From Liopterus haemorrhoidalis (taxonomy: Eukaryota > Arthropoda > Insecta > Coleoptera > Dytiscidae): a stretch of 64,000 nucleotides of DNA. How positions within the stretch are numbered: position 1 is the first letter of the stretch; every line of letters begins with the position of its first letter. The stretch is from the NCBI GenBank assembly GCA_963971575.1, contig OZ020616.1, positions 29,926,306-29,990,305 on the forward strand, in the 5' to 3' direction. The position numbers were made by a program, and so were the translations under genes. The notes below the pieces were generated by a model. That model did not search any database, was not told the origin of the DNA, and saw only the letters and a list, made by a program, of their open reading frames with translations. This document shows positions 1-64,000 of the stretch, piece after piece.

Positions 1-638
1 TAATTCTGTATCTGTATCTGTATTTAGATATATTTTTTCTTAAGTATCTGTATCTGTTTCTAGATATTGTTTTAAATGTATCTATTACAACACTGATTAG
101 TTGTCATTCTTGGAGGCCTCACAAGTCAATTCTAACCCTTGGATTTGTCGATTAATAAATTATTTAAAAATTTATGCGGTAAGAATGGATCAAATGGATG
201 ACACAGCCAAATCACGTTGTTACAGCAACAGGACGTATGAAAGGGCCGGCAATTTCAGAAGTATGTAACTGGGTAAAAAATTCATGGTTAGCTGTAAAAA
301 AAGCACGATTATAAAGTCTTTTAGAAATGCGGTATAAATAACGCATTGGATGGTACAGAATATGAATTAGTTTTTGAAGACTGACAACAATAGATCAGAC
401 GAAAAGAATACGAACATTGATATTACCAAGACGGGTTATAGTACCGAGAGTGAAGATGACTTGAACGTTGCTGGTACAAGTTATCATAATAAAAATTAAG
501 TAATTGTGGATATTTTATAATGCATCTTAACATCCGGTGCTGTTTTTTGGTCCCAAAAATCCGGTAGTAAGTCTTACAAAAATCTCGAACCTTATTGTCA
601 GTTTCATTTATAGTAACCATTTTAAACTTTACTTCTTC
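1..638. other. Unassigned AT-rich tract
   Basis: No coding frame or RNA was recognised. The first 60 bases hold an imperfect CTGTAT-type short tandem repeat. Confidence 0.5.
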
Positions 639-772
639 AGGCCATTGTCAGTCGGGTTGACTTTTTCACATAAGTCCTCCATCTTGTTCAGTTAATTGTC
701 AGGTCTGTCCATGTGTTCTGTAACCAATACTAGTTAGATCTTCGGTTAGCTAATCTCTCAATTTCTGCGTTA
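639..772 (-). pseudogene. LINE ORF C-terminus relic
   Basis: On the minus strand the frame-shifted reading resembles the piece at 39833-39958, sharing the residues LTEDLTSIG. It is the last part of a non-LTR retrotransposon polyprotein of the endonuclease/reverse-transcriptase type. Internal stops show it is dead. A separate short repeat abuts its upstream side at 773. Confidence 0.6.
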
Positions 773-832
773 GGCGCAAATAGCCTTTGTTGCTGTGCGC
801 CAAAATTTTTAATTAACTAACTAACTAACTAA
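773..832 (-). repeat. Dispersed stem-loop repeat (GGCGCA...TGCGCC), copy 1
   Basis: The core reads, on the minus strand, GGCGCA then about 17 bases then TGCGCC, followed outward by an A/T run and a TTAG-type short tandem repeat. Three further copies lie at 25378, 48721 and 56375. It could be the end of a SINE or LINE; the family is not recognised. Confidence 0.6.
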
Positions 833-2328
833 TCTCGTCATCTCTAGTTAAATAATTTTTTTATCTACTTTTCAGTATGTTTACAGTTAATTATTTTATA
901 TTCATTTACGAATACTATAATTAATAGTAGCTTAAGAAAATCAATACATTTACTTACGCATAAAGAGCTAGAAAATTTTACTGATTTAATATTTTTGATA
1001 TTTATTTATATCTAATTTAGTTCATTTTAAGTGTTATTTTTTATTTAATATAAATTAATTTGAGTTTAGTAATTTTTTTTTAACACAGGTCCCTAACGTA
1101 GCTCCGTCACTGAGTAATAATATCTAACGTTAATCTTTAATATTTTTTCATTAAAAAGATCCTCGTTCCACGCTCGACTGTACGAAACTGCCATTTCTGT
1201 TATTTCAGGTACTTTAGAGTAGTAGTGACTAGAATTGACAATTCGTTCTGTTTCGTTGGAGCAGTTCCGTGTGCGAACGGTCTAAAGCTTCGTTTAAAAT
1301 AGATGTGCTGTGTATCCATAGCATAAAAATCACAGTACTCTGTTTAGAACAGTGAAAGTCTTTTGTCCTTTCTTTATGGATACTCTATGCATTAAGTTAT
1401 GGACCTATTATAAACTAGGTCTAAGTGTGTATACTACTTGTTACGTTCAGGCCGACCGCGTATGGTGTTACACTGAAAGTATTTGTTGGTGACGCAGGTA
1501 ACCAACGAGTAGCTTGCGAGTCAGTTCCAATGTTATTCAATTGGATTCTGCACACGGTGTTACTCCTTAGAAATCCATTCGCTACGCATTATTCACTAGT
1601 TCCTGGTACTTCACAAGCCGCGTCATCTTGCTATAGACAATTTACATTTCGATTAAAAACAGACGGATAAAATATACCGAAAAAATTAATATCTAGTTCA
1701 AACAATTCTATGTAAACTACCAATAACGTATTTAAACTACTCGTATCCAGCATAGTTTTTATTTTCGTTTGGTATATTTGAATATATTTAGATAAACGTA
1801 TGTCTATTATTTTATATGCAATACTTTCTCAGTGCTGGTTGGAAAAGAGGCTGAAGCAAAACAATAGTTCTTTTTCAACATCCGAACGAGTGGCATCGCT
1901 TAATTTTGATGAGCTTTTAGATTGGACCCTTTTTTAACCGTCGTCGGCCAAGTATAATCTCCTCAAATATACTCTAATTTCCGTCAGCTTCATCGCACTT
2001 GTCATTCATACTATAAAATATTTTCGAGAAGTAGAAATGACAAATTTTAAACATTAAATTTGTGGGGGAAGCGGAGAAATATCCTATTCCTTATTACTAC
2101 AAGCTACCAGAATACTCCAGGAAAGATTTGACATAAAAATCGGGGGGTGTGGGGCCCGGATAAAGATGAAACGCACCATATTAACATATGACACAAAATC
2201 AATTTATTTTGTAAATACTATTATCCTTATTCGATGATCATAAATTAGCAATTTCCTACGGTGGGCATTAAAAGTTCATTCAAATATAGTTTGATAATAA
2301 ATGATACGCTGCAAGAGATGCTATAGGC
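833..2328. other. Unassigned AT-rich tract
   Basis: No gene recognised. An 81-codon open frame at 1425-1670 on the plus strand resembles nothing known to me. A motif near 1330-1420, including the words CAGTGAAAGTC and CCTATTATAAA, is related to sequence at 7127-7250 and 53690-53770. Confidence 0.4.
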
Positions 2329-2992
2329 CAGGGCTGTTCAACCTTTTTGTATTTGGGATTTACTTTTTTATATATATTGTAACTGCGATCGACCAGAACG
2401 CGTAGCCGGCCACCAGAGGCCCCCCTCCCGGTGGCATGGAGTATCCTCCCGTGTGAGCGGGTTCTCCAAGAAAATTTGATCAAATGCATTACATATTGCA
2501 ATTTTAAAGCTGTTTTACATGTAATTGTATCCTAACATGCAAAACAAAAATTAAAAAAAAAAGTTAATGGAGATTCTTCATAGGCTTGAAGGGCCTATGA
2601 ACTGGGCTGCACTTTTAACCCGACGGTTAACACATTAAAAAATGATTTATTTGTTTTTCAGTTTTGTTGGTTAGGCTATGTTAAGATAATGTTTTCTTTT
2701 TCGGTGTATTTTTATAAATTAATGGCTTTTTGATATGCGATCATCTTCGTTACTGAAAATTTAGGAAAATTATGAATTACATGCGCCAGGCCATCATCTT
2801 GCCAGTCACTTGTCTCACTCTAGCAAACGTAAGCGATTGCGCGGACGTTTACTTTTAGCGCGAATTTTTAATTGTTAGTTTATATTTATAAAATGTATTT
2901 TTAAGTACATGGAAGCGAGAAAAACTAAAGATCTACTTAAAATCACGCCACGATTGATCGGTAGATCGCGATCGACTGGTTGGGCAGCACTG
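2329..2992. mobile_element. hAT-type non-autonomous element
   Basis: It begins CAGGGCTGTTCAACC and ends with the inverted form GGTTGGGCAGCACTG, matching the general hAT terminus. The flanking 8-mers CTATAGGC and CTATAAGA agree at 6 of 8 positions, as expected for a decayed hAT target duplication. No transposase reading was found in the interior. Confidence 0.65.
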
Positions 2993-3003
2993 CTATAAGA
3001 AAC

Positions 3004-3028
3004 CGCTTATAGCAGTGCTATAAGCGGA
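3004..3028. repeat. Near-perfect 25-bp palindrome
   Basis: Two 12-base arms, CCGCTTATAGCA and its complement, surround a single G. It lies a few bases outside the hAT right end, and its inner word CTATAAG repeats the hAT target sequence, so it may derive from an excision or repair event. Confidence 0.8.
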
Positions 3029-3640
3029 CCGAAAAGTTACTGTATTTCCAAATCTAGTAACTTTTATCGATTGATTGAAGCTTTTGATCGTTTTGTTTAG
3101 TAAAAACCAAAAGTTTGACATATATCAAGCCTATATGTTCAAATAGTAAACAATTAGTATTTAATAACACCTTGTGCAAATCAACCAGTTACCACATTGG
3201 TCAATTGGATATGTCAAATATGTATACTATATCCTATAATTGATATATACCACATACCGCAATTACAGGAAACGTTAAATGCCTTAAGTACAGCTTTTAG
3301 GACGGTAAGGGTTGCTAGTGGTTTCATTGTGGTGCATATATACACAGATAAGTCTTAAGACTTGTCTGAACGTTTAAATGCGGTCAGTTACACTTTCTAA
3401 GAAAACCGATGGCACATTTAGAAATGTGCTTGGTATGACACAAGTAATCAGTTGACGTTAAGCAATATCCTGGATAGTTGTGAACGTATCAATGAACACA
3501 AAATAAACATAAAGGAGCAACGTGGAACATGAAGGAATCGGATTTTATGACAACAATTTTTCGTTTAGGTCTGGGTGCGTGCTATAAGTGTGAACAATGG
3601 ACACTATTGACTGGAACATCGAACGCCCATTTTTAGGTTT
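3029..3640. other. Unassigned AT-rich tract
   Basis: Nothing recognisable on either strand. Confidence 0.4.
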
Positions 3641-3652
3641 TTGTAGGTATGA

Positions 3653-3674
3653 CCTGTCTGTCTGTCTGTCTGTT
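3653..3674. repeat. (TGTC)n microsatellite
   Basis: Five to six tandem TGTC units. A similar tetranucleotide run (GACA)n lies at 45300-45330 in another dispersed repeat. Confidence 0.9.
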
Positions 3675-4066
3675 AGGAAAAATACTAAAACATCTAAAAA
3701 ACATATCCCCCTAAAAATATAAAAAATAAGTGCTCATCGAAAAAAATTTTTTTTTTAAATTCTGAGTAGGGTATTAAATGAAAGCCCTTAGTACGTGAAT
3801 TAACGATCAAAATTTTATTTTTGCAAAATACATTATTTTGATGCAATTTTTGACAAAATTGTGCAAAAAAAAATTTGTCCCATACCCTGTAGCCCAGATG
3901 GTTTAAACTAAAAATCTGAAAAAAATCAAATTAATATACATTGGTGTGACCCGGAATAGTACAACAGGAATTTTTGATCAGATTATGTTTTCGGAAAATT
4001 ACTTTCATTTTTTGTGTTTTTAACTAAAATATGTTGAATATTTAATTCGCTATGTAACACACCAGA

Positions 4067-4152
4067 TCAGTAGCTCTAGTAGCGTAGTTGGTTTTGTCGT
4101 GCGCTCAATAATGTAACTTAATTTGTAAACTAGAGTTCGAATCCTGTTAATT
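4067..4152 (+). repeat. tRNA-derived SINE head, degenerate
   Basis: An A-box-like TAGCGTAGTTGG is followed about 50 bases later by a B-box-like GAGTTCGAATCC, the internal RNA polymerase III promoter layout. The spacing is too long and the arms do not fold as a cloverleaf, so a SINE head is more likely than a tRNA gene. A T-rich tail follows. Confidence 0.5.
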
Positions 4153-4282
4153 TTATTTTTTCTGTTTTTTTTTTGCATTTTTATTTTGTTTAAATTATTT
4201 TGTCAAAATTCTAGTTATATTTTGGTAAATGTTGCATTTAATTTTTAAAAGCGTAAATTTAATAACCAGTGTGAAGTGTTAC

Positions 4283-4562
4283 AATTATAATTTAATTCTA
4301 TGTTTGACGAAATCAGAGGGCTTATGATTTAAGTAACCAATGGAAGCCATAGGCGCAATTTTCAAAATCTTAATGAACCTTGCTATATAAAAAAAAAAAT
4401 ACTGCACATGTTTAGAAACTTAAATAATGGTATTAGACATTCGAATTAAAATTCATAAAAAAATATTTTGACATAAAATTTGTTTTGGCATCCCAATCAT
4501 CATTTAGTTACTAAATACCTGCAAAACCCAGAAATGTGTGAAAATTCACACTTAACATCAAT
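4283..4562 (+). repeat. Dispersed repeat X, copy 1
   Basis: About 280 bases align closely with 28144-28410, sharing for example TTTTGGCATCCCAA and CTAAATACCTGCAAAACCC. The right part holds the inverted pair GTGTGAAAATTCACAC. No coding trace was found and the family is not known to me. Confidence 0.8.
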
Positions 4563-4624
4563 TTTTTTTTTTTTTACTTGCTGATTAATTTCCCGATCCC
4601 TACCCTTTTAAACCAATTTTGTCT

Positions 4625-4665
4625 GCTGAGCCCCCCCTCCCTCGAAGACAAATTCCAGGTTGCGC
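4625..4665. repeat. DNA-transposon end relic (GTTGCGCGCTGG)
   Basis: CTGAGCCCCCCCTCCCTC followed by GGTTGCGCGCTGG matches the layout at 58740-58812. It looks like the right end of an hAT-like family with terminus CARGCGCGCAAC. The rest of the element was not found. Confidence 0.4.
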
Positions 4666-5399
4666 GCTGGTTTGCTGTATTTCTGTAACAAATCATATTT
4701 TGAATGTTACCTCCTCATGTTGATTTCAACAATAACTTAATGGAATAATATAGAAATAAGGCTAGACGATAAATTGCTATTATTTTGTACTGTTGCTGTC
4801 TCCAGTTTGATACACAGTAACCAGTATTTAAGTAATTATTAAAATTTCTGAAAAAAGTGAGTTGTGTGTTTTGTAACATGCAGATACAATTATTTATTCT
4901 TTTATCATTGTTCAGATATAAATTTGATATTTATGTAAATTATACACACTTTGTGCACAAACATTAAATTATCTTTTTTTTTTTGAAAACTGACAACACT
5001 CTCACATTATGAAATTAATTATAACTTTATGATTTTAAAAATTTGAAATCCTAAATGTCATAATGTTTAATAAAATATTTAGTCAGACAATATACCAACA
5101 CGCAAATTATTTATTTAAAACATTTATATTAAAAATAATGGCACATATACTTTACCTTTCTACGTCATTGTACAGCAAGGTCGTCAAATAATTTTTACGC
5201 GTATATTCACTTACAATTTCTATACTCACGCCATATTCCCATTACTAAGTTTGTGGCGTGTTCTCAAATCAGAACTCGATTATGATTATTTAATTTATTA
5301 CTTTGTTCAATTGTAATTTAAGCATTAGATATTTGGTTTCTGCATTCATTTGTATGTTGGTCAAATAGGAGTTGGCTACTGATATCCTGTGGTCTAGAT
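4666..5399. other. Unassigned AT-rich tract
   Basis: No gene or bounded repeat was seen. Confidence 0.4.
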
Positions 5400-5490
5400 C
5401 AGCGGTTCTTAAACTTATGTAGTCCGCGGACCCCCTCTTGAACAACATTTCTTTTTGCGGACACCATACCAACCCTAGGCATTTTACGTC
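5400..5490. mobile_element. hAT left end, truncated
   Basis: Begins CAGCGGTTCTTAAAC, then GTCCGCGGACCCCCTC, typical of an hAT terminus. No matching right end follows within 1.5 kb, so only one end remains. Confidence 0.55.
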
Positions 5491-5847
5491 GTTCTTGAGA
5501 CTTAATTTCTGGCTCAATAATCTCATAGGCACTACGTTATAATAAATATTGGTACAAATATATCCCTGGTTATTTTAAAAAATGGTCTTAGGCATTTATA
5601 GAGATGTACATTTTTATTAGCATATAGAATAAGAAACATAAAATGAATAAAAATAGTAGTAAATAGAATTAAGAAACGAGCCAAAACTTGGCGTTTATTG
5701 ATGGTGGACTATTAATTTTCATTAAATCCTAAACCAAAAAAAGTCTTAACCTTAAAATCCTAAACAATTACCGCTTGTTTGCGTTTTTTACGTCTTCGCT
5801 TACTATATTCTATTGGAACAGATTTTTAACGAAATTTAAAAAAATAT

Positions 5848-5890
5848 GTGTAGTGTGAATTTTCACATATTTCAGGGTTTTGTAGATATC
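5848..5890 (-). repeat. Dispersed repeat X, fragment (copy 3)
   Basis: The complement of TGTAGTGTGAATTTTCACAT and CAGGGTTTTGTAG matches the right end of the repeats at 4283-4562 and 28144-28410. Confidence 0.6.
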
Positions 5891-6537
5891 TAACAAGTGA
5901 CAACAAATTATGGATACATATTGTTAAAAACCATAAAATTCGAATAACTTTTAAAAAAATGATCCACGTGTTTCCATCTAGGGAATTACAAGGCTATTTA
6001 ATTACGAGATTATTTACCCAGTTTTACAGTTATATTTGGTAGCACGGTATTGCAAAAATATTTTCCGAAAAGAAATCGGTTCAGAACATTACTTAGAATT
6101 TTTTAGGATTTTTATTTTATCCCCTCTGGGTTACTGAGTGTGGGACAATATTATAATAGCATAATTTAAAAAAATATCGTGTTATAATAAATATATTTTA
6201 AAAAACTACTTTTCGGTTTTTAATCAACGTGTTAAGAGCTTTTTTGATGCTTCACGATAAATTTTCAAACCATAAATAATATTTTGAACTGCACAAAAAT
6301 TCCATATTTTTTCGCAATCCCTAATTTGATCAACAATTACTGTTTTCTATCCCGGTTTCTGTCAGTGTATGCAAAATTTAAAAAAAATCAGAGTTTAAGA
6401 CTAAGACTAACCTTTCTGGGAAATAGGCTGGGTGCAAAAAAAATATAAAATATTTGATTGAACAAAAATAAAATGTTGCTGGATTATCTATAGTAAAACT
6501 TGAGTTCTTCAGTTCTGAAAACTAAAAGTCTCACTTT

Positions 6538-6572
6538 AACTACTGAAGATGGGTACCGTAACCGAAATGTAG
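6538..6572 (+). repeat. ACTAC/GTAGT hairpin around CTGAAGATGG...CCGAAA
   Basis: A 5-base stem, ACTAC with GTAGT, encloses TGAAGATGGGTACC and CCGAAAT. Similar words occur at the ends of some retroelements, and a Penelope-like fragment lies at 50.4 kb. The family assignment is only a guess. Confidence 0.35.
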
Positions 6573-7123
6573 TGACAGTAAAATAATTTGTGAAGTAATA
6601 GTATATTCTCTTCCAACCGAGTCACAGACTCTACTTTCTCCACAACAACCAGAAAAAAAAAAAAAATTAACAAACAATTATTTTAACAAACGTTTCAACT
6701 TAACAAATAATTTATATTACATCTATACATATTACCAAATTAATCAATTAATTAAACTTATTTTTTATTTATTATTTGTTTAATTTTAATTTAATTTGCC
6801 GTACATCGGCCACTATTTAGGTACTTTTTATGTTGCATTTATTTAATGTAAACATTGCATATACTTTAATGTAACCCTACAAAGACAAATGAAAACAAGC
6901 ATAGAATAGTTATTCCATAACAAGTGATGGAATGAAATACACGCAAAATGCATAAGAAGATAAGTGCTTTAGAATAACATTCCAACTCTAATGTTAGAAG
7001 ATTAACTTTCTGGAGTCAAAATTTGTTTTAGAATTGGTAAATTCTATAGTGGTCGTGGAGAAAGAATATTTTTAATTTTACCTCATCCTAAACTTCACGT
7101 TAACTCTACAATTAATATTTATC

Positions 7124-7172
7124 TTTGTTCTGTTTATTATAAAAAAATATTCGTATTATAAACAGAACAGTG
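7124..7172. repeat. Inverted repeat GTTCTGTTTAT/ATAAACAGAAC
   Basis: GTTCTGTTTATTATAA is followed, after a 10-base loop, by TTATAAACAGAAC and CAGTGATA. A diverged copy at 53690-53745 keeps CTGTTTATTATAAA and AGCAGAACAGTGATA, so this is part of a dispersed repeat. Confidence 0.65.
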
Positions 7173-8365
7173 ATAGTCCTTTATTTCATCTTCATGCCAT
7201 TCAATGTGCTTATGTTGTGTGCCTATTATAAACCAGGCTTTAAGACATGGCATTTTAGGTTAAATTGCTAAAAAGTTAAAACTAGATTCGCATCGTTTCT
7301 GCGACATGAAATGTAAAATTTTAACCATATTTTACCTACAAAACAAAGGCTTTAATCATCTTTTCTAATTTCTGTTTATCTTATCGCATGAAGTATGTTA
7401 TTTAACATAGCATAACTGAATGTGAATTTATATCTGGAATTCGAAATAATTTAAAATACAATTTAAAGCGATTATTTCAGTTCCAGTTTGACATATACTG
7501 CCGTTACTTATATTGCCCTAACGTTACATTCTATTATTTACAAACTATATAAGAACTATTTTTACGCGTCATAAATTTGCAGAAAATACTTATTCATTCC
7601 ATTAATTTGAACGTTTACTGCTATTTCGTTTTGATTAATTTTTTTTTATTCTCTTGTTTCAGGTGAGTGTCCTTATTATATCTACTTATTATTCGCTTGA
7701 GTTATCCTGCTACAAGCGGTAAGTATTTTATTTGGCTATTAAAGGATTTTTATTTCTACGACAGAAGATATTATTTTCGCTGCTTTAACAGAGTATTATT
7801 TCTTCTCGGAATAATATAGTTGTAACATGTTCGTGTTTTGTAATTCCAATTTTCGAAAATTGTTGTGGTATTAAAATGCTAAAAATGCATGCAATAAAAT
7901 GAATTTATTTAGAAAATTATATGAAGAAACGTTTATGACAGCTACAATAAAATTTCAACTTATTTCAGCAAAAATATAATTGATCGTAATTCAATACACG
8001 CAAGGTCTTTATAATATTTCATCTCTCAATAATAACTTAATTAAGCATATCTTAATAATAACCCAGTTTATATGAGAATTTATAATTTTAAAATAATTAT
8101 CTGTGATAACTTTAAATAAATACAATATTATAAAGAAATAGAACAAATACTCGGTTGGTTCCACTAAGTTTTATTCAATCTCACTCGATACTAGTATTTA
8201 TAGTCATTATGTCATTGTCAAGAGTTTATTTCTAATTATCTGAAAATCTGAGAAAAAGTATTATAATAGTTTACAATTAAATGTAATAAAGAACATGCGC
8301 CTTACAAATTCAGAAAAATTAACACGTTCAAGGGAGGATAACAGAATAGTTTTACCAGTTGCATA

Positions 8366-8559
8366 TCATGAGTTCAAAATCAAATTACATAAGGGTTGGC
8401 TATGAAAAATAAAATAATTTCTACTGCAAGCTTTATATAACAATATAAACTTATGACAACAACAACAGTGATGACAGTTAATTAATTTTTAAGCTTGCTG
8501 TTGACATTCTTTTTATTTTCCATAGCCAACCCTTATGTAACTTCTTTTTGAACACATGG
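8366..8559. mobile_element. MITE with TA target duplication
   Basis: Inverted ends of about 45 bases: TCATGAGTTCAAAAT then TTACATAAGGGTTGGCTATG, mirrored at 8510-8559. TA dinucleotides flank it at 8364-8365 and 8560-8561, pointing to a Tc1/mariner-type mover. The outer end has diverged more than the inner one. There is no coding capacity. Confidence 0.75.
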
Positions 8560-8825
8560 TATAAATTTGAAATTGTAAAATTAAATTTGTAAGAATCTAT
8601 GCATCATAATTTATAGTGAATTATTATCTATCCAATAGGATTATATGTAAAGAAAATTGTTATGTAATTGTAAATAAACAAATTTCCTTATAGACGCCAT
8701 CATGTAAACCATTCAACACATATTTGCGTTCGATGCGGCAAAGTACTACGGGTAAAAATAATTTCATTTTTGTAAAGAACACATGTACCAAGTGGATTAC
8801 CATTAAGTATAATAATTTTGACGAA

Positions 8826-9016
8826 ACTCCTGAACTATGAACAATCATGTAAAAAAAAATGTTGACGTGTTATTTGAACATTTCTACACTACACTATATA
8901 AATATATAAGTTATTTGAAACACACAAATATATTTAAAAATTTAGAAAAAATAGTTTTGTTATAACTATTATTAAGTTATTGAGCGATACCATTTCTATA
9001 GTAATTTTTTTTACAG
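8826..9016 (+). repeat. Old tandem duplication, left unit
   Basis: Contains CTGAACTATGAACAATCATG, TTATTTGAAACACACAAATA and AAGTTATTGAGCGATA, all repeated in the same order about 300 bases downstream (9130-9375) with substitutions and small indels. Confidence 0.7.
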
Positions 9017-9129
9017 ACGACGCCGGCAATACGAAAACATTGTTTTAACACGCGTTTTGTCACAGGCGTCATTGTGATGTACGTCGTTTGCTGAAAATTA
9101 GACTTTACAACATTTTTTTATAAGAAGGT

Positions 9130-9375
9130 TCTGAACTATAAACAATCATGTCGACAAAATATTGACGTATTATTTGTAAAATTCCTACACAAAACTATAT
9201 AGGTATAAAAGTTATTTGAAACGCGCAAATATTTATTTATTTATTTAGAAAGTAGCTCTATATACATAAATTAACAATTAATTATTTTAAAAATGATAGA
9301 AAATTGTTGCCTGATTATTTATTATCAAGTTATTGAGCGATAACATTTTTACAGCAATTTTTTCTACAATTAAGA
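9130..9375 (+). repeat. Old tandem duplication, right unit
   Basis: Carries the same ordered words as the left unit (CTGAACTATAAACAATCATG, TTATTTGAAACGCGCAAATA, AAGTTATTGAGCGATA), with extra ATTT units and an A/T-rich expansion in the middle. Confidence 0.7.
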
Positions 9376-9379
9376 ATAT

Positions 9380-11047
9380 CCTATTAGATCAGGGAACGGA
9401 ATCGCCGGTTCGTGGTACGAATACGGCCGCCAATAAGAAAATATAATGTTTACTTTTCTTATCCAGCGTATCCAGCACCCTACTGATGCAGACTTCTTAC
9501 TCACTAGGTGTATTTATGCCGATGTAAATAAGTGTAAACCGGCTCAAACAAGAACTTAAGATAGTAAAATATAAAAATTACAAAAGGAAGTATAGCTCGT
9601 CAAAATTTTTGTTACTGAATGCTGCCAGCGCGTATAAATTAAAAAGAAAACATGTTACTGAAAGCGGGGCGCGACGTAACCTCCGGTTGTCAAACTCTGT
9701 ACTAGATAGATAAAAATTTTCAGCAAATTTTGATGCATAGATTGTTACTAATTTTATTTCGGATTGTTAGGTTTGTATAAGAAACTTATAATCTGTGGGG
9801 ACTTTACGTATCATTAAGAGAAATACTTTACTTGACGTTAAATGATGAATTATAAATTTCCATTTGGTCATTCATCAAAGAGATTCCGGAATTAGTATGT
9901 TCTTGTATTTCTGAAAATTCTATCTAGGCCAAGTATGGTCAAACTACGGCATGTGAGGTATATATATATATATATATGTGGACAACGTGGTCATGAATTT
10001 TTCTTCGTTTTTTGATTTTTTAGATTTTATTTATTTTTTACTCGCTCGTTGGATCATTTGCATTTCCTTTTTCTTTTTTTTTAAATATATTGAATAGTCG
10101 TCAGTTTAATTTTGTGAAACTCAGTTATACTTAAGAGGTTGAAAAAAAAACATTGTTTTTTGTTTTACTAACTTTTATTTTAACTGACTGCAGTTTCGGC
10201 TCACATCATTTTTTTTTTTTAATTAGGATTTCTTGGTTATACTTATGAAACGCTAAAAATCATTGGAAAAGTGGAAATTGACATCAATGACTTTTTCCTT
10301 TAAAATCTACTCTATTATTAGTAATGATAGCTGTGGACACTTAACGGAAACTGGATGAACGATCATTCTTCATAGTTGACGTAATAATAATTGAAATAAT
10401 AGTGTTTATAGTTCCGGGCTAAACCCGATTTGATTGCACACTTTATTTATGTAATAAGCTGTCATCAGTTATCAGTATTTGAGGCCCTTTGTGGTGTTTC
10501 TAGTGGTAGCTTCCACGTAGAAAGTCACGTAAACATATCTTAAACGTATATTATATTATAGAAAACATAATATTCAATTTCTATCTACATGCAGATTTTG
10601 CTAATCATTTGGCCCGTATTTATCGTTTTCTGGGGGGATGGGACGTAATTATTTTCTTGCCGGGTCCGGAATTATTGAATTACTGGGGCCCGGGCTCTTT
10701 TTCTCGGAGTCACTGCTTACCTTTTCGTAGGCCCGAGGTGCTCCAGTTTTGCGATCCGCTTAATGCAAACTCAAAATGAATAATTGTACATAAACTAAAA
10801 TAGTTATAGAAAGATAAAATAGATAAATATAAAAATATATAAATTTGAGAACAAAAAACGCATAAGGGTTTGGAATAAAACACTTAAAACAGTATACTCG
10901 AGGGAGGGGCAAGTGTCTCCTCTTGCTCTTTACTGCAAGTAAGGATCACTAAAAATCACTCATTTATTTGTATTTTGCCGTTTCAGTCTATCCTTGATCT
11001 CGTAATACATAATTGCTTTAATTTTTGTGAATCCATATTTTCAGAAA
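9380..11047. other. Unassigned tract with GC-rich patch
   Basis: No gene recognised. A GC-rich stretch at about 10610-10760, including GGGGCCCGGGC, stands out from the AT-rich surroundings and is probably a transposon remnant without identifiable ends. Confidence 0.4.
9959..9978. repeat. (TA)n microsatellite
   Basis: About ten TA units in a row. Confidence 0.9.
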
Positions 11048-11049
11048 TA

Positions 11050-11984
11050 CAGTGGAACCTCTATATTCGTCATTAACCGGTTCCTGGGGGTGTAAAGAAT
11101 ATAGAATATGACGAATATAGTAACAAATTTTCCCATAAGAAATAACTGAAATTCACATAATCTGTTTCCAACTCCTAAAACTAGTACAAAAATTTTAAAA
11201 AATGTTGTTTAAACTTTAATTTTATAGTACTAAATAGATAAACATAGTGGTAGAAGTGGAAAAGGAGGAAGGTTAATGTTGAAAACAAAAGTTACTATCA
11301 ATTAAAACAAAACAGCCAATAGTAATTCCAATGCTGATCATGGGGTCTGTTTTGTCGATGATTTAGCAGCACTCGTTTTAACAAGGAATTTGTCCAATGT
11401 TGTCTGTTTTTGTCTGTTCTGTAAAACCTTCCTGGAGTAGTCAGTCACATTATCGTTAAATGAATTTCAGCACCTTAGAGGTAAACTGTATCAAGTCACA
11501 TTTTTAACAGAAATTACATTTTAGTGCCAAGTGACTTAATACTTTATAGTCCGTCGATTGGAAAATAATTTGGAACTATAGCTCTAGCCAGTTTCAATAT
11601 ACGTTGCTTTAAAACTGTATCAAGTCGATCAACGCAAGGAAATAAACAATCTTAAATCGTCTTTTCTGAGCTGTTTATCATTTGTGACTTAATACAAGTT
11701 ACCTCTGAGTTGCTGATTTATGTTTTGGTTGACTTAAGCAAAATTTGGGTGCCAGTTTTCGACTATATTCTGCCCAATTAGATAGCATTTCATTGATGTC
11801 AGCGTTAGGTATGGATGCTTTACTCGATTCTTCCTCTCCAGACGAATTCACCTCCGCGGCGGCGGTGGGAGTGACGACGAATACGGAAAATACTAACGAA
11901 TATGGGGGACAAAAATTGTCATCAAAATGTGACGAATATCGAATATTACGAATATGGACGTTGACGAATATAGAGGTTCCACTG
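11050..11984 (-). mobile_element. pogo/Tigger-type element, internally deleted
   Basis: Perfect inverted ends begin CAGTGGAACCTCTATATTCG, the pogo/Tigger pattern, and TA flanks both sides (11048-11049, 11985-11986). The subterminal regions repeat ATATTCGTCA-like words. At 935 bp it is much shorter than an autonomous pogo element. Only C-terminal transposase traces remain, on the minus strand. Confidence 0.85.
11340..11900 (-). pseudogene. pogo/Tigger transposase C-terminal relic
   Basis: The minus strand gives an acidic, Ser/Glu-rich stretch (EVNSSGEEESSKASIPNAD, then NWAEYSRKLA) and, further on, DYSRKVLQNRQKQTTLDKF with a stop soon after. The TLDKF ending resembles C-termini of pogo/Tigger/jerky-type transposases. 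The DDE catalytic core is absent. The two pieces are out of register, so it is a pseudogene inside the TA-flanked element. Confidence 0.55.
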
Positions 11985-11986
11985 TA

Positions 11987-13440
11987 TATCCATTTATTAT
12001 TTCCACACAAACGTCTGAAATCTTCAAATTTATATAAAATACTAAATTTGTTATATGTGTCATTTAGTGTTGTTTATATAAGCAAATTTAAACACGTCCA
12101 GTAGTACTCAAATGGAATATTATACTATTTACACGATCGGTAATTTCATATGCACCAACCCAATATATATGTAATTCCTAATGTTGGTAGAGGGACTCTA
12201 AACCAATATTAAGCGTTTACATGATTGTAACATCAGGTTTTAGTTCACTAATACAATTTGAACAAGTGAATTAGTTAAACCTAGAATTAATTTTGACTTT
12301 CAACTAAATCGTGAGTTGTAAACGTTTACATCAAGATTTAAAGTGATACGTTTTTTTTCTTCGAAAGTAGTAGTGCATGGAAACTAAGTAATTTATTAGC
12401 TTCAGTTACATATAAATTTTTCTGTGCTAGTAAAATACACCACCATTTTTAATTGTACTTCTAGTATTTAGTTCACTGAAGTACAGTATTGTGCATAAAA
12501 TTGTAAAAACTGTGCTATCATGATATTTAATTGCTATTAGAGCAAAAACAGGTAGTTAAAATCAAACATCTTTGTTTAAATTAAACTAATTAAATGTAAC
12601 ATTGTATTAAATAAATATATAGAGTTACTTGAAAGTTTATATCTGCTAAAAATACAATAAGTTTAAACAGAACAGAGGGAACATAAAAAAGACGTAACTA
12701 ACTACGTTATCCAGCATCTGGTTTGGATCAAGTCGGTAAATTAAATGATGAGATAATAGCCATTGAAAATTCCACACCCACACATATGAGGTAATTCCAT
12801 CCTCTAAATGACATATCACGTAATTATATTGAAGTAAATGGGACAAATAATAGTCGGAACACAAAGAGGAGTCAACGATGTGTGCTTCCTCTTGCCTCAC
12901 CTGCCTAACAATTGACTATCGCCCGGAAAAAAGACATCCAATCAAATCTCGTTGTTAGATCTAAATAAATATGGCGTAATTTTATTGATCAATTATCTTT
13001 AATCTCTGTCTATTCTTAGAATTCAATGAACAATACCATTTACTCTTTAATAGGAATTAAGTGCTTAATAACAGATAACTAGTAATATAACTTCGCAGTA
13101 CATGGTTCTGACATACAATAATACCTTACATAGCGCGGCTTTGAATAACGCAGGCTTGTTATTATTAGTTGCCCTTATTTATTTATAATACTGTTATTTA
13201 CAGATCACAGGGCGTGGGTTAAATTCCCGTTAACTCCGCTTCGGAATTTTTACTTTTTAATGCAGTGCAAATTAGCTCAATATTTTCAAATAATTAATAC
13301 TTGAATAAGTGAAGAATAGTCAAAAAACCTTACTACTTTCGTTTAAAATAATTCCTATAATAAATACGAAACAATACATATTTTTATATTAATGTTTTAT
13401 TTGGGCCTTGTAATTGTTTGTCGAATAAAATGTTGGCCAA
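11987..13440. other. Unassigned AT-rich tract
   Basis: No gene recognised. GGGTTAAATTCCC at about 13217 resembles a tRNA B box, but no A box accompanies it. Confidence 0.4.
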
Positions 13441-13544
13441 ATGCACGCCTCTTGCTGCTACACATATAAGCAGAGCCATAGCAATGTTTATGGCACCCTT
13501 GGCAAATAAAGTAAATTGATTAAAATTTATCTCTCCAAATCCAA

Positions 13545-13689
13545 GTTATGAGCAAAGAAAAGGTCTTCACTTCCCAAATAATACAATTGAAGAGCAAAAA
13601 AAAGGTCTTCACTCAGATACAAGTGATGACCTGACCTGCATTGGTGCCCCTCATCAGGCCACGCGCCCTTGTCAAACCTCGCGCCACTG
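13545..13689. mobile_element. hAT MITE right part with AGGTCTTCACT hairpin units
   Basis: Two copies of AAGGTCTTCACT and one GTGATGACCT precede GCGCCACTG, which is an hAT right terminus in complement. The internal hairpin words are those of the MITEs at 30226, 35395 and 45958. The left end is not clear. Confidence 0.45.
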
Positions 13690-14625
13690 TCAAATGCCCC
13701 GATGCCAACCCGTTGAGCAATTCTCATGAAATTTACGAATTTTCAACTAATGCTGCTCGAGTATCGTTCATTAGTTGTTCAATGATGTTGCCCTGTTGGT
13801 ATAGATGTCGCAGGAGTTTTGAGTAATCTGTTTTTAGTAAAGAAATAAGTAAGTTCACTAGTAAAATAACTAGTAATTGTGCTAAAAACGTATTATTCAA
13901 TATTCCTTCGACGTCCTTTAAGACGTAAGATAACCCCACAGAAAAAGGCTGGAACGTTCAACCTGGAAGGTGCTTTATAACTGCTAAGAATTGGACACTA
14001 TATTTAGAGGGTCACCGTAATTGAAATCTGATTTTCGTTATACGTTTTAATAATAGCGTTGGTGAATCGCAGATGTTCATAACAAATTTTCCACGTCTCC
14101 ACTGTTTGATTATCAAATATGAACTGTCAAAATCGAACCAGATCAAAATGACTGCCGATATGTCAATTTGATCAACCAGTAGGTACTTATTTATGCATAA
14201 AGAACATAGTGAATCGAAATGTCTCGGCAAGTAAGTGAATTTCTTATAAAGGGGATTAATAATCAGAATTTTCCATGTTCCATACGCGACCATAGGCGTT
14301 GGGAAAGTTTTGATATTATCATTAGTCAATCCGGCAGGCGAATATGTAGACTCAGGCGTGCACCTCATAGTACAGGTTTGAGCCTTACCCCCAAGATCAC
14401 AAAAATATATTTTTTTAAATCTTGAATTTGACTATTTGCAATTTTCATATCAGTAAATACGAACATGCACCATCTTTATAAGATGGAAACGGGCCAAAGG
14501 GTCTTTAGCGACCAGCTTCCATCTTGAAACTTTTGAATTTCTAAAGATGTTATCACGAAAAAAAAAATACCTTCTGAGCCCTTCTGACCTAAGAATAGAC
14601 TTAAAGTGCGAAATGGAAGGGAAAT
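13690..14625. other. Unassigned tract
   Basis: Several short open frames overlap on both strands without recognisable content. A small inverted repeat, AAGATGGAA with TTCCATCTT, lies at about 14480-14526. Confidence 0.4.
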
Positions 14626-14630
14626 ATGTT
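14626..14630. repeat. Target-site duplication, left
   Basis: ATGTT directly precedes the LTR element and is repeated directly after it at 22255-22259. Confidence 0.9.
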
Positions 14631-15030
14631 ATAACGTATATTACGGCCAGACTCCAGCGTTATATAGTTGGCATACGCCAGCGTCCGCTCAGCTCTCTGA
14701 TCGGTCGCTAAAAACCTAAATGGGGAAAAATATGAATTCCGTAACCACTGTGAAGTGACTCCAGTGGCTATCAGCTGTCCAGGGCAAGGTAGAAGGCCGC
14801 CAGCCCAGTCTAGAGGTAAATGTGACTATGCAGGGTGGTCCTGTAATTATCAATGTCGATGTGCGGCCTAAAATTTATACGGCGCCAGTCACTTCGCTTC
14901 TATTGCCCTAAATTCTGGAAGAAAAATAAAACCCCAGGGGAAGGAATAGAGTTCTCGTGATAGAAACACCAAAATTCTCAATAACCAAATTTATTAACAA
15001 AAAAAAATCAGTAACTAACAAATAGTAATA

Positions 15031-15190
15031 ACAAAATAAATACTATTCGTTAAACGAATATTGAATACGCAAAATCTATAAACAAAATAAATTATCCACT
15101 AAATGAATACTCAATACGCAAAATCTATAAACAAAATAAATTATTCACTAAATGAATACTCAATACGCAAAATCTATAACCAAAATATTA
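15031..15190. repeat. 49-bp tandem repeat inside 3' LTR
   Basis: About 3.2 units, with unit starts at 15052, 15101 and 15150, each containing CAATACGCAAAATCTATAA. The first unit is slightly diverged. The repeat recurs at 19718-19877 in the other LTR. Confidence 0.9.
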
Positions 15191-17116
15191 AGAATTACAA
15201 GATCAATGACCAGTTGAATATTCCCTTTTTAGTTCGGAGTACGACAAAGTTAATACAAAAAAAAATAAATTATTTAATCTACGAGCAAAATATCTAAGTT
15301 AAATCCAAAATTTAGAAAACTAAGTACTCACAAATGGCCAAAGGAAATTAAACAACTGAATCTTTAACCGGTAATTAATTACAATTTAAACTAACAACTG
15401 AATTACTTGCGGTATAAATACCCAGTAACATGTGATTGGATTACTTATGCTACAACTGCCCTAGGGCTACGTGAACTTTTGCACAGGAATATTATACCAC
15501 AGTGATTAATTACGTTGAAAAAAATGGTAACGGTATTCCGGTTGGCAATACCGTTAGGAAAAATCTGGAAGAGTTTTAGAATCGGAAAGCCAGCGCTTGT
15601 TCAAAACCCGATTTAAATTTTTTACTACAATTCTCTCGCCTTAATACTATTGAAATCCCAATCAGTCTATTGGCAACGAAGTCGCGTGATTCAAGAATCC
15701 ATCGTTGTCAAGAGACTGGCTCCATATATCCCCTTTTACTCTTAAAAACCCGTGATACGTCAACAAAAAAATCTCCGCGAGATGCCAAAAAAAATGACGC
15801 ACCACCCTACCCACTGACTCAACGGAAATGATCAAAATTTAAAAAAATTATCGAGACAAAAAAATTAAGGAAGACTGGTCAAAAAAAAATAAATAAAAAA
15901 AAACGATGCTTGTGGCTGAGGTTCTGCCCGATTGAAGTTAACGTTAATTCCTCCCCCTATAATACAAACCCGATCCTTGATAACGTGAACAGCAAGTAAC
16001 ACGAATACTTGACCAGTAAGTATTCAAAGTAAGGAGTAACCTGCGTGTTTGAAAGCTAATTCACAACCTCCAGTTATCAAGGAAAATACTATACAGACAG
16101 ACTGAATTTACATTACGCGGCAAAAATTAAAAATGAGCGATTCGTGAACCAAAAATTATTGTACCTCCAAAAATAATACGGTGACGACACAGTCCACCCG
16201 TACACGCAACAGCGTACTCAATAAATCCAAAACTATCTCAATAACTCAAAAATATCTCAAGATACAACAAAACTTGAGAAACCTCAATGCATTTCAGCTA
16301 ATAATACAGTACAAATAATAACACACACTTAATAATCATGGCCATAACTCATAAGGGTGTACCAGACGCAGCTCTACACTATTAACGTTAAGAATCACAA
16401 AAAAAAACATCCCCAAACGGGAATTCCAATACGTTAATAGGGCAGAGTCGCTTCTGTTACAAAATTTCAAACATTTCCAAAGTATACTCAGCTGAAACAC
16501 AGGAATTCTCGCAACACCCTGTAGCAACAGGTCTCAATTGATACAATAATTTTCACGCTACATCTTCCACGGATCGCTCCAAAATCGGCTCTTCAACCCT
16601 TACATGTGGGGGACAATAAATCTCGAAAGCAGGATCCTCGCTCGAGAAAGAATACTCAACTTAGGCCCGTCCATGTTGCCACTAAATTTACAAAATACAG
16701 AGAAATACTTTACATTAGAACACTGGATTATTCAAAACTGATCAGCGGGTAACACTGTATAAAAGAAACATACCTCGGTGTTTTAGTGGCGAAACGTCGT
16801 AACTCAATTGCCATCTAGGGGTAGAAAACTCCTAATTCCGACGTAAGTCGCGTTTTGCATTCCCAAAACATGATGTATCACGTGCCTTTTCCGCTTAGCG
16901 AATCCACAGGTGAACTGCATTATCTTCTCAAATAATTTTCACAAAAACTTGTGGAATAAAAATTTGGCACGTGTTACTGAGTCTCCACCCCTTAGGGAAC
17001 CTCTATACTTCTTGAATTACGACATTGAAGAGACAAAATGGCATATAACATTCCATTATATATGCCCCCCCTTCACCACTTCCACCTTTCCTACAACTGT
17101 CTGATGGACACTAGAC

Positions 17117-17138
17117 TCACGTGGGCAAAACCACGTGA
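17117..17138. promoter_or_regulatory. E-box hairpin in LTR
   Basis: TCACGTGG, a 6-base loop, then CCACGTGA: a perfect 8-bp inverted repeat holding two CACGTG E-box palindromes. It lies in the outer U3-like half of the LTR, where promoter or enhancer elements are expected. A regulatory role is an inference. Confidence 0.5.
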
Positions 17139-17567
17139 CTCAGACAGTTATCAAAAATGACAACATTCTTTCTTATCGGCGTTAAAAATCACGAATGTCA
17201 ACATTGTATTTTATTACAAGTTGTAAGTATGTTCCTTATATACGTAATACACGCTAATAGTCTGTAATTTCCAGGTTCTAATGAAGTATTCATACTCCAA
17301 AATGCAAAAGAATGTGATTATTCCCATGTGTCAAAATGACATAACCTAAAAGTTTTTGACAGAATACGAGAATTCAGATGTTAATTTATATTTCTGTAGC
17401 AAGAACGGCTACTTTTAAGTAGATTGTCAGGAGGCTAGTCAGTTGGTTTCGCAAAAATACACAATACTGTATCCTTTAATGAGAATAGCATAAGTTTTTG
17501 TACGTTAAGGTAGGTTACGTTAAGGTAGTTTTGTAAGCGGTGGTGTCAGCTTAGATAGGCCGTAACA

Positions 17568-17578
17568 ACTCCCCCTTT
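17568..17578 (-). other. Polypurine tract
   Basis: On the minus strand it reads AAAGGGGGAGT directly before TGTTACGG of the 3' LTR, the expected place for plus-strand priming. Its position confirms the element's orientation. Confidence 0.85.
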
Positions 17579-19231
17579 GCTTAAAAAGAGACGCGGGTCT
17601 CTAAAGACCCCGTATCTTTATACTAAATTGCATTCGCACGAAACAATCGCTCAAAAAAAAAACTATCAATAAACTATTTACAATTCTATCCTACTTACAT
17701 CCTAAATAGTGGAACACACGGAATTCCTAACTAATTAGGGGTGGCGTTCGCGAAGACGCGGAAACAGCCACGGGAGGCAAGGTAGTTGCTGCAGACAACG
17801 AAGACAAGGTGCTAATGTGCAAAACGCACAGACGGGTATTATCACCAACAGGCCATGGAGGTGATAATATTGCCAACAAGGCAAGGAGGACGAGTAGGTT
17901 TGACGTCGCGCACACTGCGGATAAGCTCCAGCGAAAAACTAACGGCAGTCGGCGCCCTACAAAAAAAAGTTGGATTCCACTATTTCCTAACTAACTTTAT
18001 ACAACTACGAACTAGCTAAATCTATGCAACGCACTCATAATCTTAACTAAACCATTCACGAAGGGAATCTATCTCACACAAAAAGAAAGCCTAACTGACA
18101 CGCGTACCGACCTAACTGTCCTACGCTCACTTCTACGTACTTAACTTCACTCAAAATACAAAACGTTATTCACAAACGCACTAATAACTGCAATTCTAAC
18201 TTGCTATCTCAAATATCTCACCCAAAAATACGGGATTTCTCAAAACGACAACCAACTGACATGTCCGCTACGACAATTCCTACTTAACTCAAAAACAGTC
18301 TGACAAACGCATTAACAACAATGAATTTCTCTATATTCCACTTACTAGATCTGATTCGGTCCTGACCCGTGTACTCTAGGTCACGTCCAAAATATTTCCT
18401 AACCAGGAATCAAATATTGTACAACAAAAATCTCGGAGCAAGTCTACTGTTCTTCTCCAATACTCTAAACCGTTGAGTGATTCTCCTGGATAAACCAGCT
18501 CGGTATATAATACCGTAAATATGAGTAAACTAATTTTCCGCTAAGCGAATCCCGTGTGAATCTCAATGGTTCGCCCTAAACTGGCTCACCAATACAAATG
18601 TCTCTACCAGACACTGAACCCATTTGACAACCGAGTCACTCGGCTTGTCACCAATATAATTCAACATAACCAATGTTGCAATTACAATTCTACCAACAAT
18701 TGTTGCCATACAATGCAACACAAAATTTTCACAGGGATATACATTAGAGTCCTCTCACTCAATGTTACTAACAACTCAGACACAGTAACTTACTCACTCT
18801 TACAACAAAAAAAACTATTTAGCTCATCAACTGAGACTAACTCAAAATCTAAACAATGTGTACAATATGTCGTCCAAATACCGAACAGATCATAGCAATA
18901 CAACGACGAATAACATAGCGAAAGTAATCCAATCAACTTTTCAAACAAATAAATTAAATTTCATATTACGAGAACTCTTTAGGGTTGGGTTTAGGAACAA
19001 AAGGAATACAACCAATCAATATAAGACCCATATTTTCCTATTACACAAAAAAAATCCAAACAGCTCCAAACTGAAATAAAAATATGGTCTTCTCAAAAAC
19101 AGCCCCTCTCATCTCGGGCATCCAAATTATGTGATTCCTTCTCAGCAAACGCCTAAATCCACAAGCCTCACTCAGCAATATATAACGTCCTTTTCGGCAA
19201 AGGTCCGAAATACATAACGTTCCTTAACAAA
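17579..19231 (-). other. Non-coding interior of LTR element
   Basis: The plus strand is A/C-rich, so a transcript from the element strand would be U/G-rich. No retroviral domain was found. A 62-codon minus-strand open frame at 17727-17915 has a hydrophobic N-terminus (LLVLLALLAIL) but no recognised homologue; I do not call it a gene. Plus-strand frames at 18566-19079 are antisense to the element. Confidence 0.7.
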
Positions 19232-19290
19232 TCGAGCCCCACATTGCTTAACAAATGTGAGCTCCACGTTAGTTTGGCCCCACGTTGGGT
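19232..19290 (-). repeat. Array of decayed tRNA-Lys 3'-end-like motifs
   Basis: Three primer-site-like motifs precede the real one: TCGAGCCCCACATTG (19232-19246), GAGCTCCACGTT (19259-19270) and GGCCCCACGTTGGGT (19276-19290). CTTAACAAAT repeats between the first two. The first motif matches tRNA-Lys further into the T-loop than the true primer site does. Confidence 0.75.
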
Positions 19291-19292
19291 TG

Positions 19293-19310
19293 GCCCCACG
19301 TTGGGCGCCA
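19293..19310 (-). other. Primer-binding site for tRNA-Lys
   Basis: The plus strand reads GCCCCACGTTGGGCGCCA, which is the 3' end of insect tRNA-Lys(CUU) including the added CCA, as I recall its sequence. It lies 7 bases inside the 5' LTR (minus orientation). All 18 bases match. Confidence 0.9.
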
Positions 19311-19717
19311 GAAATATATAACGTATATTACGGCCAGACTCCAGCGTTATATAGTTGGCATACGCCAGCGTCCGCTCAGCTCTCTGATCGGTCGCTAAAA
19401 ACCTAAATGGGGAAAAATATGAATTCCGTAACCACTGTGAAGTGACTCCAGTGGCTATCAGCTGTCCAGGGCAAGGTAGAAGGCCGCCAGCCCAGTCTAG
19501 AGGTAAATGTGACTATGCAGGGTGGTCCTGTAATTATCAATGTCGATGTGCGGCCTAAAATTTATACGGCGCCAGTCACTTCGCTTCTATTGCCCTAAAT
19601 TCTGGAAGAAAAATAAAACCCCAGGGGAAGGAATAGAGTTCTCGTGATAGAAACACCAAAATTCTCAATAACCAAATTTATTAACAAAAAAAAATCAGTA
19701 ACTAACAAATAGTAATA

Positions 19718-19877
19718 ACAAAATAAATACTATTCGTTAAACGAATATTGAATACGCAAAATCTATAAACAAAATAAATTATCCACTAAATGAATACTCA
19801 ATACGCAAAATCTATAAACAAAATAAATTATTCACTAAATGAATACTCAATACGCAAAATCTATAACCAAAATATTA
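19718..19877. repeat. 49-bp tandem repeat inside 5' LTR
   Basis: Identical arrangement to 15031-15190. Confidence 0.9.
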
Positions 19878-21803
19878 AGAATTACAAGATCAATGACCAG
19901 TTGAATATTCCCTTTTTAGTTCGGAGTACGACAAAGTTAATACAAAAAAAAATAAATTATTTAATCTACGAGCAAAATATCTAAGTTAAATCCAAAATTT
20001 AGAAAACTAAGTACTCACAAATGGCCAAAGGAAATTAAACAACTGAATCTTTAACCGGTAATTAATTACAATTTAAACTAACAACTGAATTACTTGCGGT
20101 ATAAATACCCAGTAACATGTGATTGGATTACTTATGCTACAACTGCCCTAGGGCTACGTGAACTTTTGCACAGGAATATTATACCACAGTGATTAATTAC
20201 GTTGAAAAAAATGGTAACGGTATTCCGGTTGGCAATACCGTTAGGAAAAATCTGGAAGAGTTTTAGAATCGGAAAGCCAGCGCTTGTTCAAAACCCGATT
20301 TAAATTTTTTACTACAATTCTCTCGCCTTAATACTATTGAAATCCCAATCAGTCTATTGGCAACGAAGTCGCGTGATTCAAGAATCCATCGTTGTCAAGA
20401 GACTGGCTCCATATATCCCCTTTTACTCTTAAAAACCCGTGATACGTCAACAAAAAAATCTCCGCGAGATGCCAAAAAAAATGACGCACCACCCTACCCA
20501 CTGACTCAACGGAAATGATCAAAATTTAAAAAAATTATCGAGACAAAAAAATTAAGGAAGACTGGTCAAAAAAAAATAAATAAAAAAAAACGATGCTTGT
20601 GGCTGAGGTTCTGCCCGATTGAAGTTAACGTTAATTCCTCCCCCTATAATACAAACCCGATCCTTGATAACGTGAACAGCAAGTAACACGAATACTTGAC
20701 CAGTAAGTATTCAAAGTAAGGAGTAACCTGCGTGTTTGAAAGCTAATTCACAACCTCCAGTTATCAAGGAAAATACTATACAGACAGACTGAATTTACAT
20801 TACGCGGCAAAAATTAAAAATGAGCGATTCGTGAACCAAAAATTATTGTACCTCCAAAAATAATACGGTGACGACACAGTCCACCCGTACACGCAACAGC
20901 GTACTCAATAAATCCAAAACTATCTCAATAACTCAAAAATATCTCAAGATACAACAAAACTTGAGAAACCTCAATGCATTTCAGCTAATAATACAGTACA
21001 AATAATAACACACACTTAATAATCATGGCCATAACTCATAAGGGTGTACCAGACGCAGCTCTACACTATTAACGTTAAGAATCACAAAAAAAAACATCCC
21101 CAAACGGGAATTCCAATACGTTAATAGGGCAGAGTCGCTTCTGTTACAAAATTTCAAACATTTCCAAAGTATACTCAGCTGAAACACAGGAATTCTCGCA
21201 ACACCCTGTAGCAACAGGTCTCAATTGATACAATAATTTTCACGCTACATCTTCCACGGATCGCTCCAAAATCGGCTCTTCAACCCTTACATGTGGGGGA
21301 CAATAAATCTCGAAAGCAGGATCCTCGCTCGAGAAAGAATACTCAACTTAGGCCCGTCCATGTTGCCACTAAATTTACAAAATACAGAGAAATACTTTAC
21401 ATTAGAACACTGGATTATTCAAAACTGATCAGCGGGTAACACTGTATAAAAGAAACATACCTCGGTGTTTTAGTGGCGAAACGTCGTAACTCAATTGCCA
21501 TCTAGGGGTAGAAAACTCCTAATTCCGACGTAAGTCGCGTTTTGCATTCCCAAAACATGATGTATCACGTGCCTTTTCCGCTTAGCGAATCCACAGGTGA
21601 ACTGCATTATCTTCTCAAATAATTTTCACAAAAACTTGTGGAATAAAAATTTGGCACGTGTTACTGAGTCTCCACCCCTTAGGGAACCTCTATACTTCTT
21701 GAATTACGACATTGAAGAGACAAAATGGCATATAACATTCCATTATATATGCCCCCCCTTCACCACTTCCACCTTTCCTACAACTGTCTGATGGACACTA
21801 GAC

Positions 21804-21825
21804 TCACGTGGGCAAAACCACGTGA
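21804..21825. promoter_or_regulatory. E-box hairpin in LTR, second copy
   Basis: TCACGTGG/CCACGTGA hairpin as at 17117-17138. In this 5' LTR it would be upstream of the element's transcript. A regulatory role is inferred only from motif and place. Confidence 0.5.
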
Positions 21826-22254
21826 CTCAGACAGTTATCAAAAATGACAACATTCTTTCTTATCGGCGTTAAAAATCACGAATGTCAACATTGTATTTTA
21901 TTACAAGTTGTAAGTATGTTCCTTATATACGTAATACACGCTAATAGTCTGTAATTTCCAGGTTCTAATGAAGTATTCATACTCCAAAATGCAAAAGAAT
22001 GTGATTATTCCCATGTGTCAAAATGACATAACCTAAAAGTTTTTGACAGAATACGAGAATTCAGATGTTAATTTATATTTCTGTAGCAAGAACGGCTACT
22101 TTTAAGTAGATTGTCAGGAGGCTAGTCAGTTGGTTTCGCAAAAATACACAATACTGTATCCTTTAATGAGAATAGCATAAGTTTTTGTACGTTAAGGTAG
22201 GTTACGTTAAGGTAGTTTTGTAAGCGGTGGTGTCAGCTTAGATAGGCCGTAACA

Positions 22255-22259
22255 ATGTT
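22255..22259. repeat. Target-site duplication, right
   Basis: ATGTT, identical to 14626-14630. Confidence 0.9.
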
Positions 22260-22339
22260 CAAATTATTTTTTGTTTTTTTTATATACTCCGAACTACATA
22301 CAGCGCAAGAGTAAAGATACGAAAGTGTTTAAATCAAAA

Positions 22340-22930
22340 TGGAAGAAACTTTCAACACTTGTAAAAAAAATATTTTTTGAGTGATCCTATCAAAAACAGT
22401 TCTTTTTCAGTTCTGCCTAGGCCGATTAAGAAATTTTTTTGGCCACTGGATTCTAGAGCCATCTATGTGTCATTTCTCAAGTTACAAGATCTCCATGGCT
22501 ACATTGAAACAATTGACAGTCGAACATTTATAATTGCAATAATTGTTCAGTAACCATAAATTATCCAATGTAAGTTAATAAATATAACTTTTCTAATAAA
22601 AATTTCTTTTGATCGCCCAACAAATATACAGACCAATTCTGTAACTCTAGTTACTATGAAAATAGGAACTAAATTCGTCACTATAAGCAAGGTCAGTTAC
22701 TACCAAGAATGAAAGTCATTGTACTTTTTATAATATTTTATCTCGTAGTAACGTTCCTACACAGTAATTTTTTACAGAATTGATCTGATTATGTGCATCT
22801 TGGCCAAAAAGATCTTTTTCGTCCTTATCTGTTTAAAGACCTCGGCTGCGCCTCGGCCTTTAAATTCAAATGCAGCCGAAGAAGATCTACTTTTTGGCCA
22901 TGGTACATAAATAACTATTATTTTTAAATC
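22340..22930 (+). repeat. Dispersed repeat Y, copy 1, with insert
   Basis: Matches 26670-27025 closely, for example AGAGCCATCTATGTGTCATT and ATTGACAGTCGAACATTTAT. It is interrupted by about 150 bases (22634-22784) absent from copy 2. Its right part is a long hairpin: TGGCCAAAAAGATCTTTTTC at 22801 and AGATCTACTTTTTGGCCA at 22897. No protein trace. Confidence 0.8.
22634..22784. mobile_element. Small MITE inside repeat Y copy 1
   Basis: Begins CAATTCTGTAACT and ends AGTAATTTTTTACAGAATTG, imperfect inverted ends of about 20 bases. The sequence is missing at the corresponding place of repeat Y copy 2, which supports a separate insertion. The target duplication is unclear. Confidence 0.55.
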
Positions 22931-22984
22931 GTTGTAGATAATACAGTTTTTCGGAAACTAAGAGATAGTAAAAAAATGTTTGAG

Positions 22985-23216
22985 TAAAGGTGCTTTGTTT
23001 TTAAAAACTCTATCAAAAGATATCGAACTCGCACATTACCATTAAAAAATTTAAAAAAAAATCAAAGTTGTCCTTGATATCTTGTACTGCTGGTATGCGT
23101 TTTTACTGCCATTCAGTTCTTTGGGTAGATTTTCAATATTTTTCCCAAACTTGTTTACAATCACATTTTCGAGACAATATGGAGTGGACGGGTGGTGTGA
23201 TACACCCTTAATATTT
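22985..23216 (+). repeat. Dispersed repeat Z, copy 1
   Basis: Left part (AACTCTATC, then AAAATCAAAGTTGTCCTTGAT) and right end (GTGGACGGGTGGTGTGATAC) both recur at 51780-53025, where two insertions separate them. No coding content. Confidence 0.6.
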
Positions 23217-24470
23217 ACTCATAATTTGCTTTATCCTGCTTAGTTTTTACATTGCTTATATCTTAATGTTGATAATAGATAGTTGAAAGATTTGCCATTT
23301 TCCTATCCTTGGTTGATTCCGTCGGAATACATTGCAAAATATACCCTTTATTTATTATTTTATATATAACAACAAATTTGTATGAATTTTAAAAGAAATA
23401 ACAATATTAGAGTATTCTTGTATTATCGTCAATAGTAAATTAATTGAACACAGAATTCAAAATAACAATATTCTATTGTTATTTCCCATACCAAGATGCA
23501 ATTTGAGTTGGTACATTAATCCGGGAACAATAAAAATATTTGATGCTTTCTTTGTAAAATAATTGCTTTGTTATCGATTAGTAACTTTGTGAATACAATT
23601 CTCGCAAAACCAAAATAAAATTACCATTTCGTGCAGTGCACGGAATCTAGAAATCTTTATTCAATGTTACAATGGCTCTGTTCGTGCTTTATTGGATTCC
23701 AACCTGTCGTAGTTTCAATGTTGAAGGTATCCAAACCAATATCTTCGAATAGTTGGCAATGACTGAACTATTGTGTCTAATATCCTAGACAAATATAATG
23801 ACAAATTGTCAGTAATGATAAATTCTCCAAGATATAAGACAATTCATTAAAAAATAATAGAATAATATTTATTACGTTTTTATTTAAAGATTGTACATAG
23901 CAATCATAGTTGATTGATAGGCATTTGAATTTCCCGCTCATTACATTCATTTTATAGCTTGATACTTACCAATTGTGCGCGAAAAAACTTACAATGCAAT
24001 TGAATGAGTTATTGGCAAAATAATTTATCAATTGTTCGCTTTCGTGGTGCTTGCGGTCGTCGTCAATGGCTCTCCCCACTGAGTAAAACAGAATTATTTT
24101 TATTGAGTGATATTTAATTTAATTTAATTTATTTAATAATGCAACATACATTCTCTATAAAAAATATAAATAAATTGCACAAAATGCACATAGAAAGTCC
24201 CTCGCATACAAATAAATATTAATATAACAATTACAGTAGGACCTCCATAAGAAAAATTCGATAGAAATTAATTTTTCTGCAAGAAAAATTACAAATATTT
24301 AAACTTCTGAAAAATCTAATATGAAAAGTGGATGTTAAAAAAATTAAACGAAAAACATTGTTATTTGCAAAGAAAGACCAATGTTATTATAATGATATTT
24401 AGACGTAATTTTGATAGGAATAATTAAAATGAAGAATAATATTGCAATTCTGAGGAAATATGTAACCTAC
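23217..24470. other. Unassigned AT-rich tract
   Basis: Nothing recognisable in either direction. Confidence 0.4.
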
Positions 24471-24476
24471 AGATGA

Positions 24477-25153
24477 TCATATTTTAGGAGTTGCTTTATG
24501 TGTTGTTATGAACATTTTCTTGTAGATTGTTTGATCTCGCTTTGTTAAGGACCATGTTTCGGCGCCATTTATAAGTACGGGACGTACTATAACTTGGCAT
24601 AATCTGATCTTGATGTTCCTATATAGGAGCTTTGTTTTGAGGAGGGGACCAAGTGCAAAGTACGATGCATTAACAGTTTTAATTCTTTTCGTAATTTGCT
24701 GCTGTATCAGATTCTTCTGATTTGTCATGGTGTCCAGGTATTTGAAAGTAGAAACTCTCTCAAAAGTGTTGTCATTAATTTTTAAGTCGGCCGTGTTCTC
24801 ATGACTGCTTCTACTAACAATAAGATACTTGGTTTTTTCATTACTGATGATGAGTCCTACTTTACGAGCTTCGACATCAATAAGGTTAGTAAGGTCCTTA
24901 CGTCTTATATTACGTCTCCAACCTAATTTGAAATATTATCCAGGCCATCTGCATACCCTAAAATCTGGTACCCATTGAAGTGTAGATCACGGTGGTTGTT
25001 ATCTTGGGTTTTTCGTAACACTATCTCCAGCACGAGATTAAACAGCAAAGTTGAAGTGGCGTCTCCTTGTTTGACGCCAGTATGAATTTCAAAAGGCTGA
25101 CAAAAACATTGACAAAACATTGTCTTAATTATAATTATTTTTAAAGCTTTCAA
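24477..25153 (-). pseudogene. LINE reverse transcriptase relic
   Basis: Reading down the minus strand: RT block GVKQGD then LLFNLVLEIVLRKTQ (about 25100-25010), the catalytic box as YADG instead of YADD (about 24950), then LIDVEARKVGLIISNEKTKY (about 24880-24820), and the thumb-side GAETWSLTKRDQ (about 24550). It belongs to the endonuclease/RT non-LTR group common in animals. The Asp-to-Gly change in the catalytic box and a frame break between the two long frames make it non-functional. Both ends of the element are missing. Confidence 0.88.
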
Positions 25154-25377
25154 ATTAATGTATAAAACAATTAGAAATGTAGAATTGTAAAATTAGATTA
25201 CATTTTCTGAAATAACAATTAGATCAAATTTAATTCAATAAATTTATCGAAGAGGAATTTATGAATTATATTTCGAAGAGGTATTAATTCGCTGTTGAAG
25301 TCCCTGGTTTCGAATTTTCTTTTCCCTTTTCGAGAAAAAGATCTAGCGTTAACTGCCTAAGTTTCTTTCTTTAAGTG

Positions 25378-25424
25378 GGCGCAAATAGCCTTTGTTGCTG
25401 TGCGCCAATAATTTTAACTAACTC
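25378..25424 (-). repeat. Dispersed stem-loop repeat, copy 2
   Basis: Same GGCGCA...TGCGCC core as at 773, with TTAGTTAAAATTATT on the outer side. It sits next to a transposase relic. Confidence 0.6.
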
Positions 25425-25439
25425 TTTCTTTAAGTATTT

Positions 25440-25870
25440 TAGAACACGGACCAGATGCCATTACGCTCCTTTTTACGTTGGCACTTCGTTCCTTGTCATG
25501 GTCAATTTCACAGAATTCAATAGTCAAAGCCTCTATGGCTAAAAAAATGCCTTGTAGACCGTTTTAATTTTCTGGCTTATTCTTCTTCGCCTGCAATGGA
25601 GCGCGGCTGCATCTAAAACTTCAGTTACGTCTTCAGCGGTAATATCGTCCAATTCCCACCTCTCATGCAAGCCTGTTGATGTCTGCAATAAAAATCTCGA
25701 CTTGCATCTAACCTTCGTTCGAAGTCGTGCATAAATGCTGGAAGTTTGCGCTACATTTCACTTAAATATTTTCCGGATACATCCCAATTTGCCTTCATAG
25801 TTGTTATGTGCTTCAAAATAATGTATGACTGCCAATAATCTTTAATTGTTTTGTATGAAGTATCTCATGG
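25440..25870 (-). pseudogene. Tigger/pogo-type transposase C-terminal relic
   Basis: The minus strand contains TIKDYWQSYIILKHITTM, KLPAFMHDFERRLDASRDF, WELDDITAEDVTEVLDAA and finally NDHDKERSANVKRSVMASGP. These fit, in order, the region after the DDE core of Tigger-like transposases (Trp-rich helix, 'phDFE' stretch, acidic linker and 'ERS.kVkR' tail). Several frame changes and stops separate the parts. No inverted ends were found. Confidence 0.7.
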
Positions 25871-26610
25871 CACTTCACGATTTACGTTATTGTTAATCGG
25901 TGCCCGGCGCTATTGTGAATCGACGTAAATTGAACTCTCATAAACCGAAGGCTACCTGTACACAAATTTGTCATGAATCAACACGTCAAGAACACATCAG
26001 TATGGCGACATACAGTTTCAGAAATGTTGTTCCAAAGCGTACATTTATTTCTCTTGTTTTGCTTGTTTCACATAATTACAATAATACTATGTGGTACCAC
26101 GTGCCATTCAGGTATGAGTGATTAACTTTAGTTTGCGGTTGTCTGCTCACAAGGGACGATCCATTGTGCTAATAGTTGGTCGAGATGCAAAATAAGTTAC
26201 ATACTTAAATCATGTATCTACCTGCACTTAAGTGGCCCGTATGTGACATGTATTGCCTAATTATCTACCCATGTTAATGCTTGTGTATAATGTAATATCA
26301 TAGGCGATGAAATGTGGGATAATGGTGAGGAAATAAAACCATCGTTGACTGACTTTATTGATCTTCATTTGCGATTATAATGATCACAAACTGTGGCTGT
26401 ACACATGATAATTATATACTGTAATAAATATGACTTATGCTTTGCGTTTTGTCGCGCACCTTTATAATTTTACATATTGTATTTTAAAAAATTAAAACGT
26501 AGAGATATAAATTCAATAAAAGGAATAAATTTGCATTCTGTTTAAAGTATAATTGTAAATATCAGGGCTGTATTTGGACGGCATTTCTTCGGTTTTTATT
26601 ATTATTATTT
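25871..26610. other. Unassigned tract
   Basis: A 73-codon plus-strand frame (25900-26121) has no recognisable content. Nothing else seen. Confidence 0.4.
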
Positions 26611-26669
26611 TTTTTCCTGATAAAGTAAACTCATGTCTATGAAAATTAGTCAAAATATAGAATTAAATT

Positions 26670-27025
26670 CTATAAAAGATATTTTTTGAGCGACCATATC
26701 AAAAACAATTCTTTTTAATCATCTAGTACCGGCCATAAAGTAAATCTTTTTCGGCCAAGACCGATTCACTTATTTTTTTGGCCGCTGGATGCTAGAGCCA
26801 TCTATGTGTCATTTCTCAACTTACAAGATCTCCTTGGTTACATTGAAATAATTGACAGTCGAACATTTATAATTGCAATAATTGTTCAGTAACCATAAAT
26901 TATCCAATGTAAATAAATAAATATAACTTTTTTATTAAAAATTTCTATTGATTGCCCAAAAAATATAATGTGACCCTGGCCAAAAAGATCTTTTTGGCCA
27001 TGGTACACAAATAACTATTATTATC
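26670..27025 (+). repeat. Dispersed repeat Y, copy 2
   Basis: Uninterrupted version of 22340-22930. The terminal hairpin is short and perfect here (TGGCCAAAAAGATCTTTTTG followed by GCCA). Confidence 0.8.
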
Positions 27026-27063
27026 CAAAGATTATTTTGCAATTTTCATGTTTGTGTAACAGT

Positions 27064-27092
27064 AATTTGATTATTATTATTATTATTATTAT
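27064..27092. repeat. (ATT)n microsatellite
   Basis: About nine ATT units. Confidence 0.9.
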
Positions 27093-27154
27093 TAATTAAT
27101 TCACAATAGTTTTACCGATTGAGTGTCGTAAAATACTTCACTTATTATTTACAC

Positions 27155-27311
27155 CAGTGTTCTCAACCTTTTCAGGTTACGGCACCCTTATATAAAATGC
27201 GAAAAATTCAAGGCAACACACTCTAATTTCTCTATATTATAACTCTATTAATTCTATGAAGTTTGCGTCACTTCTGTTATATACCGTGAACACTCTGGTT
27301 GAGAACCATAA
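27155..27311. mobile_element. hAT MITE, family related to 62929
   Basis: Starts CAGTGTTCTCAACCTTTTC; near the right end GGTTGAGAACC is the inverted partner. Flanking ATTTACAC and ATTTACAA agree at 7 of 8 bases. The interior (CTTATATAAAATGCG, ATTCAAGGCA) matches the copy at 62929-63108. Confidence 0.65.
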
Positions 27312-27732
27312 ATTTACAACAGAAATGTATTTGGTAAAATAGTTCAAAATATGAAAATAAATCTTTTTTGTTCTATAAATTTTCCCAATTGGATGATGTT
27401 ATTGGGAGTAACCGGGGTTGTTTGGAGTTTATTTCACAGCAAAGATGTGTCCCTATAAATACAGATATTTAGAATTAATTAAGGTATTTTATGTTCATTT
27501 TATGTTATGTATTTTTAAGGTTATATTAAGATAAATATATGGGACGGTCTATGGAACGCGCTACCTAAAATAATTGTAGTGTGGTGAGCAATTTCGCTTA
27601 TTCTTTACGTTACAGCAAATAGTACGAAATACGGGTTCCTTTAGTAGTTTTCAATAAATATAATAAATCGTTAGACATAATTTAGAATTTCTTTTTATTT
27701 TCACTTTTTCCTGTTTATTATTTTTATTATGT

Positions 27733-28030
27733 TTTCCTAGCTTGGTAGTAAGACGGCTGTCTACGGAGGACATGGGCGAGGATTCGAATCCTCCATCTGA
27801 ATTGTGAGGATGTCAGAATTTTAATCTTCCGATATTGTCCAATTTGCTCTGGGGTAGACGCAGCCTCAAGTATTTAATACTTAAAAGGAGTACATGTTTA
27901 TACAGGGATAATAAGGCTGGTCTAATCGTTACACTGACCACGTGGCTTTCATATCTATGGCCGGCGGTCTAGAAACCATCTTCTCTGCCCCTATACGCCA
28001 CCTAGGCGTTGTGAGCCTATTATTATTAAA
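27733..28030 (+). repeat. tRNA-derived SINE, family 1, full-length copy
   Basis: A-box-like TGGTAGTAAGACGG at 27743 and B-box GGATTCGAATCC at 27780 give a tRNA-type Pol III promoter. The body (CTGACCACGTGGCTTTCATA, ATGGCCGGCGGTCTAG) and the 3' part (TATACGCCACCTAGGCGTT) end in a TTATT-rich tail. Further copies lie at 36209 and 46352, with 3' fragments at 32965 and 53588. It is transcribed by Pol III and mobilised by a partner LINE. Confidence 0.88.
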
Positions 28031-28143
28031 TATTTAATATTTGTCTGCATTATATTAAACGTACTTTTAAACATATGCAAATTTAACCACTCATCGATCA
28101 CAGTAGTTTGTCTAATAGTAGTCAGCTTCAAGTACAATACATG

Positions 28144-28410
28144 AAATCAGAGGGGCGAAGCTTATGACTTAAAACAACCGAAGGAAGGCATAGGCGTAAT
28201 TTTCAAAATCTTAATGAACCTTGCTATATAAAAAAATACTGCACATATTTAGAAACCTAAATAATAGTATTAGGCATTCGTATTAAAATTGACAAAAAAA
28301 ATATTTTAACATAAAATTTGTTTTGGCATCCCAAATAATTATCATTCACTTACTAAATACCTGCAAAACCCTGAAACGTGTGATAATTCACACTACACAT
28401 CAATTTTCAA
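28144..28410 (+). repeat. Dispersed repeat X, copy 2
   Basis: Colinear with 4283-4562, ending with the TGTGATAATTCACAC inverted motif. Confidence 0.8.
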
Positions 28411-29325
28411 CATGACGTTCATTTAAAGCTTTTTATATATTTACTTGGATTATCGAAAATTGTTCATGACGAAAGTACTGTATCTCTCCTTTTTTTTTGC
28501 AGGGGAAGCTAGAATCATTTCTTCATGTCAATCAATTTTAATGATCCGTTTTTATTCTGTACATTTCCCTTAAGCGTAACATATTTTCACGTTTTTATTT
28601 CTGCATATAACGAAGGATATGCATTATTATCAGGGAATAGTATACGAGTATACCGTTGCAGTTGTGCAGTGTTGTATAATTTGATCTATGTTTTATGTTA
28701 TTGGCCGAGTTAGCGCGAGGAAAATCATGCAGCTGATACTAACATTATTTTTGTTTTTTTATTTGTAACCAAGGTAACTGTAGCAGATTTCATCAATTTT
28801 TCATGAAATTTAGAATGCAAGTTGTAACGTTACTCGTTGGAGCACATGAAAATAATGGAATGTATTATAGAGATTAGTTTCAGTAAAATGTACGCATGCT
28901 TGCAAAATTAAGTATAAAGTGATTACAAAAGTGAAAAAGTAAATTTGACATATTATAAATATTCTGCTTAATTATTAATAAGCTGTATTGACGGACGCAA
29001 TATTACTAATAGACGAGTAATATTATTGCTAAAATAATCACAAATATTAATGTATTGAACCCTTGAAAATCTCATTCACAGGCTCCCCTTTTTCAAGTGG
29101 GAAAATGCAGTTTGCTAGTGAGCTACCACAGATTTTAGTTTTTTTTTTTCATCAGTCCGGAGCGTTTTCATTTAATTTGTTTTTGGCCATCTGCGTTTCT
29201 TTTTTTGTCATCATTTCCATCTGTCTTCTTCTTTTTTTTAGCTATCGAGATTAGAACAAATTGCGAGTGACTGATATCCACAATTTTCGAAGATTGAATA
29301 TTATGGGTCACTCTGATGTCTTAAT
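28411..29325. other. Unassigned AT-rich tract
   Basis: Two 62-63 codon plus-strand frames (28525-28713, 29063-29254) are Phe/Leu-rich and look fortuitous. Nothing else recognised. Confidence 0.4.
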
Positions 29326-29381
29326 ATACAAGGTCTGTTCAAAAAGTATCGCGAATTGTGTGTTTTTCAAAAATTATTTAT

Positions 29382-29612
29382 TTATTCATGAATATCTATT
29401 TTGTCCCCTTCAAAGTAATCCCCACCAGATATTATACACTTCTGCCAACGTTTTTTCCAATCCTCGAAGCACTTGAAAAAATAATTTTTTGTGATCTTGT
29501 TCAGCTCCTTCGTCGATGCCGTCTTTATCTCCTTAGTCGTAGCGTAGCGTCGTCCTTTCATGGGCCTTTTCAGTTTCGAAAACAAGAAAAAGTCACAGGG
29601 GGCCAGATCTGG
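29382..29612 (-). pseudogene. mariner transposase C-terminus
   Basis: The minus strand opens with PDLAPCDFFLF, which contains the third catalytic Asp of the mariner D,D34D triad in its usual 'PDLAP' setting. The family-typical tail follows, with KRPMKGRRY, CFEDWKKRW and GGDYFEGD before a stop. About 76 residues remain; the DNA-binding domain and the first two catalytic Asp residues are gone. The frame runs on from the upstream captured piece without a shift. Confidence 0.9.
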
Positions 29613-29815
29613 GCCGTAGCCACTCTTGCCGTTGAACTATTTTATGGTGCCGGAAACCTTACTAGCGATGACTTGCTTTTGCACGGTCGCCTTGGGTTGT
29701 TCTGGCGCCTGTTCCGGTTCAGTCATGGTGTTATGGGCCGGTGGGAAGATGTTATTCACGCCTCTACCTCTCCGAGATGTTAACTTCCTGCCTGCTATTA
29801 CAGTTGTTTAAGCAT
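29613..29815 (-). pseudogene. Captured Y-box protein gene fragment (cold-shock domain start)
   Basis: On the minus strand an ATG at 29726-29724 follows about 90 bases that look like a leader. It reads MTEPEQAPEQPKATVQKQ, VIASKVSGTIK, stop, FNGKSGYG. This matches the start of Y-box/cold-shock-domain proteins: a Pro/Gln-rich N-terminus, then the first strand and the start of the RNP1-like 'GYGF' motif. The conserved Trp after TIK is TAG here (29637-29639). The piece ends exactly where mariner sequence resumes, in frame. Y-box proteins bind RNA and package mRNA; this fragment alone lacks most of the fold. Confidence 0.8.
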
Positions 29816-30225
29816 TTATAGGCAAAAATCGTAGACGAGCCAAAACACGTGCAAGCAAAGCAACTGTCAAAAATTAACTGATCATTCAAAATGGCCGAAC
29901 TTGTCGGCATAAGTGAGAGACATGAGTACCGACATAACGTCACAAAAAAATCTAAAATCGAATATACGTAACCCGCGGAAATTCAAAATTCGCGATACTT
30001 TTTGAACAGACCTCGTATATGTCACTCTCATAATGTTCATGGCAATTTCTAGACATAACGGAAATGTCTTCTTCTTCTTTTTTCTTGTACTGATAACAAT
30101 TTTGTTCGCTCTGATGCGGAAGACGAATTCCGCAGTCTTCTTCCTGTGTTCTATCTCCAAGTGTTCCCTTCCTCTCTTATTTTCTACTGGATATTGACTA
30201 TTTTAGCGTTGTCATGCCCTTCGAT

Positions 30226-30447
30226 CAGTGGCGCACCCGGGGATTTTTGTTGGGTGGGGGGCGGAAGACAATTATTTAAATTATGAAAATATAAAGTGAT
30301 GACCTAAAAAAAGAAGGTCCTCAATTCTAAAATACAAGTGACGACCTAAAAAAAAAGGTCCTCATCTCTATTTTTAAAATTTTCTAGTGTGTTTTTATTT
30401 TTATTTCCTCCCTTCTTAGGGGGGGGGGCTCCCTGGGTGCGCCACTG
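30226..30447. mobile_element. hAT MITE, CAGTGGCGCACCC family
   Basis: Inverted ends CAGTGGCGCACCC and GGGTGCGCCACTG, with a perfect 8-bp duplication CCTTCGAT on both sides (30218-30225, 30448-30455). The interior has two hairpin units of the GTGAYGACCT...AGGTCCTCA kind. There is no coding capacity. Confidence 0.93.
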
Positions 30448-30455
30448 CCTTCGAT

Positions 30456-32960
30456 ACATCTGCATCGAACAGGTAAATAGTGTATTCTCCATATCAGCCT
30501 TGGAGATTTTCCAAGAGGATTTTCTTCTTCCTCTTTTTTTCTTCCATCTTCCCATGTATAATTAGAACCAATAAATATTAGAACGTATATTCATATAATT
30601 TAGTTTAAATGGAACAGCTTATATCTAAGACGTTATAACGTCCTAGAATTATGTCACTAAAACACTTTAGACCTGCTTTTATTATTAATGTTTTAAATAA
30701 TTAGTAATTTTTTGTCAGTCTCCTAAGGATTTATTCCTTTCCGATTTTAACAACCGATGATGTTTTTAGAATTCTGTTGCATAGTCACATTTCCAAGACT
30801 TCCAGGTTTTAAACAGATTTACTGAGCGTCCATGTTTTCTAAGAGAAAAATGTAGCATTTTGTCACCTGAAGTCTTAGCTTAATATCTAAGTTTTCATTA
30901 CATAGAAATGCTTAACTTATTTAAAAGCACGTCCGGCTTGTACAATTGGTGATATAAATTCCTGTTCTGGTGCTTTTTATTTAGAGCAACCTATAAATTT
31001 GTATTATACCTCAACTTCCAATGCACTATTTTCCACTGTGATACTTGGCCTTTGTACACGAGCTTTGGAAATTTCACTAACTTTTTTCGGCTGTTAATAC
31101 TGAGACCGTATTTTATACAGACTTCAACAGCTTTGTTGACAAGATCATATATCTTCTTCATTATCTACTATCAAAACTGTATCACCAGCACACCTCTAGT
31201 TATTATTATTATCTTTTTTTTTTACACCAGTTACCTTAATTCGCCTCATGTAGTGCTTCGTTTTATATACACTGTGAGGATATATAGTAACTGAAAGACG
31301 ACATTCAAACTTTCATGAATGTGATTTCGAACCATTTTCTCAAATTAGCAAGCCTGGAGATAATGAGGATAATGAAAAATGAGGATTTTACTTCAATCTT
31401 TCCTTCTATGGTTTTCTGCAGGATGCAATACTTGCGCGTGTTTATCAAATTCTATATATATTCCATTCTCTGGATGACTTCCTCATTACTGACTCGATCG
31501 ACCAAGTATATTCTGGGAATCTGCATGTATATGTAAATTTTCCACAATCCCGTACAGTTAATGATGCATAGAAATATTGTAATACACTAATTTAAAGTTC
31601 GTAGAACTATTTGGTGTTCGTTAACAATTTTAACTATCTAATAAACAATCTGACAGACACTATATTTGCATAATGGACAGATTTTCAAATAGTAGTGCTT
31701 AACTTTTTAGATTCATTTTAATAAAACATTTATTTTTCGATTGACTTCCCCAATTATTTGCTATAGGTCGTGTTATGGCTGTAAACAGGACTCGATACAT
31801 CGCGACGAATCGTAATCGCCAGACAAAAAAGTTCTCGCCTTCGGTAATAAAGTTACACGAATCCGACTCGTTATATCGTGCTCGTAGCTTTTAAAAATCT
31901 AGTCACCATTGGCGACTAGGCGGCCCGGTTCATAGAAGCACAATGCTCTATTTATTTGAACTTAGGAGGGACAAGGTCATTACAAACGCCGCCATTGAAA
32001 ACATTTCTGGAGCATTCTAGAATAAGAATTCAGGTAAAACATAAGATACTTTTTTTGATATTATGCCTTACATAAAACTTTTCTCCGCGTGTAGCGAATA
32101 GCGATGGGGTTGGACAACACTGTCTAGAGCTTTGAAGATTTATTTTATTTTTGCCCCGAAGTGAGGTTTGCAATTCGACAAGTGATTCAATCCATTCAGT
32201 GACCGCTCATTAGCTATTCCTGTACATACTCTCAATCTACTCATCTTGGTTCGTGATAATGACAGCCCGAGAGAAAAAGTTGTCGCGTGTGTTGTGTGTT
32301 GTAGAACGCGTGTCTGCACATCTATCCTTTATGACTGTGACAGTACGTGCTCTGCATAGGCATTTATTGAGAAACACAGAGTGCTGTGGCGCTCATATAA
32401 GCAGTTCATATTTTATCGGAGTGTTTGGTGTTAACATCTGTTCCTGAAATGTCCAACGACCCGTGCCCGCATTATTCTCGCATTCCCTTTACGCACGTAT
32501 TAATAGCAGCCGATAATACAGCCGGTGTCATTATCGACAACCTATCGTCACTAAGCAGGTGACATAATAGGCCGCCACACATACCTTACCCCCTAACTAG
32601 ATATGCTTTCTCGTGCATGCTGGTACTTTTATTTTTTTTTTGTTTTATCAGTTCGAACTAATCTTAATTATACACAATTTGTTTTTGGGATTTGAATACA
32701 TAATTGGGATTTGTATATTGTTCACATGTTCGACCCTGTTTCCGATTAGTTTTCCTGCTTTTTGTGCTAATTCACCGAACTGTTACTGTTACTGTCACAT
32801 AGTTCCGTTCCTCATTTAAATCATAAAGCTGGTTTTCACCATTGATTGTTTTAGGACAAAAATGCATTCATTATTACGCAATATTTCAGTTTAGCAATTT
32901 ATTCCAACAATGACTATATTATTGTTTTGTAGTTGGTTAAATAAAAGGTTAAAATTTAGA
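30456..32960. other. Unassigned tract
   Basis: No gene recognised. The part at about 31760-32580 is more GC-rich and less repetitive than its surroundings, so it is a candidate for unique host sequence, but no exon could be supported. Confidence 0.4.
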
Positions 32961-32964
32961 AACG

Positions 32965-33020
32965 AAAAACTTACCCTTTCTGCCCTATACGCCACCATAT
33001 TTATTTTATTTTTTTAATAT
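32965..33020 (+). repeat. SINE family 1, 3' fragment
   Basis: AACTTACCCTTTCTGCCCTATACGCCACC in two parts (AACTTACC, TTTCTGCCCTATACGCCACC) matches the 3' end of the SINE at 27733, followed by a TTTATTTTA tail. Confidence 0.6.
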
Positions 33021-33421
33021 TTTATTTCTAGAATCAAAGTTAAACGTATTTTTAACAATTACCTTAAGTCGTTTTATGCTGATGTCCAATAATAAATAAA
33101 TAAAAACTATTACTGTAAGATTAATTAAAATATGTGTTCTTGTGCCATAGTATAGTTTTAGTGTACTCGTAGTAACAAAAGTTCTTTGTGATCTCAGCTA
33201 TTTTAGGGTCAATAAGTTTAGAGACATACCAAAAGTACAATATGATCATAATAAATAGTCATCTAAGGAACCATGAAATTTATTTATTTTAAATTAGGTT
33301 GGCTATGTCACTCGCCCGTATCATTTAACTAACATTTGTCGTCCGAGTTTAAGGATATATTCCAAATAAACATATTTGTAAAAAATTTGTATTTGTATTA
33401 TAATTATTGAAAACTATATAT

Positions 33422-33834
33422 TGTCACGTGGGTGGTTTGATTGAAAGGCAACTCCTAGTTTCAACAATACAATTTATTAAATATATATCACATTTACAAT
33501 GTTTTACTGTTGTCAATGTAATTGTATGAATCTCTCCATGGAGTTGGGGAAGTCCTCGGTCCACCCCGTGTTGGCCAGGATCGGCTTGGACCTATCTCCG
33601 AGGCGGGGGCTACCCATCAGGGAGTCAAGGAGCCTGGAGCAGCCTTCTCCCACTCACATGGTACTGCTTGCTTGGCTCACCAGCTGTATGAGTATCTGGC
33701 GTCGGTGTCTCGGTCATCACCGTGTGGACTGGTTCATGTAGAGGAGTTGGCTAGGTTCCTCTGCCCCGATACCGTGCACCGTCCATATATTTGTACTGAA
33801 GGTTGACCTAGTTCCAATATTCATTCGTCATGAC
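33422..33834 (-). mobile_element. Solo LTR, minus strand
   Basis: TGTCATGACG starts and CACGTGACA ends the unit on the minus strand, the TG...CA pattern of LTRs. AATAAA lies at about 33474-33479 near the 3' end of that strand, where a polyadenylation signal belongs. The unit is about 413 bp and clearly GC-richer than its flanks. Flanking TATAT and AATAT agree at 4 of 5 bases. No second LTR or interior follows. Open frames of 80-94 codons inside it (33499-33806, plus strand) are not coding in my view. Confidence 0.65.
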
Positions 33835-34812
33835 AAATATTTCCTTATTACGAAAACGCGGCGTATGTATTTGGCAATCATATTACATATGCTAGACGCT
33901 GACAAATAGTTTTTTAATCAAACAGCTGAGCGTCACAATGTCTAGATGTCGCAATCCTGACCTAGTATTACCTTTGTAACAATATTTTGATCAGAAACAA
34001 CGAAAGTAAATGCTCAGAAACGATAAACAATACAGTACAATAATTATAATAATTAATACAATTATGGTCAAAATAATCAAAAAGTTTTGGAAATGCTATT
34101 CTAGATAATATGAAATACGCAAGCTCAAAAATTCCGGTAATAAATTGTTTTTCAAATTTATATCATTTTTATTAATTAAAACTGGTTCGAAAGTGAACAA
34201 CTGGATTTTGTTCAACACTATCAAATATTGTAGTATGTTTAAGCAAATTTATGTATCTGTTCATCTTTTGTGTTAAGAAGTGTTGAATTTGTTCTGGTGA
34301 ATTGTTGAGTCCGGCTTCTAGTTGCCCTTTGGTATTGGATATAGTTCAATAGTAAATGTTTCATTGCTAATCTCTAATTGCACGTTTGGTAATTTAATGT
34401 TAGTTATCTTTGATAACGAGATAATTTGCTAGTTAGGTAGTTGGCTAGTTAACTAGCAATTTGCACTTATTTATTATAACATTTACCAATTTTTACCGTG
34501 TTATTAATATGTACATATATACATGGTGAATAAAAAGATAAGGAAATTAATAAAACTGTTAATTAATTAGTAAAACGAATAAAACTATACTGCTGCATGC
34601 GTTTTTTTTTTTTTTTTCTAATGAAAGTTATTTCAAATTAATCTAAACGAAATTAATGAATTTATTTAAAAGTTTCAAAAAATTTCATATTTAGATTAAT
34701 TTGTATGCTTTGCATTAATTTGTTGCATAGTTATTTGTAAAAAATATTGTCCATATCAAGGTTTATGAACTTTAATGACAAAAAAAAGACCTTCTTGAAT
34801 CAAGTATTCTAC
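33835..34812. other. Unassigned AT-rich tract
   Basis: Nothing recognised apart from a T run near 34603-34618. Confidence 0.4.
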
Positions 34813-35041
34813 TATAGGTCGTACGTTTTCGAAACAACACATTGCGAAGAAAGGAGTTTTTGAATGATAGCTTACTGCGTCTGCGCGCACGAAAAGCAGT
34901 AGCGTGTGTATGACTTATTATTTTATTAGTCAGCTATTTGTTTGGTACCTTGTTTGTGTTTCGGACCGCCACTGGTAAAATAGCTGAAGTTCGCGTCGAT
35001 TAGATGACTCATTGTGTTGTTTCGAAAATGAACGACCTGTA
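34813..35041. mobile_element. MITE family M, copy 1
   Basis: Inverted ends TATAGGTCGTACGTTTTCGA (then AACAACACA) and its mirror ending CGACCTGTA, with TA at the outer edge. The 229-bp body, including TTTGGTACCTTGTTTGTGTT and GCTGAAGTTCGCGTCGATT, recurs at 51885-52114. A Tc1/mariner-type mover is likely. The 77-codon minus-strand frame across it is fortuitous. Confidence 0.85.
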
Positions 35042-35394
35042 GCGTTGAATATATAAGTGATAAACATATTAAAACGGCGCAGTAGACAAACCCTCTCAAA
35101 AGCTTGCTTGGCCATCAACCTTTGATGGAACGTATACAGTCTAGTTATCGAGAAATTGGGCACACGTTAAATTGTAAAAACAAATTCGTATCACAAGGTG
35201 GAGAATCAAGCTTTTCTAATCATTTTTGGCACCATGCGTAGATTTGCCCTCCGTGATGTGGTAAACCCTAAATAGTCTGAGAAGGTACCGAACTGCAAAT
35301 GCAATTTAAAAATAGGGTCTACTGCCGAATTTATTTATTATTATTTCATGCAATAGTGGCCAATTTTTAAGACCAAATAAGTTATTGGTCTGAC

Positions 35395-35805
35395 CAGGGC
35401 CGGCGAAATCGGGCATGCGGACGCCGATGCAAGGGGGGCGCTGACGTGAGGCTCAAAAAGGCACCAAATGAATGTAAAAGTAATTTCAGAAGTGAGGACA
35501 TTTTTTTTTTTAGTCTTCACATGAAATTTAAAAGTGAGGACCTTTTTTTAGGTCTTCACTTGAAATTGAGAAGTGGAGAGGTGAGGACTTTTTTTATGTC
35601 TTCACTTGAAATTTAAAAGTGAGAACTTTTTTATAGGCCTTCACTTGAAATTTAAAAGAGAGGACTTTGTTTTAGGTCTTCACTCTTGAAATTTTGAAGT
35701 TCTTACCCAGGGCTCGAAAAAAGCTAGTTTACGCCCTGCCTCAATTAAATCGGGCGCTCAATTAAATCTTGCCTACGGGCGCCAAAGACCCTCGCGCCGG
35801 CCCTG
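35395..35805. mobile_element. hAT MITE, CAGGGCCGGCG family, with internal minisatellite
   Basis: Inverted ends CAGGGCCGGCG and CGCCGGCCCTG, with flanks GGTCTGAC and GGTTTGAC (7 of 8). The middle (35490-35700) holds about five tandem units of some 48 bases. Confidence 0.9.
35490..35700. repeat. Hairpin minisatellite
   Basis: About five units alternating GTGAGGACCTTTTTTT, AGGTCTTCACTT and GAAATTTAAAA. Each unit can fold on itself. Related units occur in the hAT MITEs at 13545, 30226 and 45958. Confidence 0.85.
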
Positions 35806-36208
35806 GGTTTGACTCTAATTGAAGAAACCATGTACCAATTTTAAATAATTAATTTCTTTATATAAATGTTTATTATAAGATAAAACTGCTTTATAATCAT
35901 AGTATTAAGGTTTTTTTTTTTTTATAGGAATATTATCATTTCCAAACAATTAAAAATTATTTTCATACTGTATTAAAAACAATCCTGTCTTTTTAGACCG
36001 ATTTTTCATTATCGCTTGCTTGCAGGATTTTTTTTCTTTTTGTAAAATCGTTATTTTAGCTATTTGGAAGAACAATAGATGGAAAGAACAAAATCTACCC
36101 CTGGAATCAGGTACGAGTCCGCCAAAGATGTACGAGCCCTTTTGGACCAACTTTTTGGCCAGATAACTGTTTTCTCACGATTTTCAATTTCTTTTACTGT
36201 ATTGAGTT

Positions 36209-36441
36209 GCCGTGGCTCCGTGGTAAGATGGTTGTCTACGGAGCACAGGGACGCTGGTTCGAAGGTTCCTGAGGTTGATTTAGCCAACTCTGTTTATACA
36301 GGTATACTAGGACTGGTTGAAACCACACTGACCACGTGGCTTCTATATTTATGGCTGGCAGTCTAGAAACGGAGAACTTACCTTCTCTGTACCTTATACC
36401 GCTAGCTAGGCCTTGGGATCTTATTATTTAATTATTATTGT
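36209..36441 (+). repeat. SINE family 1, internally shortened copy
   Basis: CCGTGGTAAGATGG (A box), TGGTTCGAAGG (B box), then CACTGACCACGTGGCTTCTA and the TATACCGCTAGCTAGGCC 3' part. About 70 bases present in the 27733 copy after the B box are missing. Confidence 0.8.
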
Positions 36442-36539
36442 CACTGCATTAGTCACATTGTCGTATCACATTTGTGGATAAAACGAATACCACCTACAAA
36501 TCGTACCCTTAACAATCATATAAAATAGCAAGTATAGTA

Positions 36540-37643
36540 TTTACAATACGAAATGGCCACCTTAACTTATTGATTCCAATAATGGCTAACAGTATAATCA
36601 TTATACCTGCTGAGTTTGTGGTTCTGTTAATAGTTGTTGTAATAATTATTTAAAATAAACGTGTTTTCATATATGTTATTTAGAATGAACTGTATCACAT
36701 GACATCCCTTCACATTTTTATCAGGCTAAAGACTGGCTATATTTGAATAATAAATATAGGCATGTTTAAAAATCGTTTTGTTTTAAAGTCTATATAGTCT
36801 ATATTAAATACTTCTAATTTGCACAAACAAAAATCATTATTTTTTTTGAACTTTGAGATTTATTTGGTGGATTTATAAAAAAAAAATGTTTCAATTGTCG
36901 TTACATGTTCTACACATTTTTTCCACAAATCACTACTTATTGCACTTCTTTCATCTTTAATTAATTGTACTACAATGTCACTTTCTGTCGGTGTTGTATT
37001 TTTCCGGCGCACATTACCTTTTAATTGGTTCCATATTACTTACATATGGCTAACTCTGTATGGAATTTCTATTCCGTTTTCTTCAAAACTTTTTTATTAA
37101 AAGATGCACTGTCGGCATTATATTTTTCGAATAAAAGTCGTATATTTTATTTATTATTGTTTTAGACATAAAACTATCTATTTTATTGAAAACTTGTAAA
37201 TCGGGCCGTTTTCGCTGCTTATTTTTGCCACGAACAATGATACGTTGAATTGTTCTGTATGGAACACTAGTTAATTCCGCAATTTTAAGTATAGGTTTGT
37301 CATTACCTTCCGAAACTAACTTTTTATAAACATCTAGTATCAGAACTTTGCAATCTTCTGACAAATGACATTTTTTTTTTTTTGAATGTTGAAAATTAAC
37401 TAACAAACAAGTATAACAAATCATAATCTTAAGAAACAATAGGATTATAAATTTGGAAAATATCCTTAATGATTTTTAAGAAACTTCAATTGAACTACTA
37501 TTACATCTATTCGATTTAAATTTAAAATTCCCTTAGTACCCCTTATATTCGATTTACTGCAATAAATCCTAGGATTACTGCCATAAACCCATTATTAAGC
37601 ATTGTTAAGCTTCTTAATAAGACCGGCCATTTCGTATTGTAAA
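36540..37643 (-). mobile_element. Tc1/mariner-like element, internally deleted
   Basis: Inverted ends TTTACAATACGAAATGGCC at 36540 and their mirror ending at 37643, each next to TA. The 1.1-kb body encodes, on the minus strand, only the N-terminal and C-terminal parts of a transposase. The left half (36600-36850) is AT-rich filler. Confidence 0.85.
36870..37439 (-). pseudogene. Transposase relic: HTH domain plus C-terminus
   Basis: Reading the minus strand from 37439: a Lys-rich start, then KIAELTSVPYRTIQRIIVRG, a helix-turn-helix typical of DNA-binding domains in Tc1/mariner-type transposases, followed by VHLLIKKF. After a break: ENGIEIPYRVSHM, stop, VIWNQLKGNVRRKNTTPTES, and a C-terminal helix DERSAISSDLWKKCVEHV. 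The DDE/D triad region between them is missing. The closest subfamily is unknown to me. Confidence 0.7.
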
Positions 37644-37646
37644 TAC

Positions 37647-38794
37647 GAAACATATATTAATATTGTAAGTACTATAACACGTTGTAAGATTTGCAAAAAA
37701 GTAAAAATCTTAAATCGGTAGTTGAAAAAAAAACCATCATTAACTCATTAATTTCTTCATTCATATCGTGTGACATCTAGATTGACTACTTCCCTCTCTG
37801 GTTATTATCGTTTATTACCTTCAAAAATTAAGTTTACTATCTTCATCGCTGCCAATTATTGGTTCGCCCAAAATTTAATTATGATGATTTACGCTTAATA
37901 AAAAATGACAAAAAGTAAAAATATTATTTTTATCACAAAATGCACATTAAAAATGATAGGATATCATCATTGCCCCGTACAGCCTTTGTTCTTTTCAATT
38001 TCAGTTACCTTTTATCTCTTGGTGTTGCTTCCAATTCACATTTCCGGTTCTTTTTTCACAAATAAGAACGGCATATCTTTCACTCTCTCCTTTGAACATA
38101 AAATACCTACCGTTTGAAGCGTGTCGTCATGTGCGTGCTAAGGTATTTCGCAAAATGTAATTAAAATTTATCACAAGCAACGAGCTTCGTAAAAAACTTG
38201 ACAATAGTGCAAAATGGCTAGTTGTTATCGTCGGAATATTATCAATGTTTTTAAATACTAATGTATTTTTGTATTTTTATCGCTAACATTAACGTTCTAG
38301 CTATAATTGTATTTTTAAAGTAAAGCGTAAAGCAAATTGATGTATTGTTGCAAGTTAATATTCAAGGTTTTTTTATGAAGAAAAATCTAATTAATTTGAT
38401 ATTAAATATAAATTTCTTTTTTCTTTTTTTTTTACTCTTAAATTAATTTTTTTCGTAATCACCGTCAGATCATTACCAAGTTTTATTATACTAATTAAAA
38501 AATGTATTTATAAAGTTCCAATATAAGAAAGTAAACTCCCAAATTAAAAAAAAAAAAAATTAGTACTTTTATTTGACATTTCCAACACAAATATAAGTAA
38601 TATAAGTTTATCTTAATAATAATAAATAAGGAGCATCCTTGATATGTTTCTAAAATGAAAGACTAGACCGCACACCTATTTTTCATTGCAGTAATGTGTG
38701 GGAGACACTTTCAAGTACAACTAACAAATACGTTTTAAAGAAATATTATAGAGGCATATGAATTGGAAGAACTTATTTTATTGCTATCAAACTG
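37647..38794. other. Unassigned AT-rich tract
   Basis: No gene recognised; a 70-codon plus-strand frame at 37905-38117 is probably fortuitous. Confidence 0.4.
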
Positions 38795-38796
38795 TA

Positions 38797-39326
38797 AAGT
38801 CCGTTCTACATTATACTTTGTTCAATACTATCCAACTCTGACGTCATTTCAACTTTTGATATTACAGAATATAGTGGGGGAAAAAAATAAGAGGCAACGA
38901 TACCTTAAATTCTTAACCGTCTTTTATTACTTTGTGATACTCTTCACTGCCAACTTAAAAAATTCTAAGTTCAGGTGACAAACAACAGTTTGGTTATGAA
39001 ACCATTTCTAGTAACCAATTTATAAATATTGTTTAATTGTGCTAAGTTTATATTTAATTATATGTTCTAAATAAACTTCTTATCAACTTAATAAACTTCT
39101 AAAAGTTAAGTTGTAAACAAAAACTAAAAAGTTGCTAGTTGGTACGACTGAGAAGTATACAACTGTCACCCAAAAATTTGACCGGAGGTAGTTTTGAAAA
39201 TAGTGTAGTTTATAGCGTAGCATCGAAAGTTGGTAGGAAGTATTGTGTTTCACATTATACTTTTTACGTCAGTACTACGCAAAAAATCTGTTGTGCTTCG
39301 CAAAAAAGTATAATGTAGAACGGACT
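38797..39326. mobile_element. TIR element A of an abutting pair
   Basis: Starts AAGTCCGTTCTACATTATAC after TA at 38795-38796 and ends with the mirror GTATAATGTAGAACGGACT before TA at 39327-39328. A fragment with no protein trace. Confidence 0.75.
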
Positions 39327-39328
39327 TA

Positions 39329-39743
39329 CAGTCTGTTCTACATTATCATTTTTTCTGTACACTACAGATTTTTTGCGTAGTATTGACGTAAAAATTATAA
39401 TGTGAATTACAATACTTCCGTCAAACTTTCAATGCTATCCGACATACTACCCAACTTTTCAAACTAAATTCAGGCAGACTTTTGTCTGACGTACTAAACG
39501 TTTATTTTTATGCTATGCCGTTTTACTTTCTCTGATATTTTTAATAATCCTTATTAACATTTGGTCTTTTAAATAATAACTATACTGGTTATGATTTTAT
39601 ATTCAACGATATTTATAAATTCAACTTTTATCTGTCACTTCAAATTGTTAAGTTGGCAGTAAAAAATAACAAGGGACAGAAGATGTTACATGCCTATTTC
39701 AGAACTTTGATAGTGTAGTGAAAAGTATCATGTAAAACAGCCT
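39329..39743. mobile_element. TIR element B of an abutting pair
   Basis: Starts CAGTCTGTTCTACATTATCA directly after the TA that ends element A, and finishes with the mirror-related AAGTATCATGTAAAACAGCC before TA at 39744-39745. Its first 125 bases are an inverted copy of the last 125 bases of element A. Confidence 0.75.
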
Positions 39744-39832
39744 TAACACAGTATAATTTATTGTAAAGTATACAGTAGGTCTTCCTCCGCATTAGTTACT
39801 TCAATTGTCTTCTTCTTCGTCTTTGGCCAGCG

Positions 39833-39958
39833 TCAGTCGGATTGACTACTGGCCTCACTCACATAAGTCGTCCATCTTGACCTGTTAATTGTCAGGCATT
39901 TCCACTTGTCCTGTGTACCAATACTTGTTAGATCTTCGATTAGCTGATCTCTCCATCT
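39833..39958 (-). pseudogene. LINE ORF C-terminus
   Basis: An uninterrupted minus-strand reading, RWRDQLIEDLTSIG, KWKCLTINRSRWTTYVSEAS, then a stop at 39833-39835. The 'RW.DdL' box and 'W..l..dR..W' pattern are the usual end of endonuclease/RT-type non-LTR retrotransposon polyproteins. Upstream sequence is not LINE-like, so it is truncated. The relic at 639-772 is a more decayed relative. Confidence 0.8.
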
Positions 39959-40074
39959 CTTCCCACAGGTCGACGGGTATTCAATACAACAGTTGTATAT
40001 ATTACATGGCTGAGGTCACAAAAACTTTGTAGAAATTAAAAACACAAAACTGTAAACAGATGGAAAGAGATGGA

Positions 40075-40166
40075 GCAAGTAGGAAGGCTTTTTTGAAGGA
40101 GATCAAAATCCACAAAGGACTGCAGCGTTGTTATGACAAAGATTATATTATGATTGTATAACTACA
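40075..40166 (+). repeat. LINE 3'-end scrap
   Basis: AGGAGATCAAAATCC and CACAAAGGACTGCAGCGTTG resemble the 3' untranslated ends of insect non-LTR elements ending in a GAT-type run. The assignment is from pattern memory only. Confidence 0.4.
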
Positions 40167-40542
40167 ACTGTTCAGCATATGTCCGGCTTTATTATAAGTA
40201 ACGTTTACGTCGCTTGCTCTTGCCTACAAGACTACAAGACCTCCAAAATCGAGCAGGCCTTCTTCAGACTTGGTGAATTGTTTACGATGACTAGTTACTC
40301 GACTGGTATGGGCGTATCACACTAGAACGTTATTCAAGTTTTACTTTTGTAGGTTTTTGTTTTCAGAATTCACGTTTTTAGATTTTGACTTATCACACAG
40401 TATTTGAATATTATTTAAGACTTGAAATTTTTTTGTTTGCATATGCGTGTAGGACAGTATGCGTACAGCGTATTAGGACAGTTGACAGTTTTACTTTGAA
40501 AAGTTTATTTATGAGGTTTCACTAAATTAATTAGTTATTAAT

Positions 40543-40772
40543 AGGTGTGTTCGATTTGCACATTTGCAGTTACTGTTTACTGCCGCGTTAAAAAAATCTG
40601 TTCATTTGGTCGCAGTAACTGCAAATCTGTTCGATTTGTCGTAATTAACTGCCAGTTTATGACGCTACTGCGAAAAAGTTACAGCTGTTTCTCTTGCGGA
40701 TTATTTGTTACGGCTGTTACGCTTTAACGCGGCAGTAAACAGTAACTGCAAATGTGCAAATCGAACACACCT
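40543..40772. mobile_element. MITE with 50-bp perfect inverted ends
   Basis: The first 50 bases (starting AGGTGTGTTCGATTTGCAC) are exactly the reverse complement of the last 50. The 3-base AAT flanks both sides. A 3-base duplication and GGTGTGTTC start favour a PIF/Harbinger-type mover. The interior repeats CAGTAACTGCAAAT. The 60-codon plus-strand frame inside is fortuitous. Confidence 0.9.
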
Positions 40773-42490
40773 AATACAAAATATTTTTGATTTTTGAATA
40801 TTATATTCGAAAATAACAATTATACAATTATATAACAAAATACGCAACAGCAGCGAGCGATAGAATACGAGTTGGCGCACGCGCTTTTAGAAAAACCTGG
40901 ATAAAAAGACGGTGGAATTGAATCATGTTCCATTTGCGTAGTCTTTAGAACCTAGTTTTTTTTTTTTTTTTTTTTCATACTTTCACGCTCAAATGATTTC
41001 TATTCAAATGCAAAATCTTTAATTTTCCAAATCTGGACGTTAATATTGACTATTGTGTGATAAGGCCTTTATAAGGCATATTTCATCTAAATAGTGACTG
41101 TAGACTACGAGTTATCAATATAAACAAGTGTGAGATACTCCTGCACTTACCTCACAACTTCTTAGGTTACTTACTTGTTTGAATTTAATCGTTGCTAACG
41201 ACAATATTAAATATTTTTAATTAGGTATATTGTATACCTATGTTATAAATTTGTAGTTTGCTTAGATTTTTTCACTTGAATTAGGAACTGTTATTGCTCT
41301 TCTACGTCTTTTACTTTAATAAAACATACTTATTTAAATCACATCAGTTGGTTCTCGATAGCAATTTTGAAGTTTTACAACTTTAAGTTAAGTTATCGTA
41401 ATTTATTGACGTATTTGATAGATTTACTGTATACAGTTGTAAAATAAAGAAGAAGAAAGGGAAAATTCTAGGTATACATACGTTTCTGATTGAACTAAAT
41501 ATTTACGAATACATTTGACGTACTTATATCGAGTTAACTGTACATAATAACAGCATATATCGACGACCTTTTGTACTTTTATACAAAAATAAATATGTAC
41601 GAGTGTAATTAGCATATTTAAAGAGTTAAACATTCAAATATTTATAAAATTAAACTGTTCAATTTTTCCTAAATAACTAGAAACAAAATGCAACGACCTT
41701 GTAATAGATATTTATGTGTTAATATTTATTTAAATACGTGTATTATGTGTTTAAATCACTGTTACGTTCCTTTCTATTTTATCTCGAAACAAACATAAAA
41801 ATATAATCTACTTTTTAAGATACTTTCTTTGTTTTCCGAGTGTAAAATCAAATTTTATTTGTCAAAAATATAGCGGCTGAGATGTTTTTTTTTTATTCGC
41901 TTAACAGATCTTTCATTGTATATGATTTTTATTTGGGGATAAATCAGTACCTGATTTGAGTCTTGGACTTGCTTACACTGAATGAATAGTTGTAGACCCC
42001 GTTTATATAAATTAGATTTCATTTCGTTACCCATAATCTGAAAATTTTCCCGTTTCCACACTGTAAGGCAAACTGCTGTCATAGACCAGATTTTACTGGC
42101 CTAAGTGGAATAACTGGATTGAAAAGTTCATTTTCTTGTCTTGTGGTACGATATGTGTCCTAGGAATATACGAAGGCCCAAGTCTCCTATAACATTCTGC
42201 AAATTTTTTTAAAATTAAAATTAAAAATCGTTGCTATGGTAACATAAATTAATTAAATGGGAATGCTGCAAGTCAGCATTAATTGCAGTAATCTTTTTAT
42301 CTGGACGCTCACTTGTATAGCTTACTGAACATAATTGAACTGATCTGAAATAACTGAATGTTCTCTTTACAAAAAAGCATATTTTGACAAAGCATGTGGG
42401 ATTTAATGTTGACATAATTTTTAATACCGCCATTTGACGTATTCGACATATTTGATAGTTACGAGCAGAATTACACATGGAAGTTACTTG
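40773..42490. other. Unassigned AT-rich tract
   Basis: No gene or bounded repeat recognised; a T run lies near 40956-40976. Confidence 0.4.
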
Positions 42491-42500
42491 TCGTATAAAG

Positions 42501-42721
42501 CAGCGGTTCTTAACCGGGGGGTCCCGAAAAGACCTTAGGGGGTCCCGAAATTAAAAGAAAAAAAAAAATGTTTACCAGTTTTTGCTTTTAAAATTACAAT
42601 AAACATAATTATTAAACAAAACATTATTAAGAGCATTTAAAATATTATTTTACAAATTTTCTTGGGGGGTCCAGAAAATATTTTAGGGGAGTCCCGAGTA
42701 TAAAAAGATAAAGAACCGCTG
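42501..42721. mobile_element. hAT MITE, CAGCGGTTCTTAACC family
   Basis: Begins CAGCGGTTCTTAACC and ends AAAGAACCGCTG, with a perfect duplication GTATAAAG (42493-42500, 42722-42729). Internal GGGGGGTCCCGAAA-type words repeat near both ends. It is related to the single hAT end at 5400. Confidence 0.93.
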
Positions 42722-43033
42722 GTATAAAGGATGGTTTCCAATTAACGTAGACGTAAAATTCAACGTCTACGTGAAAATATAAGTACCTAATAGGACAATG
42801 CATGCTGCGGTTTCCAATCAGACGTAGATGGACGTAGACGTAGAAACGTTCACGTAGAATATTCATATTTTTATATTTCATGTCTATGTTTTTACGTCCG
42901 GCCAATAGAAAATGACAAAACATACTCAATATGTCATATGTAGATAGACAGAACCAGTCAACATTTGTTGGGTTCATGGTATTGAAATAAGGGAAATAAA
43001 TAATTACCATGGTTAGATTATTGTTTAATATAT

Positions 43034-43196
43034 TTATTTATTATTATTTTTTTTTTATTTTGTATGGCATTTGCTGCCTCGGCAATTCGCCAGGATAGTT
43101 CTTATTTTAGAAAAATTCCATGCCTGAACGGAATTCAAACCGGAGACCTTAGCAACGCAGAGCACATGTGTTACCACTACGCTACGCCGGTCGGCC
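43034..43196 (-). repeat. tRNA-derived SINE, family 2, with target duplication
   Basis: On the minus strand: A box TAGCGTAGTGGT, B box GGTTTGAATTCC, a body with CGAATTGCCGAGGCAGC and an A-rich tail toward 43034. A perfect 11-bp duplication, GTTTAATATAT, flanks it (43023-43033, 43197-43207). It is complete and unrelated to SINE family 1. Confidence 0.92.
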
Positions 43197-43217
43197 GTTT
43201 AATATATAATAGATAAA

Positions 43218-43526
43218 CTAATTGTGGAAACTTTTCGGAGTGCAGGGCGACGCAACAAATGGGCGGAGTTCGGGGTCGATTTTATAGAACCTTACGAGTA
43301 GAGGGCGATCTTCTGAAAGCTTGCGCACGGACGACATTCGGTTCGATTCTAGAAAAGTTGGTGTTATGTATGTTTGCACACGGGCGGCTGACACCAACCA
43401 TCGTGCTTTAGATATTCTGTGTTTACGACGTTGTTTGCGAATAATTAGCATAACAGTAACAATAAAGACTTCTAGCGTTGCTAAATCGTCGTCCATATTA
43501 TTTGACGAATACATGTTATTCGACAC
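43218..43526 (-). pseudogene. Harbinger-type transposase N-terminal relic
   Basis: The minus strand reads DDDLATLEVFIVTVMLIIRK, a basic RKQRRKHR run, and FYKIDPELRPF. A hydrophobic start, an Arg/Lys block and an 'R..P..F..L' helix resemble the N-terminus of PIF/Harbinger nucleases. The catalytic domain is absent. Its position between Harbinger-like ends supports the reading. Confidence 0.5.
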
Positions 43527-43672
43527 TTTTTAAGAAACTTTTACAAAGATGTTAAGTTAAAGAATTTTGACACGATATTCTAAGTTTATTGGAAACCAAA
43601 GCAACAAAATTTACGTTCTACGTTTTATTTCTACGTTCTACGTCTATGTCAATTGGAAACCATCCTTTATCC

Positions 43673-45118
43673 ATCATATATGTAATGTCAGTTGGATGAG
43701 CCTTAAACTTGTGATTTAGACAATGATAACTTGGCATTACTTTATACCGTAAGAATGTAACAACTGTATTAAAGATTAAAAATCTAGAGCTGCTGTATAC
43801 AGACAGACAAAAACAATAAAACTTTTTATTGTTGTTTTTCTGTGACAAATGGAACAGACATACAATATTCCTGTCACTAAAAACACAGGTTTTAGTTGAA
43901 GAAATGTTTCTTGCTGGGTCTAGAGTAGCCGAAATTGAATCCTTCTCCATTACACTTGTTTTTGTGTAACATCCCGGTGGTTTTATGGTCACCTAACTTG
44001 GATTCATAAATTTTTTAGAAACAACAATAGCATAGTCACCTGGTTGTGCACACATCACATGAGCGGAAGTGTACGATTACGAGACTCGTTCGTCAAGCGG
44101 AAATACTGGCCACGCTCCGTAGGTAACTGCGCTGGTTTGTTGTGTATCTGATGGTTGGGCGCTGGCTCACCCGTTCCGCTTTGTCCACACACCACCACAC
44201 ATTCACTTCCGTTCTACGAACTGCCCGTATTCTCCGTTTATCTTCTGAGGATACAGATGCATCTTTCTTTCGCCGCTAATAATGGCGTTGCCCGTTGTTT
44301 ACAAGTTGCCAACTGATAATTGCTGGTTGTCATGATCGTGTCGCAGATGTTATGATTAATTTATATTCTTTTATTTTTACTTGAGATAATTTATTTAAAT
44401 CTACACTTATTATACATTGTACATACGTTTACTTAATAATTACTCCAGATTCTATTGCGATGTTTGTAAACGGAACAACTGGATTATGTTATCTTTTAGT
44501 AACGTTACTAGCTAAGCATTGCTACAAAGGAAAATTTTAAAAAACTTTTCTAATTCTGTAAGTTTGCTTCTTTATTTCTTTATTTCGTAAAATAGTTACA
44601 AATACGTTTCAACTGAATTAAATTAGGAAAAGATGTAATACCTTTTTACAGGCAAATTGTAAATCTGCAACAGTTATTAACAGCTCTTTTACTGTACTTA
44701 AATGGATATTTGAAATAAGTATGGTAACTTTTTGACCAATATCCATTTATTCGCTAATGTGGGTCTATTTATGACTGATCTGGATAGCAGATATAGATAC
44801 TCAACCCTTGAAACTGTAGACATTAAAAAATCTCAATTTTTTATGATAACTCGCTATTGAATAAATAAAGGGGGTAAGCGATGGTATAATAATCTTGACA
44901 TCGAATGTATAATTGGTTAGGGTAAACAATAAACCAAACGAAGATGGTAGCTCTTAACATTGCATATAAGTCAGGATAATGAAAAAATCAGCTCTGGCCA
45001 CCACAGGACCGACCGCCATCACAAAGTATTTGTTTAATTTATGCTGCTTTATCAAAAAATGTCTCAAATAAAAGTTAGTTATTGCTTTTATAGCAACTTA
45101 CGTTAAATAATTTTTTTC
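43673..45118. other. Unassigned tract with a GC-richer core
   Basis: 44040-44340 is GC-richer and free of repeat signals, so it may be unique host sequence such as a regulatory region or a non-coding exon. No splice-bounded exon could be supported. Confidence 0.4.
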
Positions 45119-45119
45119 G

Positions 45120-45430
45120 AAATATTTTTCTATTGTGAAATATTCGCAAAAATCTTAAAACCGACACGAGTAAACTCCCATTTTTAGTTAAGCGATTTTT
45201 ACCAAAATTTGATCAACTCGTGCCATTGATGTCAAAAGCTTAAATATGAAGTTTCATAAAAATCCTTTTAGCCGAATTTGCTCTGCACGTGTGCGCGGAC
45301 CGACAGACAGACAGACAGACAGACAGATAGACCGACATGTAGGGACCTCAATTCGTGGAGATCCATCGAAATCTCGAAATGTCAAAATCGGTATAATCAC
45401 AATCGGTATTATGTATGTTGGCGGTCGGTA
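45120..45430 (+). repeat. Dispersed repeat with (GACA)n core
   Basis: Left arm, a GACAGACAGACA run at 45300-45330, then a right arm with ATCGAAATCTCGAAATGTC and TCGGTATAATCACAATCGGT. The layout parallels 48370-48625, where the core is (CA)n. Confidence 0.55.
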
Positions 45431-45766
45431 AAAATGAAAAAATTGCCTTTTGATAGGTTACTTGTAAATCGTAAATCACAATGTTCCACTCGCAAAATGC
45501 GAATGTGCGAGTTGGTTAATCGAGGGTGGGATATATTTACGGAATTAATATGAATTTACCTTATTTGGAACTTAATTTGTAAAATAAATGTTTTTTCTCA
45601 ATGGACGTATTTATCAGCAATAATATATTATTAAATTTTTGTAACGTTAGCAATGCTACGAAAACTTTTAAATAATTTCATCTAGCAATACTAAATTTTA
45701 AAACTATTTAAAATTATATATTTCGCATAACTACTATTATAATTTTTGTCTTGCTGACATAAAAAC

Positions 45767-45949
45767 CAGAATGTTGATAAGAGAGCAAATCAGGATTTGT
45801 AATGTAGTCAGTAGAATCGTTCATCTGAAATGTAGCTGGGTCGGCCATGTAGCGAGATTCCCAAATAGTAGATGGACTATGAAAATTTTAGGGTGGTAAC
45901 CAACGGACACTGGCAGAAACAGAGGCAGATGACCTAGATGGCAGAACGC
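45767..45949 (+). pseudogene. LINE ORF C-terminal relic
   Basis: The plus strand reads RMLIREQIRI, VSRIVHLKCSWVGHVARF, SRWTMKILGW, then a stop and DTGRNRGR. 'W.GHv.R...rW' followed by a basic RGRP-type turn is the usual region just before the end of endonuclease/RT-type LINE proteins. The hAT MITE at 45958 cuts it; the 3' end resumes at 46253. Confidence 0.8.
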
Positions 45950-45957
45950 ATTAGATC

Positions 45958-46244
45958 CAGGGTGACCAGGTCTCAGGTTTTCACCCGGAGTTCCAGGGTT
46001 TCCGGCCAGAGTCTCAGGGCTCCGGGTTTTGTTATAATATCTTCGGGTTTGTAGTTTGGAGGTGAGGACCTTGTTTTTTTTTTTTTTTGCTCATGATTTT
46101 GTGTCTTGGACCCTAGGACCTTTTTTTTTTGTTCATCACTTATATTTTGGAAGTGAAGACCTTGTATTTTTTGGAGGTGAGCAAAATTGAATCCATTTTC
46201 TTTTCAATCTTAGGGTCTACCTTAACTGAAATCTGATCACCCTG
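45958..46244. mobile_element. hAT MITE, CAGGGTGACCAG family, nested in a LINE
   Basis: Ends CAGGGTGACCAG and CTGATCACCCTG; flanks ATTAGATC and GTTAGATC (7 of 8). Interior words GTGAGGACCTTGTTTTTT and GTGAAGACCTTG belong to the hairpin set also seen at 35490. Confidence 0.9.
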
Positions 46245-46252
46245 GTTAGATC

Positions 46253-46330
46253 AAATGAAATGTAAAAAAAAAAAAAAAACAAGGGAGCCCTATGTCCAGC
46301 AGTGGACAAGAGAGACTGGATGATGATGGC
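46253..46330 (+). repeat. LINE 3' end after the MITE
   Basis: GGGAGCCCTATGTCCAGCAG, then GGACAAGAGAGACTGGATGA and a TGATGATGG end, is a typical 3' terminus of this LINE group. It completes the element split by the MITE. Confidence 0.7.
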
Positions 46331-46351
46331 TATTTTAAAAGTTGCTTTAGC

Positions 46352-46660
46352 TTTGTGATAATACAGTGGTCTGCGAAGCATTGAGTCGTGGGTTTGAATC
46401 CCCCCTCCTCACCTTCTACGGATTTTTGTTTTTCGATATTGTACAGTCAGGTCTGGGGTTTACACAGCTTCAAGTATTCAATACTTATGAGTACACATCT
46501 GTTAATACATGGATAATAGAACCAGGCAAAACGTCATACTGACCAAGTGGATTTCATATCTATGGCCGGAGGTCTGGAAATAGAGAACTTACCTTTTCTG
46601 GCCCTATATGTCTATCTAGGCGTTCGCAACATATTATTTATTTTATTTTATTTTACTTAT
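46352..46660 (+). repeat. SINE family 1, third copy
   Basis: B box GGGTTTGAATCCC, then CAAGTATTCAATACTTATGA and TTTCATATCTATGGCCGGAG, colinear with 27733-28030, ending in TTTATTTTATTTTA. It starts about 20 bases beyond the LINE 3' end. Confidence 0.85.
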
Positions 46661-48200
46661 TTATTAATATTATAATGATATTACTCTATAATAACTTCAT
46701 ATAAATATTTTCAAGTAAATACATATATAGGTTTGTTTCACCATATAGTTAGAAAAGTAAAATACTGGCTGGTAGAAGAAAAAAATAAAAAGAAATAAAT
46801 AAACCATTTTTAACGTCGAAATCCCGAATCTGGCTGAAAAGAACAAATTACTCTAATTATATGTGTATCACAACCACGTGGCCAGGTACTAATTTATTTC
46901 GAATACTTTTTATTATTCAAGTTTTATAACGCTACTGGAGACATTTTTTTAAATAAAACTTCATATATTCAGAAACTAAAAGTTAGTGAATTTAGAGCTT
47001 AATGTATTCCAAATTAGTTCTTAAATATAGGTGCAAATTCATACCGGCCTTTTTTACACATCATTAAGCGATGTCTTCAGTAACACATGTGTTGTATTTG
47101 TATTCTTGAACACAATACGTATTTTCCAAGATGCTTTTATATCCGCTTCTAGTGTCTCCCAGTGTATCTTTCATTCCGTTCTAATGCGTTTTTTGACTTC
47201 TTTTATAAACTGCTTTTGAGACTTGGATGAACAAAAGTGCAATTTAGTTTATGAGATTCAGTTTTTCATAATTTACTAGCGTTGTACGTGGCGGGCGGCC
47301 CTGGGATTTAAAAGCGGGGAAAATTTAATATTGATGAGACTCAAACGTCTACTATCAAGTATTTCCATATGTATTCTACTATCGTTTCTATAAAACAACG
47401 AAATATTGTAATGTTCAATCTAAATCTATTAATGCTACACATTTTAGTCTCATATATGTAAATAGTTAATATTCTATCGGAAGTTCTAAAGGACAATCGA
47501 ACGGATGTTAGATAGCGTTTTAAAATTTTTAAACAGTGATGGATGGAGGAATTTTCCATTGAGAAGTGATACTAACACCAAAGTTATGTAAGAGATCGAC
47601 GAATTAATGCTGCAGCTGGGGATAGAAAAAGAGCGCATGAACGAATTGTATCGAAAATATTAATAGTTTTGGCAGTACACTCGCTGCTTCGCTACCGCAA
47701 TAAAAGTAGTCGTAACCGGCTTAAACCGGGGCCATGTCGAAATAACTGGATCAAGAGACTAGCTTGGGACAATTCGTTTTAGGAAGATTTAAGTAAATTT
47801 TTCATTCTCATTCTCTTTGTTCTGTTACTAAGTGAATAACCACAAAAAGAAGCAAAAAAAAGGTTATTCTTTTATTCTGTACCAATAGTACCAAAGTTTA
47901 CTGGCGGTGAAAATATTCAAGGTCAAATTTTATAGTATATTATAACATGTACATCTGGCTAACATTTTAACATAACACCGTTATATAAGTATACATTTTG
48001 GTACATAATAGAGAATATAATAAATACACCTACATAAGTACTATTTTCCCAGAAGTGAGATTATATTACCTAAAAATGATTCCAAAATAAACTTCTTAAA
48101 TCTGTCCCAAAATAAACCAGTGGTGAAGGGAGACCTCCGCTAGACTTGCCCTCCCATAAAAAAAATAATAAAAAAAAAAATACATAAAAAAAATATACAT
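46661..48200. other. Unassigned AT-rich tract
   Basis: No gene recognised. Confidence 0.4.
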
Positions 48201-48369
48201 TTTTTTAAATTTAAAAGAAGATTTAGGTAAATCTTCAAAAATGCATCAAATTATGTCCTATACAAATTTTTGTTCAAGGCTTGGTTTACTAGTTACGAAT
48301 TTTTTTAAATTTTAAAGTTAATAATTTCCGTTTCCGGTTTCGGATTTTAATAAAAAACAATAGGGTTCT

Positions 48370-48454
48370 TCCCAATTATTAGGAGAATTTTTTAGTACCA
48401 GAACGAACTCTTTAAGTTAAACCGTTTTTGAGTTATCGTGTATACACACAGACA

Positions 48455-48493
<39 letters not shown>

Positions 48494-48625
48494 GGACGGC
48501 ACTTCGAAAATAGTTTTTTGGATTCCCTGGACCATGAAACGTGGTCATCAGTCAAAATCTCGACATCGAAAATTTTCGCGATTACAATACTTGCCCCTTA
48601 TATATTAAGGTCGGGCAAGTAAAAA
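48370..48625 (+). repeat. Dispersed repeat with (CA)n core
   Basis: GTTAAACCGTTTTTGAGTTA, a (CA)n run at about 48446-48490, a GACGGCACTTCGAAAATAG arm and AGTCAAAATCTCGACATCG. It resembles the 45120 repeat in layout and may belong to the same superfamily. Confidence 0.6.
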
Positions 48626-48720
48626 GGCCTACTTAAATGTTTTTAAAGACGGAAAAAGCCTTGTCTACGATAAATTAAAGATAAATACCTCATAAAGAAA
48701 TGAAACGAAAAATGAAAAAA

Positions 48721-48770
48721 GTTAGTAAGTTAAAATTTTTGGCGCAGAGCAACGATGGCTATTTGCGCCA
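48721..48770 (+). repeat. Dispersed stem-loop repeat, copy 3
   Basis: GTTAGTAAGTTAAAATTTTT then GGCGCAGAGCAACGATGGC and TATTTGCGCC. Confidence 0.6.
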
Positions 48771-49338
48771 AAACTGAAAATAACTAAAAAGTAAATGAAC
48801 TGCTATGATTTCCCCGCCCTTCACGGCAACACAACTGTATCCACAAACTTGGCCATATTATGTTCTCTTCCTGCCTTCCTGGGTACACGCAGTTCCTCTT
48901 TTTGTCTCTGAACAATTATGATATTGATCAGGTATTGCTTGGACAGCATGCCGTGTTATACAGCCGGCCAACAAACTATTCAAAAGAAATTCCTGACTTC
49001 TCGCTATATTTTTCAGAACTATTTAGACATCACAATGTAATTTAAAACAAAATGTTTAAAAATCGCTGAAAATATTATTTTTTAATTTTTTTTATCTGTT
49101 TGCCATTTTCACAGAGTCCTACAGAGTAACTGGGCAAAATTTGGTCCTGATTGGTCAAATCGTCTAGGCGTGTATAGCGAAGAAACAGACCATTAATTCT
49201 AAACCAGACCAATTTATAATGAAGAAATTGCAATAATCTTTGTATGTGTACAGTAAACGGCATCAACAAGTATAGAAAACATGCGCTTATAGGCGCCGAT
49301 AAGTCGGCACCGGAAACAATAGTTTTACATGTTCTTCC
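48771..49338. other. Unassigned tract
   Basis: Nothing recognised; the 94-codon minus-strand frame at 49075-49359 runs into the neighbouring MITE. Confidence 0.4.
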
Positions 49339-49346
49339 TCTTAGAC

Positions 49347-49659
49347 CAGGGGTCTCCAAACTTTTCGAAAATGGATCACATCAAAATTTCAAATAAATGG
49401 CGGGCCGGACAACTTTAATTCAGCTGGGCTCTTTTCGCTTGATTTTAAAAATAAGCTTAATAATGGTGATGTTATTTATTAAAATAATAATTTTGAAAAT
49501 GGGATATTATTTAGTATAATTATCTTTTATTTTGAGATTTTTTGATTATTTTAAATTGTTGTTTTTATGTAAGTAAACGTTTTAAAAAAAATCCACGGGC
49601 CGGTTTATATCTTCTTTCGGGCCGGATTTGTCCTGCGGGCCATAGCTTGGAGACCCCTG
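49347..49659. mobile_element. hAT MITE, CAGGGGTCTCCAAAC family
   Basis: Begins CAGGGGTCTCCAAAC and ends GCTTGGAGACCCCTG; perfect duplication TCTTAGAC (49339-49346, 49660-49667). CGGGCCGG words occur near each end, as in many hAT MITEs. Confidence 0.94.
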
Positions 49660-49667
49660 TCTTAGAC

Positions 49668-50270
49668 TATTTGATTTTGAGGTGTTAATCTCTTCGTTAG
49701 TTAAATACAACAAAGTGAATGCCTTAATTAATGAGCCGAATTTTAAATTTAATAAACATTAATTTTTAAATAAGCAAAAAAAGTTATTTTTTTTTTCATA
49801 TCTTTGTTCATAGCATTTTGCAAAATATTCTGTCTTCACCGGTAGATTTTCTATTTTTCATTTGTTTCAGTACAGTTGTTGGTTCGCACATATCGATATC
49901 TAGTATTATTTCTGAGCCCGCGTTATTGGCTAGTTCATTACATTCGCCAGATGTTTGGATTGTTGAGGTTAATAATTCTGTATATAATGTCTATGTACTG
50001 TAAAATTTTGTTTTTATCTATTTCTAAAACTTCTATTTTATTTTAATTTTATTTACTATACGCAATAAACCGGCTGTCATTTTAGATCAGAGAGGAGAGG
50101 TTTTCAGCAATAGTTAATAATCATTAACTTTACGAAAAAAAAAAAATCCGTAAAGTAATACAATTTTTTTTACACCCTTTTTTATACCAGATGCCAACAT
50201 TTACAAAAGAATGCCCTTTCACGGCTAAGTTAGTCTAAAAATAACATCCAATTAAAGAAATTAAATAGGA
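49668..50270. other. Unassigned AT-rich tract
   Basis: Nothing recognised. Confidence 0.4.
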
Positions 50271-50366
50271 CTCCGCAGCCTTTTATAATAAATACACAAT
50301 TAAAAATGTACTTGTTAACAATAAATTAGATAAAATTGATTTGCAACAAAACTGGAGTTTTTCCAA

Positions 50367-50620
50367 GCACCGTGTCAAGATTGCTTAACAATATGTATAG
50401 ATCAAACTGGTCGAAAATTTGTTACAAGATTTGGAGAACATTTGAAAGCCATCCAATATAAAAAAAATTGAACAGTCCAAGATAGTAGAACATATATGAT
50501 CACTAATAATCATAACCTTTCTGTAAATGATTTTAAAATGTTAAAACACTTACTTAATAAAAGTCTTATACTGAAGCTATTAGAGTACCGGGAAATTTAC
50601 AAAAATAATAACTTTTGAAT
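50367..50620 (+). pseudogene. Penelope-like GIY-YIG endonuclease relic
   Basis: The plus strand reads CQDCLTICIDQTGRKFVTRF, GEHLKAIQYKKN, then after a frame break NHNLSVNDFKMLKHLLNKSL and LKLLEYREIYKNNNF. A CxxC pair, a 'YIGQTGR'-like box (here CIDQTGR, with the Tyr and Gly lost), R..EH, NH and a Glu-containing C-terminal helix follow the order of the GIY-YIG domain of Penelope-like retroelements. The RT part is absent. Confidence 0.75.
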
Positions 50621-50939
50621 TCTATTAATGAATGACCAGATGGATGTTTACTACTCACCGTTAATAAATCGGTAAAAATTTTCCCTTATCTGCTATATAT
50701 GTTTATAACTGTATTCCCTACCATTGATATTTGTTTTTACAGTATGTATTTGTTAAAAATAAGTTTAGTTTGTAATTTGAACTCCTGTCAATGGCGTCAC
50801 TGCCGAACTACGTATAGAGTATTATTTAACTTTTATTTGTGAAACTATCCGAGTGTTTTTATTTATTTATTATTTTAATTTGATTTTTATTAATAAAAAA
50901 GTTGATTTTTATTTTCAGTTGCTTATTATCAAATAATTA

Positions 50940-50997
50940 TATGATTTTTTCGCCCCGGGGGGGTGGGGGTCCAGACCCGAGAAAACCCTTGTGTGCA
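50940..50997. mobile_element. hAT-like right end relic
   Basis: GGGGGGGTGGGGGTCCAGACC, in parts, precedes CTTGTGTGCACGCCTG, whose complement CAGGCGTGCAC looks like an hAT start. No left end found. Confidence 0.35.
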
Positions 50998-51029
50998 CGC
51001 CTGAGTAACTTACTCTACATGGTGTATCG

Positions 51030-51324
51030 CAGTGGTGCTCACTATTTTTTCTACGCGATCTACTTTTAAAATACTAACTTAACCACGATCTACCCTAACC
51101 CTAACAAAAAGTGTATTGGATATTCTAATTGGTCGAAACTTCGGTCGGCACCTAGAATTTTTGAAATTAGTTCGAATGTTTTCCGGAACTCATGTAAGCC
51201 TGTTTAAGGCCTCTGCTGTCTTTAATATATTTTTTAGCACATTGTTTTTCTTTTTTTATATAAATACTTTTTCGCCAACGATTGACTTTAAATCATTACG
51301 CGATCGACATTATGAGCACCACTG
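51030..51324. mobile_element. hAT MITE, CAGTGGTGCTCA family
   Basis: Begins CAGTGGTGCTCA and ends TGAGCACCACTG; perfect duplication GTGTATCG (51022-51029, 51325-51332). TACGCGATC words near both ends extend the inverted repeat. The 116-codon plus-strand frame from 51116 runs out of the element and is not a gene. Confidence 0.94.
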
Positions 51325-51779
51325 GTGTATCGTCTACCCGTTTTTTTTTTTTTTAAAGACAATGTGTAATCAATTTGGGAAAAATATCACCAAAGTCTAC
51401 CCAAAAATGGTAGTAATCAAATTTTCAGGAATAAACCGGAAGTACAAGATATCAAGGGCAACTTGAATTTTGTAAATGGTAACATATATCGAGTTATTAC
51501 TTGAACATTTTTTTAACATATTTTTGTCTACGAATAACTATTAAAAACAATAATTACACATGCATACATCATCACATAATTAGCATTACATTCTACACAA
51601 ATAATAATTTTGACAGCTTCGTTAATTAAATCTGTTATATTTCGTTACATCTTGTCAGTCTTAGTTTAAAAAAGTTTTCCCGAACGTAAAAATAAATAAT
51701 AATACGATAAAAGGAATACTATTAAAAAAATCGTAAAAAGTGAAAGATATTAAAAATAATGTTTAAGGCAAAAAGTAAA

Positions 51780-51884
51780 AGTTTTGTTTTTCCAAGAGCT
51801 CTATCCAGAGATACACAACGCAACCTACGTTATCATTTAAAAATCAAAGTTGTCTTTGATACTTTCAATACTAAATCTTAATAC
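51780..51884 (+). repeat. Dispersed repeat Z, copy 2, left part
   Basis: Matches the left part of 22985-23216 (AAAAATCAAAGTTGTCTTTG). The rest is displaced by the nested MITE and hAT elements. Confidence 0.55.
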
Positions 51885-52114
51885 TATAGGCTGTACATTT
51901 TTGAAACAACACACTGAGGAGGAACAAGTTTTTGACAGAGAGCTTACTGCGTCTGCGCGTACGCAAAGCAGCGGCTTGGTGTATTACTTATTATTTTATT
52001 AGTCAGCTGTTTGTTTGGTACCTTGTTTGTGTTTTGGACTGCCACTGGTAAAATAGCTGAAGTTCGCGTCGATTTGATGACTCATTGTGTTGTTTATAAA
52101 ATGGACGGCCTATA
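51885..52114. mobile_element. MITE family M, copy 2
   Basis: Starts TATAGGCTGTACATTTTTGA and ends GGACGGCCTATA; the body is colinear with 34813-35041 with scattered substitutions. Its right terminus is the target of an hAT insertion. Confidence 0.85.
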
Positions 52115-52115
52115 G

Positions 52116-52741
52116 CAGTGATGGCGAACCTATGACACGCGTGTCACGGGTGACACGCCAAGACACTTTGGCTGGCATGCATCGTTTACGGACGGTCTCC
52201 GGCCAAGAAAACTGAACGCATCTGTGCTCAAGTATTTGTCAACTTGAAGGTCCAAACTTGAGAATCTGGAAAGAAAACGTTTGGAGAATGAAAAAGAGTG
52301 CCACTACGGACAAGAAATTTGAAGTGCTTGGAACCGTATACCGGATACTTCTAGCACTTTTCTTTATTCTTTATTCACAATTTTTTCCTTTATGTACTTT
52401 TGTGAGACTTTATTCTCGGCGTTAAATAATATTAAAATCAATAAAAGAAACCGACTGGCAGATGAAATTAGTAGTGCTTGTTTGGGCTTTGAAGTGTACG
52501 AAATATCATCCTTCGATTGAAGATTTAACAAATGCAATTCAGCAACAAAAAAGTCACTAATGTAAAGAATTATTTGTTATTGCTTTTTTAATAAATAATA
52601 TATCAAAAATGTAACTATTTTTTTACTAGGGCTGCAAATATCACAAAATTATGGATATTTCTAGACGTGACACGACACCTGAGTTAATCTAGGTTTTTTC
52701 CGAATTTTCACACATCGAGCTCAAAAGGTTCGCCATCACTG
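52116..52741 (+). mobile_element. hAT element relic, CAGTGATGGCGAACC family
   Basis: Ends CAGTGATGGCGAACC and GGTTCGCCATCACTG, with a perfect duplication GCCTATAG (52108-52115, 52742-52749). At 626 bp it is an internally deleted derivative that still carries the end of its transposase. It inserted into the right end of MITE M copy 2. Confidence 0.94.
52330..52560 (+). pseudogene. hAT transposase dimerisation-domain relic
   Basis: The plus strand reads AWNRIPDTSSTFLYSL, then MYFCETLFSALNNIKINKRN and RLADEISSACLGF. After one frame shift it gives ALKCTKYHPSIEDLTNAIQQ and a stop. 'CE.LFS..n.IKs..RnRL.de....cL' is the hallmark of the hAT C-terminal dimerisation domain (hATC). The catalytic region is missing. 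Confidence 0.9.
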
Positions 52742-52749
52742 GCCTATAG

Positions 52750-53025
52750 TGTGCTTTGCCAAGGAGACATGGCCAGTGACGTCACATACGCAGAAACCTG
52801 AATTCGTACAGTCGCTTCGTTGCTAAGCAACGGACGTAGAACCGGTTGCAAACTGCACTGCAATTATTTCGATGCCGTTTTTTGGCGCATATACTATGAA
52901 GTCGGTGGCTTGATCTTGTATGAAAAAAAACCATTCGATCCATTGGATAGACTTTAGTCATTAAATTTTTTTTGCCAACTTGCGAGAAAAAGGGGTGGAC
53001 GGGTGGTTTGGTACACCCAGTACTA
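52750..53025 (+). repeat. Dispersed repeat Z, copy 2, right part
   Basis: Ends GGGTGGACGGGTGGTTTGGT, then ACACCC, as at 23190-23216. A short palindrome CGTTGCTAAGCAACG lies at about 52818. Confidence 0.5.
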
Positions 53026-53587
53026 TAATGAATAAATGATTATTGAGGCATGTTTTGCTAACTAGGCTTTACTGAACGATAAGAATCCCTTACCTTTACT
53101 TGAAACCCTTATTTTTTACCCTTCTGAAACTACTACCATCTCCCGTTCCAAATCAGTGTTATTTTCAGAAAGTTAAAAACTTTTTTGATATTATCTTAGG
53201 CCATTTGCGCCTGTATTAAATATAATTATAGGTATTATATGACTTGTCCATAATTATATTCAACGTTGTTCATGTTACATGTCACATTGCCATTATTATG
53301 CACAAAGTTATGATTGTTGTCGTCAATAATATATATTTGCAATGATCATTACTAACCTAATACTCGCTTTCATTACTGCTTTTATATAGTGCAATTTAAT
53401 GATCAGTATGAATGCAGAAAATAATGATTTTAATTATATTCATTAGTTGATCTGCCACATATTTTGATATTACAAAGCACTGTTTATGCTTGAAATTGAA
53501 TAAATTCTGGATTGTAAATCTTCTATTTTGGACGAAATATTTGTATTTGTAATCTGTAAGTAATTTGTAACTTTGAGAGAGCTTAAT
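53026..53587. other. Unassigned AT-rich tract
   Basis: Nothing recognised. Confidence 0.4.
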
Positions 53588-53665
53588 GCAGGAGGTCTAG
53601 AAACAAAAAATTTACCTTCTCCGCCCTAATAAGGGCTTATGTTTTGGGAGCTTCATTTATAATAT
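53588..53665 (+). repeat. SINE family 1, 3' fragment
   Basis: GCAGGAGGTCTAGAAAC and TTTACCTTCTCCGCCCTA match the 3' third of the SINE at 27733. Confidence 0.6.
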
Positions 53666-53689
53666 ATCCACAGAACCATAAAGATGTTT

Positions 53690-53770
53690 GAATGGAGTAT
53701 ATTGTCTGTTTATTATAAATAGATGTTCGAACTATAAGCAGAACAGTGATACGCCATTGATTCGCCTTAT
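53690..53770. repeat. Copy of the CTGTTTATTATAAA motif
   Basis: Diverged relative of 7124-7172, keeping CTGTTTATTATAAA and GCAGAACAGTGATA. Confidence 0.5.
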
Positions 53771-54252
53771 GCATATGCGATGCGATTATGTGAAATGTAG
53801 TAAATATATTTCAAAGTTTTTCAACATGTAACGCCGCTTTACAAAAATGGATGTAATATCTGAAATATTAAATAGTTTTTTTATGAAATTTAAATAAAAA
53901 CCTTTTATATCGTTAATTACCTTGCACGCTGCAATTTAAAAAATAATTTGGGAACTGGAAAAGTACCTATCTATATTAACTGTAATTAAAATGTTTAAAT
54001 CATTAAATAAAAACATTAATAATTATTTTTAAATACTCATAGCAATAGTATAGTAAAGAGTAAGGAAATAAGTAGGAAATGTAGTATAAAAAGTAAGTGT
54101 AGTAGAAACTACACCTATGGAGACCGTATTAAAAGTACTTCAAAGCATAAGTATTATGTCTAACTATAATAATGAATTGTTAATGTGCATAAAATTTTAT
54201 TTGTTTTGTAATTTAGAATTTGAAAATTCATACTTAGTTTCCATTTCATATA
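53771..54252. other. Unassigned AT-rich tract
   Basis: Nothing recognised. Confidence 0.4.
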
Positions 54253-54260
54253 TTATAGAT

Positions 54261-54642
54261 CAGTGTTTCCCAACCGCCGCGCCTCGGCCCGGCACCAGTC
54301 CGCGAGATTTTTTTGCCGGTCCGTGAGATTTTTTGGTCACAGGGTCGAGATGTCAACCTCACTAAAAAAAAATCATTTTACTATGCAACTATTCGCCTAA
54401 TAAGTTATAACCTACTTAATTTTGAGATAAAAATCTCGGTCTTTAATCTGTTAATTTCTTAAGTAATAATTTGTTTCTTTTTTCACTAATTATATTTGAT
54501 TTTTTATTTGTTTTTTTTTGTGTTTGTTATCAGTGCAATAAAAAATATAAAACTTTTGCGATACACTTTCTAAACTTGCCGGTCCGCGAATTTTTTCTAG
54601 GTCGCTTGCCGGTCCACCATGAAAAAAGGTTGGGAAACGCTG
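54261..54642. mobile_element. hAT MITE, CAGTGTTTCCCAACC family
   Basis: Begins CAGTGTTTCCCAACC and ends GGTTGGGAAACGCTG, with a perfect duplication TTATAGAT (54253-54260, 54643-54650). TTGCCGGTCCGYG words repeat at both ends. Confidence 0.94.
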
Positions 54643-54650
54643 TTATAGAT

Positions 54651-55495
54651 TATATCATATTTTGTTGATTTTTATTGCATGTTTAATTCTTTTTTAATAA
54701 TAACAATACTTGCGATGAGATTTTTGCTAAAAATGTGTCGTATAACTTGTCCCTACTCTATTTCTCACAGGGGTTGATCTAAAAATCTGAAATAAATGTC
54801 GGTAACGTACATTGATATTGGGGGAATCGCAATAGTTCAACACGATTTTTTGTTTGAAAAGTTTACATGTTTTTACGGATTAATGTGTGTAGGAAAATAT
54901 AAAAAAAAGTAATAAAAATAATAATAATAAAAACAATATAAAAATATAAATAATTTAAAATGAAAGGTATAAAAATGTATGGATTCATAGAATTACAATA
55001 TTAAAATTAAAATTAAATTAAAAAATAGGCGTAGAACAAGTGATTCAACATGAATTATCATTCAACAGACATTCTATGGGTATTTAAGAAATACTTTTTG
55101 ATTTTATTTTTCACATGTGGCAGATCGTCATAATGAATATCTGGATTAAGTTTTTTAACTAAATTATAAATTGTAAATGGTATTCTAGTAAGAGGAGCAT
55201 TACAGAATAGGTTTGTTTCTTGATAAGGCCACGTCGGATAAAGGGTTATTACGGCGATTGCGGTTTGGTATTAATTTTATTATTATTATTAAATTTTATT
55301 TGTGCCAAAAGATCAGGACTGTCGAAATAGGAATTTATTATTTAGCAAAGAATTATTGCATCTATTAGATGCAATCATCTATTTTGTTTCTCCAACAGTA
55401 TGAAATGAACAGTAGGAAATTATTGTTTTGACCTCTACTGTGGTAAACGTCTATCAACGAATTTTTTTATAAAACAGAATTATTATTTTTTAAAT
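54651..55495. other. Unassigned AT-rich tract
   Basis: Nothing recognised. Confidence 0.4.
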
Positions 55496-55499
55496 TTAG

Positions 55500-55568
55500 C
55501 GGAGGGCATCTTAAAAAGATTTCGTGGGCACCCGGGTGTCGCAGGCATCAGTTTGCCGATCCCTGCCC
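55500..55568. mobile_element. hAT right end relic
   Basis: The complement reads CAGGGATCGGCAAACTGATG, an hAT-like start. No convincing left partner or duplication; CAGGGGTTGATC at 54767 is only weakly similar. Confidence 0.4.
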
Positions 55569-56374
55569 TAGTGTCTTAGTCTAAAAATTTGAGTAATGCA
55601 CATTTAACTGAACAGCAATAGTATAACAAGATTTGATATGATAATTATTTCGAAAGTTACCGAATTTTTTTAACACTGCTCACTGAAACTGAGTAAGAGA
55701 GAGAATAAAGTACTGGAGAGGTTACAAATCTGTATATTAATCAGTTATCTTTTAATGCCATGTCTACCTATAATGGTATCGTGCAAAACTATCAAATTCG
55801 GAACAGCCTGTAGGTACATATTTGCAATATTAGTTTTTAGGGAAACTATGTTCCGATAACGTAATCAAGTCCCCAATTAGAACTGAATGCAATTGCTAAT
55901 TACTTGCAGTATTAGAAATGGTTATATTCGAACTAGGAATTCAAAACAAGCGTTCGCCACGAGCTATTAGACGACCCATATAATAGAGGACCACCCCCTA
56001 GCTGGCAGTGAATTTCAATACAATTAGATACGTACGTTGTTTTGGACCATCTGATTCGATCGGAGACTCCTCCGATGGTAATTATCCCTGGAAATGAAAT
56101 TAGGTGTATAACTGGCAGGATAAGAACATGCCTGCACTACCCTCGTGAAACAACTACGGGTTACTCAACGAAACAAATTGAGGTAAATTATGCATTTAGC
56201 TAAAATGTAATTAGTTCTAATTCCTGGGGGGTAGAAAAAGCTTGTCTGAAGTAAGTGTTAATATTATATAATTCATTTGGAATATAACATATAATCATTC
56301 ATTAGGTAGTAAAAAATAAATAAATAATAATTAAATGATTATAACTTTGTTATCTAGTTAAAGACAAGAGATTA
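55569..56374. other. Unassigned tract
   Basis: Nothing recognised; moderately GC-richer around 55950-56160. Confidence 0.4.
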
Positions 56375-56420
56375 GGTGCCAATAGCCATCGTTGCTGTGC
56401 GACAAAAATTTTAACTTACT
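56375..56420 (-). repeat. Dispersed stem-loop repeat, copy 4
   Basis: Decayed copy: AGGTGCCAATAGCCATCG and TTGCTGTGCGACAAAAATT, with the same AACTTACT edge as the other copies reversed. Confidence 0.55.
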
Positions 56421-56639
56421 ATAACCTTGTTTCTAAAAAATATATTTAACAAAATCAAAACAAGAACCCTTTGTGGCGAGCCTACTGATATATATCCTAT
56501 TAGCCCGAATATAAAGAGATATTTTTTGACCAATTATTTTCTGTGAAAAAAAAATTACTCGCGCTAAATTCGATGTCCAGGTAATGGAAATGTAATATAA
56601 ACAACCCTTCTTATTAGTACGCCTATGCCTCCATACCAT

Positions 56640-57418
56640 CATAAGAAAGGTGAAAAGATGGTCTTTGAAAGGTTTTGAAGTCAACTGCCTACGATATCCA
56701 GAGTTACTGTTATACTTGCCGTTACTGCTGATGGATAGAAGCTTCAACCTTAAGATATATTGAAACGTAAAGCAAGACCCAAAGAAAAGCTGTATCCAGG
56801 AATAATTTTTCGGGCCCAAGAAAAACGTTGGATGCGGAAAACGGCCAGGTTCTCTGAGAAAATTATGCATTTCGAGGCTACCTTACGTCAGGTGTTAAGG
56901 AAATAATTCAGGTATTTAATTCCGATAATGCCAGGTGTTATGGCACCTCAGTTGCAAATCTTTGATGTGGTGGTCAATAAACTATTTAAGACAACTTACG
57001 AAAAGAATACAACAATCGGTATTAGCGGTAAATAACCCATTGGCACCTTCAGGAAAAACAAAGAGATCCTCAGTCTCACTTTTATTAGAATGGATTGCAA
57101 CAAGATCGAACCTGAATCGATAGCAGTGGCGGGCTAAGGAAAATTGAGGCCATAGGCAAGGTTCTCATTACGGGCCCTACTAGTCCAAAAAAATCATAAA
57201 AGAATGAAAAAATCCATAATAAAACCGTATTACGGGCCTAAAAAAAAATAAGGGCCATAGGCAGTTGCCTAGACTGCCTAGACCAAAGTACGTCCCTAAT
57301 CGATAGTGATGGTTTTAAGAAATGCTGCATCCTAAATAATTTAAATGGGTCTGAAGATGACATTTTGTGGGAGACTGAAAGCGAGCATACTAACGATACC
57401 GATGCGATTTTCGGATAA
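56640..57418 (+). pseudogene. Tigger-type transposase relic
   Basis: Reading across frame shifts on the plus strand: VTVILAVTADG (start of the DDE core), ILKRKARPKEKLYPGIIFRA, QEKRWM, then MAPQLQIFDVVVNKLFK (the 'T..LQplDv.vNkpfK' box with the third catalytic position), LTKRIQQSVLAVNNP, then SVSLLLEWIAT. After the MITE (57124-57298) it ends GFKKCCILNNLNGSEDDILW with a stop at 57416. The N-terminal HTH/CENP-B-type domain is missing. Frame shifts and a stop show long inactivity. Confidence 0.85.
57124..57298. mobile_element. hAT MITE inside the Tigger relic
   Basis: Begins CAGTGGCGGGCTAAGG; the right end CCAAAGTACGTCCCTA is a mutated mirror. Perfect duplication ATCGATAG (57116-57123, 57299-57306). 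The interior repeats GGGCC and GCCATAGGCA words. Confidence 0.85.
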
Positions 57419-57501
57419 CTTTTTTTTCAAAATATCTTCATGAAAAATTTTGGTGTCGCGTTAAATTCGGGGTCGTGTTATTTTCGGGCTAGTACGGTAA
57501 T

Positions 57502-58735
57502 ATGAAATGTCACGGTTGGCTGATTAATTTGAGTATAATATCGATATAGTTCATTCGTACTTACTCTGTACATCTCTCAAACTCAGGTCTCCCTCACATT
57601 ATGAGTTTCCAAGACTTGCGAGCGCATCAAGTCGGGACCTCCTCCAGGTTCCTTGACTTGTTGCTATAATTCTTAGGAAGGAGTTAAGGGTTGTTGAATT
57701 AAAGTCCTCATTTTAACCAACCTACTTTAATTACGATATGGGTTTTATATTTACATTATTTACACTAGACTTACAATTATACAATGACAGCTAAATCCAA
57801 AGAGACACACATTCACAAACACTAATCACTCAAGAGAATCTTTACCACACACACTAATTTATGCACTGGATATCACAGTCCTGACTAACACCGTCTAAAA
57901 CCATTTGTCTCTCACATGTCGCTGAATATTGTTATCTCTTTAAATAAATGAATATCTCTTTAGCTGGACACGACACTAACTTACAGACACTACAACTTAA
58001 ATATGGAATTACTTGTTACACTACCGAACACTCTAAATATCTCTAATCCATGATGAACAATATCTCAGTCCCTCAACACTTGACTGTTAAAACTTAATTT
58101 CTTTAAACATCACCTAACATTATGACTTTTAAAACAGAACTACCCTAAGTTGGGCTTACATCGTTCAAGTGTAAACGTGACGACAGTTATTATTCATAAA
58201 TTAAATTGTATAATCTCCCCAGATAAGAAACCAAACTTATTTATTTTACAGACAGAATTGTCATCAATACAAGAATTTACGATTTCCTTTTTATGTTAAC
58301 TTTACAAAGGTCTCAAGTTACAGTAATAAACATGTCTGCCCTAAGAAATAGATTATTTTTTGTCATTTAACATTTTTAATATTTTACTATAATTGAACGA
58401 TTATATTGAATTTCTTTATGAAATTTTATTTGCATCTATGATGTTTACCAACGAGCTGGAAGTTTGTATAATCCAGTTGCAAAAAAATGCTCGGGTCCTA
58501 CAAGTAATAAAGGCAGAAAAGTCTATTTCTGCAACACCCTGGTTACTATATGTTTTCTTTCTGACGAAAATCATTTTCGTCATCGTTAAGTAATTCAGTA
58601 ATCCATAGTATCCTCAGTATCTACAGTAAACCACATGTCAGCAGATGCGCCCATGCGCTTGAGCCCCTCAAGCATTCAAAAAATTATTAATATTAGATAT
58701 TTGTCTTGTAATTGAACGTGGGGCCATCCAAGAAT
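57502..58735. other. Unassigned tract, A/C-rich on plus strand
   Basis: 57600-58200 is strongly A/C-rich on the plus strand, resembling the interior of the LTR element in composition only. No shared sequence, LTR or coding frame was found. Confidence 0.35.
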
Positions 58736-58739
58736 AAAC

Positions 58740-58812
58740 ATGTGGTCCTTAGCCCCAAAAAAAAAGTGCTTCTGAGCCCTCCCTCTCAAGAAAAAAATAT
58801 CGTTGCGCGCCT
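58740..58812. repeat. DNA-transposon end relic (CGTTGCGCGCCTG)
   Basis: TCTGAGCCCTCCCTCTC and CGTTGCGCGCCTG parallel the scrap at 4625-4665. The complement starts CAGGCGCGCAACG, as in some hAT-like families. Confidence 0.45.
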
Positions 58813-59639
58813 GCCAGTCAGTGAGTATGTTGTAGTTTGTGCGGCACTTTTTTTCCAACCTTTTCGTCTTTCCAATGATTTCCATATGACGAGACTTTTG
58901 CTAATTTTACACTGAGTTGTTTAACAAGTTGGAGAATTGTTATTGTCAATAGATTTTCCGCACTTTGACTGTCGAGAGTCTTTAAGAGTTCCATCTCCGA
59001 AATTTTTAAAATTAATGTTGAACGGTTCAATAACTGAATCCTTTCCTGAATGTTGTATTCACTCTTTTTGCAGTTTAAGATAACAAACAATCAGAATTTA
59101 AACCCATAAAGGAATTTTGCGCGAAATTCTCATTTCTGCATATTAAAACAAAAACTCGAGTAAAAACTATATCAGTGTTACTACATTCAAAGGAAATGCG
59201 AAACAGTCTGAGTAAAATAATGTTTACGAATGAAAATGGTGTATGACAGTTAGTATAACCTGATGTTAGCTGTTAAATAAAAGGTGTGAAACTTGAAAAT
59301 ATGGTACCGACATTTATTTCGGGACAACCTAATACGTTGTTTTAATAAATATTAAAAATGTTAATAACCTTTTTTAGAAATGCGCATAAATATTATTTAG
59401 AACTCCATAGGTATAATCATGACTCTTATATTGTCACTCATATATCTGTCTGCACGGTAGAAATTAGAGTAGTATCTAGAGAACTGAAATTTGTCACGCA
59501 TACATCTCTTTGATCCATAAGAGGAAAATTGTTAAGACTTCGACAAAACTCATCACTAGCAAAATGTGTACATATTAGGTTTTATCATAAAATTCACGGA
59601 CTAGTGTTATAAAATTTTATTAATAATATATGAGTATTA
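58813..59639. other. Unassigned AT-rich tract
   Basis: Nothing recognised. Confidence 0.4.
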
Positions 59640-60045
59640 TTTTACATTAAACTATCACCTTGGAAATACTGCCCTTCTGCGGCTAGACATTACTTCTAGC
59701 ACTTTTTCCACTTCTGGAAATATGTTTTGTTGGCAATCGCTTTTAAATCAGTTTGCGATTTTTTTAAAATGTCTTTAACCGCTTGATAACTGCGGCCTTA
59801 TAACTAATTTTTCAGATTTAGGGTTTTCGCTTCTCTAAAAAATACCGAACCATAAGAGAAGTGTGAGTTGGTGCTTTGTCGTGATTGTCGATATTGATCA
59901 AAATGTGATATTGGAAACTCTCTAACAGTCTATCGTCGATTTGTTCGGATAAATTCACACACCTAAATATCCTTTTCGTCAGTTTTAAAAATTGTAGGCC
60001 TACGCGATCTTTCATTATCTTTGATTGAATTTTTTAAAACATCTG
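59640..60045 (-). pseudogene. Tc1/mariner transposase C-terminal relic
   Basis: The minus strand reads HDKAPTHTSLMVRYFLEKRK, the family's 'HDNApaHts' box with the second catalytic Asp, and later TDLKAIANKTYFQKWKKC and LAAEGQYFQGD, the usual 'f.kW..C...eG.YF.gd' tail. Between them the frame is broken and the third catalytic box is not recognisable. No inverted ends seen. Confidence 0.8.
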
Positions 60046-60328
60046 AACCACTTAGTTCGACTCAGAATATCTTCTCCAAAAGCTGTTTTTAAAAGACCAA
60101 GTGTTCTGTCATCTTTCCAAGTTAGAAACTAAATTTCTCACAGATATACGATCGTCCATCTTAAATATCTCCAAGATAAACAAAATCGAATTATTAAGAC
60201 CGCTATAACAATCGAACGGCATTACTTAGCGAAACAAAATCAGAAGCAGTGAACTCAAAAATGACAGTTGCATCATATCAAATCGCTTTCCCTTTTCTGA
60301 CATACTACTGGTTATCTTGAATATTATG
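60046..60328. other. Unassigned tract upstream of the mariner relic
   Basis: Could hold more decayed transposase, but nothing could be read with confidence. Confidence 0.35.
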
Positions 60329-60336
60329 CTCTACAG

Positions 60337-60637
60337 CAGAAGTGTGAAATTCGTTTTAGGCCAACTTCCATACAATTGTACTCCAACTCAAACGGGCCGC
60401 ACCTAGCTACATAAATATATTACCTTAATAACTGCCGGATTTTACCTGCGCGGAAAATATTCCGAAGTAACCTCTGAAGGATCGTTTGAAGGAAAAAAGG
60501 ATGAGTAACGGGTACCTTTCTTTTTTCTTAAATAATCTTTATAAATCAAAATATATTTTCCATGGAGGCATCGCGGGCTACCATAAATTACGTCGCGGGC
60601 CATATTTGTTGCGTGGGCCATTATTTTGATACCCATG
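60337..60637. mobile_element. hAT MITE, CAG...GTGTSAAA family
   Basis: Starts CAGAAGTGTGAAATTCG and ends with the mirror of CATGGGTATCAAAAT; flanks CTCTACAG and CTCTACGG (7 of 8). GCGGGCCA words near the right end are typical of hAT MITEs. Confidence 0.75.
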
Positions 60638-60784
60638 CTCTACGGCACCAAAAGGTTTGGGACCACTGTGTGCTAAACAGTTCACGATTCTATCTACTTC
60701 GCTAAGTACCATATTCATTTATAGCACCGAATATATGTGCATATTAAATGAATACTAAAACAATGACGTGATTTTTTAGTATGG

Positions 60785-60840
60785 TTAGGGGAAGCCGGGG
60801 CATAACGGGTTCCAGGGGTATAACGGGCTCCTTCTTTTTT
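60785..60840 (+). repeat. GGGGCATAACGGG tandem words, possible transposon end
   Basis: GGGGCATAACGGGTTCC then GGGGTATAACGGGCTCC. Such subterminal repeats occur in some pogo/jerky-type elements, and a transposase C-terminal remnant lies at 61740-61990 beyond an intervening LINE. Confidence 0.4.
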
Positions 60841-60879
60841 GCTATTACATTTTTTTAAATTTTATTTTTTTTTTTAAAA

Positions 60880-61503
60880 TGTCACAGTATAACTTCATTA
60901 GAAAACGGTTCCACATCAAATTTAAATATCAGATAAATAATACACCCCTGATTGAGGTTAATACAATGAAAGATTTAGGAATTCATTTTGATTCAAAATT
61001 CAAATTTGATTACCATGTAGCAACATTAACTAAATCAGCATTCAAACAACTTGACTTTATCATGCGTTCATGTAAACATTTTTCGAAATCTATAATATAA
61101 TATAGGGTATAATAACTATATACAAGTCATTAGTTTGTAGTAAGTTAGAGTATAATTGTTTAATTTGGAATCCGCAATATGCCATATACTCAAACAATAT
61201 TGAAAGCATTTAAAAACGCTTTTTAAGTATTTAGATTATAAATTTGATTGCAACACTCCATCTAATTATGATGTTCAACTAAACAGATATAACCTACATA
61301 CCTTGAAAGACCGAAGAACTAAATGATTGATTCTGAAGATATTTTGAGTCTGATAAACTTTAATGTACCAGCTACAAATCTGAGACAAATAAATACGTTT
61401 TACTCTGGAAACTACCATACAAATATTAGACAGAATTCACCTCTAAATAGAACTATGTGCATATTTAACAATTACTTTAATACGTGCGATATATTTTTCC
61501 TGT
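60880..61503 (+). pseudogene. LINE RT C-terminal relic
   Basis: TPLIEVNTMKDLGIHFDSKF, then KSAFKQLDFIMRSCKHF, then after a shift YKSLVCSKLEYNCLIWNPQY, and finally LSLINFNVPATNLRQINTFY. 'kDLGi.fD..l.f..Hv' and 'y.sLv.skLEY...iWnP' are the RT thumb-side motifs of jockey/CR1-type LINEs. At least three frame changes or stops are present. Confidence 0.8.
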
Positions 61504-61733
61504 GATTTTCTGCCTTTAAAAAAACTAGTGGAATGTAAATTGAGAGCTTAACTCAACGATACGTATTATACTTATAAATAAAAAAACTCTTTTTATTGTA
61601 TTAATTTTTTTTTTTTTTTTTTAATTTTATCATTATATTTATAATTTATATCTTATTGTAAATTTTTCGTGGAGGTCTATAGGAACTTTGTTCTGTTTGA
61701 CCACCCAAACAATAAATAAATAAATAAATAAAA
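60880..61733 (+). mobile_element. LINE 3' fragment (jockey/CR1-like RT end)
   Basis: The plus strand begins within RT and ends with a 3' region closing in (AATA)n at 61708-61732, the usual tail of such elements. It is 5'-truncated, as is common for target-primed insertion. Confidence 0.75.
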
Positions 61734-61739
61734 AAAAGC

Positions 61740-61991
61740 ATGCCGCCATGTTTGGGTGCATTCCAATCACGTTCGGTACTTCACTAGTGTCTTCCGAGAG
61801 TGGTTGTATGACTGAGAGCTGGCGTTTACATTTTGTAAATTGGTGAAACGTGTTTTTTACTGTGTTGATATATTTATCACACATATACAGACGTTGATTG
61901 GTCCAGTGCAGCGCATGTGACAAGTGGGCACATTGTTCTTGCGCTGGAGAAGATGATAACAATGAGGAATGCCCTCACGTGTGTTCATTCT
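61740..61991 (+). pseudogene. Transposase C-terminal zinc-finger remnant
   Basis: The plus strand at 61905-61991 reads VQCSACDKWAHCSCAG, then EDDNNEECPHVCSFYARF and a stop. CxxC, a W-A-H core, C-x-CAG and a later CxxxC match the small PHD-like finger that ends many insect pogo/jerky-type (DDE superfamily) transposases. The longer upstream frames are on the other strand and not convincing. Confidence 0.6.
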
Positions 61992-62069
61992 ACGCCAGAT
62001 TTTAGCTGATTGCCCATAATACCCGGCCCGTGCTCCGTCTGCCCCGTCACCGGGGAAAAATGAGCACAA

Positions 62070-62925
62070 GGAACCTTGTTGTTATATCGTTATAACTTTT
62101 ATTTTTGTATTTTTATAAGTTTTTTAACTGTCTGTAACAATTAAACAATAAATCGTCTTACGAATAGAGTATTTCGAAATTTTTAGGTGCGGCGGTCCAC
62201 CCTAAAAATTGTTCTGACCCTAGCTGCCTCCCCCGCAGACTCTTGACTCAAACACTTGATAAATAAAATAATAATTATTGTTTTTCATTAATATATATGT
62301 TTATCATATTAACAAACACATACCAATTAACAAAAACATACAAATTCCTGTATTACTTCAATGAAAAAGTTTAATGTTTAGAAATAATTAATTTTTACTT
62401 TGCGACGTAAATCCTTTCATATCGTGCATTGCCCATAAATATGGCATCTTATAGATATTTTCGTTAAAGCTATTTTGTTTATGAAACCAGTTTAATACTT
62501 CATCTTGTACACAAGTAATGAAGTACAAGAACGTGAAGTTCTCGCAGTTATCGCCGCAATATATAAATTAGATTGTACTAAAAGCGAAAGCATTCTATCC
62601 GATAAGATTACAGCGTAATTCCACCATATACAGACTTCACCTCGGGATACGAATTTTTCCAAAAATAAATTTCACCGCGATTATCGGATATCTAAACGTA
62701 ATATTTACGTCTGATTTATGAATGCAACTTTTGATCGGTTATCTATTAAGATGTCATTTTTAAATAAAATAATTTGCTTGGAGACTTATGAAGTAATAAA
62801 TCTATTGTATTCCTTGTTGTACAACAGTGTACTTCGTAATAGCACAGCATGCATTATGGCTGACGTAGCTTAATAATGTTATCGTGGTAGGCAGTGTTAC
62901 TCAACAAGAGGTGTTCGACACATAA
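62070..62925. other. Unassigned AT-rich tract
   Basis: Nothing recognised. Confidence 0.4.
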
Positions 62926-62928
62926 ATG

Positions 62929-63108
62929 CAGTGCATTTCAACCTTTTTAAGGTGACGGCAATCTTATATAAAATAGGAAAAATTCAAGGCATCCTACTGT
63001 CATTTCTCCGTGTAACGAGTATATCTGTATTAATTCTAAGAAGTTCACGTAATCTGTATTATACACCTACGTCTCTCTTGGGTACCGCGGCATCCTAGAA
63101 AAGACAAA
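62929..63108. mobile_element. hAT MITE, related to 27155
   Basis: Starts CAGTGCATTTCAACC; the interior AATCTTATATAAAATAGG and AAAAATTCAAGGCATCC is colinear with 27155-27311. The right end is not clear. Confidence 0.6.
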
Positions 63109-63122
63109 TTTCGAAACATTAA

Positions 63123-63250
63123 GGGCCGGTTTCTGAAAGCCTAGTTAACTATAACCAAATGGTTAGAAAATAGCTGCTATGGTTACTTATGGGATTGTAA
63201 CCAAGTTTAACCAAAAGATTAAACTCAGCTTAACTTTCAGAAACCGGCCC
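63123..63250. mobile_element. 128-bp MITE with TTAA flanks
   Basis: Perfect ends GGGCCGGTTTCTGAAAG and mirror; TTAA on both sides (63119-63122, 63251-63254). The interior alternates GGTTA and TAACC words. TTAA suggests a piggyBac-like target, though the end sequence is not a typical piggyBac CCC start. Confidence 0.85.
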
Positions 63251-63254
63251 TTAA

Positions 63255-63940
63255 AGTTCAAGATTGCACTTAATTCTTTGTGAGGATTCTGTATTTGATA
63301 TTTTGGTTAAGTATTATTTACGGTAATTGGAATGCGGTTACATTTTATAGGTCAAAGCTGCAAGACTAGGTCACCAGACAGATAGTAGATAAAACGAGCT
63401 TAACAAAGACTAAGTGGCTTATTTCGAATTATAAAGAGATATATCTTTTTTTAGGTGTCTCGTTCAGTCCAGGGCTATGAAGTCGGGGGTTGGGGTCGAG
63501 AAGTTGAAGTGGGACAAAACTCCCGACTTACGACATTATTCTAACTTGAACTAACATATGTATATTATTTGTCTCTAATAATTCAAACTTATTCAAACTA
63601 ATTTTTAAGTGCAAAATGTTTTTTTATCGAATTTTTTCTTTATATTCAATTATTTTATTTTGTATAAGTTAATAGATAAGCCTGTAGCGCAAACGTTAAA
63701 CCGTTTACTCGTGCTATTTGGCCGCTAAACAAGGGTATGGATGTGAATTCAATTTCTGCCAAAATATCAAATGTCAAAAAATGTGTGTAAAAAATATTTA
63801 TACAAATTACAGTTTCTGCTTAGCCGTTCATAACCAGTTATAAACTATAGGTGCCTTATTATTTACGCTAAAAAAATGGATGTAATATTGACCATACTAT
63901 TCCTGAATGTACACAGATTGAAAATTTGATCCTGAAACCT
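63255..63940. other. Unassigned tract
   Basis: AAGCCTGTAGCGCAAACG at about 63680 recalls a tRNA A box, but no B box follows at the right distance. Confidence 0.35.
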
Positions 63941-64000
63941 GGAAACAGGAGGCAGGCCTAAGCTCTCCTTGGGCTGTCGCGCTAATGATGATAATGAAAT
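63941..64000 (+). repeat. LINE 3' end at window edge
   Basis: GGAGGCAGGCCTAAGCTCTC, then CTTGGGCTGTCGCGC and a TAATGATGATAATGA end, looks like the 3' terminus of an endonuclease/RT-type LINE, similar in style to 46253-46330. Confidence 0.6.

Follow-up and report, generated by a model that had tools for sequence, protein, structure and literature searches.

An amplified mariner derivative in the beetle Liopterus haemorrhoidalis carries a spliced piece of its host's Y-box gene, fused in frame to transposase coding sequence

Inverted-repeat DNA transposons that hold a stretch of host sequence between their two arms (Pack-TIRs) were surveyed in animals by Tan et al. (2021), who report 370 such elements, 115 of them TcMariner, and give none for the insect reference genomes (PMC8277862). 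Four Pack-TIRs (1.4%) are described there as multicopy and are attributed to later transposition, and the pipeline, according to section 14, discarded intronless copies of multi-exon genes (PMC8277862). With 115 of 370 animal cases in TcMariner (PMC8277862), gene capture by Tc1/mariner-type elements is less exceptional than the original prediction for the element described here supposed. Where DNA transposons of animals have captured genes, the usual explanation is the copying of DNA, either in gap filling or in fork switching, and the usual account of internal deletions in mariner is abortive gap repair (PMC4678618). Templates of another kind are described for class 2 templated sequence insertions, where spliced cDNAs are among them (PMC5110952). 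The largest animal survey that we found left out such cases by design, so that its counts do not cover the pickup of spliced RNA by cut-and-paste elements (PMC8277862). The mariner family reported here lacks an intron of its parental gene and joins the two exons exactly, which points to an RNA template.

The window, that is, the whole stretch of 64,000 nucleotides that was analysed (contig C5, positions 29926306-29990305), was compared with its own assembly of 1,020,077,131 bases (1.02 Gb) in 91 contigs. A TA-flanked deletion derivative of mariner containing about 200 bases of non-mariner sequence had been predicted in it, and such an element is present (Table 1), with a host-identical block at 29614-29808. 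The capture that had been placed at 29613-29815 is real, but its limits had to be redrawn, since 29809-29816 are junction bases that could be ascribed to neither parent and mariner sequence begins at 29613. Read on the minus strand, the element gives in one frame MTEPEQAPEQPKATVQKQVIASKVSGTIK, a stop, and FNGKSGYG followed immediately by PDLAPCDFF, which supports the predicted in-frame joining of a Y-box leader, ATG and N-terminus to transposase coding sequence. Because mariner resumes at 29613, the last glycine codon is a hybrid of the two; in mariner relatives from the database, the native neighbour of PDLAPCD is PPYS. The Y-box part resembles the Y-box protein YB-1 (PDB; best E 0.0023, residues 15-38), and the transposase part resembles the Mos1 transposase (E 1.6e-5) and insect mariner proteins (up to 87-89%). 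Neither piece matched in Pfam, an Rfam search of the window returned nothing, and nothing was found in viral contigs searched for mariner relatives and for the element pattern. The inverted repeats of the window element extend over 37 nt at 94.6% identity, or over 42 nt at 90% by a second measure.

Table 1. Features of the chimeric mariner element in the window (positions are those of the window)
Feature	Position	Strand	Description or basis
Chimeric non-autonomous mariner	29329..30015	-	687 bp here, 688 in the majority consensus; inverted repeats
TA target-site dinucleotide, one side	29327..29328	.	sequence
TA target-site dinucleotide, other side	30016..30017	.	sequence
Mariner 5' arm of 199 bp, with inverted repeat and untranslated leader	29817..30015	-	aligned with ordinary mariners up to base 199
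Eight junction bases, AATGCTTA	29809..29816	-	in neither parent at that place; partly resemble both sides; same in the 15-copy consensus
Captured stretch of host Y-box mRNA, 195 bp	29614..29808	-	exon 1 gives 143 bases and exon 2 gives 52; the 608-bp intron is absent
Join of exons 1 and 2 within the capture, ATCG^CTAG	29665..29666	-	parent reads ATCG^GTAAGT ... TTTTACAG^CTAG
Captured Y-box start codon	29724..29726	-	sequence
In-frame TAG where the parent has TGG (Trp)	29637..29639	-	private to the window copy in the 15-copy alignment
Fusion frame, 114 codons and stop	29382..29726	-	37 Y-box, 1 hybrid Gly and 76 transposase codons; broken by the TAG in the window copy
Mariner 3' arm, 285 bp in the window copy	29329..29613	-	transposase end, starting at the third catalytic Asp region, then the 3' inverted repeat; Mos1 match

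Three other features of the window may be recorded here. A direct duplication of about 2.95 kb (14621-17568 and 19311-22255) has 99.9% identity between its units, which lie 4.7 kb apart, and is recent. The minus strand at 59648-59883 carries an older and different mariner remnant, which matches the same transposase at 72% across 18 residues and at 32-34% across 59. Also on the minus strand, at 24480-25192, are open frames that, judged by eye, resemble a remnant of a LINE reverse transcriptase.

A search of the assembly with 29613-29815 found both the parental gene and other mariner copies with the same insert. The 20 matches comprised 14 copies, that of the window among them, covering at least 198 of the 203 query positions, one copy given in two rows owing to a deletion (L023), and a truncated one (L025). 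Two other rows belonged to the parental gene, and the last was a diverged fragment (L024) that is considered below. The chimera is present in this assembly at 15 near-complete loci, the window included, and at the one truncated locus. The near-complete copies are 636-722 bp long and align throughout, and both junctions are common to all 15. TA, the target-site duplication expected of mariner, stands on both sides of 13 of them; L014 and L021 have a lost or altered 3' end, and the ends were set by hand to within a few bases. The surroundings of the copies are essentially unrelated: among 30 flanks of 500 bp there was one matching pair (L013 and L009; 103 bp, 78%, in opposite orientation). The TA dinucleotides and the unrelated flanks indicate separate transpositions, and the flanks, with the exception of the one 103-bp pair, rule out segmental duplication as the source of the copies. 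The 15 further loci likewise rule out a one-off error of assembly or an artefact of a single locus.

Divergence from the majority sequence, with the last 60 columns left out, was 1.6-3.0% in 14 copies and 5.1% in L021, and it was alike across the parts of the element (5' arm 2.2%, captured block 2.2%, 3' arm 2.9%). Most variants are private to single copies. Some are shared, one of them by six copies, so that more than one source copy may have taken part in the spread. The 3' arm of L010 contains 37 inserted bases that are a repeat, in part inverted, of adjacent mariner sequence, a small templated insertion.

Loci of the native mariner family were collected with the relative's transposase P0001, for which the best 150 of 61901 first-look candidates were scored, giving 151 matches. 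Thirty native loci were cut out, and 24 were judged to have both arms by the thresholds that we set, the other six not being counted. Fourteen of the 24 are near full length, with an interior of 791-837 bp, eight have an interior of 215-216 bp and two of 467-477 bp. With 10 of 24 loci deleted, internal deletions are frequent in the native family, and 20 further loci (18 with both arms, two cut or incomplete) added two more deletion classes. Among the deletion derivatives, classes of about 700 and 920 bp have been amplified with shared breakpoints, one of them with a few filler bases (L044, L046, L047, L049, L052, L053, L055, L056; L074-L092). A second insert from a host gene was found neither among the 24 both-arm loci nor among the 18 both-arm loci of the further set. 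One native 5' arm does hold about 185 bp of extra sequence (L085:285-469), similar to a dispersed repeat of which the window has copies as well, for example near 13554-13603, 30306-30356 and 46121-46171.

The native full element has 1322 bp (199 + 837 + 286), and the majority consensus of the chimera has 688 bp: the mariner 5' arm makes up the first 199 bp, eight junction bases and 195 bp from the host follow, and the mariner 3' arm supplies the last 286 bp. The chimera therefore replaces the 837 bp between mariner bases 199 and 1037. The original prediction had foreseen that the insert might turn out to be ordinary element sequence of full-length mariners. This is ruled out, as native elements carry 837 bp of transposase at that place (exactly 837 in L027, L032, L042 and L045). 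The short terminal inverted repeats are common to the chimera and its full-length relatives, whose transposase is Mos1-related and has the DD34D spacing, with 34 residues between the second and third catalytic Asp, as counted by eye on P0001 (native loci are up to 93% identical to P0001). Only the last 76 transposase codons are retained in the chimera, which makes it a non-autonomous derivative. Its consensus arms are the same as the majority sequence of the sampled native arms, 19 for the 5' arm and 25 distinct copies for the 3' arm (27 rows, of which those of L038 and L040 overlap). This agreement, together with the similar divergence of the three parts, indicates that one founder, made when the native family was still near its consensus, spread in that same period.

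The parental Y-box gene, whose presence in the host had been predicted, was found at locus L022 on contig C1. It reads CAAGTCATCG^GTAAGT...TTTTACAG^CTAGTAAGG, with an intron of 608 bp. The 195-bp consensus block is identical to the spliced L022 exons at 195 of 195 positions and is not continuous in the unspliced gene; the window copy itself differs at 5 of the 195. This complete identity, and the recurrence of the chimera at 15 further loci, show that the chimera is not a chance likeness. The gene is a multi-exon one, with six matched stretches over about 45 kb and further exons downstream. The near-identical Y-box protein P0121, whose named closest relatives are mostly beetle proteins (for example from Brassicogethes, Nicrophorus and Trypoxylus), matches the host's exons at about 93-96% over most stretches and at 79% over the repetitive tail. 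It has the spliced form, and in P0122, a protein from a relative, the same exon end runs on into the intron. When the limits of the capture were compared with the exon edges of the gene, the outer edges did not coincide with any, but the exon 1/exon 2 join lies exactly inside. The insert starts near the predicted 5' end of the transcript, as judged by a TATA-like box 58 bases upstream.

We could find no other intronless Y-box copy in the assembly with P0121, a search that gave 20 matches from 23 candidates. Four rows belonged to the parental gene, 15 to the chimeric elements, and one was weak (E 3.2e-4, 56% over 42 residues, in the glycine/arginine-rich part), so that the only intronless Y-box pieces found by this search sit inside mariners. 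The fragment L024 (C5:54308216-54308285) is a diverged exon-1-like sequence of 70 bases at 89% that stops at the exon edge; it was rejected as an intronless template, since by eye it reads a few bases into the intron. Given that the 608-bp intron is absent and that no other intronless copy was found, the template was a spliced RNA or cDNA, or a retrocopy since lost, and not the gene itself. The proposal that repair of an excision gap had copied another locus does not fit with the lack of this intron in the near-complete copies. In a broader form, it would have gap filling or fork switching (FoSTeST) copy the genomic locus, with the intron lost later, or copy a retrocopy that is now gone. Such copying is the accepted origin of most animal Pack-TIRs (PMC8277862). 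Nevertheless, we consider it improbable here, as the insert joins two exons exactly where the gene has an intron, with not one intron base left, and no retrocopy was found; the position of the parent on C1, with copies on many contigs, means that nearness gives no guide.

The junctions themselves bear on how the insert was made. At the upstream junction, native mariner reads GCCTATA followed by CCAAAAAATGGATC, and the mariner bases CCAAAA that adjoin this junction are missing from the chimera. At the downstream junction, native mariner reads CCGTATTC followed by CCCAGATC and the parental gene reads TACGG followed by GTTTATT, so that the join is blunt and without microhomology. A search of both strands, covering about 1.2 kb of the parent and a single native element (L032), found no template for the eight junction bases. 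The CTT among the eight is also present in the parent, in register, and the host edge of the capture may thus lie a few bases further out, with one change. Neither poly(A) nor a target duplication is present at the inner junctions. Both would be expected of a processed pseudogene made by LINE machinery, whereas this copy ends inside exon 2 and runs straight into mariner. What is seen is the combination described for class 2 templated sequence insertions, namely spliced exons, no poly(A) or target duplication, and a deletion with extra bases.

From these features we think it probable that the family is a Pack-type non-autonomous mariner that was filled from RNA, a cDNA patch having sealed a break or gap in a mariner that afterwards moved in trans. 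A double-strand break or an excision gap would have arisen within a full-length or an already shortened mariner. Rather than being fully copied from the sister, the gap would have been closed with a short cDNA, made by reverse transcription of Y-box mRNA and put in as a patch by end joining, as has been proposed for class 2 templated sequence insertions (PMC5110952). The resulting chimera could then have been mobilised by the transposase of full-length relatives, and relatives with the full 837-bp interior and frames of the right kind are its putative helpers. We favour the cDNA patch because the lack of poly(A) and of an inner duplication, the loss of 837 bp, the eight extra bases and the blunt far join are the signs of class 2 insertions. 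A point against it is that no progenitor mariner with a break has been seen.

An alternative scenario has two steps: LINE-type machinery would have inserted a 5'-complete Y-box retrocopy near the mariner start codon, and a later deletion would have run from its exon 2 to the PDLAPCD region. This would explain the missing intron and the start of the insert near the predicted 5' end of the transcript, and the internal deletions that it calls for are frequent in the native family. We think it unlikely, as it requires two events, no intermediate with a longer Y-box stretch or a poly(A) was among the matches, and the upstream junction has lost CCAAAA and shows no target duplication. The same sequence would result from a retrocopy that was trimmed inside mariner, or from one that acted as template and then disappeared, and its present absence is compatible with either course. 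The weak point of our interpretation is whether the cDNA was itself the patch or whether a retrocopy, since lost or trimmed, came in between.

Whichever the template, one ancestral element gave rise to a 688-bp form with intact inverted repeats that now occupies at least 16 loci. Plain deletion derivatives of nearly the same size are common in the native family (199 + 215 + 286 = 700 bp, as compared with 688 bp), and we conjecture that this likeness in size is a reason for the good spread of the chimera.

The consensus frame encodes MAEPEQAPEQPKATVQKQVIASKVSGTVKWFNVKSGYG and 76 transposase residues, 114 in all, and is intact. Six of the 15 copies are open: L009, L016 and L017 with 114 residues, L011 and L013 with the stop lost and five residues more, and L015 with three fewer. 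Two are broken by stops (L026, which is the window copy, and L012) and seven by frameshifts or deletions (L010, L014, L018, L019, L020, L021 and L023). The guess that other copies would lack the in-frame TAG was right, for it occurs in one of the 15. Synonymous changes make up 10 of 39 in the Y-box part (p 1.0) and 24 of 103 in the mariner part (p 0.58), where 26% would be expected on the basis of 84 non-coding changes in 13 copies of the element itself. The copies drift neutrally after insertion, and selection on the fusion after insertion is rejected by these counts.

One could still envision that a Y-box/transposase fusion protein, or some regulatory action on Y-box or transposase, lies behind the spread of the family. 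The intact 114-codon consensus with its open copies, and the retention of the host gene's native start context, would be in keeping with this. We regard it as very improbable, however, since the changes in the copies are those expected in the absence of selection, many plain deletion derivatives reach about this size too, and both domains are incomplete: the cold-shock domain breaks off at GYG, and all that is left of the transposase triad is the region of the third Asp. A structure model of the open copy L009, built from a thin alignment of 11 sequences, had a mean pLDDT of 42.5 and gave no support for a fold. Nor was such a fusion seen among its database relatives: of 60 proteins examined, out of 120 listed from 253 hits, none has a Y-box part, including nine listed with more than 72% query coverage. 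The sequence does not, then, indicate a function for the fusion; the in-frame join was probably luck, at one chance in three, and the spread of the element was most likely that of a passenger. It seems unlikely that the Y-box gene or transposition is still acted on by a fusion protein from some of the copies, or by RNAs that correspond to the 5' region of Y-box, and that RNA-templated capture is a general route which has been filtered out of sight.

The finding is thus a multicopy, RNA-derived Pack-mariner, which is richer than the single odd copy first noted. The chimera family is young, both parents are in the same assembly, and the ancestral product can be read. If the pickup of spliced RNA is frequent, cut-and-paste transposons would offer a way for exon combinations without introns to become joined to transposase coding sequence and scattered. 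Searches of the open-licence PMC literature, among them ones on mariner together with retrocopies or Y-box, listed no description of this chimera or of a mariner carrying a spliced host fragment.

Several described systems share part of this picture. Like the animal Pack-TcMariner elements, the chimera is an inverted-repeat DNA transposon with a host fragment, of identified parentage, between the two arms of one element (PMC8277862). It differs from the elements reported in that survey in its copy number of at least 16, its insect host, its spliced filler and its in-frame fusion; it works like a Pack-TIR, yet the filter against intronless copies would exclude it from the list (PMC8277862). Rice Pack-Mariner elements likewise combine mariner-type inverted repeats and TA with captured coding DNA, and mostly have low copy numbers (PMC8903248). 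They are from plants, and an RNA origin is not discussed in the main text of that paper, in which the words intron, spliced and mRNA do not occur (PMC8903248). Turmoil-1 of C. elegans, with pieces of rsp-2 and cpg-3, is an animal DNA transposon with transduplicated exons of a gene for an RNA-binding protein (PMC2572040). It is a Harbinger element with the captured piece lying within the inverted repeats, and its rsp-2 piece was captured as DNA, because the intron is kept (PMC2572040). The human class 2 templated sequence insertions are likewise short spliced-cDNA patches at breaks, with a micro-deletion, extra bases or microhomology, and no poly(A) or target duplication; these, by contrast, lie at ordinary chromosomal sites and not in a transposon, so that the patch is not amplified (PMC5110952). 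SETMAR, too, is a fusion of a host domain to mariner transposase coding sequence (PMC8616336), but it arose the other way round: at a single locus a transposase was added to a host gene, whereas here a transposon gained and multiplied a host fragment. The nearest RNA-derived case that we found is a hAT element with an intronless histone H3 in the fungus Pseudocercospora fijiensis, where a DNA transposon also amplifies a captured transcript or retrocopy and the exon-exon junctions are the proof (PMC6710886). That element holds a near-complete coding sequence, in hundreds of RIP-mutated copies and with no transposase-coding fusion in its description (PMC6710886), whereas the beetle mariner carries a short spliced piece joined in frame to transposase codons.
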